Positions 1 to 64,000 of a stretch of DNA of 64,000 nt are shown one piece after another. Each line of letters starts with the position of its first letter. Position 1 is the first letter of the stretch. A program made the position numbers and the translations under genes. Source of the stretch: Alphaproteobacteria bacterium. GTDB taxonomy: Bacteria; Pseudomonadota; Alphaproteobacteria; Micropepsales; Micropepsaceae. The notes below the pieces were generated by a model. The model saw only the letters and a program-made list of their open reading frames with translations, was not told where the DNA came from and searched no databases. The stretch spans positions 1-64,000 of the forward strand of contig CANHNJ010000006.1 in the NCBI GenBank assembly GCA_947462105.1, in the 5' to 3' direction.

Positions 1-2
1 TC

Positions 3-863
3 GCCGCGCAATACAAGGCCAAGACTGGCAACACCGTCACCCTCAATTCCAGCCATGCGGGTTCGGGGGCGCAGGCGCGCTCGGTGGTCGAAGGTCTGCG
101 GGCCGATATCGTGACGCTGGCATTGGCCGCGGACATCGACGCCATCGCCCGGGCAGGCGTGGTGCCCAGCGACTGGCAGAAACGCCTGCCGCAGAATTCC
201 AGCCCTTACACCTCGACCATCGTGTTCCTGGTGCGCAAGGGCAATCCCAAGGCGATCAAGGACTGGGGTGACCTGGTGAAGCCGGGCGTCGAAGTGATTA
301 CGCCCAACCCGAAGACCGGCGGTGCGCCGCGCTGGGCCTATCTGGCGGCCTGGGCCTGGGCCCAGAAAGCGCCAGGCGGCAATGCCCAGAAGGCGCGCGT
401 CTTCGTGGCTGATCTCTACAGGCACGTGCCCGTGCTGGATGCCAGCGGCCGCGCTTCGGCGGTGACTTTCACCAAGCGTGGCCTGGGTGATGTGCTGCTG
501 AACTGGGAGAATGAAGCGCTGCTGGCGCTGAAGCAGCCGGATGGCGGTCAGTACCAGATCGTCTATCCCAGCCGCTCCATCCTGGCCGAGCCGGCCGTCG
601 CTATGGTGCAAAAGAATGCCGACCGCCACGGTGCAGGCAAGGCGGCGCAGGATTTCCTGCAATATCTCTATACGCCCGAGGCGCAGGAGATCGAGGCCAA
701 GCATTTCTACCGTCCGCGTAACCCGCAGGTGCTGGCGAAGTATCGCACTCAGTTCCCCAACATTCCGCTGGCGACGGTCGACGGTGATTTCGGCGGCTGG
801 GAAAAAGCCCAGGCCACACACTTCGCCGACAAGGGTGTCTTCGACCAGATCACCGCAAAATAG
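3..863 (+). CDS. sulfate ABC transporter substrate-binding protein (partial, 5' end outside window)
   Basis: This is the periplasmic binding protein of a sulfate/thiosulfate ABC importer. The reading frame is open from base 3, so the N-terminus and signal peptide lie before the window; 286 residues are visible. The stretch SHAGSGAQARSVVEGL followed by ADIVTLALAADIDAIA is the typical Sbp/CysP ligand-binding region, and later motifs (TPNPKTGGAPRWAYLAAW, KRGLGDVLLNWENEA) also match the family. No permease or ATPase gene follows; a hairpin with a T-run comes 32 bases after the stop, so this is the last gene of its unit. Sbp and CysP cannot be told apart from this fragment. Confidence 0.93.
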   Translation, partial: AAQYKAKTGNTVTLNSSHAGSGAQARSVVEGLRADIVTLALAADIDAIARAGVVPSDWQKRLPQNSSPYTSTIVFLVRKGNPKAIKDWGDLVKPGVEVITPNPKTGGAPRWAYLAAWAWAQKAPGGNAQKARVFVADLYRHVPVLDASGRASAVTFTKRGLGDVLLNWENEALLALKQPDGGQYQIVYPSRSILAEPAVAMVQKNADRHGAGKAAQDFLQYLYTPEAQEIEAKHFYRPRNPQVLAKYRTQFPNIPLATVDGDFGGWEKAQATHFADKGVFDQITAK

Positions 864-894
864 CGCGGCCCGGTTTCACGGTTCTTCTCCCACT

Positions 895-930
895 GTCCGG
901 AATTGGCCAACCCCAGTTCCGGACCTTTTT
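895..930 (+). terminator. intrinsic terminator after the sulfate-binding protein gene
   Basis: Perfect 8-bp arms (GTCCGGAA at 895-902 and TTCCGGAC at 917-924) enclose a 14-nt loop and are followed by CTTTTT. This is a standard Rho-independent terminator layout. Confidence 0.75.
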
Positions 931-1046
931 GAACAGACTGCATGGCGATTCTGTCATCCCGGGTGAGCGTCCGGCCGGATAGTTTCCGTACCCGTCGCGA
1001 CTGTTCTGCCGCTTCCGTCAACTATGCTGCATTGCAGCAAAATTCC

Positions 1047-1075
1047 TTGACATGCTTATAAGGCTTACATAAATC
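1047..1075 (+). promoter_or_regulatory. candidate sigma-70 promoter of the phasin gene
   Basis: A perfect TTGACA at 1047-1052 is followed after 16-17 bases by the AT-rich stretch ATAAATC. The -10 match is only about 3 of 6, but the -35 box is exact and the surroundings are locally AT-rich. It lies about 55 bases before the phasin start. Confidence 0.45.
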
Positions 1076-1128
1076 CCGCGTGCACTGCGGGGAAATGATC
1101 CGGCGCAGGCCAACCCTGCGAGGAAGAC

Positions 1129-1575
1129 ATGACCAAGGCAAAGAACAAGACTGCCGAAACCTTCGGCACCTCCTTCACCTTCGGCCCGGAAGCGTTCCAG
1201 GCGGGCTTCGAGAAGTCCTCGGCGCTTTTCGACACCATTCAGGAATCCGCCAAGGACAATGCCGAGGCGTGCATCGAATCCGCTCTGACCGCCGGCCAGG
1301 GCATCCAGGCCGCGAATGAGCAGTTCCTGGCCTATTCCAAGGACGCCGCTGCCAAGTCGCTGGAGACCACGAAGGCCATCTTCGCCTCCAAGTCCATCAA
1401 CGAGGCGATCGCGATCCAGACCGGCTTCGCCAAGAGCGCCTTCGAGGCCTATGTCGGCCAGATCAAGAAGGTCAGCGAGCTGTATGGCCGCACCGCCAAG
1501 GACAGCATTGAGCCGCTCAAGACCCGCAGCGACGCCTTCATGAGCCTGATCGCCGAAAACACCCGCGCCGTCTAA
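1129..1575 (+). CDS. phasin family protein
   Basis: Phasins are small amphipathic helical proteins that coat polyhydroxyalkanoate granules in the cytoplasm. This protein has 148 residues, the usual phasin size. After a short Lys-rich start it is almost wholly alpha-helical with heptad-like Ala/Lys/Glu patterning, and it contains the typical phasin-2 core: GFEKSSALFDTIQESAKDNA, then EQFLAYSKDAAAKSLETTKA, then AIQTGFAKSAFEAYVGQIKK. There are no membrane segments and no signal peptide. It stands alone between two terminators behind its own promoter, as expected for an abundant storage-granule protein. The family call is firm; the exact polymer is not known from sequence. Confidence 0.9.
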   Translation: MTKAKNKTAETFGTSFTFGPEAFQAGFEKSSALFDTIQESAKDNAEACIESALTAGQGIQAANEQFLAYSKDAAAKSLETTKAIFASKSINEAIAIQTGFAKSAFEAYVGQIKKVSELYGRTAKDSIEPLKTRSDAFMSLIAENTRAV

Positions 1576-1596
1576 CAGCGCGTGCTGCATGACAAG

Positions 1597-1626
1597 AAGC
1601 CCGCCGGTTGGACCGGCGGGCTTTTT
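1597..1626 (+). terminator. intrinsic terminator of the phasin gene
   Basis: GC-rich arms (AAGCCCGCCGGT and ACCGGCGGGCTT, 12 bp) with a 3-nt loop are followed by a T-run, starting 20 bases after the phasin stop. A strong and clear terminator. Confidence 0.9.
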
Positions 1627-1648
1627 CATGCGCGTCGCCGCCAATCGT

Positions 1649-1864
1649 TCAGGTCATGATGTTGATGGGCTGGCGCGCGGGTGGTGGCGATGCTGTCTCG
1701 CCGCTTTCGGTTTCGCCCGCCGCCAGCATCACGGCGCGCCGCTCCAGTAGTTCGGATACGCCCAGAAAGATCGCTGAACAGTCGCGGAACGCCGCCCGCG
1801 CCGCTGCACCCTTCAGCAGCGCCGCCATGTGCAGCATTTCGCGCAGATCCTGAGCGTGATCCAT
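1649..1864 (-). CDS. small hypothetical protein, 71 aa
   Basis: I do not recognise this gene. It encodes 71 residues, mostly helical and Ala-rich in the first 50 (MDHAQDLREMLHMAALLKGA), with a Pro-rich tail ending ARQPINIMT. No signal peptide, membrane helix or metal motif is evident. A reasonable ribosome-binding site (AGGGGAA, 4 bases before the ATG) supports it as real. It sits alone between the phasin terminator and the large membrane protein gene on the same strand. A chance frame cannot be excluded in GC-rich DNA. Confidence 0.45.
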   Translation of the reverse strand: MDHAQDLREMLHMAALLKGAAARAAFRDCSAIFLGVSELLERRAVMLAAGETESGETASPPPARQPINIMT

Positions 1865-1918
1865 GCAGTTCCCCTACGGCATGATCGCTGGCGATGCGTA
1901 GACCGTCTTGTGCGACTG

Positions 1919-1947
1919 GTGAGCGGAAGCTTAAGGCCTCCGCTCAC
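1919..1947. other. palindromic hairpin between two minus-strand genes
   Basis: Perfect 9-bp arms (GTGAGCGGA and TCCGCTCAC) flank an 11-nt loop just downstream of the spermidine-synthase-like gene. No T-run follows on either strand, so it may be an RNA-stabilising 3' hairpin or an operator rather than a Rho-independent terminator. Confidence 0.4.
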
Positions 1948-1970
1948 ATCCAAATCAAACCGCTGCCGGA

Positions 1971-4439
1971 TTACTGGCCGGTCCAGACCTGTCCCGCTTG
2001 CGGCGCATGCATTTTCGCATTCAGCGCCGCCATGCCCTGCGGCGACCCCGTGAAGTAGGGCGTTGGCAGTTTCCGCATCGCCAGGATTTTCCGGTAGAGC
2101 GTATCGGCCATGTTGGAATAGATCGCCCATCCCGCGACATATTGCAGGCGCATGTTGCGGTCGGTGTTGAGCTGCGCGCCCTTCAGCCAATCCTTCATGC
2201 TGTCTTGGTCGCCCAGATAGGTGGCGTAGAGGTCGGTGGCATTCTGGAAGCCGATGAAGTTCAGCGACTTCAGCAGCGGCGCATACTTCGCTTGATGCAG
2301 GCGCTGTTCCACGACATCGACGTCCACCTTGAGCGGGCCGGGATCCTTCTGGCCCATCAGCACCAGGTCATAGCCATAGCCATTGGCGAGGTTGGCCCAC
2401 ACCGTGGCGTTGGGGAAAACCTCGAAGAAGGTGGCGAACTCGGTGCGGATGGTTTCTTCGCTACTTTCATACAGCGGGACATAGAGGGTGAAATAGCCGC
2501 CGGGATTGAGCCGCTCCTTCACCTTGCGGAAATAGTCCGACGAGTAAATGCCCGCCGTGCCCTTGACCCAGACATCGATGGGGTCGGCGGCGATGATGTC
2601 GAAGGTCTCCTTCGTGGTCATCATGAAATGCCGGCCATCATCGAAGATGATGCTGGTGCGCGGGTCGGTGCGGACATGGTTGTTGAATTCGCCGAAATAC
2701 TTGGCGGAGGTCGGCGGCACCTTGGGTTCAAGCTCCACGATGGTGATGCTCTTGACCGAGGGATGGAAGGTGTAGCTGCCTGCCGTCACGCCGGCGCCGA
2801 AGCCGATGTTCAGCACCTTTTGCGGGTTGGGATGCAGCACTGATGGCAGATGCGTCATCATTCTCTGCAGGCTCATGTCGAAGGGGATGGTTGTGGCCTC
2901 GACATGGCCGCCGACACTGACCTGGATGTTGCCATCCTGCACCCGGCTGATGGCGATGGAGGAGGTGCGACCCTCGACAACGTCGATCACCTTGGCCCAG
3001 GGCGACAGCGACGGCACCTGGTGGCCGAAGGCGACCAGTTCACCCGGCTGCTCCGGCAGCGTCCAGGCCATCGCGCCCACGGCGGCAATGGCGGCAGCCA
3101 GCGCTGTGCCCGCGATGGCGCCCTGGCGTTTCAGCATGGGCAGTAGCAGCACCAGGCCGCCTAGCGCTACCAGCACCAGCAGCACGCGTTGGGTGTCGCG
3201 GGTGCCGATGGTGGCGACCAGCACCAGGCTGGTAACGATTGCACCCAGGATGGCGCCGAAGGTGTTGGCGGCATAGACGCGCGCCACCGGCCCGGCCGGA
3301 TCGCGGCTGCCGCGACCGGCGGCCGCCAGCGCGAAGGGAAAGCTTGCGCCCCACAGTAGTGCGCCGGGCAGGATCGCCATGGCGGCGCGGCGCAGGTCGG
3401 TTAAGGCCATTTCCCAGCCATTGACGGTGCGGATCTCGGCCATGAACGGCAGCACCTGAGTGATCATGTAGGCGGCATAGGCAATGGCGGCCGCCAGGAA
3501 GAGTTGCGCCCAGGCCAGCGCGGTGCGCGGATTGATCCAGCGCAGCAGCAGCGAACCGATGGCGCCGCCGATGGCGAGGCCCGCCAGGAACACGGCCAGG
3601 ATGGCCGAGAAGGCATAGACCGTTTGCCCGAACAGCATGGCGAGGAAGCGGGTCCACACTACCTGCATGCCCAGCGCGGCGGCGCCCGAAATGCCGATGG
3701 CCCAATAGACCAGGGCGGTGCTGCCGTCATCCGCGCCGTCATTGGCGGCGATGGGCGCGCTGTTCATTTGCGCATCGTCGATATTGACGCTGATGGCGGG
3801 CGAAGCCTGCGCCAGTGCATAGCTGGCGGCGGCGGTGACGAAGTTGATCGCCACGGCGACATAGGTTGCTACGGCCTGGTCATGCAGGCGCAGCAGCACG
3901 AAGCCCGCCAGAATGCAGCCGCCCACTGCGCCGACGGTGTTGCCGGCATAGAGCCAGCCCCACCAGGTGATGCCGCGCGGCGTGGCGGCGATGAAGCGCG
4001 AGATGGCGGGCAGCGACGCGCCCATCAGGAAGGTGGGCGGCAGCAGCATCAGCGATGCCAGCAGGCCGCGCATCGGCAGGCCGGGCAGGCCGAGCTGCAC
4101 CGCCGCGACATAGATGCCGTCGATCAGCGGCAGGCACCACAGCACGCCCAGGCCGAATATGCCGATGCCCAGCTCGATCAGGGCATAGACGCGCAGGGGA
4201 TGCTGGCCGGGGCGGGTGATCCTGGGCAAGAAGTAGCTGCCCAGGCAAAGACCGCCCATGAAGGTCGCCAGCAGGATGCCAAGGGAAATCGCGCTAGAGC
4301 CGATCACCAGCGCCAGGAGCTGGTACCACACCACTTCATATATGAGGGCGGCGCAGCCGCTGGCCACGAACAGCAGCAGGATGAGCGGCAGCAGCAGGCG
4401 CGCTGGCAGGCTTGCCGGTGCAGAGGCGTTACTGGACAT
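1971..4439 (-). CDS. membrane protein fused to a spermidine-synthase-like domain
   Basis: This 822-residue protein joins a polytopic membrane region (about residues 10-490, many hydrophobic helices starting LLLPLILLLFVASGCAALIYE) to a cytoplasmic class-I methyltransferase-like domain of the spermidine synthase fold. In the latter, VLNIGFGAGVTAGS replaces the usual glycine loop, VELEP is the acidic motif and FDIIAADPIDVW covers the usual catalytic Asp region. Such fused 'MFS/spermidine synthase' proteins are widespread, but substrates are mostly unknown, and the altered glycine loop makes true aminopropyl transfer uncertain. The chosen ATG at 4439 has a GGGGAA ribosome site; an in-frame ATG 54 bases upstream has none and would add an unlikely N-terminus. 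No pathway partner lies nearby. Confidence 0.85.
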   Translation of the reverse strand: MSSNASAPASLPARLLLPLILLLFVASGCAALIYEVVWYQLLALVIGSSAISLGILLATFMGGLCLGSYFLPRITRPGQHPLRVYALIELGIGIFGLGVLWCLPLIDGIYVAAVQLGLPGLPMRGLLASLMLLPPTFLMGASLPAISRFIAATPRGITWWGWLYAGNTVGAVGGCILAGFVLLRLHDQAVATYVAVAINFVTAAASYALAQASPAISVNIDDAQMNSAPIAANDGADDGSTALVYWAIGISGAAALGMQVVWTRFLAMLFGQTVYAFSAILAVFLAGLAIGGAIGSLLLRWINPRTALAWAQLFLAAAIAYAAYMITQVLPFMAEIRTVNGWEMALTDLRRAAMAILPGALLWGASFPFALAAAGRGSRDPAGPVARVYAANTFGAILGAIVTSLVLVATIGTRDTQRVLLVLVALGGLVLLLPMLKRQGAIAGTALAAAIAAVGAMAWTLPEQPGELVAFGHQVPSLSPWAKVIDVVEGRTSSIAISRVQDGNIQVSVGGHVEATTIPFDMSLQRMMTHLPSVLHPNPQKVLNIGFGAGVTAGSYTFHPSVKSITIVELEPKVPPTSAKYFGEFNNHVRTDPRTSIIFDDGRHFMMTTKETFDIIAADPIDVWVKGTAGIYSSDYFRKVKERLNPGGYFTLYVPLYESSEETIRTEFATFFEVFPNATVWANLANGYGYDLVLMGQKDPGPLKVDVDVVEQRLHQAKYAPLLKSLNFIGFQNATDLYATYLGDQDSMKDWLKGAQLNTDRNMRLQYVAGWAIYSNMADTLYRKILAMRKLPTPYFTGSPQGMAALNAKMHAPQAGQVWTGQ

Positions 4440-4577
4440 GGCGATTCCCCGAAAACAGTTCTTATGTGAACCTTGACCGGGGCATCCGACCATACTGGCG
4501 GGAGGCTGCCAAGCGACCCGGGCGCTGGGATTGTTGTAAAAGCTTGTCTGCTTGCTGCGCTGCGTCAGCCCCGAAGA

Positions 4578-5687
4578 TCAATCCGTGAGAGGAAGCGTTG
4601 CGGCGGTCGCTTCCAGATTGGTGGCGGTGGCGGCCAGCATCTCGGCCAGCGGGCGTTCTTCCTTGTTGATGCAATAGGCTGCCTTCAGGCCGACAGCGCG
4701 GACATCGTCCGTCGAGGCCGACAGCTTGCCGCACAGCGCCACCACCGGCGTCTTGCCGGCGCGGCCGCTGACACCCTGGATCAGCTTGCCCTGCAGCGAC
4801 TGGCCGTCGATATGGCCTTCACCGGTTATGACCAGATCGGCGCTGGCCACCGCCGTGTCGAAGCCCACCAAGTCGAGCACCATCTCGATGCCGCGCTTGA
4901 GGGTAGCGTTCAGGAACGCCATGGCGCCAAAGCCCAGGCCGCCTGCCGCGCCCGCGCCGGCTACTTCTGCCAGGTCGGGCTTGCCAAGCTGCGCTTCCAC
5001 AAGCCGCGCGAGATGGCGCAGGCCATCATCGAGCTGGGCGATGCTGTCCCTGGTGCCGCCTTTCTGCGGACCATAGATGCTGGATGCGCCGGTGGGTCCA
5101 TGGAGCGTATTTGTGACGTCGCACATCACTTCCACACGCTCGAAGGGAAGCTGCACCGGCGGCAAGATCTTCGCGATCTGCTGCAGGTTGCCGCCGTCTG
5201 GCTTCACCTGGTTTCCTGCGCTGTCGAGAAACTGCCAGCCCAGAGCCGCCGCCATGCCGATGCCGCCATCATTAGTTGCGCTGCCGCCGATGGCGAGCAG
5301 GGCGGTGGTGGCGCCGCGCGCCTTCGCATCGGCTAGCAATTCGCCGGTGCCGTAGGTAGAAGTCAGCAGCGGGTTGCGCTCTGCCAGCGCCAGCAATTGC
5401 AGGCCGGATGCCGTTGCCATTTCCACCAGCGCGGTCTTGCCATCCGCAGACAGGCCATAGCAGGCGTTGACCGGGCGGCCCAGCGGATCGCTGACCTGCT
5501 TTTCAATGGTCTTGAGCTGCAGCACCTTGCGCAGGATGTCGAGCACACCTTCGCCACCGTCGGACAGCGGCATCTCGGTGACCTTGATGCCGGGATGGGC
5601 GCTGGTCAGGCCGGTGGCGATGGCGGTGCAGACACGCTCGGCATCGAGAGCGTCCTTGAAGGAGTCGCAGGCGATCAGGATATGCAT
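4578..5687 (-). CDS. glycerate 2-kinase, GarK/GlxK type
   Basis: It phosphorylates D-glycerate with ATP, feeding it into lower glycolysis; cytoplasmic. At 369 residues it matches the type I glycerate kinase length. Family signatures are MHILIACDSFKDALDAERV at the N-terminus, PLSDGGEGVLDIL, LLAIGGSATNDGGIGMA and DLVITGEGHIDGQSLQGKL. It is a single gene; the next gene on the strand is 248 bases away, so it is probably transcribed alone. The nearby KDPG aldolase/kinase genes (29-31 kb) also feed lower glycolysis but are not linked to it. Whether the product is 2- or 3-phosphoglycerate cannot be read directly; this family mostly gives the 2-isomer. Confidence 0.92.
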   Translation of the reverse strand: MHILIACDSFKDALDAERVCTAIATGLTSAHPGIKVTEMPLSDGGEGVLDILRKVLQLKTIEKQVSDPLGRPVNACYGLSADGKTALVEMATASGLQLLALAERNPLLTSTYGTGELLADAKARGATTALLAIGGSATNDGGIGMAAALGWQFLDSAGNQVKPDGGNLQQIAKILPPVQLPFERVEVMCDVTNTLHGPTGASSIYGPQKGGTRDSIAQLDDGLRHLARLVEAQLGKPDLAEVAGAGAAGGLGFGAMAFLNATLKRGIEMVLDLVGFDTAVASADLVITGEGHIDGQSLQGKLIQGVSGRAGKTPVVALCGKLSASTDDVRAVGLKAAYCINKEERPLAEMLAATATNLEATAATLPLTD

Positions 5688-5935
5688 GGCGCGGGAAATA
5701 GCGCGGCGCTATGTGTCCGACAAGTGGGATGCCAGGCGTTCGGTCAGGGCTTTGGTCTGGAAACGGTGAGGCGAAGTCCACAGAACTGCGGGCGCCTCGG
5801 AGCTGCCGCGGAATATTTTTGTGGAAACAATTTGAACAATGCTCGCATAGGTTGTATTTTTTTGTAGAAAACGAGGCGTCTCGACGAACTGTACCCTCGC
5901 CGCGCATCGCGCGCACATCGCCATGTCGTGATCTC
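5688..5935. other. intergenic region with AT-rich core upstream of glycerate kinase
   Basis: The 248 bases contain no convincing gene. An unusually AT-rich stretch (about 5810-5870, with runs ATATTTTTG and TATTTTTTTG) stands out from the GC-rich surroundings. It is a likely promoter zone for the minus-strand glycerate kinase gene, but no single clear -35/-10 pair can be chosen. Confidence 0.4.
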
Positions 5936-7423
5936 TCAGTTGCTAGGGAAATTGAATTGCGCGCCGCTGCGGATGCCGGTGGGCCAACGCGACGTCATGG
6001 TCTTGAGCTTGGTATAGAAGCCTACCGCTTCGGGGCCATAGAGGCCATGACTGCCGAAGACCGAGCGCTTCCAGCCGCCGAAACTGTGATAGCCGACAGG
6101 AACGGGAATCGGCACGTTGATGCCTACCATGCCGGCCTGTACATTATCGGCAAAGTCGCGAGCAGCGTCGCCGTCGCGGGTGAACAGAACCGCGCCATTG
6201 CCAAACTCATGCGTGTTTATCAGGTTCAACGCCTCGGAATATTCGTGCGCCCGCACCACCGACAGAACTGGGCCGAAAATCTCTTCCCGGTAAACGGACA
6301 TAATCGGCGTGACGCGGTCCAGCAGTGTGCCGCCTAGCCAGTAGCCATTCTCGTAGCCTTGCATCTTGAGGCCGCGACCATCGACCACGACTTCAGCACC
6401 GTCCTTGGCGCCCTGGTCGATGTAGCTAGAAACCTTGTCGCGATGTGCGCTGGTCACCAGCGGACCCATCTCGGCGGCAGCGTCGGTAGCAGGACCGATC
6501 TTCAGCGCCGCGACGCGTGGCTTCAGCTTGGCGACCAGCGCGTCGGCTGTCTTCTCGCCCACCGGTACCGCGACCGAGACCGCCATGCAGCGTTCGCCAG
6601 CCGAGCCATAACCTGCGCCCATCAGCGCATCCGCCGCCAGGTCGAGATCGGCATCCGGCATGATGATCATGTGGTTCTTGGACCCGCCCAGCGCCTGCAC
6701 GCGCTTTGCGGCGGCACAGCCGCGCGCATAGACATATTCGGCGATGGGCGTGGAGCCGACAAAGCTCACCGCCATGATGTCGGGATGATCGAGAATGGCG
6801 TCCACCGCGTCCTTGCCGCCATGGACGACATTCATCGCGCCGGCAGGCAGACCGGCTTCCATAAAGATATCGTACAGCAGGTTGGCGGCGGAAGGGTCAC
6901 GCTCCGACGGCTTAAGAATAAAAGTGTTGCCGCAGGCCAGCGCCATCGGCGCCATCCATAGCGGAACCATGACCGGGAAGTTGAACGGTGTGATACCTGC
7001 CGTCACTCCCAGCGGCTGGCGCATGTCGTGCACATCCATGCCTGTGGCGACGAGGGGGCTGAAGCTACCTTTCAGCAGGTGCGGGATCCCGCAGGCGAAC
7101 TCGACCACTTCCTGGCCGCGCGCCACTTCGCCCAGCGCATCAACATGGGTCTTGCCATGCTCGGCGCTGATGACACGTGCGATCTCGTCCTTGCGCGCTT
7201 CCATGATTCGTCGAACCTCGAACATCACCTTGGCGCGCCGCGCCGGCGTGGTCGTGGCCCAGCCGGGAAAGGCGGCCTTGGCGACGGCGACAGCGGCATT
7301 GACTTCCGCCTTGCCGCCCGAAAGAACGGTGGCGCTCTGTTCGCCTGTGGCGGGATTGAAGACGGGTGAGCCGCCGCTGCCGCTGAGATTCTTGCCCGCG
7401 ATTATATGCTGAATAATTTTCAT
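5936..7423 (-). CDS. mmsA: methylmalonate-semialdehyde dehydrogenase (CoA-acylating)
   Basis: It oxidises methylmalonate or malonate semialdehyde with NAD and CoA to propionyl-CoA or acetyl-CoA. The 495-residue protein shows the family hallmarks: ITPFNFPVMVPLWM (Rossmann-side Asn region), FVGSTPIAEYVY, and the nucleophile at about Cys279 in GSAGERCMAVS, which is specific to the MmsA/IolA branch. Its start overlaps the end of the upstream transaminase gene by 4 nt, so the two form an operon. The pairing indicates malonate semialdehyde made from beta-alanine as a substrate, although valine or inositol breakdown is also possible for the family. Confidence 0.94.
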   Translation of the reverse strand: MKIIQHIIAGKNLSGSGGSPVFNPATGEQSATVLSGGKAEVNAAVAVAKAAFPGWATTTPARRAKVMFEVRRIMEARKDEIARVISAEHGKTHVDALGEVARGQEVVEFACGIPHLLKGSFSPLVATGMDVHDMRQPLGVTAGITPFNFPVMVPLWMAPMALACGNTFILKPSERDPSAANLLYDIFMEAGLPAGAMNVVHGGKDAVDAILDHPDIMAVSFVGSTPIAEYVYARGCAAAKRVQALGGSKNHMIIMPDADLDLAADALMGAGYGSAGERCMAVSVAVPVGEKTADALVAKLKPRVAALKIGPATDAAAEMGPLVTSAHRDKVSSYIDQGAKDGAEVVVDGRGLKMQGYENGYWLGGTLLDRVTPIMSVYREEIFGPVLSVVRAHEYSEALNLINTHEFGNGAVLFTRDGDAARDFADNVQAGMVGINVPIPVPVGYHSFGGWKRSVFGSHGLYGPEAVGFYTKLKTMTSRWPTGIRSGAQFNFPSN

Positions 7424-8736
7424 GGTACCTGTTTTAGGACGGTTCTGATGTTGTCAAAGATGATATCGATCTGCGCCTTCTCGATGATGAGCGGTGGCGA
7501 CAGGGCGATGACGTCGCCGGTGGTGCGGACCAGAAGCCCGGCGGCGAAGCATTTGAGATAGGCGTCGAAGGCGCGGGCGCCGACCTTGCCGTCCAGGGAC
7601 GTCAGTTCGATGCCCGCGATTAGGCCTAGGGTGCGGATGTCGGCGACGAGGGGGAGGTCGCGCAAGCTGTGTGCCGCATCCGCCCAATAGGCGGCCAGCG
7701 AAGCGCCGCGCGTAAGGAGCCCTTCTTCTTCATAAGTGTCGAGCGTGCCCAGTGCGGCGGCGCAGGCCACCGGGTTGGCGGAATTGGTATAGCCATGAAA
7801 GAGCTCGATGGCGGCGGGCGGCCCCTTCATGAAGGCATCGTGAATCTTCTTCTGTACGAAGACTGCGCCCATGGGAATTACGCCGTTGGTCAGGCCCTTG
7901 GCGGTAGTCACCAGGTCAGGCTCGACCCCAAAATAATCCACCGCGAAAGGGGCACCCAAGCGCCCAAAACCGGTAATAACTTCGTCGAAGATCAGCAGGA
8001 TGCCGTGCTGGTCGCAGATTTCGCGCAGGCGCTTGAGATAGCCGCGCGGCGGAACGAAAACGCCTGACGATCCCTGCACTGGCTCCACGATCACGGCGGC
8101 GATGTTGGATGGATCGTGCAGTGTGCAGAGTCGTTCCAGATCTTCGGCCAGTTCAACGCCATGCTCCGGTTCGCTGCGGCAGAACAGGTTGCGCGGATCG
8201 CCATGGGTGTGGCGCATGTGATCGACGCCCGCCACCAGCGTGCCGAACATCTTGCGATTAGCGGGCATGCCGCCCACGCTCATACCGCCGAAATTGGCCC
8301 CGTGATAGCCGCGTTCGCGCCCGATCAGGCGCACGCGCTCGGCCTGGCCGTTGATGCGGTGATAGGCGATAGCCATCTTCAGCGCCGTCTCCACCGATTC
8401 TGAGCCGGAGTTGGTAAAGAAGATATGGTCAAGCGTTCCGGGCATCAGGCGGGCAAGCCGCGCTGCCAGCTCGAACGCCTTGGGATGGCCCACCTGGAAA
8501 GCGGGGGCATAATCCATCTCCCGAACCTGCCTGGAGATCGCCTCGGTGATTTTGGGCCGCGCATGCCCAGCGTTGCAGCACCACAGGCCCGCCGTGCCGT
8601 CCAAAATATTGCGGCCGTCATCAGTGGTGTAATGCATGCCTTTGGCTGCCACCATCATGCGCGGCGCTGCCTTGAAGGCACGGTTCGCCGTGAACGGCAT
8701 CCAGTAGGCGTCGAGATTGTTGGGCCTTTCGGACAT
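7420..8736 (-). CDS. beta-alanine:pyruvate transaminase (class III omega-aminotransferase)
   Basis: This PLP-dependent class III aminotransferase has 438 residues. The PLP-binding Asp (about 251) lies in LLIFDEVITGFGRLG and the Schiff-base lysine (about 280) in DLVTTAKGLTNG. The N-terminal DAYWMPFTANRAFK and the GYHGANFGG motif are typical of beta-alanine:pyruvate transaminases. It would convert beta-alanine and pyruvate to malonate semialdehyde and alanine, which the overlapping mmsA-like gene then oxidises. A good ribosome site (AAAAGGAA) precedes the ATG. It is divergent from upp, another pyrimidine gene. Other amine donors are possible. Confidence 0.9.
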   Translation of the reverse strand: MSERPNNLDAYWMPFTANRAFKAAPRMMVAAKGMHYTTDDGRNILDGTAGLWCCNAGHARPKITEAISRQVREMDYAPAFQVGHPKAFELAARLARLMPGTLDHIFFTNSGSESVETALKMAIAYHRINGQAERVRLIGRERGYHGANFGGMSVGGMPANRKMFGTLVAGVDHMRHTHGDPRNLFCRSEPEHGVELAEDLERLCTLHDPSNIAAVIVEPVQGSSGVFVPPRGYLKRLREICDQHGILLIFDEVITGFGRLGAPFAVDYFGVEPDLVTTAKGLTNGVIPMGAVFVQKKIHDAFMKGPPAAIELFHGYTNSANPVACAAALGTLDTYEEEGLLTRGASLAAYWADAAHSLRDLPLVADIRTLGLIAGIELTSLDGKVGARAFDAYLKCFAAGLLVRTTGDVIALSPPLIIEKAQIDIIFDNIRTVLKQVP

Positions 8737-8961
8737 GGTATTCCTTTTATGACGTCGTGAGCAGTGGGTTGCCCAGATGCACCGGCCAGGTTATGGGCGG
8801 CAGACGGTTGGAAAAGGGTTTCATCTCGGTGCAGCTTTCGACCGACCACACATACATGATCCACATATAAGCGTAGGCTTGGGCTGGTCGCCATCAATAT
8901 TTTGCTGCTTGTGCGAAGGCGCGGGTCTCGCTTTAACTGCCGTCAAATGAAAGGTCAGCCG

Positions 8962-9591
8962 ATGCAAGGCGTCACCGTCGTCATCCACCCGCTGGTCCAG
9001 CACAAGCTCAGCCTGATGCGGGACAAGGAAACCAGCACCCGTAATTTCCGCGCCCTGCTGAACGAGATCGGCATGCTAATCTGCTACGAGATCACCCGCG
9101 ACCTACCGCTGGAAAATGTCACCATCCAGACGCCCCTGACCCAGATGCAGGCGCCCCGGATCGAAGGCAAGAAACTGGTTTTCGCCCCGATTTTGCGCGC
9201 CGGAATGGGATTCCTGGAAGGCATGCTCGATCTGGTGCCCTCGGCCCGCGTCGCCCATATCGGGCTTTACCGCGATCCCAAGACGCTGGAGAGCGTGGAG
9301 TATTACTTCAAGGCGCCGGAAGATGCCTGTGACCGGCTGGTGATCGTGATGGACCCGATGCTGGCCACCGGCAATTCCGCTGTCGCGGCGGTGGATAAGC
9401 TCAAGGCGCGGGGTGTGAAAAATCTGCGCCTGATGTGCCTGCTGGCGGCGCCGGAGGGTATCAAGACCTTCACCGCCGTCCATCCCGATGTGCCAGTCTG
9501 GACCGCGGCCATCGACGAGAAGCTCAACGATCACGGCTATATTGTGCCAGGGCTTGGCGATGCCGGTGATCGGATGTTTGGCACCAAATAA
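8962..9591 (+). CDS. upp: uracil phosphoribosyltransferase
   Basis: It makes UMP from uracil and PRPP. Length is 209 residues, as usual for Upp. Motifs: [35 protein letters not shown], the PRPP loop [14 protein letters not shown] and the C-terminal [14 protein letters not shown]. The start chosen is the ATG at 8962, because AAAGGT lies 7 bases before it and the protein then begins [15 protein letters not shown]; the in-frame ATG at 8947 has no ribosome site. It lies 68 bases before deoC on the same strand and opens the nucleoside salvage island, recycling uracil released by DeoA. Confidence 0.95.
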
Positions 9592-9659
9592 CAGGCGGGA
9601 ACCGGGCTTTCCCGGCCCTTTTCCTTGACTCGCCTATTGGGGGGTGAAAGCGTTCCGCC

Positions 9660-10667
9660 ATGTCCAATGTCCAGCATTTGAACCCCCGTGAAATTTCTTC
9701 TGGGTCCGCCGACCCGGCGGACGGAAGAAATCCGATCACGGCCTTCGACGCCGATGTAATCGAAAGCGTGCGCGTCAATCGCAGCGCCGCCGAACGCCGC
9801 ACCGCCACCCTGCCGGGCCGCCGCACCGTGAAGAAGCAATGGCAGGCCGCCTGGCTGGTGCGCGCCATCCAGTGCATCGATCTCACCACGCTGGCGGGCG
9901 ACGACACGCCGGGCCGCGTCCGCCGCCTCTGCGCCAAGGCGCGCCATCCCGTGCGGCAGGAAACACTGGAGGCGATGGGCATTGGCGACATCGGCCTCAC
10001 CACCGGCGCGGTCTGCGTCTATCATGCCATGGTCGAGACGGCGGTGGACGCGCTGCGGGGAACCAACATTCCCGTCGCCGCTGTTTCCACCGGCTTCCCG
10101 GCGGGTCTTTCGCCTCTCAATCTGCGCCTCAAGGAAATCGAGGCCTCGGTCGCGGCGGGCGCGATGGAGATCGACATCGTCATCGACCGCAGCCATGCGC
10201 TGACCGGCAACTGGCGCGCCGTCTATGACGAGATGAAGGCGTTTCGCGAGGCCTGCGGTCCGGCGCATGTGAAGGCGATCATCGGCGCGGGCGATCTGGG
10301 CACGCTGACCAATGTCGGCAAGGCCGCGATGGTCTGCATGATGGCGGGCGCGGACTTCATCAAGACCAGCACCGGCAAGGAAGCCACCAACGCCACGCTG
10401 CCCAATTCGCTGGTGATGACGCGCGTGATCCGCCAGTGGCACGAGATGACTGGGCAGAAGGTTGGCTTCAAGCCGGCGGGCGGCATCGCCACTGCCAAGG
10501 ATGCGATGAACTACGAATTCATCATGAAGGAAGAACTGGGCGATGAATGGCTGCAGCCGCACCTGTTCCGGCTCGGCGCTTCCAGCCTTCTGACCGACAT
10601 CGAGCGCCAGCTCGATCACTTCGTCACTGGACGGTATTCGTCCAATCACCGTCATCCGATGGCTTAA
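9660..10667 (+). CDS. deoC: deoxyribose-phosphate aldolase
   Basis: It cleaves 2-deoxyribose-5-phosphate to glyceraldehyde-3-phosphate and acetaldehyde. The protein has 335 residues, longer than the E. coli enzyme because of about 70 extra N-terminal residues, a form common outside enterics. The Schiff-base lysine lies in GADFIKTSTGKEATNATL and the second active-site lysine in VGFKPAGGIATAKDA. GGGGGGTGAAAG upstream provides the ribosome site. It heads the run of plus-strand genes that includes the aldehyde dehydrogenase, the importer, cdd and deoA. Confidence 0.95.
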   Translation: MSNVQHLNPREISSGSADPADGRNPITAFDADVIESVRVNRSAAERRTATLPGRRTVKKQWQAAWLVRAIQCIDLTTLAGDDTPGRVRRLCAKARHPVRQETLEAMGIGDIGLTTGAVCVYHAMVETAVDALRGTNIPVAAVSTGFPAGLSPLNLRLKEIEASVAAGAMEIDIVIDRSHALTGNWRAVYDEMKAFREACGPAHVKAIIGAGDLGTLTNVGKAAMVCMMAGADFIKTSTGKEATNATLPNSLVMTRVIRQWHEMTGQKVGFKPAGGIATAKDAMNYEFIMKEELGDEWLQPHLFRLGASSLLTDIERQLDHFVTGRYSSNHRHPMA

Positions 10668-10685
10668 GGGGCGATGGCCTGATCC

Positions 10686-13058
10686 ATGAGCAGTGTCGCA
10701 CAAATTTTGAAGACGATGGAGTACGGCCCCGCGCCGGAAAGCGACAGTGCTGCACAAGCCTGGCTCGACAAGCATGGCCGCAGCTTCGGTCTGTTCATCA
10801 ATGGCGAATGGACGAAGGGCGGCGGCAAGCCGTTTGACAGCATCAGCCCGTCTTCGGGCAAGAAGCTGGCGACGTTGGCCGAAGCCACGCCCGCCGATGT
10901 TGATGCAGCGGTGAAGGCCGCCCGCGCCGCGCAGGGCACCTGGGCCAAGAAGGGCGGGCAGGGCCGCGCTCGCTATCTCTATGCCCTGGCGCGGCTGGTG
11001 CAGAAACATGCGCGTCTATTCGCCGTGCTGGAGACGCTGGACAATGGCAAGGCCATCCGCGAGACCCGCGACATCGATGTGCCACTAGTGGCGCGCCACT
11101 TCTATCACCATGCCGGCTGGGCCCAGTTGCTGGATACCGAGTTTCCCGACCATGTCCCGGTGGGCGTGGCGGGGCAGGTGATCCCGTGGAATTTTCCTCT
11201 GCTGATGCTGGCCTGGAAGATCGCGCCGGCGCTGGCCGCCGGCAACACGGTGGTACTGAAGCCCGCCGAGGACACCAGCCTGACCGCGTTGCTGTTCGCC
11301 GAGATCTGCCAGGAGGCCAAGCTGCCCAAGGGCGTGGTCAACATCGTCACCGGTGCGGGCGAGACCGGCCGCGCCATTGTCGAGCATGACGGCATCGACA
11401 AGATCGCCTTCACCGGTTCCACCGATGTTGGCCGCGCCATTCGCCTCGCCACGGCGGGCACGGGCAAGAAGCTGACCCTGGAACTTGGCGGCAAGTCGCC
11501 CTTCGTGGTGTTTGAAGATGCCGACCTCGACGCCGCCGTGGAAGGCGCGGTTGACGCAATCTGGTTCAACCAGGGCCAGGTCTGCTGCGCCGGTTCGCGC
11601 CTGCTGGTGCAGGAAAGCGTTTCCGACAGGTTCATCGCCAAGCTGAAAGCCCGGATGGAAAATCTGCGCGTTGGCGATCCGCTCGACAAGGTGACCGACA
11701 TCGGCGCGATTGTCTCGCCCGCGCAGCGGCAGCAGATCGCCGACAAGGTGGCGCAGGGCGTGGCGGACGGCGCGGTACTGCATCAGCCCCAATCTTATTC
11801 AAATGGGGCGGCCTGCCCCGAAGGCTGCTTCTATCCGCCGACGCTGCTGACCAATGTCGAGCCCGCCTCGGTGCTGGCGCAGGAAGAAATCTTCGGCCCG
11901 GTGATGGTGGCGATGACGTTCCGTACGCCCGCCGAAGCCATCGCGCTGTCCAACAACACCTGCTACGGCCTGGCTGCCAGCGTCTGGAGCGAGGACATCA
12001 ATGTCGCGCTCGATCTCGCGCCCAAGATCAAGGCGGGCGTGGTGTGGGTCAATTGCACCAACCAGTTCGATGCCAGCGCCGGTTTCGGCGGCTATCGCGA
12101 GTCCGGTTTTGGCCGCGAAGGTGGGCGCGAGGGCATGTTCGAATATCTCAAGCCGAAAGCGCCGAAAGCCGCACCGGCTGCCGCCGTCGCCGCATCCGCC
12201 GTCGAGCCGCAGCTTTCGGAAAGCGACGCCATCGACCGCACCGCCAAGCTGTTCGTCGGTGGCAAGCAGGCGCGCCCCGATGGCGGCTATAGCCGCGCCA
12301 TTCTCTCGCCATCGGGCGAACTAGTCGGGCAGGTGGGCGAAGGCAATCGCAAGGACATCCGCATCGCCGTCGAGGCGGCGCAGAAGGCGGAAAGCTGGTC
12401 GGCCACCACCGGCCATGCCCGGGCCCAGATACTTTATTATTGCGCCGAGAACCTGTCGGCCCGCAGTGGCGAGTTCGCCGCGCGCTTGCGCGCCATGACT
12501 GGCGCAAGCAAGGCCGCCGCCGCGAAGGAAGTGGATGCCTCGATCCGCCGCCTGTTCACCTATGCCGCCTGGGCCGACAAGTATGATGGCGCCGTGCACA
12601 ACCCGCCTTTGCGCGGCGTGGTGCTGGCGATGAACGAGCCAATGGGCGTGATAGGCATCGCTGCGCCCGATGAAGCGCCGCTGCTGGCTTTCACTTCGCT
12701 CTGGGCTCCTGCCGTGGCGATGGGCAACCGCGTCGTGGTGGTGCCGTCCGAGCGTCATGCGCTGGCGGCAACCGATTTCTACCAGGTGCTGGAAACCAGC
12801 GACATGCCGGCGGGCGTCATCAACATTGTCACCGGCGGGCGCGAGGAACTGTCCAAGACCCTGTCCGAGCATCGTGGTGTCGAGGCGATGTGGTATTTCG
12901 GCCCGAACGGCAAGACGGTGGAGGCCGCTGCTGCTGACGATCTCAAGCGCACCTGGATCGGCGAGCCGCGCGACTGGCTGGATGGATCGAGCGAAGGCCG
13001 CGAGTTCCTGCGCCGCGCGACGCAGGTGAAAAACGTCTGGATACCTTACGGAGCCTGA
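10686..13058 (+). CDS. two-domain aldehyde dehydrogenase (ALDH16-like)
   Basis: This 790-residue protein has a complete ALDH domain (about 30-500) followed by a second, degenerate ALDH-like domain (about 530-790). Domain 1 keeps Asn169 (VIPWNFPLLM), Glu266 (TLELGGKSPF) and the nucleophile at about Cys300 (FNQGQVCCAGSRLL). Domain 2 has lost the ELGGK motif and the cysteine (VEAMWYFGPNGKTVEA occupies the equivalent region). That architecture is the one described for the ALDH16 family. Being 18 bases after deoC, it probably oxidises the acetaldehyde DeoC produces; that substrate is an inference from position. The next gene starts directly after its stop codon. Confidence 0.88.
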   Translation: MSSVAQILKTMEYGPAPESDSAAQAWLDKHGRSFGLFINGEWTKGGGKPFDSISPSSGKKLATLAEATPADVDAAVKAARAAQGTWAKKGGQGRARYLYALARLVQKHARLFAVLETLDNGKAIRETRDIDVPLVARHFYHHAGWAQLLDTEFPDHVPVGVAGQVIPWNFPLLMLAWKIAPALAAGNTVVLKPAEDTSLTALLFAEICQEAKLPKGVVNIVTGAGETGRAIVEHDGIDKIAFTGSTDVGRAIRLATAGTGKKLTLELGGKSPFVVFEDADLDAAVEGAVDAIWFNQGQVCCAGSRLLVQESVSDRFIAKLKARMENLRVGDPLDKVTDIGAIVSPAQRQQIADKVAQGVADGAVLHQPQSYSNGAACPEGCFYPPTLLTNVEPASVLAQEEIFGPVMVAMTFRTPAEAIALSNNTCYGLAASVWSEDINVALDLAPKIKAGVVWVNCTNQFDASAGFGGYRESGFGREGGREGMFEYLKPKAPKAAPAAAVAASAVEPQLSESDAIDRTAKLFVGGKQARPDGGYSRAILSPSGELVGQVGEGNRKDIRIAVEAAQKAESWSATTGHARAQILYYCAENLSARSGEFAARLRAMTGASKAAAAKEVDASIRRLFTYAAWADKYDGAVHNPPLRGVVLAMNEPMGVIGIAAPDEAPLLAFTSLWAPAVAMGNRVVVVPSERHALAATDFYQVLETSDMPAGVINIVTGGREELSKTLSEHRGVEAMWYFGPNGKTVEAAAADDLKRTWIGEPRDWLDGSSEGREFLRRATQVKNVWIPYGA

Positions 13059-14057
13059 GTGAAAGCGACCGCGCGCATTGTCGGGACGCTTGTGGCTTTG
13101 GCGGCGCTCACAGGCGCGTCACCAAGGCCGGTCGCGCCAGCCTATGTCTACTCGATGGGCGGCAAGTTCGACCGTTCCTTCAGCCAGGCGTTGTATGAAG
13201 GCGCGGAAGCCTTCAAGCGGCAGACCGGCATCCCCTATGTCGATTTCGAGATCAGCAACGAAACCCAGTTCGAACAGGTCTATCGCCGCTTCGTGTCGCG
13301 CGGGCGCGATCCCATCATCGGTGTGGGCTTTTCTCAGACCGATGCGGTCAAGCGTATCGCGAAGAAGTTTCCGAATACGCGCTTCACCCTGATCGACGGC
13401 AATATCGACTTGCCCAACGTCATGTCGGTCGAATTCCGTGAGGAGGAGGGCTCCTTCCTGGTCGGCGTGCTGGCGGCGATGGCGTCGAAGACCGGCAAGA
13501 TCGGCTTCATCGGCGGCATGGACATTCCCCTGATCCGCCGCTTCGCCTGTGGCTATGCTCAGGGCATGAAGTATGCCGACTCGAAAGCCGTGCTGATCCA
13601 GAACATGGCCGGCACCACCCCCGACGCCTGGACCAATCCGGCGCGTGGCGGCGAGATCGCGCAGCAGCAATTCGATCGCGGCGTCGATGTGGTCTATGCG
13701 GCGGCCGGTTCCACCGGCAGCGGCGCGCTGCAGGCGGCGGCTGATCGCGGCAAGCTCGCCATCGGCGTGGATTCGAACCAGAACTACATGCACCCCGGCA
13801 CCATGCTGACCTCGATGGTCAAGCGGGTTGACCTGGTGGGGGCAAAGGCGGCGATGGACGCGAAGAATGGTGGCTGGAAGCCGGGTCATGCTGTGCTGGG
13901 CCTTAAGGATGGCGGCGTTGACTGGGCTTATGACCAGTACAACAAGGCGCTGATCACGCCCGCGATGAAGGCGAAGGTGGATCAGGCCAAGGCTGACATC
14001 ATTTCCGGCAAGCTAAAGGTGCATGATTACCAGAGCGATGGCCGCTGTGGCGTCTGA
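13059..14057 (+). CDS. BMP-family nucleoside-binding protein of an ABC importer
   Basis: Substrate-binding protein of the Med/BMP family (332 residues), which in characterised cases binds purine nucleosides. The N-terminal hydrophobic segment (GTLVALAALTGA) is a signal peptide, but there is no lipobox cysteine, so it is probably a free periplasmic protein rather than a lipoprotein. Family motifs: VYSMGGKFDRSFSQALYEGA, FTLIDGNIDLPNVMSVEFRE, EGSFLVGVLAAMASKTGKIG and GKLAIGVDSNQNYM. The GTG start follows the aldehyde dehydrogenase stop with no gap. The three following genes supply the ATPase and two permeases, and the surrounding enzymes make nucleosides the likely cargo. Confidence 0.92.
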   Translation: MKATARIVGTLVALAALTGASPRPVAPAYVYSMGGKFDRSFSQALYEGAEAFKRQTGIPYVDFEISNETQFEQVYRRFVSRGRDPIIGVGFSQTDAVKRIAKKFPNTRFTLIDGNIDLPNVMSVEFREEEGSFLVGVLAAMASKTGKIGFIGGMDIPLIRRFACGYAQGMKYADSKAVLIQNMAGTTPDAWTNPARGGEIAQQQFDRGVDVVYAAAGSTGSGALQAAADRGKLAIGVDSNQNYMHPGTMLTSMVKRVDLVGAKAAMDAKNGGWKPGHAVLGLKDGGVDWAYDQYNKALITPAMKAKVDQAKADIISGKLKVHDYQSDGRCGV

Positions 14058-15582
14058 TCCGGCTCTCGAACTTATCGGCATCGAAAAAAGCTTCGGCCCA
14101 GTCCATGCCAACCGCGACGTCACTATGGCGATTCCGAAAGGCAGGATTGTGGGCGTGATCGGCGAGAATGGCGCCGGCAAGTCCACCATCATGAAAATCG
14201 TCTATGGCCTGCACCGGCCGGATGCGGGCGAGATCCGGGTGGATGGCCTGGTGGTGACGCATGAAAGCCCGCGCGACGCCATCGCCAACGGCATCGGCAT
14301 GGTGCATCAGCATTTCATGCTGGTGGAAAGCTTCACCGTGCTGGAGAACATCATCCTGGGGGCAGAGCAGGGCGCGCTGCTGAAGCCCAGCCTGGTGGCA
14401 GCGCGGGCTGAACTGCTGCGGCTGGCACGGGAATATGGCTTGCAGGTCGATCCCGACGCCCGGGTTGGCGATCTGCCGGTGGGCGACCAGCAACGGGTGG
14501 AAATCCTCAAGGCGCTGTATCGCGGCGCGCGCATTCTCATTCTCGACGAACCCACGGCGGTGCTGACGCCACAGGAAACCGACCAGCTCTTCCGCATCCT
14601 GGGGGCGCTGAAGGACAAGGGCGCGACCATCCTGCTGATCACCCACAAGCTGCGCGAGGTGATGGCGGCAACCGACCTCGTTTATGTCATGCGGGCAGGG
14701 CAAGTGGTGGCCGAGCGTGCCACCATAGCCACCAATCGCGAGGAGCTGGCCGAGCTGATGGTGGGCCGCAAGGTGCGCCTGAAGCTGGACAAGGCGCCGG
14801 CGCAGCCCGGTGCGGCCGTGCTGTACGCCGAGCATGTCGGGCTGACCGGCGCGGGCGGCGTGGCGCTGCTGAAGGATATCAGTCTCACCCTGCGCGCCGG
14901 CGAGATTGTCGGCGTGGCGGGCGTTTCCGGCAATGGCCAGACCGAGTTGCTGGAAGTGCTGTCGGGCATCCGCGCGCCATCATCGGGCAACATTGCTTTT
15001 GGTGGTGCAAGCATCACGGCCGGTCATCCGGTTGATGCCGGGAAAATGCGGGCGCTGGGCCTTTCCCACGTGCCGGAAGACCGTCACCGCTATGCCATGT
15101 GCACGGCGTTCAACGCCGCCGAGACAAGTGTGCTTGGCCGCCATCGCGATGCCCCCTTCGCCGCCAGTGGCGTGCTGGATTATCCCGCCATGCGCGAACA
15201 CTGCGCCGCGCTGATGGAGCGCTATGACGTGCGTCCGCGCCGCCCGGAACAGCGCGCCGTCCGCTTCTCCGGTGGCAACCAGCAGAAGCTGGTGATCGCG
15301 CGCGAGACCGCCGTGCCGCCCAAGGTGCTGCTGGTGGGCCAGCCCACGCGCGGTGTTGATATCGGCGCCATTGAATTCATCCACCGCCAATTGATCGCAT
15401 TGCGTGACGCCGGCTGTGCCATCCTGGTCGTTTCCGTCGAACTGGACGAGGTGATGGCGCTGTCGGATCGCATCCTGGTGATTTGCGCCGGTCGCATCGT
15501 GGGCGAAGTGCCCGCCGCCGAAGCCGACGAAAAGACGCTGGGCCTGATGATGGCCAATATCGGCCAGGGAGACGCCGCATGA
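14038..15582 (+). CDS. nucleoside ABC importer, two-domain ATP-binding protein
   Basis: About 514 residues with two ABC domains in tandem. Domain 1 has a full Walker A (GENGAGKSTIMK), the signature-like VGDQQRVEILKAL and Walker B ILILDEPTAVLTP. Domain 2 has the degenerate loop GVSGNGQTELLEVL without the Walker lysine, and RFSGGNQQKLVIARE, a pattern normal for the BMP/ribose-type importers. The gene overlaps the binding-protein gene. I chose ATG 14038 (protein MAAVASDPALELIG); an in-frame ATG at 14023 is also possible and has AAAGGT only 2 bases before it. It powers the two permeases encoded next. Confidence 0.92.
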   Translation: MAAVASDPALELIGIEKSFGPVHANRDVTMAIPKGRIVGVIGENGAGKSTIMKIVYGLHRPDAGEIRVDGLVVTHESPRDAIANGIGMVHQHFMLVESFTVLENIILGAEQGALLKPSLVAARAELLRLAREYGLQVDPDARVGDLPVGDQQRVEILKALYRGARILILDEPTAVLTPQETDQLFRILGALKDKGATILLITHKLREVMAATDLVYVMRAGQVVAERATIATNREELAELMVGRKVRLKLDKAPAQPGAAVLYAEHVGLTGAGGVALLKDISLTLRAGEIVGVAGVSGNGQTELLEVLSGIRAPSSGNIAFGGASITAGHPVDAGKMRALGLSHVPEDRHRYAMCTAFNAAETSVLGRHRDAPFAASGVLDYPAMREHCAALMERYDVRPRRPEQRAVRFSGGNQQKLVIARETAVPPKVLLVGQPTRGVDIGAIEFIHRQLIALRDAGCAILVVSVELDEVMALSDRILVICAGRIVGEVPAAEADEKTLGLMMANIGQGDAA

Positions 15583-15595
15583 TGTACGAGGCGGC

Positions 15596-16717
15596 ATGAA
15601 CCAGTCGCTGCCGCGCTGGGTCGATATCGGCCTGATCCCGCTGGCCAATGTGTTGCTGGCTTTCTGTGCCGCCGGGCTGATCGTGCTGGCCATCGGTGCG
15701 GATCCCTTCGCGGCGGTAAAGTTCATGCTGGCGGGCGCGCTGGGAAACAGCGAGGCCATCGGCTACACGCTCTATTACGCCACCAACTACATCTTCACCG
15801 GGCTGGCCGTGGCGGTGGCCTTTCATGCCGGGCTGTTCAACATTGGCGGCGAAGGCCAGGCCACGCTCGGTGGACTGGGTGCAGGTCTGGCAGTGCTGGC
15901 GCTGGACCATACCGGCAGCGCGCTGGTGATCGTGCCCACCGCCATCCTTGCTGCGGCGATCTTCGGCGCGGCCTGGGCCGCCATTCCCGCCTACCTGCAG
16001 GCCTATCGTGGCAGCCATATCGTCATCACCACCATCATGTTCAATTTTCTGGCGTCGGCGCTGATGGTCTATCTGATGGTCAATGTGCTGATGGCGCCGG
16101 GTGCGGTTGCGCCGGAAAGCCGCGACTTCGCCGATACCGCTGCGCTGCCGCTGATTTCCGACTGGCTGAATGCGCTGGGCTTCCATGTCATGGAATCGCC
16201 GCTCAATCTGTCGCTGGTCTTCGCATTGGTTGCATGCGCCCTGGTCTGGTTCCTGGTCTGGCACACGCCCTGGGGTTACGAATTGCGGCTGATGGGTTTC
16301 AACGCCACCGCCGCGCTCTATGCGGGCGCGAACCCGCGCCGTATTATCCTGCTGGCGATGATGCTGTCCGGGGCGCTGGCGGGCTTTGTCGGGGTCAACG
16401 AGATCCTGGGCGTGCATCACCGCCTGCTGCTGGATTTCGCGCTGGGCTATGGCTTTGGCGGCATCGCCGTGGCGCTGATGGGCCGCAACCACCCTGTCGG
16501 CATCGTGTTCGCGGGCCTGCTGTTTGGTGTGCTGCAGCAGGGCGGCACCGAACTGACTTTCGAGATGCCGCAGGTGACGCGCGAGATGGTGGTGGCGATC
16601 CAGGGCCTGGTGATCTTGTTCTCCGGTGCGCTCGCGCTGATGTCGCGGCCCTGGTTCGAATGGTCTTACTGGTTTGTTGGCCGCAAGCTGGCGGTGCGCA
16701 AGGCGGCAAGCGCATGA
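15596..16717 (+). CDS. nucleoside ABC importer permease 1
   Basis: A 373-residue inner-membrane permease of the BPL/branched-chain type used by BMP-family nucleoside importers. It shows about eight to ten hydrophobic segments and the EAA-like loop GLFNIGGEGQATLGGLGAG, characteristic of this transporter group (YufP/NupP-like). GAGG precedes the ATG. The stop overlaps the next permease start in ATGA. It pairs with the second permease to form the transport channel. Confidence 0.9.
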   Translation: MNQSLPRWVDIGLIPLANVLLAFCAAGLIVLAIGADPFAAVKFMLAGALGNSEAIGYTLYYATNYIFTGLAVAVAFHAGLFNIGGEGQATLGGLGAGLAVLALDHTGSALVIVPTAILAAAIFGAAWAAIPAYLQAYRGSHIVITTIMFNFLASALMVYLMVNVLMAPGAVAPESRDFADTAALPLISDWLNALGFHVMESPLNLSLVFALVACALVWFLVWHTPWGYELRLMGFNATAALYAGANPRRIILLAMMLSGALAGFVGVNEILGVHHRLLLDFALGYGFGGIAVALMGRNHPVGIVFAGLLFGVLQQGGTELTFEMPQVTREMVVAIQGLVILFSGALALMSRPWFEWSYWFVGRKLAVRKAASA

Positions 16718-17622
16718 ACGAGCTGTTCGCCATCCTCCTGCCGACGCTGTCTGGCACGCTGCGTCTCGCCACGCCCTTGATGCTCTGCGCTATGGGCGGG
16801 CTGTTTTCCGAGCGCGCCGGCGTGATTGATGTCGGTCTCGAAGGCAAGATGCTGGCGGCGGCCTTTGCATCCGCCACCATCGCCTGGGCAACGCAATCAG
16901 GCTGGCTCGGGCTGGCGGGCGGCATTGGCGTCGCCTGCGTCATGGCGCTGTTGCATAGCCTGGCCTGCATTACTTATCGGGGTAACCAGGTCGTCTCCGG
17001 CGTCGCCATCAACATTCTTGCCTCCGGTCTCACTATGGTCTTCGCCGTTGCCTGGTTCCATCGCGGCGGCCAGACGCCGGGCCTCGACACGGCGTTGCGC
17101 TTCATGCCGGTGCTGTTCGGCCAGAGCCTGCTGGTCTATGTCGCGCTTGCGGGCGTGGGCGCAACCTGGTGGCTGGTCGGCCGCACCCGTTTCGGCCTGC
17201 GCCTGCGCGCGGCGGGCGAGGAACCGGCGGCGCTCGATGCAGCGGGCCTGTCGGTCGCCTGGGTGCGCTACCGGGCGCTGCTGATCACGGGCGTCTTCAC
17301 CGGCATTGCGGGCGCCTATCTTTCCATCGCCGCTAACGCCAATTTCAGCCGTGAGATGACGGCGGGGCAGGGCTATATCGCGCTGGCCGCGCTGATCTTC
17401 GGCAAGTGGCGTCCGCTGTCGGCCTTCGCCGCCTGCCTGCTGTTTGGCCTGCTGGACACGCTGGCGATCCGGTTGCAGGGCGTCAGCATCGGTGGCGTTC
17501 TGGTTCCCGTGCAGTTGATTCAGGCCCTGCCTTACATCTTGACCATCACGCTGCTGGCAGGGTTTATCGGCCGGGCCGTCGCGCCCAAGGCGATCGGACA
17601 GCCCTATGAGAAGGCCCACTGA
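16714..17622 (+). CDS. nucleoside ABC importer permease 2
   Basis: A 302-residue permease (YufQ/NupQ-like). The start is the ATG at 16714, overlapping the previous stop by 4 nt; the frame is open further upstream but that part is only a shadow of permease 1. The conserved loop FSERAGVIDVGLEGKMLAAA and ITYRGNQVVSGVAINILASG identify the family, with about eight hydrophobic segments. Its stop is immediately followed by the cdd start. Together with the preceding three genes it completes a four-component nucleoside importer. Confidence 0.92.
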   Translation: MNELFAILLPTLSGTLRLATPLMLCAMGGLFSERAGVIDVGLEGKMLAAAFASATIAWATQSGWLGLAGGIGVACVMALLHSLACITYRGNQVVSGVAINILASGLTMVFAVAWFHRGGQTPGLDTALRFMPVLFGQSLLVYVALAGVGATWWLVGRTRFGLRLRAAGEEPAALDAAGLSVAWVRYRALLITGVFTGIAGAYLSIAANANFSREMTAGQGYIALAALIFGKWRPLSAFAACLLFGLLDTLAIRLQGVSIGGVLVPVQLIQALPYILTITLLAGFIGRAVAPKAIGQPYEKAH

Positions 17623-18024
17623 ATGAGCGCACCTGCCGACATGAGCAAACTCGCCCTCGAGATGATGGCGCGCGCCTATGCGCCCTATTCCAATTTCTCC
17701 GTCGGCGCGGCGCTGCGTAGCGGCAGCGGCAAGCTTTATGGTGGTTGCAATGTCGAGAACGCGGCCTATCCGCAGGGCACCTGCGCCGAAGCGTCTGCGA
17801 TCTCCGCCCTGATCGCAGGCGGCGACCGCAAGATCACCGAGATACTGGTCATGGCCAAAGCCAACGATCCGGTGACGCCCTGCGGCGGCTGTCGCCAGAA
17901 GCTGCGCGAATTCGCAGGCGATGATGCGAAAATTCACCTCTGCGATCCCGAAGGGCACATCAAGACGGTGACGCTGGGCGAATTGCTGCCCATGTCCTTC
18001 AGGCCGTCGCATCTGGGCAAGTGA
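17623..18024 (+). CDS. cdd: cytidine deaminase
   Basis: It converts cytidine and deoxycytidine to uridine and deoxyuridine. The 133-residue, single-domain homotetrameric type carries zinc ligands at about Cys54, Cys87 and Cys90, and the catalytic Glu56, in the motifs TCAEASAI and PCGGCRQKL; the substrate loop [10 protein letters not shown] and [10 protein letters not shown] are also present. It is directly adjacent to the permease gene and overlaps deoA, so imported cytidine can be deaminated and then phosphorolysed. Confidence 0.96.
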
Positions 18025-19355
18025 TGCTGCCGCAAGAAATCATCCGGAAAAAGCGCGATGGCGGTGGCCTCAGCACCGCCGAGCTGCAATTCATCGTCAA
18101 GGGTATTGCCGACAACACGCTGAGCGAAGGCCAGGTGGCGGCCTTTGCTATGGCGGTGTTCTTTCGCGGCCTGAATGGCGATGAGCGCGTGGCGCTGACG
18201 CTGGCGATGCGCGATTCCGGCACGGTGCTGCGCTGGCACGATATCGGCATCGACGGTCCTGTCCTGGACAAGCATTCCACCGGCGGCGTCGGCGACAAGG
18301 TCTCGATCATGCTGGCGCCGATGGTGGCGGCTTGTGGCGGTTTCGTACCAATGATCTCCGGCCGCGGGTTGGGCCATACCGGCGGCACCCTGGACAAGAT
18401 GGGCGTCATTCCCGCCTATCGCGTCGATCCCGATATCGCCACCTTTCGCAAGGTGGTGAAGGAAGAGGGCTGCGCCATCATCGGCCAGACCGCCGATCTC
18501 GCCCCCGCCGACCGCCGCCTCTATGCCGTGCGGGATGTCACCGCCACGGTGGAATCCATTCCACTGATTTCTGCCTCCATTCTTTCCAAGAAGCTGGCCG
18601 CCGGGCTGGAAGGCCTGGCGATGGATGTGAAGACCGGCAGCGGCGCCTTCATGGACGATCCCGCCAATGCGCGCATTCTGGCCAAGACATTGGTGGGCAT
18701 CGGTCATGGCGCGGGTCTGCCAATCACAGCGCTGCTGACTGACATGGACGAGGTGCTGGGCACCACGGTCGGTCATGCCCTGGAGATGGACGAGGCGGTG
18801 GCCTATTTGACTGGTGGTGGCCCGCGCGACCCGCGCCTGCACGAAGTCACCATCGCGCTGGCGGCGGAAATGCTCTGCCTGGGCAAGCTGGCCACCTCGG
18901 TGGAAGAGGGCCGGGCGAAGGCGCAAGGCGTCCTCGATAATGGCCGCGCCGCCGAATATTTCAGCCGCATGGTCACGGCGCTGGGCGGGCCATCCGACTA
19001 CCTCGCCGCCTATTACGACAAGTATCGCTTGCCCGCGCAGGTGGTGAAGCCGTTCGCTGCGCCGCGTGGCGGCTTCATCGCGGGCATGGATTGCCGCGAT
19101 GTCGGGGTGGCCGCCATCGGGCTGGGCGGTGGCCGCCGCAAGGCTAGCGACACCATCGACCTGACGGTGGGCTTTTCGCAGTTCCGGCCCGTTGGCGCGC
19201 AATTGCAGGAAGGCGACCTGATCTGCCTGGTGCATGCCAGCGATGACGCCAAAGCTGACGCCGCCATCGCCGCGCTGACCGAGGCGGTGCGGATCGGCGA
19301 CGAGGCCCCGGCGCCTTCGCGCCCGGTCTCGGCCCGCATCACCGATCACCTCTAG
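18024..19355 (+). CDS. deoA: thymidine phosphorylase
   Basis: It phosphorolyses thymidine (and deoxyuridine) to the base and 2-deoxyribose-1-phosphate. The 443-residue protein aligns by eye along its full length with E. coli Deo[13 protein letters not shown] at the start, the signature [30 protein letters not shown], and [13 protein letters not shown] near the end. The start is placed at ATG 18024, overlapping the cdd stop as TGATG; a GTG three bases earlier is an alternative. It is the last gene of the importer operon, ending 1 base before the convergent allantoicase fragment. Confidence 0.96.
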
Positions 19356-19356
19356 A

Positions 19357-20151
19357 TTACGTCACGCGGCCAAAGGCCCGCAGCCGGGCAATGCCGCCAT
19401 CCGGCATTATGTTGAGCCGCAGGTAGCGCACCGGTTCGTGCGGCACAATCTCCTGCTCGAAGACATGCTCATGGTCGGCGGATAGTTTCTGCTGCGGCAG
19501 GATCACCGGCCAGCTTTCGGCGCTGTCGGGATCGGCATTTTCCGGCGCGCCCTGGATATAGCAGCGATCGGGGAAGTTGCCCTTGAAATGGTTGGTATCG
19601 ACCAGAAAGCGGTCGATCACGCCGGTCGCCGCCAGCTTGATGATGGCCCAGTCATGGCCGGGCTCGCGCCGCCGCCGCGTTTCCCAGCCATCGCCCATGT
19701 TCACCGACTTGCCCGGCTGCAGCATGAAGCTGACTTTTCCAAAATGCTCGTTGTTGGCAAGCACGGGCAGGGCGCCATTGATCATGGCGGCGAGATCGGC
19801 CTCTTCGCCCTTTTTGAAGTCGCGCACGATCTGGCCATAGATGCGCAGGCGCGCCACGCCGCCATCGGGAAAGATATTCAGGCGCACATGCGTCACGGGT
19901 TCGCCGGACTGGGCGGGCACCGCCAGCCGGCTGTCGCCGTTCAGTGCCAGCTTCGGCACCAGTTCGCGCCACGCGGTATTTTCCGGCGGAATTTTCGCCT
20001 TGGAAACGCAGACGTCGATGGAAGCGCCGGGCGGGTAGTTGCCGGTGAAGAAGCGGGTGTCGGTGGAAACGGGTTGGGGCAGGGGCCGCATGGACAAAAC
20101 GCTAGTGGATACAAATGGGTCTGACAATGCGGCGGCTTTCTTGCTAGGCAC
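19357..20151 (-). pseudogene. alc: allantoicase, N-terminally truncated (probable remnant)
   Basis: Allantoicase hydrolyses allantoate to ureidoglycolate and urea; the enzyme normally has two similar domains over about 330 residues. Here the second domain is complete (NMGDGWETRRRREPGHDW, VDTNHFKGNFPDRC, LRLNIMPDGGIARLRAFG). The first begins abruptly at DTRFFTGNYPPGASI, so roughly the first 90-95 residues, including the first WETRRRREPGHDW copy, are missing. The 28 residues before the homology are unrelated, no start has a ribosome site, and the upstream DNA is the divergent deaminase gene. A shortened protein from ATG 20091 (244 aa) is possible, but loss of function is more likely. Confidence 0.75.
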
Positions 20152-20175
20152 GCGGCGGCGGCGTTAGGCTGATTC

Positions 20176-21204
20176 ATGGATATCAATACGTTTATTGCCG
20201 GGCTTCCCAAGGCTGAGCTCCATCTTCATCTGGAAGGCAGCTTCGAACCGGAGCAGATGTTCGCCATCGCCCAGCGCAACAAGGTCGCGATCCCGTATCG
20301 CAGCGTGGAAGAGGTGACGGCGGCCTATGCCTTCTCCAACCTGCAGGACTTCCTCGATATCTATTATGCCGGGGCTCAGGTGCTGCTGGACGAGCAGGAT
20401 TTTTACGACCTCACCCTGGCCTATCTGGTGCGGGTGGCGGCCGATTGCGTGGCCCATGTCGAGGTCTTCTTCGATCCCCAGACCCATACCGATCGCGGCG
20501 TGGCGTTCGACACGGTGATGAAGGGCATCACGGCGGCATTGGACGAGGGCGCGCGGCGTTTTGGCATCACGTCGAAGCTGATCCTGTGTTTCCTGCGGCA
20601 TCTTCCGGAATCTGAAGCGCTCAAGACCTTCGCGCAGGCGGAGCCCTGGCTGCCGCGCATCGCGGGCGTGGGGCTGGATTCGTCCGAGAAAGGCCATCCG
20701 CCGTCCAAGTTTGTGCGCGTCTATGATGCGGCGCGGGCTACCGGGCTGAAGCTTGTGGCCCATGCCGGCGAGGAAGGCCCCGCCCCCTATGTCTGGGAGG
20801 CGCTGGACCTGCTGCAGGTCGACCGCATCGATCATGGGAACAATGCATTGCAGGACCCGAAGCTGGTCGAACGGCTGGCGGCGGAAAAGATGACGCTGAC
20901 GGTCTGCCCGCTGTCCAACCTGAAGCTTTGCGTGGTGAAAGACCTGAAGCGGCACCCGCTGCGCACCATGCTGCAGCATGGCCTGCGCGCCACGGTGAAC
21001 TCCGACGACCCGGCCTATTTCGGCGGCTATGTGAACGATAATTTCCGTGCCGTCACCGCCGCGCTGGATCTGACGAAAGACGAACTGGTGACACTGGCCA
21101 GGAACAGCTTCCTGGGTTCGTTCCTCTCCGACGCGGAGAAAGCAGCGCACCTGGTGAAAATCGACGCTTACGCTGCGAAATCTATCGGAACGCCGGCTCG
21201 GTAA
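20176..21204 (+). CDS. adenine deaminase of the adenosine-deaminase fold
   Basis: A 342-residue amidohydrolase. Zinc ligands are His16/His18 in [18 protein letters not shown], a later His in [17 protein letters not shown] (with the catalytic Glu) and the Asp pair in [14 protein letters not shown]. The wording of these motifs, and [14 protein letters not shown], follows the Aah1/PA0148-type enzymes shown to deaminate adenine rather than adenosine. The neighbours amn and purine phosphorylase, both adenine-releasing, support adenine as substrate; databases often label this family Add. Its last 23 nt overlap the 3' end of amn on the other strand. Confidence 0.88.
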
Positions 21205-22642
21205 AGCTGCGCAGCTTGCGCGAATGCAGCGTGCCGTTGTCAGCTTCCTTGCGCAGCAATTCCAGCGCCCGGATGCCGATCTCCAGATGCTGACTGACGC
21301 GTTCCTCATAAAAGGCGTCGGCCATGCCCGGCAGCTTGATCTCGCCATGCAGCGGGCGGTCGGAGACGCAGAGCAGGGTGCCGTAGGGTACGCGGAAGCG
21401 ATAGCCGTTGGCGGCGATGGTGGCCGACTCCATGTCGATGGCGATGGCGCGGCTCTGGTTGAAACGCATCGACAACTGGTCGAAGCGCAGTTCCCAGTTG
21501 CGGTCCGCCGTCGTCACCACGGTGCCGGTGCGCAGACGTTCCTTCAGCGTCTGGCCCTTCACATGTGTGACCTCGGCCACCGCCTGCGCCAGCGCCACCT
21601 GCACTTCGGCCAGCGGCGGGATCGGGATGGCGGTTGGCAGCATTTCGTCCAGCACCTGGTCGTCGCGCAGATAGCCATGCGCCAGCACATAGTCGCCAAG
21701 CTGCTGCGAGGCGCGCAGACCGCCGCAATGGCCGATCATCAGCCAGACATGCGGGCGCAGCACGGCCAGATGGTCGGTCAGGGTCTTGGCGTTCGATGGA
21801 CCGACGCCGATATTGATCAGCGTGATGCCCTGGCCGTTTTCCTGCACCAAGTGATAGGCGGGCATCTGCGGCAGCTTCGCCAGCGGCGGGCGCGACGGCT
21901 CCTTGCCTTTCTCGGTGATACGGTTGCCGGGCTCGACAAAGCGCGTGGCGCGGCCGGCTTCGACTTCCTTGTTGGCGTAAACCTGGAACTCGTCGATATA
22001 GCGCTGGTAGTTGGTGAACAGCACGAAACTCTGGAAGTGCGGCGCCTCGGTGCCGGTGTAATGGCGCAACCGGTGCAGCGAGAAATCGATGCGCTCGGCA
22101 GAGAAGAGCGACAGCGGGGCAGGGCCCGGGCCTTCCCACCGCGCACCATCGACGATGGAGTCATGCGCCTTGTCCAGCCGCGGCATGGGAAAGCGTTCGG
22201 CCAGGCGGCGGCGGCTTTCCGCGTCCATCGCGGCGGCGGCGCGTTCCACCGCGAAGGTCAGCGGAATGGTGTCGCGGCTTTTGCCGACATAGATGCTGGC
22301 CTTGTAGTTGTTGGACAGCAGGCTGAGCTGCTCAATGAGGTAGTTCCGGAACAGGCGCGGCGCGGTGATGGTGGTGCCATAGCGGCCCGCCTTGGTCACT
22401 TTTCCAAAAGCCAGCGTGCTCATGGCGATGGCGCCGCGCGGCACCTCGATGCTGAGATAGGGGTAGACCGAATGTTCGGCGGCGGGCGGCTTCTCGCCCC
22501 TGGAGAAGGCGTTGAACGCCGTCTCGATGGCGGCGATGGCTTCGTCGTAAAGCTGCGACAGCCGTTCCACCGCCGCTTCCGGTGTGGCGCACAGTTCCAT
22601 TTCTGTCGCCGTGATGTTGCCGTAGCCTGAGGTCTTGTCCAT
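21182..22642 (-). CDS. amn: AMP nucleosidase
   Basis: It hydrolyses AMP to adenine and ribose-5-phosphate. Length is 486 residues, as in E. coli (484). The N-terminal regulatory domain ([20 protein letters not shown]) precedes the C-terminal nucleoside-phosphorylase-like domain ([60 protein letters not shown]). The start is set at ATG 22642; a GTG at 22651 would overlap the deoB stop in GTGA and is a fair alternative. It is co-transcribed behind deoB. The adenine produced can go to the deaminase encoded next door. Confidence 0.95.
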
Positions 22643-22647
22643 CGGGC

Positions 22648-23856
<1,209 letters not shown>

Positions 23857-23967
23857 GTCTTGAAACTCCAGACGCTAAGCGTCTTTCGCAAATGGGTTCT
23901 CTTTGTCATTGTTCCAAGAAAGCGGCCCCTTGTCCATTCACGGCCGCTTTATCCCAAAGGGTCGATC

Positions 23968-24795
23968 ATGAGCCAAGCTGCGAGAAATGTTATCGAAAAT
24001 GGCGCGAACGCCATCAAAGCCCATTTCGGCGGCAGCTTCCCCAAAACCGTGCTGGTGCTGGGCAGCGGCATCGGCCGTTTCACCGAGCGGCTGGAAGAGG
24101 GCGAAAGCCTTTCCTATGCCGACATTCCCGGCTTCTCGCCGTCCACCGTTGCCGGGCATGCCGGCAAGCTGATGGTGGGCAAGGTGGCGGGCAAGCCACT
24201 GGCGCTGATGGCAGGACGAATCCATGTCTATGAGGGCCACCCGGCGCAATCCATCGCCACGCTGGTGCGCATCCTGCGCGCGGTGGGCGTTGAGCGGCTG
24301 ATCCTCACCAACGCGTCGGGCGGGCTGTCGCATGACATGGTGGCGGGCACCATCATGATCGTGGACGACCACATCAATTTCGGCGGCGTCAATCCGCTGA
24401 TCGGGCCCAATGATGACAGCGTCGGTCCGCGCTTTCCCGACATGACGGATGCCTATGATCCGCACTTGCGGGCACTGCTGGCGCAGGCGGCAAACGAGGC
24501 GGGCGTGCCGGTGAAGCGCGGCGTCTATCTCTTCTGCACCGGGCCCAATTTCGAAACGCCCAGCGAAGTGCGGTTGTTCGCACAGTGGGGCGCCAACGCG
24601 GTCGGCATGTCCACCGTTCCGGAATGTCTGGCGGCGCGGCACTGCGGCATGACGGTGGCGGCGGTGTCGCTGGTGACCAATCTCGCCGCCGGACTTTCAA
24701 CGAATCCCCTGACCCATGAAGAGACGCTTCTGGAGGCCCAGAAGGCCTATGGGGCGATGGAAAAGCTTTTGCTGCGCTTTTTTGACCTAGCGTAA
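23968..24795 (+). CDS. punA: purine nucleoside phosphorylase (trimeric type)
   Basis: It cleaves purine (deoxy)nucleosides with phosphate to the base and (deoxy)ribose-1-phosphate. The 275-residue protein shows phosphate-site motifs VLGSGIGRFTERL, RIHVYEGHPAQS and LTNASGGLSHDM, and the base-recognition region AGLSTNPLTHEETL with the Asn typical of trimeric 6-oxopurine-preferring enzymes. The start at ATG 23968 has AAAGGG 6 bases upstream; the frame continues open upstream but is only the shadow of deoB. The shared divergent region with deoB suggests co-regulation. Confidence 0.94.
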   Translation: MSQAARNVIENGANAIKAHFGGSFPKTVLVLGSGIGRFTERLEEGESLSYADIPGFSPSTVAGHAGKLMVGKVAGKPLALMAGRIHVYEGHPAQSIATLVRILRAVGVERLILTNASGGLSHDMVAGTIMIVDDHINFGGVNPLIGPNDDSVGPRFPDMTDAYDPHLRALLAQAANEAGVPVKRGVYLFCTGPNFETPSEVRLFAQWGANAVGMSTVPECLAARHCGMTVAAVSLVTNLAAGLSTNPLTHEETLLEAQKAYGAMEKLLLRFFDLA

Positions 24796-24904
24796 ACTTT
24801 TAAAAGTGCTGCAGACTCTGAAAAATGGGGGTCCTGACATTTCTTATCGCTTGCAACATTTCAAGCGGCATTGCTGGAAAAACCAGGCGGCCCGACTTTT
24901 TTTG

Positions 24905-24926
24905 GAGCCAAAGCGTGGCTCTTTTC
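24905..24926 (+). terminator. probable terminator of the purine phosphorylase gene
   Basis: 6-bp arms GAGCCA and TGGCTC with a 5-nt loop are followed by TTTTCT, about 110 bases after the punA stop. The stem is short but the T-run is in place. Confidence 0.5.
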
Positions 24927-25030
24927 TGTTCGCAGTGACGCACAAATTCCCGTTAGAATTGCGGCTTTCTCGCCACCGTGCCAAAATCAACACACCCGCT
25001 GTCACAAATATGATTGGCAAGCAGACTAGA

Positions 25031-25060
25031 TTGACGCTGTCCTTCCAGCGGTGACAAAAT
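25031..25060 (+). promoter_or_regulatory. candidate promoter of the TonB-dependent receptor gene
   Basis: TTGACG, followed after 17-18 bases by ACAAAAT, gives a plausible sigma-70 layout with a weak -10. It would leave a leader of more than 100 bases that includes the hairpin at 25166-25184. Confidence 0.3.
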
Positions 25061-25165
25061 TGCTGCACAAGCGAACGCTTGATTAGCCCTCTGGTAGGGC
25101 GGAGCGAGCTGCATAATCTGGGGTTTGCGGGGGGCCCCTGCAGACCGGTTTTTGAACATTTCTGT

Positions 25166-25184
25166 CCACGCGCTGGGCGCGTGG
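25166..25184 (+). other. leader hairpin upstream of the receptor start
   Basis: Perfect 8-bp arms CCACGCGC and GCGCGTGG with a TGG loop end 16 bases before the receptor ATG, just ahead of the AGGGGG ribosome site. It could act as an operator or translational control element. Confidence 0.4.
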
Positions 25185-25200
25185 CACTCAGGGGGTATGA

Positions 25201-27939
25201 ATGACCAATCGGCTTAACAAGGTTCTTCTTGCGAGCGCGAGCCCGGCTCTGATGCTGCTGGCGAGCGTGGTGATTGCCAACGCACAGTCCACCGCGACGT
25301 CAGAAATGGAGACCGTGGTCTCCACGGGCATGAACTCGGCCGTCAACGGCATCATGCGCCCGATCACTGTGCCGAAGCAGCGCTCGACCATCGACACCAA
25401 CTACCTGGTGACGCAGACCGCTGGCCAGACGGTGATGGAATCACTGAACAAGGTTCCCGGTTTCAACTTCACCAACAACGATCCCTATGGTTCGTCGGGC
25501 GGCAACATCCGCATCCACGGCTTTGACGGCAACCACATCTCGCTGACCCTGGATGGCATGCCGCTGAACGACACCGGCAACTATGCCGTCTACACCAACC
25601 AGCTGATGGATCCCGAGAATATTGGTCAGATCAGCGTCAACCAGGGCGCTACCGACGTGGACAGCCCCTCGGCCGCAGCCTCCGGCGGCGTGGTCGCCAT
25701 CCGCACCTCACGCCCGTCCGACAGCTTCGCCATCATGCTGCAGCCCAGCGCCGGTTCGTTCAACTATCAGCGCTATTTTGGCCGCATCGACACTGGCGCA
25801 TTCGGTCCCTGGAACACGCTGGCCTTTGCCTCCGTCTCGATGGCGTCCAACGACAAGTGGAAGGGGCCGGGCAAGATCCAGAAGCGCCAGTTCAACGTCG
25901 GCTTCTACCAGGACATGGGCGATCTGGGCTTTGTCACGCTCGGCGCTCACTGGAACAGAAACCGCAACAACAACTACGCGTCTCTCTCCTTCCTGCCTGT
26001 CGGCCCGTCTGCTTTCGTGAGCGCTGGCCTGGGCGGTACCTACACGGTGGCCCGTCCCAATGCGCTGCTAGACCCCAACACTGGCGAGATCTTCGGCGCG
26101 CTGGGCGTCACCACCCGTTTCGGCAACAGCGCCGGCTTTGGTCTGGAAACGGACTATGATGCGACCTGTGCTCGCATTTCCGGCGACGCCGCCGGTGCGA
26201 CGGCCACCGCCAACAGCGACACACTCTGCGCCAACTATTACAGCCGCCAGATCAACCCCTCCGACACCGGCAATGTCCGCCTGTCGTCGCTGTGGCGCCT
26301 GTCGGATGACGTCACTTTCACCCTCGACCCCAGCATTAATTACACGCTGGCCAATGGCGGCAGCCAGTACACCCAGCTCAACGAGCGCGACCCGCGCCTG
26401 ATCGGCACCTCCACTGCCTCGGGCGTCGATCTCAATGGTGACAGCAATTTTGGCGCCATGACCGGAGCTGAGCTGGGCCGGGCCTCGGACGTCACTGGCG
26501 TGTTCGGTCCGTCCAACACCAACACGGTGCGCTACGGCATCAACACTTCGCTGCTGTGGACCATGACCGACGAGCACGCCATTCAGCTCGCCTATACCCT
26601 CGACTATGGCATCCACAAGCAGACGGGCCAGGCCGCGTACCTGAAACCCGATGGCTCGCCCTATGACTGGTTCGGAGGCTATGACGATGCGGCTCATCGC
26701 GTTCTCGCGGCGGACGGCTCGACCTACCGCACACGTGATCGCAAGAGCCACGCCATCCTCAACCAGGGCGCTTTCACCTATGAAGGTGATTTCCTGGACA
26801 AAAAGCTGCACGCCAGCATTGGCGCCCGCCTGCCGTTCCTGACCCGCGACCTCAACCAGTATTGCTACCTGCAGGTCGTGACCGGCACGACTGCGCCGAA
26901 CAACAGTGTCGGCCAGCCGGGCGTGGGCTTCCCCTTCTGCACCACTGCGGCGCCCACCTCCGTCAACGCCACCAACAACACGGTGACGCTGGCCGGCATG
27001 GGCAATGCCCTGTTCACGGCGCCGGCCTCGACCTCGGTCACCTACACAAGGTTCCTGCCGAATGTCGGTCTGAGCTACAAGGTGACGGACGAGATCATGG
27101 TCTACGGCGCCTGGGCCGCCAGCCTTTCGGCCCCGCGTACCGACAACCTGTATAACGGGGGCAACAACGGCCTCTGCGCCATTGCCGGCGTAGGCGTCAG
27201 CCTAACCTCTGCCAACCAGACGGGTTGCCGCTTCTCCAGCTTTAACACTTCGGTGAAGCTCGAAACGTCGAACAATTATGCGGTCGGCATTCGCTACAAC
27301 ACCGACCTGCTGAACCTGACGCTGGACGCCTACAACAACCAGTTCAAGAACCGAATCGTCTCGACCTATGACCCGGAGCAGGGCATCAGCCTGGACCGCA
27401 GCATCGGAAACGTGAACGTGAACGGCGTCGACTTCGAAGCCGGTCTGTTCCCGTTCGAGGGCTTCTCGAGCTACTCGTCGGCCTCCTACTATCACAGCCG
27501 CGTCTCCGACACGCCCGCTGCGCGCATCTGCGCCAACGCGGCCTGTGCGGCCACGACGGTCATCAACCTGGTCGGCAAGGAGCAGGCGGAATCGCCGAAC
27601 TGGACGCTGTCGCAGCGCTTCCAGTACAAGATTGCCGGCTTCAACCTCGGCCTGGGCGGCAAGTATACCGGACGCCGCTATGCCGACGACCGCAACGACA
27701 TCCGCATGCCGACCTATGTGGTGGTGGATGCCGACATCTCCTACGATCTGGGCCAGATCGGCTGGGCCGGCTCCTTCATCAAGTTCAACGCTTCTAACCT
27801 TTTCGACGAAAAGTATCTGGGTTCGATCTCGAGCCAGCGATGCTTCTCGCCGACCGGCGGCACGGGCTGCACGAGCTACCCGTTCGCCTATGCCGGTTCG
27901 CCGCAGACCTTCTCGGTTACGCTGCGCAGCGTGTTCTAA
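25201..27939 (+). CDS. TonB-dependent outer-membrane receptor
   Basis: A 912-residue receptor. The signal peptide ends near VVIANAQS. A plug domain follows (TAGQTVMESLNKVPGFNF, GNIRIHGFDGNHISLTLDGM, VNQGATDVDSPSAAASGGVV), then a beta-barrel ending in a terminal Phe (VTLRSVF). The substrate is not evident. Unusually for this family, several predicted surface loops carry cysteine pairs, for example around SDTLCANYYS, FCTTAAP, ICANAACAATT and RCFSPTGGTGC. It is transcribed alone: a long control region precedes it and a terminator follows. No transporter, siderophore or glycan-degradation gene is adjacent, so the ligand cannot be inferred from context. Confidence 0.92.
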   Translation: MTNRLNKVLLASASPALMLLASVVIANAQSTATSEMETVVSTGMNSAVNGIMRPITVPKQRSTIDTNYLVTQTAGQTVMESLNKVPGFNFTNNDPYGSSGGNIRIHGFDGNHISLTLDGMPLNDTGNYAVYTNQLMDPENIGQISVNQGATDVDSPSAAASGGVVAIRTSRPSDSFAIMLQPSAGSFNYQRYFGRIDTGAFGPWNTLAFASVSMASNDKWKGPGKIQKRQFNVGFYQDMGDLGFVTLGAHWNRNRNNNYASLSFLPVGPSAFVSAGLGGTYTVARPNALLDPNTGEIFGALGVTTRFGNSAGFGLETDYDATCARISGDAAGATATANSDTLCANYYSRQINPSDTGNVRLSSLWRLSDDVTFTLDPSINYTLANGGSQYTQLNERDPRLIGTSTASGVDLNGDSNFGAMTGAELGRASDVTGVFGPSNTNTVRYGINTSLLWTMTDEHAIQLAYTLDYGIHKQTGQAAYLKPDGSPYDWFGGYDDAAHRVLAADGSTYRTRDRKSHAILNQGAFTYEGDFLDKKLHASIGARLPFLTRDLNQYCYLQVVTGTTAPNNSVGQPGVGFPFCTTAAPTSVNATNNTVTLAGMGNALFTAPASTSVTYTRFLPNVGLSYKVTDEIMVYGAWAASLSAPRTDNLYNGGNNGLCAIAGVGVSLTSANQTGCRFSSFNTSVKLETSNNYAVGIRYNTDLLNLTLDAYNNQFKNRIVSTYDPEQGISLDRSIGNVNVNGVDFEAGLFPFEGFSSYSSASYYHSRVSDTPAARICANAACAATTVINLVGKEQAESPNWTLSQRFQYKIAGFNLGLGGKYTGRRYADDRNDIRMPTYVVVDADISYDLGQIGWAGSFIKFNASNLFDEKYLGSISSQRCFSPTGGTGCTSYPFAYAGSPQTFSVTLRSVF

Positions 27940-27963
27940 GGGTTGACGCAAACCTCGTTACGG

Positions 27964-27993
27964 AAAAGGCTGGCCGCGAGGCCGGCCTTTTTC
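27964..27993 (+). terminator. intrinsic terminator of the receptor gene
   Basis: An AAAAGGC-T-GGCC arm pairs with GGCC-G-GCCTTTT around a GCGA loop (one T:G wobble) and continues into a T-run, 25 bases after the receptor stop. Confidence 0.85.
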
Positions 27994-28014
27994 TTTGACC
28001 GCATGGAGTTCGAC

Positions 28015-29019
28015 ATGACACGCATCCCCGCTATTGCCTTGACCGGCCTGTTGATCCTTGCCGGCAGTGGCCCCGCCCTGGCCTGGGGCGCCAAGGGCCA
28101 CAGCATGATCGGCGAGCTGGCGATGCGCAGCCTGCCCACGAACCTGCCAGCCTTTCTGCGCACCTCCGCCGCCGCGCGCGAGGTGGGCTGGCTGGCGCCC
28201 GAGCCCGACCGCATCCGCGGGGCGGGCAATGTGCAGGACAAGGAGAATGACCCGGCCCATTTCGCCGATGTGGCGGACGACGGCACGGTCTTCGGTGGCC
28301 CGCTGCTGAAGGCGTTTCCGCCGACGCGCGAGGAGTTCGACAACGCCATGCGTGCCGCGAAGCAGAGCCAGTACAAGGCGGGGTATCTGCCTTACGAGAT
28401 GATCGGCGGCTATGAACTGGTGCGCAAGAACATGGCGCTGTGGCGGCTGGCCGTGGTTGGCGCACGTTTCGCGCCCACCGCTGCGGAGCGCGCCCGCTAT
28501 GCTGCCGACCGGCCCCGGCGCGAGGTACGGCTGCTGACCGCCATCGGCATCTGGTCGCATTTCGTGGGCGATGGCAGCCAGCCGCTGCATGCCACGCTGC
28601 ACTATAATGGCTGGGGCGATTTCCCCAATCCGCAGGGTTTCACCGCCGATCGCATCCACACGCCGTTCGAGACGGGCTACGTCAACGCCAACATCTCCCA
28701 GTCGATGGTGCGCGCCGCCATTCCCGCGCTGCAGGATTGCGCCTGCGCCATCCAAGAGCGCGTGAGTGGCTATCTCACCGGCACCTTCGAGCAGGTGGTG
28801 CCGCTCTATGCCCTGGAAAAGGGCGGCGCCTTCCGTGCCCCCACGGGTGAGGGCATCCGCTTCGCCACCGCTGCCCTGGCCCGTGGCACCGCCGAGCTGC
28901 GCGACCTGATCGTGATGGCTTGGAAGGACAGCGACAATGCGGGCGTCGGCTACCCGGCGATAAAGATCACCGACCTGGAAAAGGGCGGTGCCGCTGCCTT
29001 CAAGACCTTCAACGAATAG
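28015..29019 (+). CDS. S1/P1-type nuclease, exported
   Basis: A zinc-dependent nuclease of the S1/P1 family that cuts single-stranded nucleic acid and 3'-nucleotides. The 334-residue precursor has a signal peptide ending ...GPALA; the new N-terminus would be Trp24, whose amino group binds zinc in this family (WGAKGHSMIGELA). Further zinc ligands lie in NDPAHFADV and GIWSHFVGDGSQPLHATLH. The ATG at 28015 is preceded by GGAG at the ideal distance; a longer frame begins 72 bases earlier inside the terminator. Export to the periplasm or outside fits a role in nucleotide scavenging, which would supply the nucleoside importer; that link is inference. Confidence 0.92.
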   Translation: MTRIPAIALTGLLILAGSGPALAWGAKGHSMIGELAMRSLPTNLPAFLRTSAAAREVGWLAPEPDRIRGAGNVQDKENDPAHFADVADDGTVFGGPLLKAFPPTREEFDNAMRAAKQSQYKAGYLPYEMIGGYELVRKNMALWRLAVVGARFAPTAAERARYAADRPRREVRLLTAIGIWSHFVGDGSQPLHATLHYNGWGDFPNPQGFTADRIHTPFETGYVNANISQSMVRAAIPALQDCACAIQERVSGYLTGTFEQVVPLYALEKGGAFRAPTGEGIRFATAALARGTAELRDLIVMAWKDSDNAGVGYPAIKITDLEKGGAAAFKTFNE

Positions 29020-29089
29020 GATTTACCTGGCCGGACTTGTTCGGGCAGGCGCGCTCCGCTAGCAATGCATCCCATCAGGGAGGCATTGA

Positions 29090-29761
29090 ATGACGCATGA
29101 CCGCATGGCGGTGCTGGGCGCGATGGTGACGCAGGGCGTGGTGCCCGTCTTCTACCACCCCGACACCGAAGTCTGCCTCAAGGTGATCCAGGCCTGCGCC
29201 GATGGCGGGGCCAAGTGCGTCGAGTTCACCAATCGCGGCGATTTCGCGTCGCAGACTTTCCTGGAGGTCTCGCGCCACTTCGCGGCGGCTGACAAGAGCG
29301 TCATCCTGGGCGTGGGTTCGATCATCGACGCGCCCACCGCCGGTCTCTACATCGCCTATGGCGCGAAGTTCGTGGTTGGGCCGGGTTTCAATGTCGATGT
29401 CGCCAAGATCTGCAACCGGCGTAAGATTTCCTACCATCCGGGCTGCGGCTCGGCGACCGAGATCTCCTACGCCGAGGAATGGGGCTGCGAAATCGTCAAG
29501 GTCTTCCCCGGCGGCAGTGTCGGCGGCCCGGACTTCGTCAAGAATGTGCTGGGGCCGATGCCCTGGAGCAAGATCATGCCCACCGGTGGCGTCGACACGT
29601 CCGAAGAGTCGCTGAAGAAATGGTTCGGCGCGGGCATCGTCGCCTGCGGCATTGGCTCGAACCTGATCACCAAGGAACTGCTTGCGGCAAAGGATTATGC
29701 CGGCATCGAGAAGAAGGTGCGCGAAACCGTGGCGCTGATCGCGCGCCTGCGCGGGGCGTGA
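29090..29761 (+). CDS. eda: 2-dehydro-3-deoxyphosphogluconate aldolase
   Basis: It splits 2-keto-3-deoxy-6-phosphogluconate to pyruvate and glyceraldehyde-3-phosphate (Entner-Doudoroff and uronate pathways). Of its 223 residues, Glu45 (CVEFTNRGD) and the Schiff-base Lys137 (CEIVKVFPGG) match the E. coli catalytic pair, and YHPGCGSATEISYAEEWG covers the phosphate-site loop, slightly divergent from the usual PGCLTPTE. A strong GGGAGG ribosome site precedes it. It overlaps the following kinase gene by one base (TGATG); the pair forms the standard KDG-to-pyruvate module. Confidence 0.92.
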   Translation: MTHDRMAVLGAMVTQGVVPVFYHPDTEVCLKVIQACADGGAKCVEFTNRGDFASQTFLEVSRHFAAADKSVILGVGSIIDAPTAGLYIAYGAKFVVGPGFNVDVAKICNRRKISYHPGCGSATEISYAEEWGCEIVKVFPGGSVGGPDFVKNVLGPMPWSKIMPTGGVDTSEESLKKWFGAGIVACGIGSNLITKELLAAKDYAGIEKKVRETVALIARLRGA

Positions 29762-30858
29762 TGGCGGACATTCTCAACATCCGTCCGGCGTCCGGCGCGA
29801 AATGGGATTGCGTCGCACTGGGCGAGGTGATGTTGCGGCTGGACCCCGGGGCGGGCCGCGTGCGTACCGCCCGCAGCTTCCAGGTCTGGGAAGGCGGCGG
29901 CGAATACAATGTCGCCCGCGCCATCCACAAATGCTTTGGCCTGCGCGCCAGTGTGGTGACGGCGCTGCCGAAAAACGACCTGGGCTGGCTGGTGGAAGAT
30001 TTCATCGGCCAGGGCGGCGTCGATGCCAGCCACATTGTCTGGCGCGATTTCGACGGGCTGGGCCGCAACACCCGCGTCGGCCTCAATTTCACCGAGCGCG
30101 GCTTCGGCCTGCGCCCGCCCCTGGGCTGCGTTGATCGCGCCAACAGCGCCGCCTCGCAGATACGTCCCGGCGACGTGAACTGGGACAGGCTGTTCGGCGA
30201 GGAAGGCGTGCGCTGGTTCCATACCGGCGGCATCTTCGCGGCGCTGTCTTCCAGCACCGCCGAGACGGTGATCGAGGCGGTGGAAGCCGCGCGCCGTCAC
30301 GGCACCATCGTCTCCTACGACGTCAATTACCGCGCCTCGCTGTGGAACGCCTTGGGTGACCGGGCGGCAGTCCAGAAGATCACGCGCGCCATTGCGCAGA
30401 AGGTCGATGTGATGATCGGCCATGCCGCCGATTTCGCGCCCTGCTTCGGCGTCGAAGGCATCGATCTGGGCGATGCGCCCAATTCCGCCGAAGCGTTCAA
30501 ACAGGCGATGCCCGCCATTCTCAAGGCGTTCCCGAATTTCAAGGTGGTGGCGACGCCCTTGCGCGAGGCCGAAAGCGCCACGCGCAACGACTGGTCGGCG
30601 ATTCTGCATGCCGGCGGCGCCTTCCACCAGCCGCCGCTGCGCGAGAATCTGGAAATCTATGACCGCGTCGGCGGCGGTGATGGCTTTGCCTCCGGCGTCA
30701 TCTACGGCTTCCTGGCGGGCAAGGGTGCACAAGCCGCCGTGGGCTATGGCGCGGCGCATGGCGCGCTGGCCATGACCACGCCCGGCGACACCTCGATGGC
30801 GAACCTGTCTGAGGTCGAAGCCGTGATGAAGGGTGCGGGCGCCCGCGCAATCCGTTGA
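29761..30858 (+). CDS. kdgK: 2-keto-3-deoxygluconate kinase (PfkB family)
   Basis: A 365-residue ribokinase-fold sugar kinase. The N-terminal substrate motif GEGGGEYNVAR-like stretch (WEGGGEYNVARAIHKCFG) and the C-terminal ATP/catalytic motif YDRVGGGDGFASGVIYGF identify the PfkB family. The coupling to the KDPG aldolase gene makes KDG the most likely substrate: the kinase makes KDPG and the aldolase splits it. The start ATG overlaps the aldolase stop. An upstream extension in the same frame is a shadow of eda. Confidence 0.88.
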   Translation: MADILNIRPASGAKWDCVALGEVMLRLDPGAGRVRTARSFQVWEGGGEYNVARAIHKCFGLRASVVTALPKNDLGWLVEDFIGQGGVDASHIVWRDFDGLGRNTRVGLNFTERGFGLRPPLGCVDRANSAASQIRPGDVNWDRLFGEEGVRWFHTGGIFAALSSSTAETVIEAVEAARRHGTIVSYDVNYRASLWNALGDRAAVQKITRAIAQKVDVMIGHAADFAPCFGVEGIDLGDAPNSAEAFKQAMPAILKAFPNFKVVATPLREAESATRNDWSAILHAGGAFHQPPLRENLEIYDRVGGGDGFASGVIYGFLAGKGAQAAVGYGAAHGALAMTTPGDTSMANLSEVEAVMKGAGARAIR

Positions 30859-31751
30859 AACGTTTCGCACCCCTGTTGCTGCTGCTATTCGTCTGCGGCG
30901 CACAGGCCCAGGAACAGAAGACGCGCGAATTCCGCGAATGTCCGGAATGCCCCATCATGGTGGGCATGCCGGCCGGCCGTTTTGCGATGGGCAGTCCGGT
31001 CGCGGAAGCCAGCCGCTTTGAAAGCGAAGGCCCGCAACGCGTCGTCAGCGTGAAGGCCTTCGCCCTGGCGAAATACCCCGTCAGTAGCGGTGAATTTCTC
31101 GTCTTCCTGCGCGCCACCGGCTATCGCCCCGCGCCCTGCAACGCCTTGCTGGGCTTTGGCTGGAAGGTCGCAGGACGGGGACTGGTCTATGCGCCCCAGG
31201 ACCAGGAGCCCAGCGATTGGCCTGCGGTATGCCTCGACCACAAGGATGCGCGCGCCTATGCCGCCTGGGTCAATGCCCGCGCCCGCGCCGCCAATCCTGC
31301 TCTGACCCGTGATCCCTATCGCCTGCCATCCGAGGCGGAGTGGGAGTATGCCGCGCGCGGCGGTACCGCCACCGCCCGCTGGTGGGGCAACGAGATCGGG
31401 GACGGCAAGGCCAACTGCAATGGCTGCGGCAGCGCCTATGATCGCAGCCTGCTGGCGCCGGTGCATGCGTTCCAGCCCAATGCCTTCGGGCTCTACACGA
31501 TGCTGGGTAATGCCTGGCAATGGGTGGATGATTGCTGGCATCCCAACTATCAGGGCGCGCCCGCCGATGGCGGGGTCTGGGCCGGCGGCGATTGCAGCCG
31601 CCATGTGCTGCGCGGCGGGTCGTGGAGCAATATTCCCGCCTTTGTCCGCGCGGCGGCGCGCAATGGTGCCCCCAACAACAGCGACGATCCGAAATCGATC
31701 TCAGACTATTCCAGCCTGGCGACGTTCCGGCTGGCGCGCGATCTGCCTTAA
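30855..31751 (+). CDS. exported FGE-sulfatase-fold protein without the FGE cysteines
   Basis: A 298-residue SUMF1/FGE-fold protein with a signal peptide (LLLLLFVCGAQA). Fold markers: VGMPAGRFAMGSP, the EAEWEYAARGGTATARWW region, LYTMLGNAWQWVDDCW and HVLRGGSWSNIPAFVRAAAR. True formylglycine-generating enzymes carry a Cys pair just after GGSW; here that segment reads SNIPAF, so that activity is not expected. Related proteins act in other oxidative or binding roles; function is unknown. The start is TTG, overlapping the kinase stop as TTGA, so it is the third gene of the eda-kdgK operon. Confidence 0.8.
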   Translation: MKRFAPLLLLLFVCGAQAQEQKTREFRECPECPIMVGMPAGRFAMGSPVAEASRFESEGPQRVVSVKAFALAKYPVSSGEFLVFLRATGYRPAPCNALLGFGWKVAGRGLVYAPQDQEPSDWPAVCLDHKDARAYAAWVNARARAANPALTRDPYRLPSEAEWEYAARGGTATARWWGNEIGDGKANCNGCGSAYDRSLLAPVHAFQPNAFGLYTMLGNAWQWVDDCWHPNYQGAPADGGVWAGGDCSRHVLRGGSWSNIPAFVRAAARNGAPNNSDDPKSISDYSSLATFRLARDLP

Positions 31752-31794
31752 CAGTCAGGGCGACCCGAGTTGCGACGGATGGGGGTTCATTGAA

Positions 31795-32478
31795 CTAGCG
31801 CGCCGCATCGCGCGGACTAAGCGCGATGGTCAGCACCGTCGTCTTGGGCCAATTTCCGGGCGGCATGGCAATCGGCGACGACAGCATCGCGGCATTGCGG
31901 GCGCCGATTGCCATGCTGCGGAATAGCAGATTGCCGTCGAATTCCTGGCGGTCGAGGATGGTGATGTCCGTGATCTCGCCCTTGTTGCTCACGGTCAGCC
32001 GCAGCAGCACGGCCTGTTCGCGCCGCTGCCGGTTGGTCAGCACCGGCATCCAGCGCCGCATGATCTGCATACGGATGAAATCGGCCAGCGCCACGCCGCC
32101 GCCGCCCGTGCCGGTGCCACCCGTGCCATTGCCCAGGGTGAGCGGCCCGTCCGCAGCCCGCAACCGCGACAGCGCCTGCAGCTTGGCGGTGAGGGCGTCT
32201 TCCTCGGGCTGCACGCTCTCCTGTGGCGGCACCGCCGCTGCGCGGGGCGCGCGGGCGGGCGGCGCCGGGCTGCCAAGGCGCGGCTGGGGCGGCGTGGCCG
32301 GGGTGAGCTGCACCGCCACCAGTTCCACTGGCAGGAAAGGCGGTGGCGCGGTCAGCAAGGGCTGTTGCGTCACATACCAGAGCGCCGCCAGCATGAGCGC
32401 CAGGTGCAGCCCGACCGACAGCATCCATCCGGCGGGATGGCGCGGGTCGGGCGGCTGGAAGGGCAGGGGGCGCTCCAT
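31795..32478 (-). CDS. TonB/TolA-like energy-transducer protein
   Basis: A 227-residue protein with one N-terminal membrane helix (WMLSVGLHLALMLAALWYV), a Pro/Ala-rich periplasmic spacer (residues 45-95, PPFLPVE then TPPQPRLGSPAPPARAP) and a Gly-rich hinge. A C-terminal domain follows (IMRRWMPVLTNRQRREQAVL, LRLTVSNKGEITDITILDRQ) resembling TonB/TolA C-terminal folds. It may couple inner-membrane energy to outer-membrane receptors, such as the one at 25-28 kb, but no exbB/exbD lie nearby. TolA-like is an alternative label. It is convergent with the FGE-fold gene. Confidence 0.75.
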   Translation of the reverse strand: MERPLPFQPPDPRHPAGWMLSVGLHLALMLAALWYVTQQPLLTAPPPFLPVELVAVQLTPATPPQPRLGSPAPPARAPRAAAVPPQESVQPEEDALTAKLQALSRLRAADGPLTLGNGTGGTGTGGGGVALADFIRMQIMRRWMPVLTNRQRREQAVLLRLTVSNKGEITDITILDRQEFDGNLLFRSMAIGARNAAMLSSPIAMPPGNWPKTTVLTIALSPRDAAR

Positions 32479-32599
32479 CGCGCCATTCTAGCCAAGTCGA
32501 ATGGTATTTGCCCCTTAACTCTCCTTGGGTTATGCAGCTTTTTGTGTGGTCGCGGTCCCGGACGGAAAACCGCTACACACGTTTCCTGGGACCGCTGCT

Positions 32600-33211
32600 G
32601 TGAAGATCAAGCTCCACCAGAACGACCTGCCGGACGGGCTCGACCTCGGCCCGCTGGTCGCCATCGACACCGAGACGCTGGGCCTGAACCCCTTCCGCGA
32701 CCGGCTCTGCCTGGCGCAGATGTCGTCGGGCGACGGCGTCTGCCATGCCGTGCAGTTCGCGGCGGGCGCCTATGCTGCGCCCAATCTCAAGCGCATGCTG
32801 GCCGACCCCAAGGTCACCAAGCTGTTCCACTTCGCCCGCTTCGACGTGGCGATGTTCCAGCGCCATCTCGGCGTGACGGTGTCGCCGGTCTATTGCACCA
32901 AGATCGCCTCCAAACTGGTGCGGACCTATACCGACAAGCATGGCCTGAAGGACCTGGTGCGCGAACTGCTGGGCGTGGACCTGTCAAAGGAGCAGCAAAG
33001 CTCCGACTGGGGTGCGGCGGCGCTGAGCGACAAGCAGCTCGCCTATGCCGCCAATGATGTCGCCCATCTGCACGAACTGAAGAAGGCGCTGGACATCATG
33101 CTGGCGCGCGAAGGCCGCACCCATCTGGCGCAGGCCTGCTTCGATTTCCTGCCCACCCGCGCTGGACTGGATCTGGCGGGCTGGGGCGAAACCGACATCT
33201 TCGCGCACTAG
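32600..33211 (+). CDS. rnd: ribonuclease D-like 3'-5' exonuclease (short form)
   Basis: A 203-residue DEDD exonuclease domain without the HRDC domains of E. coli RNase D; this short form is common in alphaproteobacteria. Exo I Asp/Glu lie in LVAIDTETLGLNP, Exo II in KLFHFARFDVAMFQRHL and Exo III in LAYAANDVAHLHELKK. The start is the GTG at 32600 (VKIKLHQNDLPDG); the frame is open 75 bases further upstream but that part has no homology. Roles in tRNA 3'-end maturation are known for the family. Confidence 0.88.
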   Translation: MKIKLHQNDLPDGLDLGPLVAIDTETLGLNPFRDRLCLAQMSSGDGVCHAVQFAAGAYAAPNLKRMLADPKVTKLFHFARFDVAMFQRHLGVTVSPVYCTKIASKLVRTYTDKHGLKDLVRELLGVDLSKEQQSSDWGAAALSDKQLAYAANDVAHLHELKKALDIMLAREGRTHLAQACFDFLPTRAGLDLAGWGETDIFAH

Positions 33212-33236
33212 GCGCGGTCCTTTTGCATCGTGGGTT

Positions 33237-33278
33237 CGTCGCGCGTGCTCACGGGCTACAAGCCCGCTGCGCGCGACG
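33237..33278. repeat. nested hairpin, possibly a dispersed palindromic element
   Basis: Outer 9-bp arms CGTCGCGCG and CGCGCGACG and an inner stem GGGCT/AGCCC form a two-level hairpin 25 bases after the RNase D stop. No T-run follows. The form resembles REP-type intergenic palindromes, but copy number cannot be judged from one window. Confidence 0.45.
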
Positions 33279-33389
33279 CTCCTGCCCACGCCGCAAAATT
33301 CCTCGCGCCGGGGTCAGCCGCCCCTAGCCGTCTCTTGCGGTACGAAAGCGGATGGTCCAAACTTGGCATGAAATTCGCGTGTCCGGGCG

Positions 33390-33418
33390 TCGACGCCGCG
33401 TGGTTAAAATATTATAAC
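33390..33418 (+). promoter_or_regulatory. candidate sigma-70 promoter of the kdsD-lpt-rpoN operon
   Basis: TCGACG (33390-33395), exactly 17 bases, then TATAAC (33413-33418), in a short AT-rich patch 17 bases before the kdsD ATG. The -10 matches 5 of 6 consensus positions. A leader of only about 10 nt is implied. Confidence 0.5.
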
Positions 33419-33434
33419 GATACCAAAGGCATAG

Positions 33435-34430
33435 ATGAACGCCGCCAAACCCGCGCTCAAGTCTGTGGGATGCCCCCTGGAGGCCGATCTGGCCGCTGCC
33501 CGGCGCGTGCTGGGTCTGGCCAGCGAAGCCCTGTCGGCCCTGTCTGGCGGGCTGGACGGGTCTTTCAGCAAGGCGGTCGACACCATCCTGGCGGCAAAAG
33601 GCCGTGTCATTGTCTCGGGCATGGGCAAGTCGGGCCATGTCGGGCGCAAGGTTGCCGCTACGCTCTCATCCACCGGCACGCCCGCCCATTTCGTTCATCC
33701 CGCCGAAGCCGCGCATGGCGACATGGGCGCGATCACGCCGGATGATGTGCTGCTGCTGCTGTCCAAGGGTGGCGAGACCGAGGAGCTGGCGCATCTCATC
33801 ACCTATGCCAAGCGCTTCCACATCCCGGTGATTGCCATCGCCTGCCGGGATGACTCCACCCTGATGCGCGCCGCCGATGTGGCGCTGCTGCTGCCCGATG
33901 CGCCGGAAAGCTGCGCCATCGGCATGGCGCCCACCACCTCCACCACCATGATGATGGCGCTGGGCGATGCGCTGGCGGTGGCGCTGATGGAACGGCGCGG
34001 CTTCGACGCCGACCGCTATCGTGATTTCCATCCCGGCGGTTCACTGGGCCGGGCCTTGATCCGTGTTTCCGACCTGATGCACACGGGCAGCGAAGTCCCG
34101 CTCTGTGGCCAGGATGCGCCGATGCAGGAAGTTCTGCTGGCGATGGCGTCCGGGCGGCTGGGCTGTGTCGGTATCGTCGATGGTGCGGGCGCGCTGGCCG
34201 GCATCGTCACCGATGGTGATATCCGCCGCCATGCCACCAAGGGGCTTGAGGGCCGCGCCGCCCGCGATGTCATGACCCGCGATCCCAAGGTCGCCGCGCC
34301 CGGGAAGCTGGCCGCCGAAGCGCTGGCGCTGATGACCGAGAAGAATATCACCCAGCTTTTCGTGCTGGAGGATGCCCGGCCCATCGGCGTGCTGCATATC
34401 CATGATTGCCTGCGCGCGGGGCTGGCATGA
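33435..34430 (+). CDS. kdsD: D-arabinose-5-phosphate isomerase
   Basis: It converts ribulose-5-phosphate to arabinose-5-phosphate, the first step to the LPS sugar Kdo. The 331-residue protein has an N-terminal SIS domain (VIVSGMGKSGHVGRKVAATL, HPAEAAHGDMGAIT) and two C-terminal CBS domains (MHTGSEVPL... and VMTRDPKVAAPG...). The catalytic-region motif DFHPGGSLGRALIRVSDLMH joins them. It overlaps lptC, so Kdo supply and LPS transport genes are transcribed together. Confidence 0.95.
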   Translation: MNAAKPALKSVGCPLEADLAAARRVLGLASEALSALSGGLDGSFSKAVDTILAAKGRVIVSGMGKSGHVGRKVAATLSSTGTPAHFVHPAEAAHGDMGAITPDDVLLLLSKGGETEELAHLITYAKRFHIPVIAIACRDDSTLMRAADVALLLPDAPESCAIGMAPTTSTTMMMALGDALAVALMERRGFDADRYRDFHPGGSLGRALIRVSDLMHTGSEVPLCGQDAPMQEVLLAMASGRLGCVGIVDGAGALAGIVTDGDIRRHATKGLEGRAARDVMTRDPKVAAPGKLAAEALALMTEKNITQLFVLEDARPIGVLHIHDCLRAGLA

Positions 34431-35092
34431 TGGCGAGCGAGCCCGTGTCACCCGTTCACAAGGCGCCGCGCTACGACTGGACGGCGCGGGCCCGCACCAC
34501 CATCCTCGACGCCAAGCGCTACACCCGTTTCGTCACGCGCATGAAGCGGGTGCTGTCGCTTTCCGCCTTCGCCATCATCTTTGCGGTGCTGGCCTTCTTC
34601 TTCGTCCAGCGCGCCCCGCATGAACTGGGCCTGAGCTATGAGCGCATGGGCACGATCGAGAACGATCTCGCCATGATCAATCCGCGCCTCACCGGCGCCG
34701 ATGCCAAGGGCCACCCCTTTGTTATCACCGCCAAGCAGGCGGTGCAGGATGCCAGCAATCCCAAGCGCGCCACGCTCAAGACCATCGAGGCCGACATGAC
34801 CACGCCCCAGGGCTGGGTCAACGCCAGGGCCGGGCAGGGCGTGGTGGACATGGCGGCGCACTCGCTGGAGCTGGCAGGCGGCCTCGATCTCTACACCGAT
34901 ACCGGCTTCACCCTGCATACCCAGAGCGCTTCGGTCGATCTCAAGGGCAATGTGGTGCGCGGTTCGCAGCCCATGACCGGGCAGGGCCCGATGGGCACGA
35001 TGCGCGCCGATACCTTTCACTTTGACCGCAATGCCGGGCTGCTGACGCTGGCGGGCCGGGTGGGCATGACCATGTCGGGGAAAAGCCGATGA
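34427..35092 (+). CDS. lptC: LPS export protein LptC
   Basis: A bitopic inner-membrane protein that passes LPS from the LptBFG extractor to LptA. It has 221 residues, with a Lys/Arg-rich cytoplasmic start, one membrane helix (VLSLSAFAIIFAVLAFFFVQ), then a periplasmic beta-jellyroll with repeated short strands (ARAGQGVVDMAAHSLELAGG). Sequence conservation in LptC is low, so the call leans on size, topology and position between kdsD and lptA. ATGA overlaps with both neighbours. The ATG at 34430 is an alternative start. Confidence 0.85.
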   Translation: MMASEPVSPVHKAPRYDWTARARTTILDAKRYTRFVTRMKRVLSLSAFAIIFAVLAFFFVQRAPHELGLSYERMGTIENDLAMINPRLTGADAKGHPFVITAKQAVQDASNPKRATLKTIEADMTTPQGWVNARAGQGVVDMAAHSLELAGGLDLYTDTGFTLHTQSASVDLKGNVVRGSQPMTGQGPMGTMRADTFHFDRNAGLLTLAGRVGMTMSGKSR

Positions 35093-35586
35093 GACTATTC
35101 GTGGTAACGCTGTTTCTGCTGGGCTCGGCCACCGCCGCGCTGGCGCAGGGCGGCAAATGCGAAGTGCAGGTCAATTCCGACAAGTTCATCGCTGACCTCA
35201 ACGGCAAGAGCGGCCAGTTCGTCGGCAATGTCGTGGTCAGCCAGTGCGACACGAAAATCCGCGCCGACCAGGTGCGCATCACCACTGTCAATGGCGGGGC
35301 CGACAAGGTGACGGCGACCGGCAATGTGGTGGTGGATTCGCCCAAGTCCGGCATCGTCACCGGCGGCAACGGCGTCTATGACGTCACCCGCCGTGTCGTG
35401 ACCATGGCCGGCAATGTCGTGCTCAAGCGCGGCAAGGATGTGATGCGCGGGCCGCAGCTCACGGTGAACCTCGTCACGGGCCAGGCGACGGTCGGCGGCG
35501 CGGCGGCGACGGTGGCAGGCGGCCAGCCGCAGCAGCCGCCACAGCGTGTTCAGGCCATCTTCTCCCAGTCATCCCAGGGGCAATAA
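35089..35586 (+). CDS. lptA: LPS transport periplasmic protein LptA
   Basis: The periplasmic bridge protein for LPS transport, 165 residues with a signal peptide (LFVVTLFLLGSATAALAQG) and an OstA-type beta-jellyroll: QVNSDKFIADLNGKSGQFVG, NVVVSQCDTKIRADQVRIT, GIVTGGNGVYDVTRRVVTMA and NVVLKRGKDVMRGPQLTVNL. The tail is Gln/Pro-rich (QPQQPPQRVQ). It overlaps lptC by 4 nt and precedes lptB. Confidence 0.92.
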   Translation: MRLFVVTLFLLGSATAALAQGGKCEVQVNSDKFIADLNGKSGQFVGNVVVSQCDTKIRADQVRITTVNGGADKVTATGNVVVDSPKSGIVTGGNGVYDVTRRVVTMAGNVVLKRGKDVMRGPQLTVNLVTGQATVGGAAATVAGGQPQQPPQRVQAIFSQSSQGQ

Positions 35587-35618
35587 CCGCTTTCATGGTT
35601 CCTTAAGCACAAACGGGC

Positions 35619-36431
35619 ATGATTTTTGCCATGACATTCGATGACGCCGCCAACACCAGTGATACTGCCGAAAACGGCATGGGATCGCGCCTGCATGCCG
35701 TCGAAGGCGGCAAGGGCCTGGTGGTCAGCCGCATCGGCAAGAGCTTCAACAAACGTCCCGTGGTGCGTGGCGTCTCGCTCACCCTCAAGCGCGGCGAGGC
35801 TGTGGGCCTGCTGGGTCCCAACGGCGCGGGCAAGACCACCTGCTTCTACATGATCTCCGGCCTGATCGCCGCTGACACCGGCAGCATCGAAGTGGATGGC
35901 CATGACGTCACCCGCCTGCCCATGTATCGCCGCGCCCGTCTGGGCATCGGCTACCTGCCGCAGGAAGCCTCGATCTTCCGCGGCCTCACTGCCGAACAGA
36001 ATATCCGCGCCACCGCCGAACTGATGGAGCCCGATCCGGCCCGCCTGGATGCGATGGTCGAGGAATTGCTGGCCGAGTTCGGCATCACCCATATCCGCAA
36101 CACGCCCTCCATCGCCCTGTCGGGCGGCGAGCGCCGCCGCGTCGAGATCGCGCGCGCGCTGGCGACGCATCCTTCCTACATCCTGCTCGACGAACCCTTT
36201 GCGGGCATCGATCCCATCGCGGTGGGTGAGATACGCGCCCTGGTCAAGCATCTCAAGGATCGCGGCATCGGCGTCCTGATCACCGACCACAATGTCCGGG
36301 ATGCGTTGGACGTCATCGACCGCGCCTACATCCTACATGACGGCCAGGTGCTGAAGGAAGGCACCCCGGCGGAGATCGTCAGCGACCGGGATGTGCGGCG
36401 CGTCTACCTGGGAGAGAAATTCTCCCTCTAG
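35619..36431 (+). CDS. lptB: LPS export ATPase LptB
   Basis: The cytoplasmic ATPase that drives LPS extraction with LptF/LptG (not in this window). Walker A GPNGAGKTTCFYMI, Q-loop GYLPQEASIFRGLTAEQN, signature SGGERRRVEIARAL, Walker B YILLDEPFAGIDPIAV and switch His in LITDHNVRDAL are all present. It has 270 residues with a 25-residue N-terminal extension before the ABC core. ATG 35631 and 35679 are alternative starts because ribosome sites are weak. It is followed by rpoN after only 2 bases. Confidence 0.95.
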   Translation: MIFAMTFDDAANTSDTAENGMGSRLHAVEGGKGLVVSRIGKSFNKRPVVRGVSLTLKRGEAVGLLGPNGAGKTTCFYMISGLIAADTGSIEVDGHDVTRLPMYRRARLGIGYLPQEASIFRGLTAEQNIRATAELMEPDPARLDAMVEELLAEFGITHIRNTPSIALSGGERRRVEIARALATHPSYILLDEPFAGIDPIAVGEIRALVKHLKDRGIGVLITDHNVRDALDVIDRAYILHDGQVLKEGTPAEIVSDRDVRRVYLGEKFSL

Positions 36432-36433
36432 CC

Positions 36434-37939
36434 ATGGCAGCAATCGGTCAAAGAATGGAAATGCGCCAGGGCCAGTCCCTGGTCATGACGCCCCAGCTGC
36501 AGCAGGCCATCAAGCTGCTGCAACTGTCGAACGTCGAGCTTGCGGATTATTGCGAGCAGGAGCTGGAAAAGAACCCGATCCTGGATCGCGATGATGCCGG
36601 TCCCGGCCCAATCGAGGCCGATGTCCCGCGCGAAGCCGCCACCGTCAATGAACGCGCCGACGAGGCGCTGTCGCGCGATGATTTCTCCAAGACCTCCGAC
36701 CTCGACCAGTCGGCACATGACAACATGTATGACTCGGGCGAGGCGCCGGCCACGGCCAGTATGCCCGCGCCCGGCGGCGAAGCCTCGCTGACCGACTGGA
36801 CTCAGGCCAAGTCCGGCGGCGGCTTCGACGAGGAGGGCATGGAGTCCTCCATTGCCGCCGAGTTGTCGCTGAAGGATCACCTGGAAGCACAGCTCGCCAT
36901 CGCGGCCCTGACGCCGGAAGACCGCCTGATCTGCCTGGCGCTGATCGACGGCATCGACGAGGCCGGTTACCTGCGCGCCGAATTGGGCGATATCGTCGAA
37001 AAGCTGGGCTGCGAGATCGAGGATGTCGATGCCGTGCTGGGCGTGCTGAAGGGTTTCGATCCCGTCGGCGTCGCCGCCCGCGATCTTTCCGAATGTCTCG
37101 CCATCCAGCTCAAGGCGCAGGACCGTCTTGATCCCGCGATGGCGGTACTGCTGACGCGGCTCGACCTTTTGGCCCGCCGCGACATTGCCCAGCTTTGCGC
37201 GCTTTGCAGCGTCGATGCCGAAGACATTGCCGACATGCTGGCGGAAATCCGCGGCCTCAATCCCAAGCCCGGCCTGGCCTTCGGTTCGGAGCGGGTCGCG
37301 CCGGTGGTGCCCGACGTCTTTGTCCGGGTGGGCCCCGATGGTGGCTGGCATGTCGAACTTAACACCGACACGCTGCCGCGCCTGCTGGTCAACAACCGCT
37401 ATTACACCCAGGTTTCCAAGACGGCGCGCGGCAAGGACGACAAATCCTACCTCGCAGATTGCCTCAACAACGCCAACTGGCTGGTCAAGAGCCTGGACCA
37501 GCGCGCCAAGACCATCCTGAAGGTCGCCACCGAGATCGTGCGCCAGCAGGATGCCTTCCTCACCTATGGCGTGCGCCACCTGCGGCCGCTGAATTTGCGC
37601 ATGATCGCCGACGCCATCTCGATGCATGAATCGACGGTCAGCCGCGTCACCTCGAACAAGTATGTCGCCACGCCGCGCGGGCTGTTCGAACTGAAATACT
37701 TCTTCACCGCCTCGATCCAGTCGGTGAACGGCGCCGAATCACACAGCGCCGAAGCGGTGCGCGACCGCATCAAGGAAATGATCGACAAGGAAGAGGCCAA
37801 GGATATCCTCTCCGACGACCGCATCGTTTCCCTGCTGACCGCAGACGGCGTCAATATCGCCCGCCGCACGGTGGCGAAATACCGCGAAGCGATGCGGATT
37901 CCCTCCTCGGTCGAGCGCCGCCGCCTCAAGACCGGCTGA
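36434..37939 (+). CDS. rpoN: RNA polymerase sigma-54 factor
   Basis: The 501-residue sigma-54 factor. The N-terminal activator-interacting region (GQSLVMTPQLQQAIKLLQLS) is followed by an acidic linker, the core-binding domain, the helix-turn-helix (MIADAISMHESTVSRVTSNK) and the RpoN box ARRTVAKYREAMRIPSS that reads the -24 element. The lptB-rpoN-ptsN order is widely conserved in proteobacteria. Translation is probably coupled to lptB (2-base gap). A possible sigma-54 site lies upstream of the whole operon. Confidence 0.96.
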   Translation: MAAIGQRMEMRQGQSLVMTPQLQQAIKLLQLSNVELADYCEQELEKNPILDRDDAGPGPIEADVPREAATVNERADEALSRDDFSKTSDLDQSAHDNMYDSGEAPATASMPAPGGEASLTDWTQAKSGGGFDEEGMESSIAAELSLKDHLEAQLAIAALTPEDRLICLALIDGIDEAGYLRAELGDIVEKLGCEIEDVDAVLGVLKGFDPVGVAARDLSECLAIQLKAQDRLDPAMAVLLTRLDLLARRDIAQLCALCSVDAEDIADMLAEIRGLNPKPGLAFGSERVAPVVPDVFVRVGPDGGWHVELNTDTLPRLLVNNRYYTQVSKTARGKDDKSYLADCLNNANWLVKSLDQRAKTILKVATEIVRQQDAFLTYGVRHLRPLNLRMIADAISMHESTVSRVTSNKYVATPRGLFELKYFFTASIQSVNGAESHSAEAVRDRIKEMIDKEEAKDILSDDRIVSLLTADGVNIARRTVAKYREAMRIPSSVERRRLKTG

Positions 37940-37987
37940 GCCAGAACCAGTGATTCTTGCTGTAAAATCAGCAGGGCTGGCGCAAGA

Positions 37988-38016
37988 TTGACTTTAAGAA
38001 ATGTCCGGCCTATTCA
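37988..38016 (+). promoter_or_regulatory. candidate promoter of ptsN
   Basis: TTGACT (37988-37993), exactly 17 bases, then TATTCA (38011-38016), within the 183-base gap between rpoN and ptsN. The -35 is good and the -10 moderate. No hpf gene or recognisable remnant lies in this gap. Confidence 0.4.
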
Positions 38017-38122
38017 ACCGCCGCTTTTCGGGGCGGGCGCGGAACCTTAAGATGCAGGCCGCGTTCCCGCGCACACAGATTCCCCACCGTGGGGCCCGCA
38101 GTCGGCAGTCTTTTCAAGGCGC

Positions 38123-38596
38123 ATGATGAACATCTCCGACCTGCTCGCCCCGGACGCCATTCTTCCCGCGCTCAAAGTGCAGAGCAAGAAGCAGTTGCTG
38201 CAGGAACTCGCCGCGCGGGCGCACATGGTCGCCCGCCTGCCGGAACGCCGTATCTTCGACACGCTGATGGAACGCGAGAAGCTGGGCACCACCGGCGTCG
38301 GCGCCGGCATCGCCATTCCGCATGGCCGCCTGGCCGAAGCCAAGACCATCACCGGCATCTTCGCGCGTCTGGAACCGCCGATCGAGTATGAAGCGGTGGA
38401 CAGCCAGCCCGTCAATCTCGTCTTCATGCTGCTGGCGCCGGAAAATGCGGGCGCCGACCATCTCAAGGCGCTGGCGCGGGTCTCGCGCCTGCTGCGCAGC
38501 GCCGCCACCTGCGAAAAGCTGCGCGCGGCCGGTACGCCCGAAGCGCTCTACGCGATTCTGATCTCGCAGAACGGCGACGCCAGCCAAGCCGCTTAA
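38123..38596 (+). CDS. ptsN: nitrogen PTS EIIA component
   Basis: A phosphocarrier of the PTS-Ntr system (157 residues) linking nitrogen/potassium status to regulation. The phosphorylated histidine is about His67 in VGAGIAIPHGRLAEAK; LGTTGVG before it and LLAPENAGADHLKALARVSR after it are family motifs. Two adjacent ATGs exist; AAGG lies 3 bases before the first and 6 before the second (38126), so the second may be used. The stop is 8 bases from the convergent cyclophilin gene. Confidence 0.94.
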   Translation: MMNISDLLAPDAILPALKVQSKKQLLQELAARAHMVARLPERRIFDTLMEREKLGTTGVGAGIAIPHGRLAEAKTITGIFARLEPPIEYEAVDSQPVNLVFMLLAPENAGADHLKALARVSRLLRSAATCEKLRAAGTPEALYAILISQNGDASQAA

Positions 38597-38604
38597 GGCG
38601 CGCC

Positions 38605-39843
38605 TTATTTTGGCTTGGCTGGCGCAGGCTTCGTCTGTGCTGCGGGCTTGGCCGTTGCCGCTGCAGGGCGTGATGCCGGCGCGCCGACCACCGCAATGCG
38701 CCGGATCAGCACGGGCTTTGCCGGGGCCGAGGGGCCGAACGGGCCATACCCACCATTCACGGGCGCGTCATTGATCGCCTGCAGGACAGCGCGGCTGGCC
38801 GCTGTCACTTCGCCAAAAACGGCAAAGCCGCTGCGCGGGTCACCGGGCTTCTGGTCCAGTCCCAGATTGTCCCGCATGTTGATGTAAAAGTCGGGCCCGG
38901 CGCTGGTGGGGCTGTCGCCGCGCGGCAAGGCGACCGCGAATTTCAGGTTCTTCAGCCCGTTTCCGGCTTCCAGCTTGACGGGGCGCGCCACCCAGCCCTT
39001 GCCTTTGCCTTGTGCACTCCAGCTTCCCATCTGGATGACGAAATCCTTTTCGACGCGATAGATGGCGCTGCCGTCATAATGGCCCGCGCGCGCCATGCGC
39101 AGGATGTGGGCCACGCTTTCGGGCGCGCGCACACTATCGAGCTGAACCACGATGTCGCCCAGGCTTGTGGCGATCAGAAGTTGCGGCCCGGTCATGGGCG
39201 GATTGCTCGGCGGCGGCGGCGGGGGGGGATCGCCCACCACCGAGATCCTGGTGATGACGATGGGTGTTACCGGCTCCACTGCCGCGAAGGGGCCCTTGCC
39301 GCCACCCACGGGCGTGTCGTTGATCGTCAACAGCACGGGCAGGCTGGCATCCGTCACCTGGCCGAAGACGGCGAAGCCGCTTTGCGGATTGTCGGCCCTC
39401 TGGTCCAGCGCCAGATTGTCCCGCATGTTGATGTAGAAGTCGGGCCCGGCCCCATTGGGATCGGTGCCCGCGCGCGGCAGGCCAAGCGTGTACTTGTAAT
39501 TCTTCAGCCCGTTGCCCGATTCCAGCGGCACGGGCTCGGGGTTCCAGCCGCGGCCCTTGCCCTGCGCATCCCAACTGCCCATCTGGACCACGAAATTCTT
39601 TTCCACCCGGTAGATGGCGGTGCCGTTGTAGAAGCCGGCGCGCACCAGTTTCAGGATATGGGCCACGCTCCGTGGCGCGCGCACGTCATCAAGCTGCAGT
39701 GTGATGTCGCCCGCGCTCGTCTGCAGCAGCAGTTGCGGCCCGGTCATGGTGGGATTGCCTGGCGCGGGTGCTGACGCGTCCTGCGCCAGCACGGCGCTGG
39801 CGGTCATCACGATAAAGGCGGCAGCAAGGGCGATCAGGCGCAT
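38605..39843 (-). CDS. exported tandem cyclophilin-type peptidyl-prolyl isomerase
   Basis: A 412-residue precursor with a signal peptide (LIALAAAFIVMTASAVLAQ) and two cyclophilin-like domains, about residues 35-200 and 215-385, joined by a Pro-rich linker (GDPPPPPPPSNPP). The two copies are very similar: both contain MTGPQLL, SVAHIL, YRVEK, GPDFYINMRDNL and SGFAVFG. The canonical FMIQGGD motif is altered to VVQMGSW/VIQMGSW. The Arg in IYRVEK and the Phe in DFYINM fit the active-site positions. A Lys/Pro/Ala tail ends the protein. Probably a periplasmic folding helper; activity of each copy is untested. Confidence 0.88.
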   Translation of the reverse strand: MRLIALAAAFIVMTASAVLAQDASAPAPGNPTMTGPQLLLQTSAGDITLQLDDVRAPRSVAHILKLVRAGFYNGTAIYRVEKNFVVQMGSWDAQGKGRGWNPEPVPLESGNGLKNYKYTLGLPRAGTDPNGAGPDFYINMRDNLALDQRADNPQSGFAVFGQVTDASLPVLLTINDTPVGGGKGPFAAVEPVTPIVITRISVVGDPPPPPPPSNPPMTGPQLLIATSLGDIVVQLDSVRAPESVAHILRMARAGHYDGSAIYRVEKDFVIQMGSWSAQGKGKGWVARPVKLEAGNGLKNLKFAVALPRGDSPTSAGPDFYINMRDNLGLDQKPGDPRSGFAVFGEVTAASRAVLQAINDAPVNGGYGPFGPSAPAKPVLIRRIAVVGAPASRPAAATAKPAAQTKPAPAKPK

Positions 39844-39880
39844 GACTTTTGTTCTCCTGCCGCCAGTCTAGCCAAAAACC

Positions 39881-39913
39881 AAAAAGCCGGAAGACCTTCG
39901 TCTCCCGGCTTTT
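39881..39913 (-). terminator. bidirectional terminator between DUF1150 and cyclophilin genes
   Basis: Perfect 9-bp arms AAAAGCCGG and CCGGCTTTT with a 14-nt loop. On the minus strand the stem is followed by a T-rich stretch, placing it as the terminator of the DUF1150 gene; it also has T's on the plus strand. Confidence 0.8.
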
Positions 39914-39934
39914 CCTGTCTGCTTGTGGGATGGC

Positions 39935-40177
39935 CTAGTGCACGCTCACGGGTGTCAGCTCGTTCTGCACTGCAGCGCCATAGGCCGTGTCATAGGCATC
40001 GGTATAGCCCAGAACGCTGCCGTCAAAGGCATGGAGGACGTAGAGCTTGGCGCCATCGGGGAGGTCGATATCCTCCGGCAGCAGGCCGAGGCGGCGGGCC
40101 TCTTCGCTGTCCGTGGGCTTGATGTAGGCGATGCGGGCCTTTTCCAGTTCCGCACCCAGTTCGTGTTCCGTCATCAT
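39935..40177 (-). CDS. DUF1150 family protein
   Basis: An 80-residue protein of the alphaproteobacterial DUF1150 family, recognised by IAYIKPTDSEEARRLG, KLYVLHAFDGSVLGYTDAYD and the C-terminal LTPVSVH. The function is unknown; family members often sit beside small heat-shock protein genes, but none is present here. The start ATG 40177 has a perfect GGAGG 6 bases upstream (a second ATG follows at 40174). It has its own terminator and is divergent from pabB. Confidence 0.88.
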   Translation of the reverse strand: MMTEHELGAELEKARIAYIKPTDSEEARRLGLLPEDIDLPDGAKLYVLHAFDGSVLGYTDAYDTAYGAAVQNELTPVSVH

Positions 40178-40325
40178 GTCAGGCCTCCAGTCTTGATCTC
40201 TATCGTCCGCAGCCGTTGGCACTGACCTGTCAAAAGCGCCGGATAGAACAAAGATGGGGTGCAAGTTTCACCTTTCAAGCCGGGAACCGGTTGAAGCCGG
40301 ACGCGGCGGCAGGCACAAAGACCCC

Positions 40326-41999
40326 ATGCGGGTCATTCTCGATTTTCCAGGCGGACGCCGGGCCTTCCAGGCGCCGTTGCGGATCATCGCCGCCGACAGC
40401 CCCGCCGAGGTGCCGGGCGCGCTGGCGGCCGTAACGGCCGCGCTGGCCGGGGGCCACCATGTTGCGGGCTGGCTGGGCTATGAGCTGGGCTATGTGCTGG
40501 AGCCGCGCCTGCTGCCCCTGCTGCCCGATGGCGTGCCGCTGCTGCGGCTGGGCGTGTTCGATGCGCCCAGCGAAGCGCCCGCGCCCAGTGGCCGCGCCTA
40601 TGCCGGGCCGCTGCGGCATGACTGGGACGAGGCGGCCTATCTCGCGCGCTTCGACCAGGTGAAGGCGTTGATCGCGGCGGGCGACATCTACCAGGCCAAT
40701 CTCAGCTATCGCGCCCGCTTCACCTTCGCGGGCGATGCCCTGGCGCTGTATGAGCGGCTGCGGGCGGCCAGCCTTGCGCCCTGGTGCGGCTTTGTCGATG
40801 ACAATGAACGCCAGATCGCCAGCCTGTCGCCAGAACTGTTCTTCGAATTGTCGGCGGATGGCCACATCGCAGCGCGGCCCATGAAAGGCACCGCGCCCCG
40901 GCTAGGCGACGACGCGCACGAAAGCGCCGCGCTGGCGGCGTCGGCCAAGAACCGCGCGGAGAATCTGATGATCGTGGACCTGATCCGCAACGATCTGGGC
41001 CGCATTGCGCAGACCGGCAGCGTCGAAGTGAAGGCGCTGTTCGCGGTGGAAACCTATCCGACGCTGCACACCCTGGTTTCGGCCGTGGCGGCGCGCAAGC
41101 GCGCCGGCGCCACGGTTGCGGACATGCTGCGGGCGCTGTTTCCCTGTGGCTCGATCACGGGCGCACCCAAGATCCGCGCCATGGAAGTGCTGCGCGACCT
41201 GGAAGACGCGCCGCGCGGACCCTATTGCGGCGCGCTGGGCTGTTTCGCGCCCGATGGCAGCGCCAGATTCAACGTCGCCATCCGTACCCTGTCCATTTGC
41301 GGCGGCGAAGGCGTGCTGGGCCTCGGCGGCGGCGTGGTGCAGGATTCCGCTGGCCCGTCGGAATATGCCGAGTGCCGTCTCAAGGCGCGCTTCTTCGAGG
41401 ATGCGCGCCCACCGCTATTCCTGATCGAAACGCTGAAATGGGATGGCGGGTTCGTGCGGCTGTCTTCGCACCTGGCGCGGCTGGCGTCGTCGGCACAGGC
41501 GTTCGGCCTGCGCTTCGATGCGGTGCTGGCCCAGGCCGCCTTGAACGGCGCGGTGGCCGGGCGCACCGGCGCACAGCGGGTGCGGCTGACGCTGGATGAA
41601 GCGGGCCGCCACGAGGCCAGTGCTGCGCCGCTGGAGCCCAACCCGCAGCAGTGGACCTATGCCATCGCCAGCGGGCGGGTGCAGAGCCGCGATCCGCTGC
41701 AGCGTCACAAGACCAGTTGGCGCACGCTGTACGAGGAAACTGGCCTTGCCGACGAGATGCTGTTCCTGAACGAGCGCGGCGAACTGGCCGAAGGCGCGCG
41801 CAGCAACATCTTCATTGCCCGTGATGGCGTTCTGCTGACGCCACCCTTGTCATCAGGCGCGCTGGATGGGCGGTTGCGGGCGGAGCTGATCGCGTCCGGC
41901 AAGGCGCGCGAAGCGGTGTTGACGCCGGATGATCTGAAGAACGCCGAAGTTTACTTCGGCAATTCCCTGCGCGGGCTTATTAAAGCGATCCCCCTCTGA
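40326..41999 (+). CDS. pabBC: fused aminodeoxychorismate synthase / aminodeoxychorismate lyase
   Basis: A 557-residue fusion for p-aminobenzoate (folate) synthesis. The N-terminal PabB domain (about 1-360) carries AARPMKGTAPRLGDD, FPCGSITGAPKIRAMEVL and GLGGGVVQDSAGPSEYAEC of chorismate-using enzymes. The C-terminal PabC domain (about 370-557) is a class IV PLP lyase with LIETLKWDGGFVRLSSHLAR, the PLP lysine in LQRHKTSWRTLYEE and LAEGARSNIFIARDG. The ATG at 40326 is preferred over an upstream in-frame start that adds non-homologous residues. PabA must be elsewhere. folC at 56 kb is in the same pathway. Confidence 0.93.
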   Translation: MRVILDFPGGRRAFQAPLRIIAADSPAEVPGALAAVTAALAGGHHVAGWLGYELGYVLEPRLLPLLPDGVPLLRLGVFDAPSEAPAPSGRAYAGPLRHDWDEAAYLARFDQVKALIAAGDIYQANLSYRARFTFAGDALALYERLRAASLAPWCGFVDDNERQIASLSPELFFELSADGHIAARPMKGTAPRLGDDAHESAALAASAKNRAENLMIVDLIRNDLGRIAQTGSVEVKALFAVETYPTLHTLVSAVAARKRAGATVADMLRALFPCGSITGAPKIRAMEVLRDLEDAPRGPYCGALGCFAPDGSARFNVAIRTLSICGGEGVLGLGGGVVQDSAGPSEYAECRLKARFFEDARPPLFLIETLKWDGGFVRLSSHLARLASSAQAFGLRFDAVLAQAALNGAVAGRTGAQRVRLTLDEAGRHEASAAPLEPNPQQWTYAIASGRVQSRDPLQRHKTSWRTLYEETGLADEMLFLNERGELAEGARSNIFIARDGVLLTPPLSSGALDGRLRAELIASGKAREAVLTPDDLKNAEVYFGNSLRGLIKAIPL

Positions 42000-42017
42000 C
42001 GCAGCTCGCATCCGCAC

Positions 42018-42094
42018 GGCGGCTTTCGCCGCCATCGCGGACAGCTCGCTGCGCCATCTCCCCCTTCCTGTGCGCTGCGCGCACGATGGGGGAG
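42018..42094. repeat. paired hairpins, possible REP-like intergenic element
   Basis: Two palindromes follow the pabBC stop: GGCGG/CCGCC (42018-42034) and a larger one with CTCCCCC/GGGGGAG arms (42058-42094) enclosing GTGCGC/GCGCAC. No T-run follows. The layout suggests a dispersed repeat or a RNA-end hairpin shared by the convergent genes. Confidence 0.4.
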
Positions 42095-42105
42095 GAAGCC
42101 AGATG

Positions 42106-42456
42106 CTATTTTGTGGAGGCCGCCAGCATCGCCATCTGCGCTACGCTTTCGGGCACCAGCCATTTGGCGGCCTCGACCACGCGGCCTTCCTGCGTGTCGC
42201 GCAGGGCGGCGCTTTCCAGGTCGCCGTTGCCCAGCAACTGCCGCAACCGCGCAGCGGCGGCATCGGCGCGGAAATTCGGCGTCAACGCCTGGGCCCCGAA
42301 TTTCTGCGCCCAGTCGCGGTCGCGCAGGCGGCCCAGCACATCGTCATACGGTGTCGGCGGGTAATGCTTGCCGAACAGGTTCCACTGCCACGCCGCGCCA
42401 CCGGCTGCCGCCAGCACCAGCGCGCTGCCGCCCAGAAGGAGCCCGCGCCGCGTCAT
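42106..42456 (-). CDS. small Tat-signal protein paired with a GMC oxidoreductase
   Basis: A 116-residue protein with a twin-arginine signal (MTRRGLLLGGSALVLAAAGG, matching the TRRxLL pattern) and a small helical domain (PPTPYDDVLGRLRDRDWAQK, ALRDTQEGRVVEAAKWLVPE). Size and gene order recall the small subunits that export flavin-containing gluconate/fructose-type dehydrogenases by carrying the Tat signal for a signal-less large subunit. Its start overlaps the GMC stop in ATGA. The specific family is not recognised with certainty. Confidence 0.7.
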   Translation of the reverse strand: MTRRGLLLGGSALVLAAAGGAAWQWNLFGKHYPPTPYDDVLGRLRDRDWAQKFGAQALTPNFRADAAAARLRQLLGNGDLESAALRDTQEGRVVEAAKWLVPESVAQMAMLAASTK

Positions 42457-43994
42457 GCCAGCACCGTCTTGAGGTGGTCGCCCAGCCGCAGCGTCAGGGC
42501 CAGCAGGTTCAGCGTCGGGTTCGACGACCCATAGGTGGGAAGCACCGAACTGCCCGCGACGAAGAGATTGGCGACGCCATGCACCTTGCTGTTGGCATCG
42601 ACCACGCCTTGTTTCGCATCGGCATGCATGCGGGTGGTGCCCATGTGATGGCTGCCCCACCAGGGCAGCGCCTTGGGCTGGTACATGCCCGCCAGCCAGT
42701 CGGGACGGCTGGCGCGGTTGAGCCGCAGCAGTCCGGCCTTGGAGGCCAGCAATTGCCGTCCCAGTTCGCGCAGGGTGGTGCGGTACAGGCGAAAATCGGT
42801 GTCGGGCACGGTGACGTGCAGCTTCAGGCGCGGCATGCCCAAGCCGTCGCGTTCGCCGCCCAGCGTCACGCGGCGCTCCGGATCGGGGATCGGCTCAAGC
42901 CCGCAGCCCAGCGAATAGGCGCGCGCCATGCTGGCATCGACGCCCAGCATCTGGGTAGTCGCCGCCACCGCTTCGCCCATCGGCGCCGTCATCGGCACCG
43001 GATATTCGACGGTGGTGAGCGAGCCGATGACTTTTTCCTTGCGGATAAAAGCCATCGTCGGCGAGAACACGGCGCGCACCGGCGTGCCGTCGGGCAGGAT
43101 CAGGGCGTTGTTGACGCCCTGGCCAGAGAAATAGCCTTTTGGAAGCTGGCCGTTGAACAGCACCAGCGTCGCCACATCGCGCGGAATGGGATGGTCGGCG
43201 AAGAAGCGGCCGACCAGGTCGTTCTGGTTGCCGATTCCGGGCTTCATCACATCGTTCGACGCCAGCAGCAGCCGCGCATTTTCCAGCGCCCCGCCCGCCA
43301 GCACGGTGAAGCGCGGCTTCACCGTCAGGCGCTTGCCTTCGGCCTGCACCTCCAGCCGCGCGATGCTGCGCGCATCCGGCGCCTGGCGCAGGCCGGTGAC
43401 GGCGGCATGGAGCCAGGTGGTGACGCGGGGTGCGGCTTTGAGCTCGGCCTCATAGCGCTTGCCGAACGGCGTCGGCAGCCCGCCGTCCTGGGTCTTCGAG
43501 AACTGGAACCAGCTTGTGTAAACGCCGCCATCGCCCAGCTTGAGGGTGGCGTCGCCCGTGGGGATGCGGCGCGGCGTCTGGTCGTACAGCCAGGGGCCCG
43601 CCTCGCACAGCGCCTGGGCCTTGGCGAAATAGGGCTGCAGCGCTTCGATGCCGAAGGGCCAGCCGGAATGGGCGATCCAGTCGCGCTGCTCGAAATCCAC
43701 CGCGTCCAGCGGCCGGTTCCAGCCGCCCCAGTGATTGGAACTGCCGCCGAAATAGCGCAACCGGCTTTCGTCCAGCGTCAGGTATGGCGTTTCGCCGTCC
43801 GCAGCGCCCTTGTAGGCATCCTGCACCTTGGCATCGAATTCGTTGCCGCCGGCTTCCAGCAGCAGGATGGTGAAGGCTGTGCTCTGCAGCGCCAGCGCCA
43901 GCGCGATCCCCGCCGGTCCGCCGCCGATGATGGCAAGGTCGGGCGTCACGGTTTCGCCATCAGGCAGGGTGCGGGCGTCGAGGATCGCGGCCAT
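42453..43994 (-). CDS. GMC-family FAD oxidoreductase
   Basis: A 513-residue flavoprotein. The FAD-binding motif is LAIIGGGPAGIALALALQST with the acidic end ILLLEAGG; GGSSNHWGGWNRPLD and the C-terminal catalytic His pair in WWGSHHMGTTRMHADA, followed by LFVAGSSVLPTYGSSNPTLN, are typical GMC_oxred_C features. Substrates of the family are alcohols or sugars. It has no signal peptide of its own. The start at 43994 overlaps the SDR stop (TGATG); the upstream extension of the frame is antisense to nothing useful and lacks homology. Confidence 0.9.
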   Translation of the reverse strand: MAAILDARTLPDGETVTPDLAIIGGGPAGIALALALQSTAFTILLLEAGGNEFDAKVQDAYKGAADGETPYLTLDESRLRYFGGSSNHWGGWNRPLDAVDFEQRDWIAHSGWPFGIEALQPYFAKAQALCEAGPWLYDQTPRRIPTGDATLKLGDGGVYTSWFQFSKTQDGGLPTPFGKRYEAELKAAPRVTTWLHAAVTGLRQAPDARSIARLEVQAEGKRLTVKPRFTVLAGGALENARLLLASNDVMKPGIGNQNDLVGRFFADHPIPRDVATLVLFNGQLPKGYFSGQGVNNALILPDGTPVRAVFSPTMAFIRKEKVIGSLTTVEYPVPMTAPMGEAVAATTQMLGVDASMARAYSLGCGLEPIPDPERRVTLGGERDGLGMPRLKLHVTVPDTDFRLYRTTLRELGRQLLASKAGLLRLNRASRPDWLAGMYQPKALPWWGSHHMGTTRMHADAKQGVVDANSKVHGVANLFVAGSSVLPTYGSSNPTLNLLALTLRLGDHLKTVLA

Positions 43995-44698
43995 CAGAAA
44001 TCGTCCGCGTGACCGGCGTTGAAACCGCCATCGACGCCGATGGCCTGGCCGGTGATCCAGCGGCCATCGTCGCACAGCAGCAGCAGCGCCATCGGCACGA
44101 TGTCGCCGGGCGTGCCCAGGCGGCCCAGCGGATGCGCCGCCGCCAGCTTCGCCTTGCGCTCCGGCGGCAGCTTGGCCAGCAGCGGCGTTTCGACAAAGCC
44201 GGGGCAGAGGCAGTTCACACGGATATTCTGCGCCGCATAATCCAGCGCCATGTTGCGGGTCAGGGCGATGATCGCGCCCTTGCTGGCGCTGTAGGCGGCG
44301 CGATTGCGCGTGCCGGTGGTGCCGACCACCGAGGCGATGTGCAGGATGGCGCCGCCATGCGCACCCATCTTGGGCAGGGCGTATTTGGAAGCCAGGAAGC
44401 TGCCGCGCAGATTGACCGCCATCACCCGGTCATATTCGGCCATGTCGGTATCGGCGACGGCTGTGCGCAGGGCAATACCGGCGCTGTTCACCACCGCGTC
44501 GATGCGGCTCAGGCCGGACAGCGCGGTCTTGACCTGGTCCTCGTCGGCGATGTCGAGGCGATGGGCCTGGGCGAAGGGCGCTGCATCGCGGTCCAGCGCA
44601 ATGATGACAGCGCCTTCGGCTTCGGCGGCGCGCGCGATGGCCAGCCCCAGCCCCGAGGCCGCGCCCGTCACCACCACCTGTTTTCCGGAAAACCGCAT
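43994..44698 (-). CDS. short-chain dehydrogenase/reductase
   Basis: A 234-residue classical SDR: cofactor loop VVVTGAASGLGLAIA, Asp in IALDRDA (suggesting NAD preference), NSAG, catalytic Ser in LHIASVVGTTG, the YxxxK motif YSASKGAIIA and CPGFVETPLL. The exact substrate is unknown. It is coupled to the GMC gene and lies 42 bases behind an ArsR-like regulator, so the four genes probably form a regulated operon that oxidises an alcohol or sugar. Confidence 0.9.
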   Translation of the reverse strand: MRFSGKQVVVTGAASGLGLAIARAAEAEGAVIIALDRDAAPFAQAHRLDIADEDQVKTALSGLSRIDAVVNSAGIALRTAVADTDMAEYDRVMAVNLRGSFLASKYALPKMGAHGGAILHIASVVGTTGTRNRAAYSASKGAIIALTRNMALDYAAQNIRVNCLCPGFVETPLLAKLPPERKAKLAAAHPLGRLGTPGDIVPMALLLLCDDGRWITGQAIGVDGGFNAGHADDF

Positions 44699-44740
44699 GC
44701 CCCGTCATAAGCGAAGGAGCGGAACGGCGGCAAGAGCGGT

Positions 44741-45025
44741 CTAGATGCGCGAAAGTTGCGCCAGATAGGCGTCCAGCACCGGCCGGTTGAGGGTCAGTTT
44801 CAGGAATTTGCCTTTGCGCGTGATTTCCACCAGCCCGGCATTCTCCAGCTCCTTGATGTGGTGGGAGAGGGTGGCGGCGGTGACTTTCTGTTTTTCGTTC
44901 AATTCGCTGCAGGCGGCATGGCCGCTGCACTTGCCGATCTGCTTCAGGATATCGACCCGGCGCGGTTCCGCCAGCGCCTTGGCGATCAGCGCGAACTGGC
45001 GGGGGGTGAGCTTGACGGCGGCCAT
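44741..45025 (-). CDS. ArsR-family winged-helix regulator
   Basis: A 94-residue winged helix-turn-helix protein: [19 protein letters not shown] (helix 1-2), [20 protein letters not shown] (recognition helix) and [13 protein letters not shown] (wing). Cysteines in [12 protein letters not shown] could serve as a ligand or redox sensor, but this is a guess. It is first in the minus-strand unit with the SDR, GMC and Tat genes. The ATG at 45025 has no clear ribosome site, so the true start may differ. Confidence 0.82.
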
Positions 45026-45149
45026 GATGGGAAAGTGGCGTGGGGCGGGGAGCGATACAAGGGTGGGGTGGTGGCCCGCCTGCGCCCCTTTGCGACGTCC
45101 GGGCGGCGACGCTACGCTGCCGCTAGGCGTCGCCTGACGCCGCTGCGGG

Positions 45150-45172
45150 CGCTTGGCTCCACCAATTCCCGC
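45150..45172 (+). repeat. inverted copy of the tRNA-Ala 3' end (left arm)
   Basis: Bases 45150-45172 repeat, in opposite orientation and without mismatch, the last 15 bases of the tRNA-Ala gene (CGCTTGGCTCCACCA) plus 8 bases of its downstream flank (ATTCCCGC). The matching arm is 45209-45231. See the findings. Confidence 0.9.
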
Positions 45173-45208
45173 ATGCTGTTCTGGTGAAAGGTGAGTTCCG
45201 CCGGTTGG

Positions 45209-45231
45209 GCGGGAATTGGTGGAGCCAAGCG
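45209..45231 (-). repeat. inverted repeat, right arm inside the tRNA-Ala gene
   Basis: The right arm of a perfect 23-bp inverted repeat with a 36-nt spacer. It overlaps the acceptor-stem 3' strand, the CCA end and part of the T-stem of the tRNA-Ala gene. Confidence 0.9.
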
Positions 45232-45292
45232 GGATCGAACCGCTGACCTCCTGCATGCCATGCAGGCGCTCTCCCAGCTGAGCTATGGCCCC
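45217..45292 (-). tRNA. tRNA-Ala (anticodon GGC)
   Basis: 76 bases including an encoded CCA end. Reading the minus strand: acceptor stem GGGGCCA/TGGCTCC with the G3:U70 wobble that marks alanine tRNAs, D-arm GCTCAGCTGGGAGAGC, anticodon stem CCTGC/GCAGG with loop ATGGCAT (anticodon GGC, codon GCC), and T-arm AGCGGTTCGATCCCGCT. All stems pair. It precedes the ArsR-like gene and sits next to the TIGR02300/aroA block, as in many alphaproteobacteria. Confidence 0.97.
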
Positions 45293-45402
45293 GAACCAAT
45301 TGGGACCGGTCTGGTAGCCGATCCCACGTAGCATTGCCAGCAAAAGTGTACTTACGGTTTTGCGTCCGGCAATGCGACAAACAAAAACGTCAATGTAAAG
45401 GC

Positions 45403-45909
45403 TTAGCCTTCGTCCTTGGTGATGTCGGCATCGATGATGCCCGAGACATCGTCTTCCTCGTCTTCGACTTCGCCGAGAAGATCGTTGTCTTCCTCGTCTT
45501 CGTCGTCTTCGATATCCTCGATCTCGACGCCTTCTTCGTCACTTTCGACCACCTGCATGCCTTCGGCGGTCTCGGGCTCTTCGGCCTCTTCTTCCTCTTC
45601 GTCCTCGCCGGTGGCGGCAACGTTCAGGGGCGCTTCGACGACGGCTTCTTCTTCCTCGTCCTCTTCGGATTCGGCTTCGCCGTCTTCTTCGTCCTCGTCG
45701 TCTTCCTCGTCATCGGTTTCGGCGGCGCGAACGACACCGGCGGGCTCGGGCTGGCGGCGGCGCTGCTTGAACAGCGCTTCCGGCTCGTACGAGAAACCGC
45801 ACTTGGGGCACTCGATCGGACGCTTCTCCAGATCGTAAAAACGGGCGTTGCACGCAGGGCAACCCCGTTTGGTTCCAAGATCTGCCTTGACCAAGAGTGA
45901 TGTTCCCAT
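45403..45909 (-). CDS. TIGR02300 family zinc-ribbon / acidic-tail protein
   Basis: A 168-residue protein conserved in alphaproteobacteria. The N-terminus carries two CxxC pairs, [20 protein letters not shown] and PKCGFSYEP (the FYDLN motif), likely a zinc ribbon. The remaining two thirds is extremely rich in Glu and Asp ([32 protein letters not shown]). Function is unknown; the acidic tail suggests a nucleic-acid-mimic or protein-binding role. It is divergent from aroA with only 70 bases between the starts, a conserved neighbourhood. The ribosome site is weak, so the start is not certain. Confidence 0.88.
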
Positions 45910-45979
45910 AAAGAAGGGGTTATTCGGAGGGGCGCGTTTGCCACGGCTTGCCCCCGCTGTAAAGGTCCATCTCCCCGCC

Positions 45980-47308
45980 ATGCAAAACCCCGATCCCAGC
46001 CCCCGCCGCGCCCGCCAAAAAGGCCCATTGCGGGGCACGGCCACGATCCCCGGCGACAAGTCGATTTCCCAGCGGGCCATCATCCTGGGCGGCCTGGCGA
46101 CTGGAGAAACCCGCATTACCGGCCTGCTGGAGTCCGGCGACGTCCAGTCCACCGCCGGGGCGATCCGGGCCCTGGGCGCCACCGTGACCCGCGACGGGCC
46201 GGGCGCCTGGCGGGTGACGGGGGCCAAGTGGGCCAGCCCGGCGGAACCTCTGGATTTCGGCAATTCGGGCACCGGCTCGCGGCTGGTGATGGGCGCGGTG
46301 GCCGGGCAGGGCATCTCGGCCACCTTCACCGGCGACGCCTCCCTGCGCTCGCGCCCGATGGCGCGGGTGCTGGACCCGCTCAAGGCCTTTGGCGCGACCT
46401 ATGCGGGCCAGGGCGCCAAGGCGCTGATGCCGGTGACGGTGCAGGGAGCAAAAACCATTCCGGCGGCGGATGTCACCGTCGCCACCGCCTCGGCGCAGGT
46501 GAAATCGGCGCTGCTGCTGGCGGCGCTGGGTGCAACCGGCACCAGCCGCATCGCGCAGGCCACGCTGACCCGCGATCACAGCGAGAAGATGCTGGCCGGG
46601 TTCGGCGCGAACATCACCGTGACGCCGGACGGCGCAGGCGAAGTCATCGCCATCGCAGGTCCGGTGCAGCTCAAGGCCTGCGCCGTGGAAGTGCCGCGCG
46701 ATCCGTCTTCGGCGGCGTTCCCGCTGGTGGCGGCGCTGATCGTCCCGGGCTCGGAAATCACGCTGCCCAACATCATGCTCAATCCCCGCCGCGCCGGGCT
46801 GATCGAGACCCTGATCGAGATGGGCGGCGACATCACCATCAGCAATCGCCGCACCAGCGGCGGCGAGGCGATTGGCGATCTCATCGTGCGCGCTTCAAAG
46901 CTCAAGGGCATCGAGGTGCCGCACGACCGCGCGCCGTCGATGATCGACGAATATCCCATCCTGGCGGTGGCGGCGGCCTTCGCCACCGGCACCACCGCCA
47001 TGCGCGGGCTGGAGGAATTGCGGGTCAAGGAAAGCGACCGCCTCGAAGCGGTGGCGCGGGGGCTGACGCTGAACGGCGTGCCGCACACCATCGCAGGTGA
47101 CGACCTGCTGGTGCACGGCATGGGGCAGGATGGCGTGCCCGGCGGTGGCACCGTGCCCACCCACATGGATCACCGCATCGCGATGGCGTTCCTCACGATG
47201 GGCATGGCCGCGCAAAATCCCGTCACCGTCGATGATGTCACCATGATCGCCACCAGCTTCCCCGAATATGAGGGCCTGATGCTGAATTTGGGCGCGGACC
47301 TCGCATGA
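45980..47308 (+). CDS. aroA: 3-phosphoshikimate 1-carboxyvinyltransferase (EPSP synthase, class II-like)
   Basis: The sixth step of the shikimate pathway. The 442-residue protein follows the Agrobacterium CP4 type: [98 protein letters not shown] and [17 protein letters not shown]4 has Ala at the second residue after Asn in NAATG, a change tied to glyphosate tolerance; here that position is Gly (NSGTG). The start is ATG 45980; an upstream frame overlaps the divergent gene and lacks homology. It overlaps cmk in ATGA. Confidence 0.95.
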
Positions 47309-47973
47309 CCGTGGTGATTGCCGTCGATGGCCCCGCCGCCTCCGGCAAGGGCACGATCTCGCGGCGGCTGGCGAAGCATTTCCATTTCGCCCACATGGAT
47401 TCCGGCGCGCTCTATCGCCTGACGGCGCTGGCGGTGCTGGAGGCGAACGGCGACCCCACCCTCGAGGCCGATGCGCTCTGCGGTGCCGCCACCATCGATT
47501 TGAGCCGCGCGGGCGATCCCGCCATCCGCACGGCGGAAGTCGGCACGGCGGCGTCCCGGGTCTCGGCTATCGCGGCGGTGCGGGCGGCGCTGCATGATTT
47601 CCAGATCAGCTTCCTCACCAGCCCGCCGGGGGAAAGCCTGGGCGCGGTGATGGACGGGCGCGACATCGGCACCGTCATCGCCCCCCACGCCCAGGCCAAG
47701 CTCTATATCGAGGCCAGCCCGGAAGTCCGGGCCCACCGCCGCTGGCTGGAACTCGCCGGCATGGGGCTGGAACGGGACAAGACCCTGTTGCTGGCCGAAA
47801 TCCTGGCCCGGGACGAGGCCGACCGCACCCGGCCGATCTCGCCCCTGCGCCGGGCCGAGGACGCCGCCTTGCTCGACACCACCAATTTGGATATAGACGC
47901 GGCGTTCGCGGCCGCTCTGGCCTTGGTTTCTCCAAGGGTTGAGGGCGCGCTCAAGGAACGCCACAGGGGCTAA
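47305..47973 (+). CDS. cmk: cytidylate kinase
   Basis: It phosphorylates CMP and dCMP. The 222-residue protein has P-loop [29 protein letters not shown], the CMP-site [20 protein letters not shown] and the lid [17 protein letters not shown]. It overlaps aroA by 4 nt and precedes rpsA, the common aroA-cmk-rpsA order. Confidence 0.96.
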
Positions 47974-48105
47974 GGAGGCCCGGCGTCCTTTCGGGCAACC
48001 CGCTTACTTCATTGCAAACCCATCGCCCTCAAAAAGGGAAGTCCAGCGGCATCTTCATTGGGAAGACGCCCGTTCGGCATGACGCACGTACAGGAAATAA
48101 ACCGC
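47974..48105 (+). promoter_or_regulatory. leader region of rpsA
   Basis: This 132-base gap before rpsA lacks any gene. The short pairable segments suggest a structured leader. In E. coli the rpsA leader mediates S1 autoregulation; whether that holds here is not shown by the sequence. Confidence 0.3.
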
Positions 48106-49869
48106 ATGGCTCGCGCCGCTACCGTCCTCAAGAACCCGCCGTCCATTTCCACGCCGTCGCGCGACGATTTCGCCGCGATGCTGGAGCAGAGCTTCACGAC
48201 CCAGTCGCCGCAGGAAGGCGCCGTCATCAAGGGCACCATCGTCTCGATCGAGAATGATTTTGCCATGGTCGATGTCGGTCTGAAGACCGAGGGCCGCATC
48301 GCCCTCAAGGAATTCGCCATGCCGGGCGTGCCCGCCGACATCAAGGTCGGCGACACGGTCGAAGTTTACCTGGAGCGCGTCGAGAATGCGCTGGGCGAAG
48401 CCGTGCTGTCGCGCGACAAGGCCCGCCGCGAGGAAAGCTGGATCAAGCTGGAACGCGCCTTCAACGACCAGACCCGCGTCACCGGCGTGATCTTCGGCCG
48501 CGTCAAGGGCGGCTTCACCGTCGATCTCGACGGCGCCGTCGCGTTCCTGCCCGGCAGCCAGGTTGACGTCCGCCCGATGCGCGATGTCGGCCCGCTGATG
48601 AACCAGCCGCAGTTGTTCCAGATCCTCAAGATGGATCGCCGCCGCGGCAACATCGTCGTCTCGCGCCGCGCCGTGCTCGAAGAGCGCCGCGCCGAGGAGC
48701 GCACCTCGCTGGTCGCCAGCCTGGTCGAGAAGCAGGTGGTCGAAGGCGTGGTCAAGAACATCACCGACTATGGCGCCTTCGTGGATCTGGGCGGCGTGGA
48801 CGGCCTGCTGCATGTCACCGACATCGCCTGGCGCCGCGTTTCGCACCCGACCGAAGTCCTGACCGTCGGCCAGACCGTCACCGTGCAGATCATCAAGATC
48901 AACCATGAGACGCAGCGCATCAGCCTGGGCATGAAGCAGCTCCAGACCGATCCGTGGGAAGGCGTTTCGGCCAAGTACCCGGTCGGCGCCAAGTTCACCG
49001 GCAAGGTCACCAATGTCACCGATTACGGCGCCTTCGTGGAGCTGGAGCCGGGCGTCGAAGGCCTGGTCCATGTCAGCGAGATGAGCTGGGTCAAGAAGAA
49101 CCTGGCCCCGTCCAAGCTGGTCGCGCCGGGCACCGATGTCGATGTGCAGGTGCTGGAAGTCGATTCCAACAAGCGCCGCATCAGCCTCGGCCTCAAGCAG
49201 ACCCAGGAAAACCCGTGGAACGCCGTGGCCGCCGAACATCCGGTGGGCAGCGTGATCGAGGGCGAGATCAAGTCCATCACCGAGTTCGGCCTGTTTGTCG
49301 GTATCGACAGCGAGATCGACGGCATGGTCCATCTCTCCGACCTGAGCTGGACCGAAGCCGGCGAAGACGCCATAAAGGCCTATGAGAAGGGTCAGACCGT
49401 CAAGGCCAAGATCCTCGACATCGATATCGAGAAGGAGCGCGTCTCCCTCGGCATCAAGCAGCTGGAAGAAGGTCCGGCCCGTTCCTCTGGCGCGGCGGCG
49501 TCTGCCGGTTCCACCGGCGGTGGCCTGCGCAAGAACCAGGTCGTCACCGGCTCGGTGACCGAGGTCAATGACGGTGGCATCGAGGTGGAACTGGAAGGCG
49601 GCGTTCGCGCCTTCATCCGCCGCGCCGACCTGGCCCGCGACCGCAACGACCAGCGTCCCGAGCGTTTCGGCAAGGGCGACAAGGTCGATGCCCTGGTCAC
49701 CTCGGTGGACAAGGCCAGCCGCAAGGTCAGCCTGTCGATCAAGGCCAAGGAAATCTCGGAAGAGCGCGACGCCGTCGAGCAGTTCGGTTCGTCCGACTCG
49801 GGCGCCAGCCTTGGCGACATCCTGGGTGCGGCCCTGAAGAAGAAGACGAAAAAGGGCGAGGCGGAATAA
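48106..49869 (+). CDS. rpsA: 30S ribosomal protein S1
   Basis: The 587-residue S1 protein with six S1 RNA-binding domains; characteristic repeated motifs are VEGVVKNITDYGAFVDLGGV, FTGKVTNVTDYGAFVELEPG and IEGEIKSITEFGLFVGIDSE. It recruits mRNA to the 30S subunit. ATG 48106 is preceded by AGGAAA at the right distance; a longer frame begins 48 bases upstream but has no ribosome site. The tail is Lys-rich (LKKKTKKGEAE). Confidence 0.97.
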   Translation: MARAATVLKNPPSISTPSRDDFAAMLEQSFTTQSPQEGAVIKGTIVSIENDFAMVDVGLKTEGRIALKEFAMPGVPADIKVGDTVEVYLERVENALGEAVLSRDKARREESWIKLERAFNDQTRVTGVIFGRVKGGFTVDLDGAVAFLPGSQVDVRPMRDVGPLMNQPQLFQILKMDRRRGNIVVSRRAVLEERRAEERTSLVASLVEKQVVEGVVKNITDYGAFVDLGGVDGLLHVTDIAWRRVSHPTEVLTVGQTVTVQIIKINHETQRISLGMKQLQTDPWEGVSAKYPVGAKFTGKVTNVTDYGAFVELEPGVEGLVHVSEMSWVKKNLAPSKLVAPGTDVDVQVLEVDSNKRRISLGLKQTQENPWNAVAAEHPVGSVIEGEIKSITEFGLFVGIDSEIDGMVHLSDLSWTEAGEDAIKAYEKGQTVKAKILDIDIEKERVSLGIKQLEEGPARSSGAAASAGSTGGGLRKNQVVTGSVTEVNDGGIEVELEGGVRAFIRRADLARDRNDQRPERFGKGDKVDALVTSVDKASRKVSLSIKAKEISEERDAVEQFGSSDSGASLGDILGAALKKKTKKGEAE

Positions 49870-49945
49870 CGAAAGGTCCAGTGGACCTTTCGTCCGCCGA
49901 GCGCCAAGCCCCTCACTTGTGAGGGGCGCGGCAGTCCAGAAGTAA

Positions 49946-49976
49946 GAGGGCGCGGGTTCATCCCGCGCCCTTTTGC
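49946..49976 (+). terminator. intrinsic terminator of rpsA
   Basis: AGGGCGCGGG and CCCGCGCCCT arms around TTCAT are followed by TTTTG. Two further hairpins without T-runs (49871-49892 and about 49909-49928) lie just before it. Confidence 0.85.
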
Positions 49977-50029
49977 TTTGTGGTCTGCCGGGCGTAGGCT
50001 CCCCGCATAACAAGACAAGGGGGAGCCTC

Positions 50030-50500
50030 ATGAAGAAGACCGTATTTGCGCTGCTGGCGGCGGGTTTGCTGGCCGCGCCAGTTCTGGCCCAGACGCCGTT
50101 CCAGAACCCGGAAGGCGTGCTGCACATGGGTGGGGCAGAGGCCAACACGCGGATGACCGCCAACCTGACCGATCACCTGGGCACCTATTTCATCTACCGC
50201 AAGGACAGCTACCAGCAGGAGCTGGTCTATCGCGATGGCTCGGGCGTGCCCGAGGTCCATGCCAACTGGGCCGACCATTTCATCGTCACCGAAGGCGAGG
50301 CCACCTTGGTGGTGGGCGGCACGGTGGTGAACCCGAAGGAAACCGGCCCCGGCGAGACCCGTGGCACCGCCATCACCGGCGGCAAGGAATATGCGCTGAC
50401 CCCGGGCACCAACCTCACCGTGCCGCGCGGCGTGCCGCACTGGACGGTGCTGAAGCCCGGCGCCCATATGCGCGCGGTGGTGTTCAAGCTGCGGGATTGA
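50030..50500 (+). CDS. exported cupin-domain protein
   Basis: A 156-residue protein with a signal peptide (TVFALLAAGLLAAPVLAQ) and a single cupin barrel. Recognisable elements are the first motif, with His in EVHANWADHFIVTEGEATLV (G-x-x-x-H-H-like), and the second, GTNLTVPRGVPHWTVLKPGA, with the PxGxPH pattern. The histidines can bind a metal. The substrate is unknown. It has an excellent ribosome site (AAGGGGGAG) and is monocistronic between rpsA and the histone-like gene. Confidence 0.8.
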   Translation: MKKTVFALLAAGLLAAPVLAQTPFQNPEGVLHMGGAEANTRMTANLTDHLGTYFIYRKDSYQQELVYRDGSGVPEVHANWADHFIVTEGEATLVVGGTVVNPKETGPGETRGTAITGGKEYALTPGTNLTVPRGVPHWTVLKPGAHMRAVVFKLRD

Positions 50501-50602
50501 TCATCGCGCGTGGAACTTCGTCGCGTGCTTGCCGGACGATTGGCGGATTTTCCAGAATCGCTCTAGATTTAAGTATTCAAAACTCTAGAGGGATTGTTTC
50601 AC

Positions 50603-50830
50603 ATGGCTAAGAAGAAGGGCGCGCTCGCCAAGCGGGCGACCGAACTGAAGTCTGCGGTCGCCGATCTGGTTGCCGCCGTGGTGCCTGGCGCGGCGCCGAA
50701 GAAGAAGAAAAAGAAGGCGAAGAAGGCCAAGGTCGTGAAGGCTGCGAAGGCCGTCGTGAAGAAGGCCAAGAAGGCCGCCAAGAAGGTCGCCAAGAAGGCC
50801 CCGAAGAAGAAGGCCAAGAAGAAAAAGTAA
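50603..50830 (+). CDS. lysine-rich histone H1-like protein
   Basis: A 75-residue very basic protein. A short N-terminal part (MAKKKGALAKRATELKSAVA, DLVAAVVPG) is followed by about 40 residues made almost only of Lys, Ala, Val and Pro (KKAKVVKAAKAVVKKAKKAA). This resembles the C-terminal tail of histone H1 and bacterial Hc1-like proteins that compact DNA. A DNA-binding role is inferred. GAGG lies 11 bases before the ATG. It has its own terminator and lies just before ihfB, another nucleoid gene. Lysine codons are almost all AAG. Confidence 0.75.
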   Translation: MAKKKGALAKRATELKSAVADLVAAVVPGAAPKKKKKKAKKAKVVKAAKAVVKKAKKAAKKVAKKAPKKKAKKKK

Positions 50831-50874
50831 CGACCGCCTGGCTAGGCATTGACTGGCACGGCACGCATAAAGCG

Positions 50875-50911
50875 AAAAGGCGCGTCCCGCATGACCGGGA
50901 CGCGCCTTTTT
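50875..50911 (+). terminator. intrinsic terminator of the histone-like gene
   Basis: A perfect 15-bp stem, AAAAGGCGCGTCCCG with CGGGACGCGCCTTTT, ends in a T-run. Confidence 0.9.
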
Positions 50912-51137
50912 ATTTGCTGGGCCGAGCCCGGCAAAGGTCGAATCGGGCAGTCCGGGCGGGCGCTTAGGGCCCACAGGACGGCCCGGACCGCCCAAAATGC
51001 GGCTAACGGGGCATTTCTGCGCCGGAATCAGCGACCACAGGCCGAAAAATTCTGACTTTTCAGTTGGTTCCCGTTGACGCACTGCAATCGCTCTGACACT
51101 TTACCCACAGGCCGGGTTTAACCGGCGTGGGGCACTC
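50912..51137 (+). promoter_or_regulatory. upstream region of ihfB with a TTGACG -35 box
   Basis: This 226-base stretch has no gene. A TTGACG at 51074-51079 lies about 60 bases before the ihfB ATG and is the best -35 candidate; no good -10 follows at 17 bases. Confidence 0.35.
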
Positions 51138-51437
51138 ATGATCAAGTCCGAACTGGTCGCGCGTCTTACCGCTCGCTATCCGCACCTCTATCACCGGGAT
51201 GTGGAACGCATCGTCACCACCGTGCTGGATTCGATCAGCAAGGCGCTGGCCGCCGGCCATCGCGTCGAGCTGCGCGGCTTTGGTGCGTTTTCGGTCAAGG
51301 TCCGTCCCAGCCGCATGGGCCGCAATCCCCGCACGGGCGAACCGGTCTCGGTCGGCCAGAAGCGCGCGCCCTTCTTCCGTACCGGCAAGGAATTGCGGGA
51401 ACGCCTCAATGGTGGAAAATCCGACGGACAGGACTGA
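51138..51437 (+). CDS. ihfB: integration host factor subunit beta
   Basis: A DNA-bending nucleoid protein that works with IhfA. The 99-residue protein shows [20 protein letters not shown] at the start, [20 protein letters not shown] and the intercalating-proline arm [21 protein letters not shown] normally assists sigma-54 promoters, and rpoN is present at 36 kb. It lies 24 bases ahead of pyrF. Confidence 0.95.
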
Positions 51438-51461
51438 GCCTGCCGTGATACGGCTCGCGCC

Positions 51462-52169
51462 ATGACTTCGATTCCGGCTGCCAATCCCATCTACGTCGCT
51501 CTCGATACCCCCGACCTCGCATACGCCCTCAGCCTCGCCGCGCGCGTGGCGCCGCATGTTGGCGGCCTGAAGCTGGGCAAGGAATTCCTCGCCGCCAACG
51601 GGCCGCAGGGCATTCGCGCCTTCGAGCAGTTCGGCCTGCCGATCTTCGCCGACACCAAGTTTCACGACATTCCCAACACCGTGGCGGGTGCTGTGCGCGC
51701 CACCGCCGCGCTGGGCGTGCACATCGTCAACGTTCATGCCAGTGGCGGCGCGGCGATGATGCAGGCCGCGCACGATGCGGCCAAGGCGGTCAGTCCAAAG
51801 ACCAGGGTGATCGCCGTCACCGTGCTCACCAGCCTGTCGGACGCCGATCTGGCGGCGGTGGGGCAGGCGATCCCGGCCCGCGACCAGGTGCTGCGCCTCG
51901 CAACGCTGACCAAGGAATGCGGCCTGGATGGCGTGGTCTGTTCGGCGCACGAGATCGCGCCCATCCGGGCCGCGCTGGGCGACGACTTCCTGCTGGTGGT
52001 GCCGGGCATCCGGCCGGCCGGAGCGGCGCTGGGCGACCAGAGCCGCGTCATGGACCCGAAAGCGGCGCGGGATGCGGGTGCTTCAATCCTGGTGATTGGC
52101 CGCCCGATCACTGCTGCAGCCGACCCGGCTGAGGCCGCCCGCGCCATTGCCGAAAGCCTAGCGACCTGA
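51462..52169 (+). CDS. pyrF: orotidine-5'-phosphate decarboxylase
   Basis: The final step of de novo UMP synthesis. A 235-residue TIM barrel with the catalytic FADTKFHDIPNTVAGAV (D-x-K-x-x-D), LDTPDLAYALSLA and phosphate-site VVPGIRPAG and ILVIGRPITAAADP. It is upstream of trpF and on the same strand, 57 bases apart. Confidence 0.96.
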   Translation: MTSIPAANPIYVALDTPDLAYALSLAARVAPHVGGLKLGKEFLAANGPQGIRAFEQFGLPIFADTKFHDIPNTVAGAVRATAALGVHIVNVHASGGAAMMQAAHDAAKAVSPKTRVIAVTVLTSLSDADLAAVGQAIPARDQVLRLATLTKECGLDGVVCSAHEIAPIRAALGDDFLLVVPGIRPAGAALGDQSRVMDPKAARDAGASILVIGRPITAAADPAEAARAIAESLAT

Positions 52170-52226
52170 ATGGTTTAGCCGGGTTTGCTTGATTTTGGGG
52201 TTGCCAGAGCCCATACACCCGGTTCC

Positions 52227-52885
52227 ATGCCCGCTTTTCCTGAAAAAGTTGCCGTCAAAATCTGTGGCCTGACCAGCGTCGAAGCGGCGGCCGCCGCCGT
52301 GCGCGCGGGGGCCGATTTCGGCGGGCTGGTCTTCCATCCGGCGTCTCCGCGCAACCTGTCGCTGGACGCGGCCTGGAGCATCGCCAGCGCCCTGCGCGGC
52401 AAGCTGAAATTTGCCGCCCTGGTGGCCGATGCCGACGACGCCCTGCTGGCCGCGATCATCGAAGCGGTGCGGCCCGACTATCTGCAGCTGCATGGCAAGG
52501 AAAGCGTCGCCCGCACCCAGGATATCCGCGTGCGCTTCGGCGCGGTGATCAAGGCGTTGCCCATCGCGGACGCGGCGGACGTTGCCGCCGCCGCGCCTTA
52601 CGACGCCGTCGCCGACATGCTGCTGTTCGACGCCAAGCCGCCCAAGGGTGCCGACCGCGCCGGTGGTCATGGCAACGCCTTCGACTGGACGCTGCTGCAA
52701 GGCCGCCGCTTCGACAAGCCCTGGTTCCTAGCCGGCGGCCTGGATGTGGACAATGTCGCGCGCGCCATCGCCTTGTCGGGCGCCGCGATGGTGGATGTTT
52801 CCTCCGGCGTCGAGAGCACGCCCGGCGTGAAGAGCGCCGAACGCATTTCCCAGTTCATCGCCGCCACGCGGCATCCGGTGCAGGC

Positions 52886-52889
<4 letters not shown>
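52227..52889 (+). CDS. trpF: phosphoribosylanthranilate isomerase
   Basis: The third step of tryptophan synthesis. A 220-residue TIM barrel: catalytic Cys in [18 protein letters not shown], catalytic Asp in [16 protein letters not shown], and [20 protein letters not shown] at the phosphate site. ATG 52227 is chosen because the upstream extension lacks homology. It overlaps trpB by 4 nt. Confidence 0.95.
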
Positions 52890-54093
<1,204 letters not shown>

Positions 54094-54097
<4 letters not shown>

Positions 54098-54933
54098 GCC
54101 GTCTGGCCGCGAAATTCGCCGAGCTGAAGAAGGAAGGACGCAGCGCCTTCATTCCCTTCATCAGCGCGGGTGATCCCAACATGGAGATCTGTGCCGCCAT
54201 TCTCGATGCGCTGCCCGGCTGCGGCGCCGACATCATCGAGCTGGGCATGCCCTTCTCCGATCCGATGGCCGACGGCCCGGCGGTGCAGATGTCGTCCACC
54301 CGCGCCATCGCGGCGGGCGCGACCATGCCCAGGGTGATCGAGCTGGTGCGGAAATTCCGCAAAAAGGACAACAAGACCCCCATCGTGCTGATGGGTTATT
54401 TCAATCCCATCCACGCCTATGGCACCGCCAAGTTCGCCCGCGACGTGGCGGCGGCGGGGGTCGATGGCCTGATCGCGGTCGATCTTCCCATCGAGGAAGA
54501 CGAAGTGCTGCGCCTGCCGGCGGCGGCGCAGGGCGTTGACCTGGTCCGCTTCGTCACCCCGACCACGGACGCGGCGCGCCTGGGGCGCATCCTCGAAGCC
54601 GCCAGCGGTTATCTCTATTACGTCTCGGTGGCGGGCGTGACCGGCACCAAGAGTTTCACCGAAGCCGACGTTGCCGCCGCCATTGCGCGGGTGCGCGCCG
54701 CCACCACGCTGCCCGTGGCAGTAGGCTTCGGCATCAAGACCCCGGAACAGGCCGCCACCATCGCCCGGCTGGCCGATGGCGTGGTGGTGGGTTCGGCCAT
54801 CGTCACCAAAATCGCGGAAACCCTGGGCCAGAATCCGGAAGTGGTGGTCAAGGCCGTGACCGACCTCTGCACTTCGCTGGCGCAGGCGACCCATGCCGCG
54901 CGACCCGCAAAAGTGGAGACCGGTTTTGCGTAA
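54094..54933 (+). CDS. trpA: tryptophan synthase alpha subunit
   Basis: It cleaves indole-3-glycerol phosphate. A 279-residue TIM barrel with catalytic Glu in [20 protein letters not shown] and catalytic Asp in [27 protein letters not shown] is the phosphate site. The start is GTG, overlapping the trpB stop as GTGA. Confidence 0.96.
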
Positions 54934-54972
54934 GGTCGCGCGCCAATCAAAAACTTCTGCTAAGGTGCAGGC

Positions 54973-55911
54973 ATGAACTGGATCACCAATCTCGTTCGCC
55001 CTAAGATCAAGGGGCTGATGGCGGGCAAGTCCGTGCCGGGCAGCAGCACGCCGGAGAATCTCTGGCGCAAATGCCCGTCCTGCGCGGAAATGATCTTTCA
55101 CCGCGACCTGATCGCCAACCAGTATGTCTGCACCAAGTGCGGCCATCACATGCGCATCGGCCCGGCGGAGCGTTTCGCCTATACCTTCGATGCCCACAGC
55201 TTCACCGAGCTGCCGCCGGTCACCGTCAAGGCCGATCCGCTGGCCTTCAAGGCCGACAAGAAATATGCCGACGAGATGAAGGCGGCCAAGGCCAAGACCG
55301 GCCGCTCCGAAGCCTTCAGCGCCGCTAAGGGCACCATTGACGGCCTGCCGGTCATGGTCGCGGTGCAGGCGTTCGATTTCCTGGGCGGTTCGCTGGGCAT
55401 GGCGGTGGGCGAGGGCTTCGTCGCCGCCGCCGAGGCTGCCGTGGCCGACAAGCGCCCCTTCCTGCTCTTTGTCGCGTCCGGCGGCGCGCGCATGCAGGAA
55501 AGCATGCTGTCGCTGATGCAGATGCCGCGCACGACCATCGCGGTGCAACTGCTGAAGGAAGCGGGCCTGCCCTATGTCATCGTGCTGACCGATCCCACCT
55601 TCGGCGGCGTCTCGGCCTCCTATGCCATGCTGGGCGACATCCAGATCGCCGAGCCCGGGGCGCAGATCGGCTTTGCCGGGGCGCGCGTCATCGCCCAGAC
55701 CATCCGCGAGAAGCTGCCGGAAGGCTTCCAGCGCGCCGAATATCTGCTCAAGCACGGCATGCTGGACATGGTGGTGCATCGCCACGAGATGCGCGAGACG
55801 CTATCGCGGGTGCTGCACCTGCTGATGAAGCAGCCGCGCCCCAAGGCCAAGAAGCTGCCGCCGCCGCCGGCAAACGGCAATGGCAACGGGCACGCCAAAA
55901 CGGCGCCATGA
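54973..55911 (+). CDS. accD: acetyl-CoA carboxylase, carboxyltransferase beta subunit
   Basis: It transfers carboxyl from biotin to acetyl-CoA, with AccA. The 312-residue protein has an N-terminal four-Cys zinc ribbon (WRKCPSCAEMIFHRDL and YVCTKCGHHMRIG), the crotonase-fold core DFLGGSLGMAVGEGFVAA and SGGARMQESMLSLMQM. The C-terminal tail is Pro/Asn/Gly-rich (PPPPANGNGNGHAK). The trpFBA-accD-folC order is common in alphaproteobacteria. It overlaps folC by 4 nt. Confidence 0.96.
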   Translation: MNWITNLVRPKIKGLMAGKSVPGSSTPENLWRKCPSCAEMIFHRDLIANQYVCTKCGHHMRIGPAERFAYTFDAHSFTELPPVTVKADPLAFKADKKYADEMKAAKAKTGRSEAFSAAKGTIDGLPVMVAVQAFDFLGGSLGMAVGEGFVAAAEAAVADKRPFLLFVASGGARMQESMLSLMQMPRTTIAVQLLKEAGLPYVIVLTDPTFGGVSASYAMLGDIQIAEPGAQIGFAGARVIAQTIREKLPEGFQRAEYLLKHGMLDMVVHRHEMRETLSRVLHLLMKQPRPKAKKLPPPPANGNGNGHAKTAP

Positions 55912-57224
55912 CGCTCGCAACGCGCAGCGACGTCATTCTCGAACGCCTGCTGGCGCTGCATCCCAAGAAAATCGACCTGGCGCTGGACCGCATCCGCCGC
56001 CTGCTGGCCGCGCTGGGCGACCCGCAGGACCGGCTGCCGCCGGTCATCCATGTCGCGGGCACCAACGGCAAGGGCAGCGTCTGCGCCTTCTCGCGCGCCA
56101 TGCTGGAAGCCCAGGGCCTGCGCGTGCACATGCACATCTCGCCCCATCTGGTGCGCTTCCATGAGCGCATCAGGCTGGCGGGCGACCTGATCGGCGAAGA
56201 AGAACTCTGCGACACGCTGATCGAAGTGGAGCGCGTCAATGACGGCGCCCCCATCACCTTCTTCGAGATCACGGCGGCTGCGATGTTCCTGTCCTTTGCG
56301 CGCCATCCCGCCGATGCGGTGGTGCTGGAAGTCGGGCTGGGCGGCACCTTCGACGCCACCAATGTTGTCAAACACCCGGCCATGACGGTGATCCAGCCGG
56401 TCGGGCTGGACCATCTCGAATTCCTCGGCAACGACCTGGCCGGCATCGCGCGCGAAAAGGCGGGCATCATCAAGAAGGGTTCGCGGCTGGTGGTGGGGCC
56501 ACAAGACGATGCGGCGCTGAACGAGATCCTGTCGCGCGCCGACCGGCTTAGCGTGTCGGCCTTCGTCTTCAACCAGGATTTCGCGGCGCGGCAGGAACAT
56601 GGCCGCATGGTCTATGAGGATGGCGACGGCCTGCTCGATCTGCCGCTGCCGAAACTGATCGGCCGCCACCAGATCGAGAATGCCGGTGTCGCCATCGCCG
56701 CCCTGCGCCATGCCCGCAAGAGCTGGGGCCATGACGCCGCCATCGAACGCGGTCTTGCCACCGTGGACTGGCCGGGGCGGCTGCAGCGCCTGCATCAGGG
56801 GCCGCTGGTGGAAGCCGCGCCCAAGGGCGCCGAAATCTGGCTCGATGGCGGTCACAATCCCCACTGCGCCGCCGCCGTCAGCCGCGCCATTGCCGACCTG
56901 GAGGAGCGGGGCGAACGCCCGCTCTACCTGATCTGCGGCATGCTGCGGACCAAGGATGCGGTGGGCTTCCTCAATGCCTTTCGCGGCCTGGCGCGGCATG
57001 TCGTGACGGTGGAGATTCCCGGCGAACCAGCCAGCCTGGGCGCGGGCGCGCTGTATGACGCCGCGCGCGAGGCGGGACTGGACGCCGCGCCGGGCGAGGA
57101 CCTGGAAGACGCCATGCTGCAGATTGCCGCCCGCACCCACATGGACCGGGGCGAAGCGCCGCCACGCGTCCTGATCTGCGGTTCCCTTTACCTTGCGGGC
57201 CGGGTTCTGGCGGAAAACCGCTAG
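55908..57224 (+). CDS. folC: folylpolyglutamate / dihydrofolate synthase
   Basis: It adds glutamate to dihydropteroate/folate. The 438-residue Mur-ligase-like protein has the ATP loop VAGTNGKGSVCAFSRAML, the omega-loop ISPHLVRFHERIR, EVGLGGTFDATNVV and LDGGHNPHCAAAVS. Together with the PabB-PabC fusion at 40 kb it is one of two folate genes in the window. Confidence 0.95.
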   Translation: MTLATRSDVILERLLALHPKKIDLALDRIRRLLAALGDPQDRLPPVIHVAGTNGKGSVCAFSRAMLEAQGLRVHMHISPHLVRFHERIRLAGDLIGEEELCDTLIEVERVNDGAPITFFEITAAAMFLSFARHPADAVVLEVGLGGTFDATNVVKHPAMTVIQPVGLDHLEFLGNDLAGIAREKAGIIKKGSRLVVGPQDDAALNEILSRADRLSVSAFVFNQDFAARQEHGRMVYEDGDGLLDLPLPKLIGRHQIENAGVAIAALRHARKSWGHDAAIERGLATVDWPGRLQRLHQGPLVEAAPKGAEIWLDGGHNPHCAAAVSRAIADLEERGERPLYLICGMLRTKDAVGFLNAFRGLARHVVTVEIPGEPASLGAGALYDAAREAGLDAAPGEDLEDAMLQIAARTHMDRGEAPPRVLICGSLYLAGRVLAENR

Positions 57225-57320
57225 CTGCCATGTCCGGGACTGGCCGTTTCCCTGATGTGTCCGGGGGCGGTTTGCGTTACAGAGACGCGCGCGGCGCTGA
57301 AGTCGCCCTGAAAGGTTACC

Positions 57321-59306
57321 TTGTCCTTCTCTACGCTGCCTGCCTCCATCGCCCGCGCCCTGCGCGAGCGCGACTATAATGAAGCCACGCCGGTCCAGGC
57401 GGCGGTGCTGGAAGAAGAGGCGCAAGAACGCGACCTGCTGGTCTCGGCCCAGACCGGCTCGGGCAAGACCGTCGCTTATGGCCTGGCGCTGGCCGAGACC
57501 CTGCTCGAAGGCGCCGACACGCTGGGCTCGGCCGGATCGCCGCTGGCGCTGATCATCGCGCCGACCCGCGAGCTGGCGCTGCAGGTGCAGCGCGAACTGG
57601 ACTGGCTCTACAAATTCGCCGGCGCGCGCGTTGTCTCCTGCGTTGGCGGCATGGACCCCGGCGCCGAGCGCCGCCAGCTTTCCAATGGCGCGCATATCGT
57701 GGTCGGCACGCCGGGCCGCCTGCGCGATCATCTCGAGCGCCGCGCCCTGAAAGTCGAGGGCCTGCGCGCCGTGGTGCTGGATGAAGCCGACGAGATGCTC
57801 GATCTCGGCTTCCGCGAAGACCTGCAATTCATCCTGGAAACCACGCCGGCGGAACGCCGCACGCTGCTGTTCTCGGCGACCCTGCCCAAGGCGATCGTCA
57901 CTCTGGCGCAGAATTACCAGACCGACGCCTTCCGCATCGCCACCCGCAACGACAGCAGCGGCCATGCCGACATCGAATACCGCGCTATCCGCACGCCGCA
58001 GAGCGGTGTCGAGCGCACCGTGGTCAATCTGTTGCGCTTTCTCGATCCGCCCGGCGCGCTGGTGTTCTGCAACACCCGCCAGTCGGTCCGGCACATGGAG
58101 GCGATGCTGACCGAGCGCGGCTTTGCCGCCGTCTCGCTGTCGGGCGAACTCAGCCAGCATGAACGCAACCATGCGCTGCAGGCGCTGCGCGATGGCCGCG
58201 CCCGCGTCTGCGTCGCCACCGACGTGGCGGCGCGCGGCATCGACCTGCCGGGCCTGGCGCTAGTGATCCATGCCGAGCTGCCCAACGACGCGCAGGTGCT
58301 GCAGCACCGCAGCGGCCGTACCGGCCGCGCCGGCAAGAAGGGCGTCAGCATCCTGCTGGTGCCGCCGTCGCGCCGCCGACGCGCCGAAGAAATGCTGGGC
58401 CGTGCCCGCGTCGCCTTCACCTGGAGCGATCCGCCTTCGGCCGAAGAAATCCGCAGGCTCGATACCGAACGCCTGCTGCAGAACCCGTTGCTGACCGAAG
58501 CGGCGGCGGAAGAAGATGTGCCGATGGTCGACGCATTGCTGGCCGCGCATGATGCGCGCGCGCTCGCCTCGGCCTTCGTCAAGCTCTACAAGACGCAGTT
58601 GCCCGCGCCCGAAGAGATCGAGCCGGAACAGCATGCGCCGCGTTCCCACAAGGGTCCGCGCGAAGAGGGTCCGCGCAACGACAAGCCACGCCATGACAAG
58701 CCGCGCCACGACAATGCCGGCCCGCGCGCCGAAATGGATTTTGGCAAGGGCCCGCGCAAGGAGCGGGGCCCCCAGGCCAGCATCGGCGTGCAGGCCAATG
58801 GCCCCTGGTTCCTGCTGAATGTGGGCCGCGAGCGCAATGCGGACCCCAAATGGCTGCTGCCGGAAATCTGCCGCCAGGGCGACGTCACCAAGGCCGATAT
58901 CGGCGCCATTCGCGTCTATGACCGCGAGACCCGCTTCCAGATTTCGCAAGAGGTGGCCGAGAAGTTTGCCGGCCTGGTCGCCAACCGCCAGAAGGGCGGC
59001 GTCCGCATCTTCCCGGCGCCCGGCAATCATGGTGACGAGTCACCGCTGCGCGGCGAGCGTGCGCCGCCGGACGAGGCTGCCCCGTCAAAGCCGCAGACCA
59101 CGGCGCATCAGCAGTTGCAGGGCGAAGGCGCCCCGGCGAAGCCCGCCTACAACCCGCACGGCAAGCTACCTTATGAAAAGCCAAAAGGCGGCAAGCCGCC
59201 CTATGGCAAGCCACCCCACGGAAAACCAAAAGGGGGCAAGCCTTTCGGCAAGCCCCCCTTTGGGAAAAACAAGAAGCCGTTCAAGGGCCCGCCAAAGGCA
59301 GGCTGA
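57321..59306 (+). CDS. DEAD-box RNA helicase with a DbpA-type RNA-binding domain
   Basis: A 661-residue ATP-dependent RNA helicase. Motifs I (SAQTGSGKTVAYGLA), Ia (APTRELALQV), II (LDEADEMLDLGF), III (FSATL) and VI (QHRSGRTGRAGKKG) lie in the first 370 residues. A DbpA C-terminal-like domain follows (about 490-560, GPWFLLNVGRERNADPKWLL). The tail is a low-complexity series of GKPP repeats (GGKPPYGKPPHGKPKGGKPF). The start is TTG at 57321, with AAAGGT 4 bases upstream. It is CsdA/DeaD-like, probably acting in ribosome assembly or cold response. It ends 3 bases before the convergent trxA. Confidence 0.92.
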   Translation: MSFSTLPASIARALRERDYNEATPVQAAVLEEEAQERDLLVSAQTGSGKTVAYGLALAETLLEGADTLGSAGSPLALIIAPTRELALQVQRELDWLYKFAGARVVSCVGGMDPGAERRQLSNGAHIVVGTPGRLRDHLERRALKVEGLRAVVLDEADEMLDLGFREDLQFILETTPAERRTLLFSATLPKAIVTLAQNYQTDAFRIATRNDSSGHADIEYRAIRTPQSGVERTVVNLLRFLDPPGALVFCNTRQSVRHMEAMLTERGFAAVSLSGELSQHERNHALQALRDGRARVCVATDVAARGIDLPGLALVIHAELPNDAQVLQHRSGRTGRAGKKGVSILLVPPSRRRRAEEMLGRARVAFTWSDPPSAEEIRRLDTERLLQNPLLTEAAAEEDVPMVDALLAAHDARALASAFVKLYKTQLPAPEEIEPEQHAPRSHKGPREEGPRNDKPRHDKPRHDNAGPRAEMDFGKGPRKERGPQASIGVQANGPWFLLNVGRERNADPKWLLPEICRQGDVTKADIGAIRVYDRETRFQISQEVAEKFAGLVANRQKGGVRIFPAPGNHGDESPLRGERAPPDEAAPSKPQTTAHQQLQGEGAPAKPAYNPHGKLPYEKPKGGKPPYGKPPHGKPKGGKPFGKPPFGKNKKPFKGPPKAG

Positions 59307-59309
59307 CGT

Positions 59310-59633
59310 TTAGATCGAGCTTTCGATCCATTCCTTGATCTTGGACTTCGGCAGCGCCCCCACCTTGGTGGCGGCGACCTGGCCCTGGCTGAAGATCATC
59401 ATGGTCGGGATGCCGCGCACGCCATACTTGGTCGGCACATGCGGGTTCTCGTCGATGTTGATCTTGGCGATGGTGACCTTGCCGCCCAGCTCGGTGCTGA
59501 GTTCATCCAGCGCCGGGGCGATCATGCGGCACGGGCCACACCATTCGGCCCAGAAATCCACCAGCACCGGGGTCTTGGAATCCAGCACATCGGCCTGGAA
59601 GGAGGCGTCGGTGACTTTCACAGTGTCGGACAT
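59310..59633 (-). CDS. trxA: thioredoxin
   Basis: A 107-residue thioredoxin with the WCGPC active site ([20 protein letters not shown]) and the cis-Pro region [12 protein letters not shown]. It reduces protein disulfides in the cytoplasm. GAGGAAA precedes ATG 59633. It lies 79 bases downstream of addA on the same strand. Confidence 0.97.
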
Positions 59634-59712
59634 GGTATTTCCTCGCAAAACTGGACCCAATATCTAGGTATGAAGCCTGTCTGGATCAAGCCGGACCCCA
59701 AAGGGGGCCGCT

Positions 59713-62700
59713 CTACTCTGTCAAAGAGGCCGCCAAATCGGCCCATTGCCGGTCCAGGATGGCGTCGCTCAGCCGCAGCAGGCGGGGGCCGTCCGTGAAG
59801 AGCAGGCCGCAGACGATTCGCCGGCCCGGGAAGACCTTGGCGACCGCCGCGCGGTAGAGCGCCATCTGGCCCAGCGTGACCGGCGACACCTGCGCCTCGG
59901 CCAATGGCGGCGGGCGGTTGGTCTTGAAGTCCAGGATCAACACTTCTGTTGCGGTGACGGCCAGCCGGTCAACGCGGCCATTGACCCGCACAATTGTTGA
60001 AGAAGAGGTGGTACCCAGCTCCGGCAGTTCCGCCACCAGCCCGGCCTCGGCGCGGCTGTGCGGTCCGAAGGCGGCGGCGAAATCCGGATGATCGAGCACG
60101 GCAATCGTCTCCGCCGCCAGCGCCTCAGCATAGGCATCGGCAAAGCCGTGCGCCCGGGCAAAGCGGCAAGCGACCTCGACGCGGCGCGATGGCGCGATCT
60201 GCGGCAGCCGCGCCAGCAACGCATGGATGACATTGCCGCGCCGGAAGCGTTCTGCCCCGCGCCCCAGCGGCGACAAGGCGGGCGCGCCATCCACCGCATC
60301 GGATGGCCGTATCAGGCGCGGGCGTGCCGGTTCCGGCGGCGCGGGCCGCAAGGTCCAGCCGGGCAGGGCGGCCTGCGCCTGCGGTGCAGCCTGTGCTGTG
60401 CTGGTGGTCAGCGCCAGCGTGCCGAAGCCCAGCCCGTCTTCGCCGGGCTGCATGTTCAGCTTGCGCGCGGCTCCCGCCGCCAGCGCATACCAGGAACCAT
60501 CCTTGGTGCCGTGGCGGTTCTCGAAGCCGCACACCACCAGCCGGTCGCGCGCCCGCGTCAGCGCCACATACAGAAGACGGCGCTGCTCCCGCCGCCAGGC
60601 GGCCTTCGCAGCATCCTGCGCCACCTTGACCGCGCTTGGCGCACGGGCGGACGGCACCGGAAACAGCACGCCATCCTCGGGATAGAGCAGGTGGCCTTCG
60701 CGGGCGCCCGGTTCGCGCAGCGTGGTGGTGTCGGGCAGGATGACGATATCGGCTTCAAGCCCCTTGGCGCCGTGCACGGTCATCACCCGCACCTCGTCGC
60801 GGCCGCGTTCCATGTCGCGCTTGATCTCGGTGCCGCCGCAGCTGAGCCAGTCCAGAAAGCCCTCCAGCGATGGCGTCTGGCCACGCTCATAGGACAAAGC
60901 CAGGGCCAGGAATTCGTCGATGGCGTCGGCCGCTTCCGCCCCCAGCCGCGCCAGCAGCTTCTCGCGGCCGCCGCGCGCCGACAGGGCATGGGAATAGAAC
61001 TCAAAGGGCGGGGCATAATCGGCCAGCGCCAGCATCTGTGACAGGAAGGCATGGGCGGCAGAAAAATCCGGCTTGCCCTGCGCCGCCACCAAGGCGTTCC
61101 ACAATCCGTCCGGGCGCGGCTGCGCCAGGGCGTAAAGCGCCTCTTCCGAAAGCCCGCACAGGGGCGAGCGCAGCAGCGCCGCCAGGGTGAGATCATCGTC
61201 CCGCTGCAGCAAAAAGCGGCCCAGCGCCATCAGGTCCATGACGGCGATCTGCTCGGTCAGCACGACGCGGTCGGCACCGGCCACCGGCACCTTGCGCAGC
61301 TTCAACTGGCGTATCACTTCGCCGCCGAACGGTTCGCGCCGCGGCAGCAGGATCATGATGTCCCGGGGCGCGATGGGCGCGGCATGACCGGGCAGGGTGG
61401 CGCCACTGTCCAGCCAATGCCGGATGCGCGCCGCGATCTTCGCGGCCAGCACCACCACCGGGCTGTCGCTGGCGGGCGCATCCACCGGCTTGTAGGGATC
61501 GGGATCGTCGCGCGCTCCGGGCGACAGCACCGGCCAGACTTCAATTCCGCCGGCCTCGGTCTCGCGATGGGCACGGTGCGCCAGCGGCGCGTCATCGCTG
61601 GTCAGGCCCTCGCGCGCCGCCGGATCGGCGAAGACCGCATCGACAAAGGCGAGGATTTCCGGGGTCGAACGGCGCGAGACGGTGAGCGGCTGGTCGAGGA
61701 AATCCAGCCCCGCACCCTGGGCCAGGGCCGCGAAATGCTGCCGGTTGATGGCGAACTGGGCGGGATCGGCGCCCTGGAAACTGAAGATGGACTGCTTCTC
61801 GTCGCCCACCGCGAACAAGGTTCGCGTGCGCGCTGCAGAGGGTGCAGCACCATCTCCGTTGAAGAACTCCTCGGTCAGTTTCCGCAGGATCGCCCACTGC
61901 TCCGGGCTGGTATCCTGCGCTTCGTCCACCAGCACATGATCGATACCGGCATCGAGCTTGTAGAGCACCCAGGCGGCCGCGCCCGGCTTCTCCAGCAGGT
62001 CGCGGGTGGCGGCGATCAAATCGTCATAATCCAGCACGCCCCGCGCCCGCTTGGCGGCGGCATAGTCGCGGCGCACGGCGCGCAGCAGCACCAGTGCGGC
62101 CTCTGCCAGCGCGGCGGCGCGGGCGGCGCGCCAGCGGTCATGCGCGGCGCAGAAGCGGCGCTGCAGGTCGTCCAGAATGTTCGCCAGGCCAGCGCGCGCA
62201 TCCACCAGCGGCTTGGTCGCCATTTTCTTGAACGGCTCGCCCGTGCCGGTGAGAAAAAGCTCTTCGAGATGGAGAAAGGACGGCGCCGCGATGAAGGCCG
62301 ACAGTGATGCGGCGCGCGCCTTGTCGGTCTTGCCACCGCTGGCGAGCCAGTCTGCGATTTCGCGCAATTGCGGGATGTCCGCCGCCAGCGTGGCGCAAAA
62401 ATCCTGCGCGACAATATCCGCCGGTTCGTCCGGTGCGCCATGCGCGGCGCGGACCGCTCCGGCCAGCGCGTTCTCTCCCAGCGCGGCGAAGAAGCGGTCC
62501 AGCTTGCGCCGGTCGGTGGCCAGGCCCGCATCCAGCAGCGCCGTCAGCGTCGCTTCGCCCGCCTCGCTGACCAGATGGGTGACGGCTGCGGCCAGCAGCG
62601 CATCGCCATCACCGGCCCGTTCCAGCATCGCCTGCCGCGCCGCCGCCGCCAGGGCGCGGGCCGATTGTTCGTCCAGCACCTCGAAGGCGGGCGCGATGCC

Positions 62701-63099
62701 CGCTTCCAGCGGAAAGCGCGACAGCACTGCCTGGCAGAAGGCATGAATGGTCAGCACCTTCAGGCCGCCCGGGGTTTCCAGCGCCAGCGCGAACAGGCGG
62801 CGCGCCTTGGCCAGATCGCCCGAAGCGCCGCCAATGCCTGCGATCCTGCCTGCCAGGGCCGCGTCGTCCAGCATCGCCCAAGCGCCCAGTTGGCGGAACA
62901 GGCGGTCCTGCATCTCCGCCGCCGCCGCCTTGGTGAAGGTCAGGCAGAGAATGCGTTCCGGCGGCGTACCGGTCAGCAGCAGCCGCGCCACGCGGTTGGC
63001 CAGCGTATAGGTCTTGCCCGCACCGGCATGGGCCGCGACCCAGACCGAGCGCGACGGATCGGACGCCAGGGTGGAAGGATCGGGCGCGGAAGAACTCAT
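59713..63099 (-). CDS. addA: AddA helicase-nuclease subunit
   Basis: A UvrD-like helicase with a C-terminal RecB-family nuclease; with AddB it processes DNA ends for RecA-dependent repair. The 1128-residue protein has Walker A VAAHAGAGKTYTLANRVARL, CLTFTKAAAAEMQDRL (motif Ia), DHVLVDEAQDTSPEQWAIL (motif II), FAVGDEKQSIFSFQGA (motif III), MTVHGAKGLEADIVILPDTT and YVALTRARDRLVV. The nuclease motif ILDFKTNRPP is near the C-terminus. ATG 63099 overlaps the addB stop in ATGA, giving translational coupling. Confidence 0.95.
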   Translation of the reverse strand: MSSSAPDPSTLASDPSRSVWVAAHAGAGKTYTLANRVARLLLTGTPPERILCLTFTKAAAAEMQDRLFRQLGAWAMLDDAALAGRIAGIGGASGDLAKARRLFALALETPGGLKVLTIHAFCQAVLSRFPLEAGIAPAFEVLDEQSARALAAAARQAMLERAGDGDALLAAAVTHLVSEAGEATLTALLDAGLATDRRKLDRFFAALGENALAGAVRAAHGAPDEPADIVAQDFCATLAADIPQLREIADWLASGGKTDKARAASLSAFIAAPSFLHLEELFLTGTGEPFKKMATKPLVDARAGLANILDDLQRRFCAAHDRWRAARAAALAEAALVLLRAVRRDYAAAKRARGVLDYDDLIAATRDLLEKPGAAAWVLYKLDAGIDHVLVDEAQDTSPEQWAILRKLTEEFFNGDGAAPSAARTRTLFAVGDEKQSIFSFQGADPAQFAINRQHFAALAQGAGLDFLDQPLTVSRRSTPEILAFVDAVFADPAAREGLTSDDAPLAHRAHRETEAGGIEVWPVLSPGARDDPDPYKPVDAPASDSPVVVLAAKIAARIRHWLDSGATLPGHAAPIAPRDIMILLPRREPFGGEVIRQLKLRKVPVAGADRVVLTEQIAVMDLMALGRFLLQRDDDLTLAALLRSPLCGLSEEALYALAQPRPDGLWNALVAAQGKPDFSAAHAFLSQMLALADYAPPFEFYSHALSARGGREKLLARLGAEAADAIDEFLALALSYERGQTPSLEGFLDWLSCGGTEIKRDMERGRDEVRVMTVHGAKGLEADIVILPDTTTLREPGAREGHLLYPEDGVLFPVPSARAPSAVKVAQDAAKAAWRREQRRLLYVALTRARDRLVVCGFENRHGTKDGSWYALAAGAARKLNMQPGEDGLGFGTLALTTSTAQAAPQAQAALPGWTLRPAPPEPARPRLIRPSDAVDGAPALSPLGRGAERFRRGNVIHALLARLPQIAPSRRVEVACRFARAHGFADAYAEALAAETIAVLDHPDFAAAFGPHSRAEAGLVAELPELGTTSSSTIVRVNGRVDRLAVTATEVLILDFKTNRPPPLAEAQVSPVTLGQMALYRAAVAKVFPGRRIVCGLLFTDGPRLLRLSDAILDRQWADLAASLTE

Positions 63100-64000
63100 T
63101 CTTCCGCCTCCCAGCCCGACGGTGCCCATTCGCGGACCCGGGCGAGATGGTCATAGTCGCCATCACTGTCGAGCGTGCGCGGGATCAGGCGTGGCGGATA
63201 AGCCGTGCTGGCCTGATCGAAACGGTTGATCTGCTCTTTCAGTTTTTCCAAAGCCTGGTCCGGCAGACGCGGTGAAACTTCCAGCAGGCGTTCTTCGCCC
63301 GGCGTCCCGCCACCGCTGAGCTTCACATAGAGCAGCTCTGCCGCCGCCAGCGCGGGGACATCATCAAAGCCGCCCGCCTGCAGGATCGCGCCTTCCAGCG
63401 CCAGTTGCGGCATCAGGAAGGTGGCGGTGTCCTTCTTCTTCGGCAATGCGCCGGTCTTGTAGTCGAGCACGGCCGCGCCGCCGCCCTGCAGGCGGTCGAT
63501 GCGGTCCGCCCGCGCCACCAGCGTGAAGTCCTCGCCCTGCGTCTTGATGACGAGCGTGCCTTTTTTCTCAAGCCAGCTTTCCGCGATGCCGGCCCGGCGT
63601 GCCTGCTCGAAGGCGACGAACCAGACGGCGGCGGAACGCAAACGCGGCCGCCACAGCGCCAGCACCGCCTTGGGTATGCCCATCGCGGCAAAGACTTCGT
63701 CGGCGATCCGGGTCAGCGCCAGCACGGCGTCGGGCGGCAACGTCTCCGGATAGCGGGTGACAAAGATTTCCAGCGCCTTGTGCAGGGCGTTGCCGCGCTC
63801 CAGCGGGCCGACAGCTTCGTCCAGCGGCCTTAGCGGCGTCAGCCGCAGCACATGCCGGGCATAGATGGCATAGGGATCGCGCAGCCAGACTTCGATCTGG
63901 GTGACGGACAGGCGGCGTGGGCGTACCGCGACCGGCGGCCTTGGGGCGGGGCGCGGCAGTTTTTCGCCCGGCGGGGCCGAAGCCAGCCGCGCCGCCAGCG
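63096..64000 (-). CDS. addB: AddB nuclease subunit (partial, N-terminus outside window)
   Basis: The 3' part of addB; the frame stays open to the window edge. About 300 residues of the C-terminal nuclease are visible: LSVTQIEVWLRDPYAIYARH, VLDYKTGALPKKKDTATFLM (PD-(D/E)XK nuclease) and LMPQLALEGAILQAGGFDD. It overlaps addA by 4 nt. The helicase-like N-terminal part and the Fe-S ligands, if any, are not seen. Confidence 0.92.
   Translation of the reverse strand, partial: LAARLASAPPGEKLPRPAPRPPVAVRPRRLSVTQIEVWLRDPYAIYARHVLRLTPLRPLDEAVGPLERGNALHKALEIFVTRYPETLPPDAVLALTRIADEVFAAMGIPKAVLALWRPRLRSAAVWFVAFEQARRAGIAESWLEKKGTLVIKTQGEDFTLVARADRIDRLQGGGAAVLDYKTGALPKKKDTATFLMPQLALEGAILQAGGFDDVPALAAAELLYVKLSGGGTPGEERLLEVSPRLPDQALEKLKEQINRFDQASTAYPPRLIPRTLDSDGDYDHLARVREWAPSGWEAEE

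Follow-up and report, generated by a model that had tools for sequence, protein, structure and literature searches.

The tRNA-Ala(GGC) locus and its inverted repeat

The window, which is the whole stretch of 64,000 nucleotides (64 kb) that was analysed, encodes on its minus strand a tRNA-Ala(GGC) whose CCA end is part of the gene (45217-45292; ARAGORN and sequence). An inverted-repeat search places two 23-nt arms of 100% complementarity at and directly behind the 3' end of this gene, confirming the perfect 23-bp inverted copy of the tRNA-Ala 3' end that the sequence-only reading had claimed. The tRNA-side arm (45209-45231, minus strand) consists of the last 15 nt of the tRNA (45217-45231), namely 4 nt of the 3' strand of the T-stem, the 3' strand of the acceptor stem and ACCA, followed by 8 nt of the 3' trailer (45209-45216), so that, counted from the CCA end, it extends from -15 to +8. 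A spacer or loop of 36 nt (45173-45208), which has diverged among species, separates it from the distal arm (45150-45172, minus strand), an exact antisense of the tRNA 3' end and trailer that is recognized by the repeat search and in relatives. The end of the distal arm is overlapped by a REP-like palindrome (45077-45157, minus strand), which was delimited by eye and from relatives; its borders, placed by eye, are GCCAAGCGCCC on the left and GGGGCGCAGGC on the right, and its inner hairpin (45105-45134, minus strand, also by eye) carries the loop TAGCGGCAGCGTA at 45113-45125. Downstream and co-directional with the tRNA is a gene for an ArsR/SmtB-like regulator (44741-45025, minus strand), which scored 52.3 bits, just under the cut-off of 55. 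The names aroA, cmk, rpsA and TIGR02300 all exceed NCBIfam cut-offs.

Among the 19 inverted repeats listed in the window with arms of at least 15 nt lying within 150 nt of each other, the tRNA-Ala repeat ranks first and is the sole perfect one of at least 20 nt; a 23-nt exact match within 150 nt would not be expected to arise by chance. Other hairpins of the window (I8, I10) appear by eye to be terminator-like, with T-runs. The genome assembly to which the window belongs comprises 2.17 Mb in 41 contigs, is 98% complete and contains 39 tRNA matches. The check for other tRNA-Ala copies, which had been proposed from the sequence, gave a single tRNA-Ala(GGC) gene among the 38 of these 39 tRNAs that were read, and the arm is present once in the genome. 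A comparison of positions 44900-45500 with Rfam yielded one significant match, the tRNA itself, and three others (two miRNA families and one plastid family) far below their gathering scores.

Distribution of the arm among relatives

A tRNA-Ala match at an E-value of 1e-18 was obtained in 60 of 69 genomes of the genus, and the region around it yielded a GGC tRNA in 59 of these 60. The arm adjoins tRNA-Ala(GGC) in 16 of the 59 loci. In 11 it is perfect to -15 or -16 (G000, G001, G007, G008, G013, G024, G035, G079, G086, G089 and G090), and in five it is altered: G070, G071, G087, G081, in which the spacer has been lost and a short hairpin remains, and G011, in which the arm has decayed. Beside the tRNA of the remaining 43 loci the arm is absent, but in G066 an intact distal arm is displaced behind an insert of approximately 6.6 kb and in G092 a distal arm with one change is displaced behind an insert of approximately 0.9 kb. 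A gapped, imperfect inverted match in G065, spanning -10 to +25 and by eye leaving CCA unmatched, was not counted. The pattern GGCTCCACCA-N30..60-TGGTGGAGCC occurs in 12 of the 69 genomes and its reversed control in none of the 69.

A tree was built from the concatenated translations of aroA, cmk and rpsA of 53 genomes, seven of the 60 (G001, G092, G085, G080, G003, G031 and G010) having too little marker sequence to be placed. All 15 placed carriers fall inside one clade of 22 tips, and the arm is found in none of the 31 tips outside it, where G065 is located. In seven of the 22 tips of the clade, the tRNA has no arm beside it (G091, G030, G016, G088, G015, G014 and G066). The nearest relative of the window's genome in the tree, G088, is one of them, although its contig stops 270 nt beyond the tRNA on the downstream side. 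Where aroA was found in carriers, its product is 67 to 84% identical to that of the window.

An error of assembly or sequencing, with which the sequence-only reading had reckoned, might be suspected from the fact that the named carriers are, by title, metagenome assemblies and that many genomes of the genus are in hundreds of contigs, but identical arms with differing spacers occur in separate assemblies from different samples. Since the same arm occurs in the assemblies of relatives, such an artefact is refuted, and we give it practically no weight. The structure is real and old, and is common to one clade.

A decayed second tRNA-Ala gene in inverse orientation would also account for an arm that corresponds to the tRNA-Ala 3' end turned around, and in some Paenibacillus loci (see below) the inverse similarity seems by eye to extend into the T-arm. 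However, a second gene or pseudogene should resemble the tRNA through the T-loop and the anticodon arm, and the copy stops in the T-stem, at -15 or -16, in 11 of 11 perfect cases; moreover, Rfam recognizes only one tRNA in the region given above. The proposal of an old second tRNA-Ala copy therefore finds no support and is very improbable.

The same low probability is assigned to an attachment site left behind by an integrated element. Within the genus, tRNA-Ala(GGC) does serve as a site of integration: G085 possesses, 15 kb away, a 53-nt second copy of the 3' part of the tRNA, adjoining an open frame of 464 amino acids with matches to Phage_integrase and Arm-DNA-bind_3, and both G066 and G092 carry inserts between the tRNA and the arm. 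However, an attachment-site remnant calls for a direct repeat of the tRNA 3' end, as is found in G085, the one integrase site seen in the genus, whereas the arm in the window is inverted; the inserts of G066 and G092 displace the arm rather than create it; and no integrase was recognized among the seven flanking proteins scanned. The data thus give no backing to the view that the arm is the trace of an integrated element. The insertions at tRNA-Ala(GGC) include locus L273 (G085:C56), with the direct repeat and integrase gene, and locus L277 (G066:C164), of approximately 6.6 kb.

Conservation and mirrored changes of the arms

Conservation was assessed in 14 carriers, excluding G081 and G011, as the mean over 91 species pairs. 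The distal 15-nt copy of the tRNA is 0.97 identical, compared to 0.56 for the spacer (0.50 when shuffled), 0.63 for the 40 nt behind the distal arm (0.54 when shuffled) and 0.61 for the 60 nt upstream of the tRNA. A copy that remains at 0.97 while its neighbours lose most of their likeness has been kept, which drift hardly explains, and the notion of a random or recent duplication devoid of conservation, on which the sequence-only reading would have been abandoned, fails: comparison of the same locus in relatives finds the arm conserved across a clade.

In the 14 genomes, 315 of 322 paired cells are Watson-Crick, one is G-U and six are mismatched; in the decayed arm of G011 the corresponding numbers are 15, three and five of 23. 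The trailer part of the stem, 8 or 9 nt long, takes the forms ATTCCCGC, ATTTCCCGC, TTTCCCGC, TTTTCGCC and TTTCCGCC, each mirrored in the opposite arm, and Fitch parsimony requires at least five mirrored changes of the trailer stem among 11 genomes, at least three of which are read most simply as one-base insertions or deletions. Outside G011, all unmirrored changes are in the distal arm: one change of the tRNA copy in each of G070, G071 (the G-U pair) and G087, a GG to AA change that G071 and G087 share in the trailer part, and a deletion in G081. The two spacer types show a weak tendency to match each other in reverse complement (z 2.7, reached in 4 of 500 permutations) and in forward orientation (z 2.1, 16 of 500 permutations), both of which diminish if three genomes are left out.

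Predicted folding of tRNA-Ala precursors

Folds were predicted at equilibrium, leaving out modified bases, proteins and kinetics. The best predicted fold of the window's own precursor retains the acceptor stem if transcription has proceeded 0 to 32 nt past CCA, loses it by less than 2 kcal/mol at 40 to 50 nt, retains it at 52 to 58 nt together with at most 12 foldback pairs in the trailer and CCA, and loses it at 60 nt and beyond. With the whole distal arm transcribed, the foldback is predicted to be favoured by 15.1 kcal/mol; the predicted preference is 14.7 to 15.1 kcal/mol in 11 of 11 species with perfect arms, 1.8 to 8.0 kcal/mol in the five with altered arms, and 0.3 kcal/mol in the armless G015 and G061. 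The suggestion of a foldback that competes with the cloverleaf is thus backed by the predicted folds, with approximately 15 kcal/mol at stake when the arm is complete and less than 2 kcal/mol up to 60 nt. The cloverleaf is formed first during transcription, and it is in run-on precursors alone that the prediction gives the foldback the advantage. As tRNA-Ala(GGC) is apparently a single-copy gene, its maturation would have to occur before the foldback or despite it.

Because the foldback is predicted to be the more stable state of a run-on precursor, by 15 kcal/mol, a role at the level of RNA is possible, and with it the control device on tRNA maturation that the sequence-only reading had suggested. 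According to one such explanation, the precursor foldback is a selected 3'-end element, acting in termination, as a block to exonucleases or as a switch of maturation, and compensatory mutations maintain it. Retention of the arm across a clade in which the amino-acid identity of AroA is as low as approximately 67% is in keeping with this, as are the near balance of the two states before the arm is complete, the uniform preference for the foldback afterwards, and the prediction by a terminator scan of no canonical terminator-like site between tRNA-Ala and the next gene. Against this, the arm is absent beside the tRNA in seven of 22 clade members, the stem contains a single G-U pair compared to six mismatches and 315 Watson-Crick pairs while even indels of the trailer are mirrored, and no U-run follows the distal arm. 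We consider selection for such an RNA device a tentative explanation, distinctly on the unlikely side. The locus shares with intrinsic (Rho-independent) terminators a G+C-rich hairpin directly behind the tRNA, but differs from them in its 36-nt loop, in having the tRNA itself as left arm and in lacking a U-run, for which reason a canonical intrinsic terminator was rejected. Covariation of a stem is commonly read as proof of a selected RNA structure; for the near-perfectly covarying stem of this clade, on an apparently single-copy tRNA, mutation offers an explanation of no less merit. If the structure were selected, a tRNA precursor would be able to switch itself off.

Hairpins behind other tRNA genes

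Hairpins that start at the CCA end or within 6 nt of it were counted as abutting. In the window's own genome (38 of 39 tRNAs), ten tRNAs have an abutting hairpin, six have a hairpin that reaches into the tRNA, and one, the tRNA-Ala, has a hairpin that does so by at least 10 nt; shuffled trailers lead to expectations of 0.65, 0.10 and 0.05, respectively. In the clade members G008, G079 and G089 (111 tRNAs taken from 118 matches, six being too close to a contig end), the numbers are 31, 28 and five, compared to 2.30, 0.80 and 0.40 with shuffled trailers. In G044 and G049, which represent other families (55 tRNAs out of 86 matches), they are 12, seven and zero, compared to 0.90, 0.25 and 0.10. 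Abutting hairpins thus far exceed the shuffled expectation in both groups, and their frequency does not set the clade apart (41 of 149 versus 12 of 55; Fisher p 0.47). The idea that they are its peculiarity was rejected. Deep hairpins, of at least 10 nt, number six of 149 versus zero of 55, a difference that is not significant (Fisher p 0.19), and four of the six belong to the same tRNA-Ala.

The deep cases of G008, G079 and G089 are the tRNA-Ala of each, tRNA-Leu(CAA) of G079 and tRNA-Val(GAC) of G089. At tRNA-Leu(CAA) of G079 (L440, G079:C151), the last 16 nt of the tRNA are the left half of a 19-bp hairpin, and the foldback is perfect from -16 to +3 and is followed by TTTTATTT. It would thus be a terminator-like hairpin built on the mature tRNA 3' end, a configuration that is consistent with the selected RNA device. 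At tRNA-Val(GAC) of G089 (L382, G089:C8), an imperfect antisense of the T-arm and acceptor strand is located behind a perfect trailer hairpin. The sisters G000 and G088, of which ribosomal protein S1 is 96.7% identical, have trailer stems of tRNA-Leu(GAG) that differ for the most part in sequence but are paired in each. Across 21 clade genomes (L287-L307), the trailer stems of tRNA-Leu(GAG) are often wholly different between relatives and well paired, and in some the hairpin has been replaced by other sequence.

The most frequent depth of hairpins into the tRNA in G008, G079 and G089 is exactly 2 nt, and 11 of 17 hairpins of this depth are followed by TG[A/C]CAAG, a border of which the TG pairs with the CA of CCA and which is continued by a REP-like stem-loop whose loop is GCGNCAGCG. 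The full border 12-mer, TGMCAAGCGSCC, has 32 matches in seven clade genomes compared to 24 for the reversed control and so is hardly above background; in 10 of the 30 contexts of such matches that were read, it belongs to a composite element. This element consists of a hairpin, TG[A/C]CAAGCG[C/G]CC and a REP-like stem that in most cases carries GCGNCAGCG as its loop, and was observed at L341 (G079:C143), where it forms two tandem copies, and at L319, L327, L332, L333, L337, L338, L342 and L346. In G015, a member of the clade, the tRNA-Ala(GGC) is followed by a standard hairpin and the border TGACAAGC. A template-switch product (see below) would be expected to have an imperfect pre-state of this kind in a relative; the position of G015 inside the clade means that its standard state may be a later replacement.

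These features raise the question of whether a REP-like mobile palindrome settled behind the tRNA and brought the tRNA-matching sequence along in its own border. In 15 of 16 carriers, GCGNCAGCG, the loop of a REP-like stem, follows the distal arm at a distance of at most 90 nt, the CAAGCG of the border overlaps the arm, and a Y1 transposase (PF01797) is encoded by three of the ten clade genomes searched. However, the border accounts for only 6 to 8 of the 15 nt that match the tRNA, the stem sequences vary from place to place, and the window's own genome contains no match to PF01797 and only seven exact TAGCGNCAGCGTA motifs. The locus thus resembles REP/BIME palindromes in having a REP-like stem-loop with a recurring loop motif adjoining the arm and differs from them in that its stems are unconserved and its copies few. 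A plain REP element would be dispersed in many copies and the arm is present once in the genome, making this origin quite unlikely, if less so than an attachment site or a second tRNA.

A model of template switching

In the model that we judge to be the probable one, with confidence somewhat above an even balance, the palindrome was extended and has been kept matched by template switching of replication at hairpins behind tRNA genes. The mutational mechanism, the state that preceded it and the order of events would be as follows. The starting state would be a hairpin directly behind tRNA-Ala(GGC), with a stem beginning at the CCA end and a REP-like border after it. The 3' end of tRNA-Ala(GGC) is CGCTTG-gctccac-CA, and the border, TG-[A/C]-CAAGCG, could pair with it twice, as CA with TG and as CGCTTG with CAAGCG. 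In an ancestor, replication would have switched template at the hairpin and copied the tRNA 3' end backwards into the far side, carrying the seven unmatched bases of the tRNA across and generating TGGTGGAGCCAAGCG, the distal arm that is observed, ending at -15. Given that CAAGCG is already complementary to CGCTTG, copying of the seven intervening nucleotides would yield exactly the observed arm. Later template switches would re-match the arms whenever the trailer changes. We take the resulting structure to be tolerated and perhaps mildly useful, rather than a required switch.

The model is favoured by an identity of the arms that would exceed any functional need (23 of 23 positions in the window, with 11 of 59 loci of the genus perfect) and by the manner in which both arms change together, indels included (five mirrored changes, 11 genomes). 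Further points in its favour are the confinement of the arm to one clade of the genus, the preservation of the distal copy, the position of the one-sided changes of G070, G071, G087 and G081 in the distal arm, the stems of tRNA-Leu(GAG) that differ yet pair, the excess of abutting hairpins over shuffled trailers, the border behind hairpins of 2 nt depth, and palindromes at other genes whose outer part lies past a U-run (see below). PMC8794818 describes template switching as a maker and maintainer of RNA hairpins, and its authors term their own evidence for the maintenance of stems circumstantial. The statement of the sequence-only reading that no standard explanation exists is therefore too strong. 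Quasi-palindrome template switching as treated in PMC8794818, PMC8604942, PMC3820800 and PMC7202029 likewise involves copying of one arm from the other, mirrored changes of several bases and a hairpin as trigger, the subjects being stems of rRNAs and microRNAs, genes and assays in yeast, and assays in E. coli; the tRNA-Ala arm differs in that a tRNA 3' end is what was copied and in that the product is clade-wide and long-lived. The mechanism is thus a known one (PMC8794818), whereas the search of open-access literature brought up no description of a long-lived product of it at the 3' end of a tRNA, and no title among the results refers to a trailer that carries an antisense of the 3' end of its tRNA; publication elsewhere is possible.

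Several observations weigh against the template-switching model. Mismatches survive in the two sister species G071 and G087, from which it follows that re-matching is not constant, and G011 retains a decayed arm; the two spacer types, which inversion of the spacer in some lineages would be expected to relate as reverse complements, match weakly and in both orientations; a loop of 36 nt is long for priming by a hairpin; and selection would equally give long retention of one structure. The occurrence of abutting hairpins in other families, the lack of a significant difference in deep ones and the near-background frequency of the full border also count against it. The deep foldbacks at tRNA-Leu(CAA) of G079 and tRNA-Val(GAC) of G089 have no border, so the border can be at most one route, and they weaken the idea that its CAAGCG renders tRNA-Ala the only susceptible tRNA. 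Whether its cause is mutation or selection, the locus offers a natural series in which to test how hairpins arise and persist.

Similar palindromes in other bacteria

The same pattern was scanned over one genome per species in 84,980 species and matched 65 stretches, 11 of which correspond to the genus genomes described above. It is specific to the acceptor sequence of tRNA-Ala, and consequently the scan is silent on other tRNAs. In 15 stretches from Paenibacillus, Cohnella and one Bacillus sp., the pattern is at tRNA-Ala(GGC); in five it is at the 3' end of tmRNA, in Pseudoteredinibacter (L057, L100) and in Oscillospiraceae/Eubacteriales (L070, L102, L113); and in one it is at a tRNA-Thr of Brevibacterium. 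Nine further Paenibacillus stretches have no tRNA within 150 nt, and several of them resemble by eye pieces of the tRNA-Ala 3' end. The remaining 24 of the 65 likewise lack a tRNA at this distance and probably represent coding sequence or fortuitous matches.

Occurrence in unrelated bacteria could be understood if self-antisense trailers were a recurrent selected device that serves as a quality check on 3' processing, overlong tRNA or tmRNA precursors flipping into the foldback and being removed or terminated. This broader reading is doubtful, more so than selection in the clade alone. In the Paenibacillus and Cohnella tRNA-Ala, Pseudoteredinibacter and Oscillospiraceae cases that were inspected, the palindrome appears by eye to enclose a terminator-like core with a U-run. 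Pairing of RNA cannot select the outer part of a palindrome that extends beyond the U-run unless there is read-through, which argues against the RNA device, and an outer palindrome beyond the expected end of the transcript speaks for a cause at the level of DNA. Matches that extend past a U-run, as at these genes, are helpful in telling the mutational idea from the selective one.

Within the genus, tRNA-Met of G008 (L415) and of G079 (L416) likewise appears by eye to have a terminator-like U-run inside a palindrome. At the tmRNA genes, a terminator-like hairpin sits within a longer palindrome, in which the tmRNA 3' end recurs in inverse orientation. Pieces of the tRNA-Ala(GGC) 3' end with an extended hairpin are present in Paenibacillus at L055, L056, L072, L080, L088, L090 and L101; ARAGORN recognizes no tRNA-Ala in L072, L090 and L101, and an intact tRNA-Ala is located approximately 250 nt away in L055 and L056. 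The Paenibacillus pieces often share a similar downstream repeat, as if they were parts of dispersed elements.
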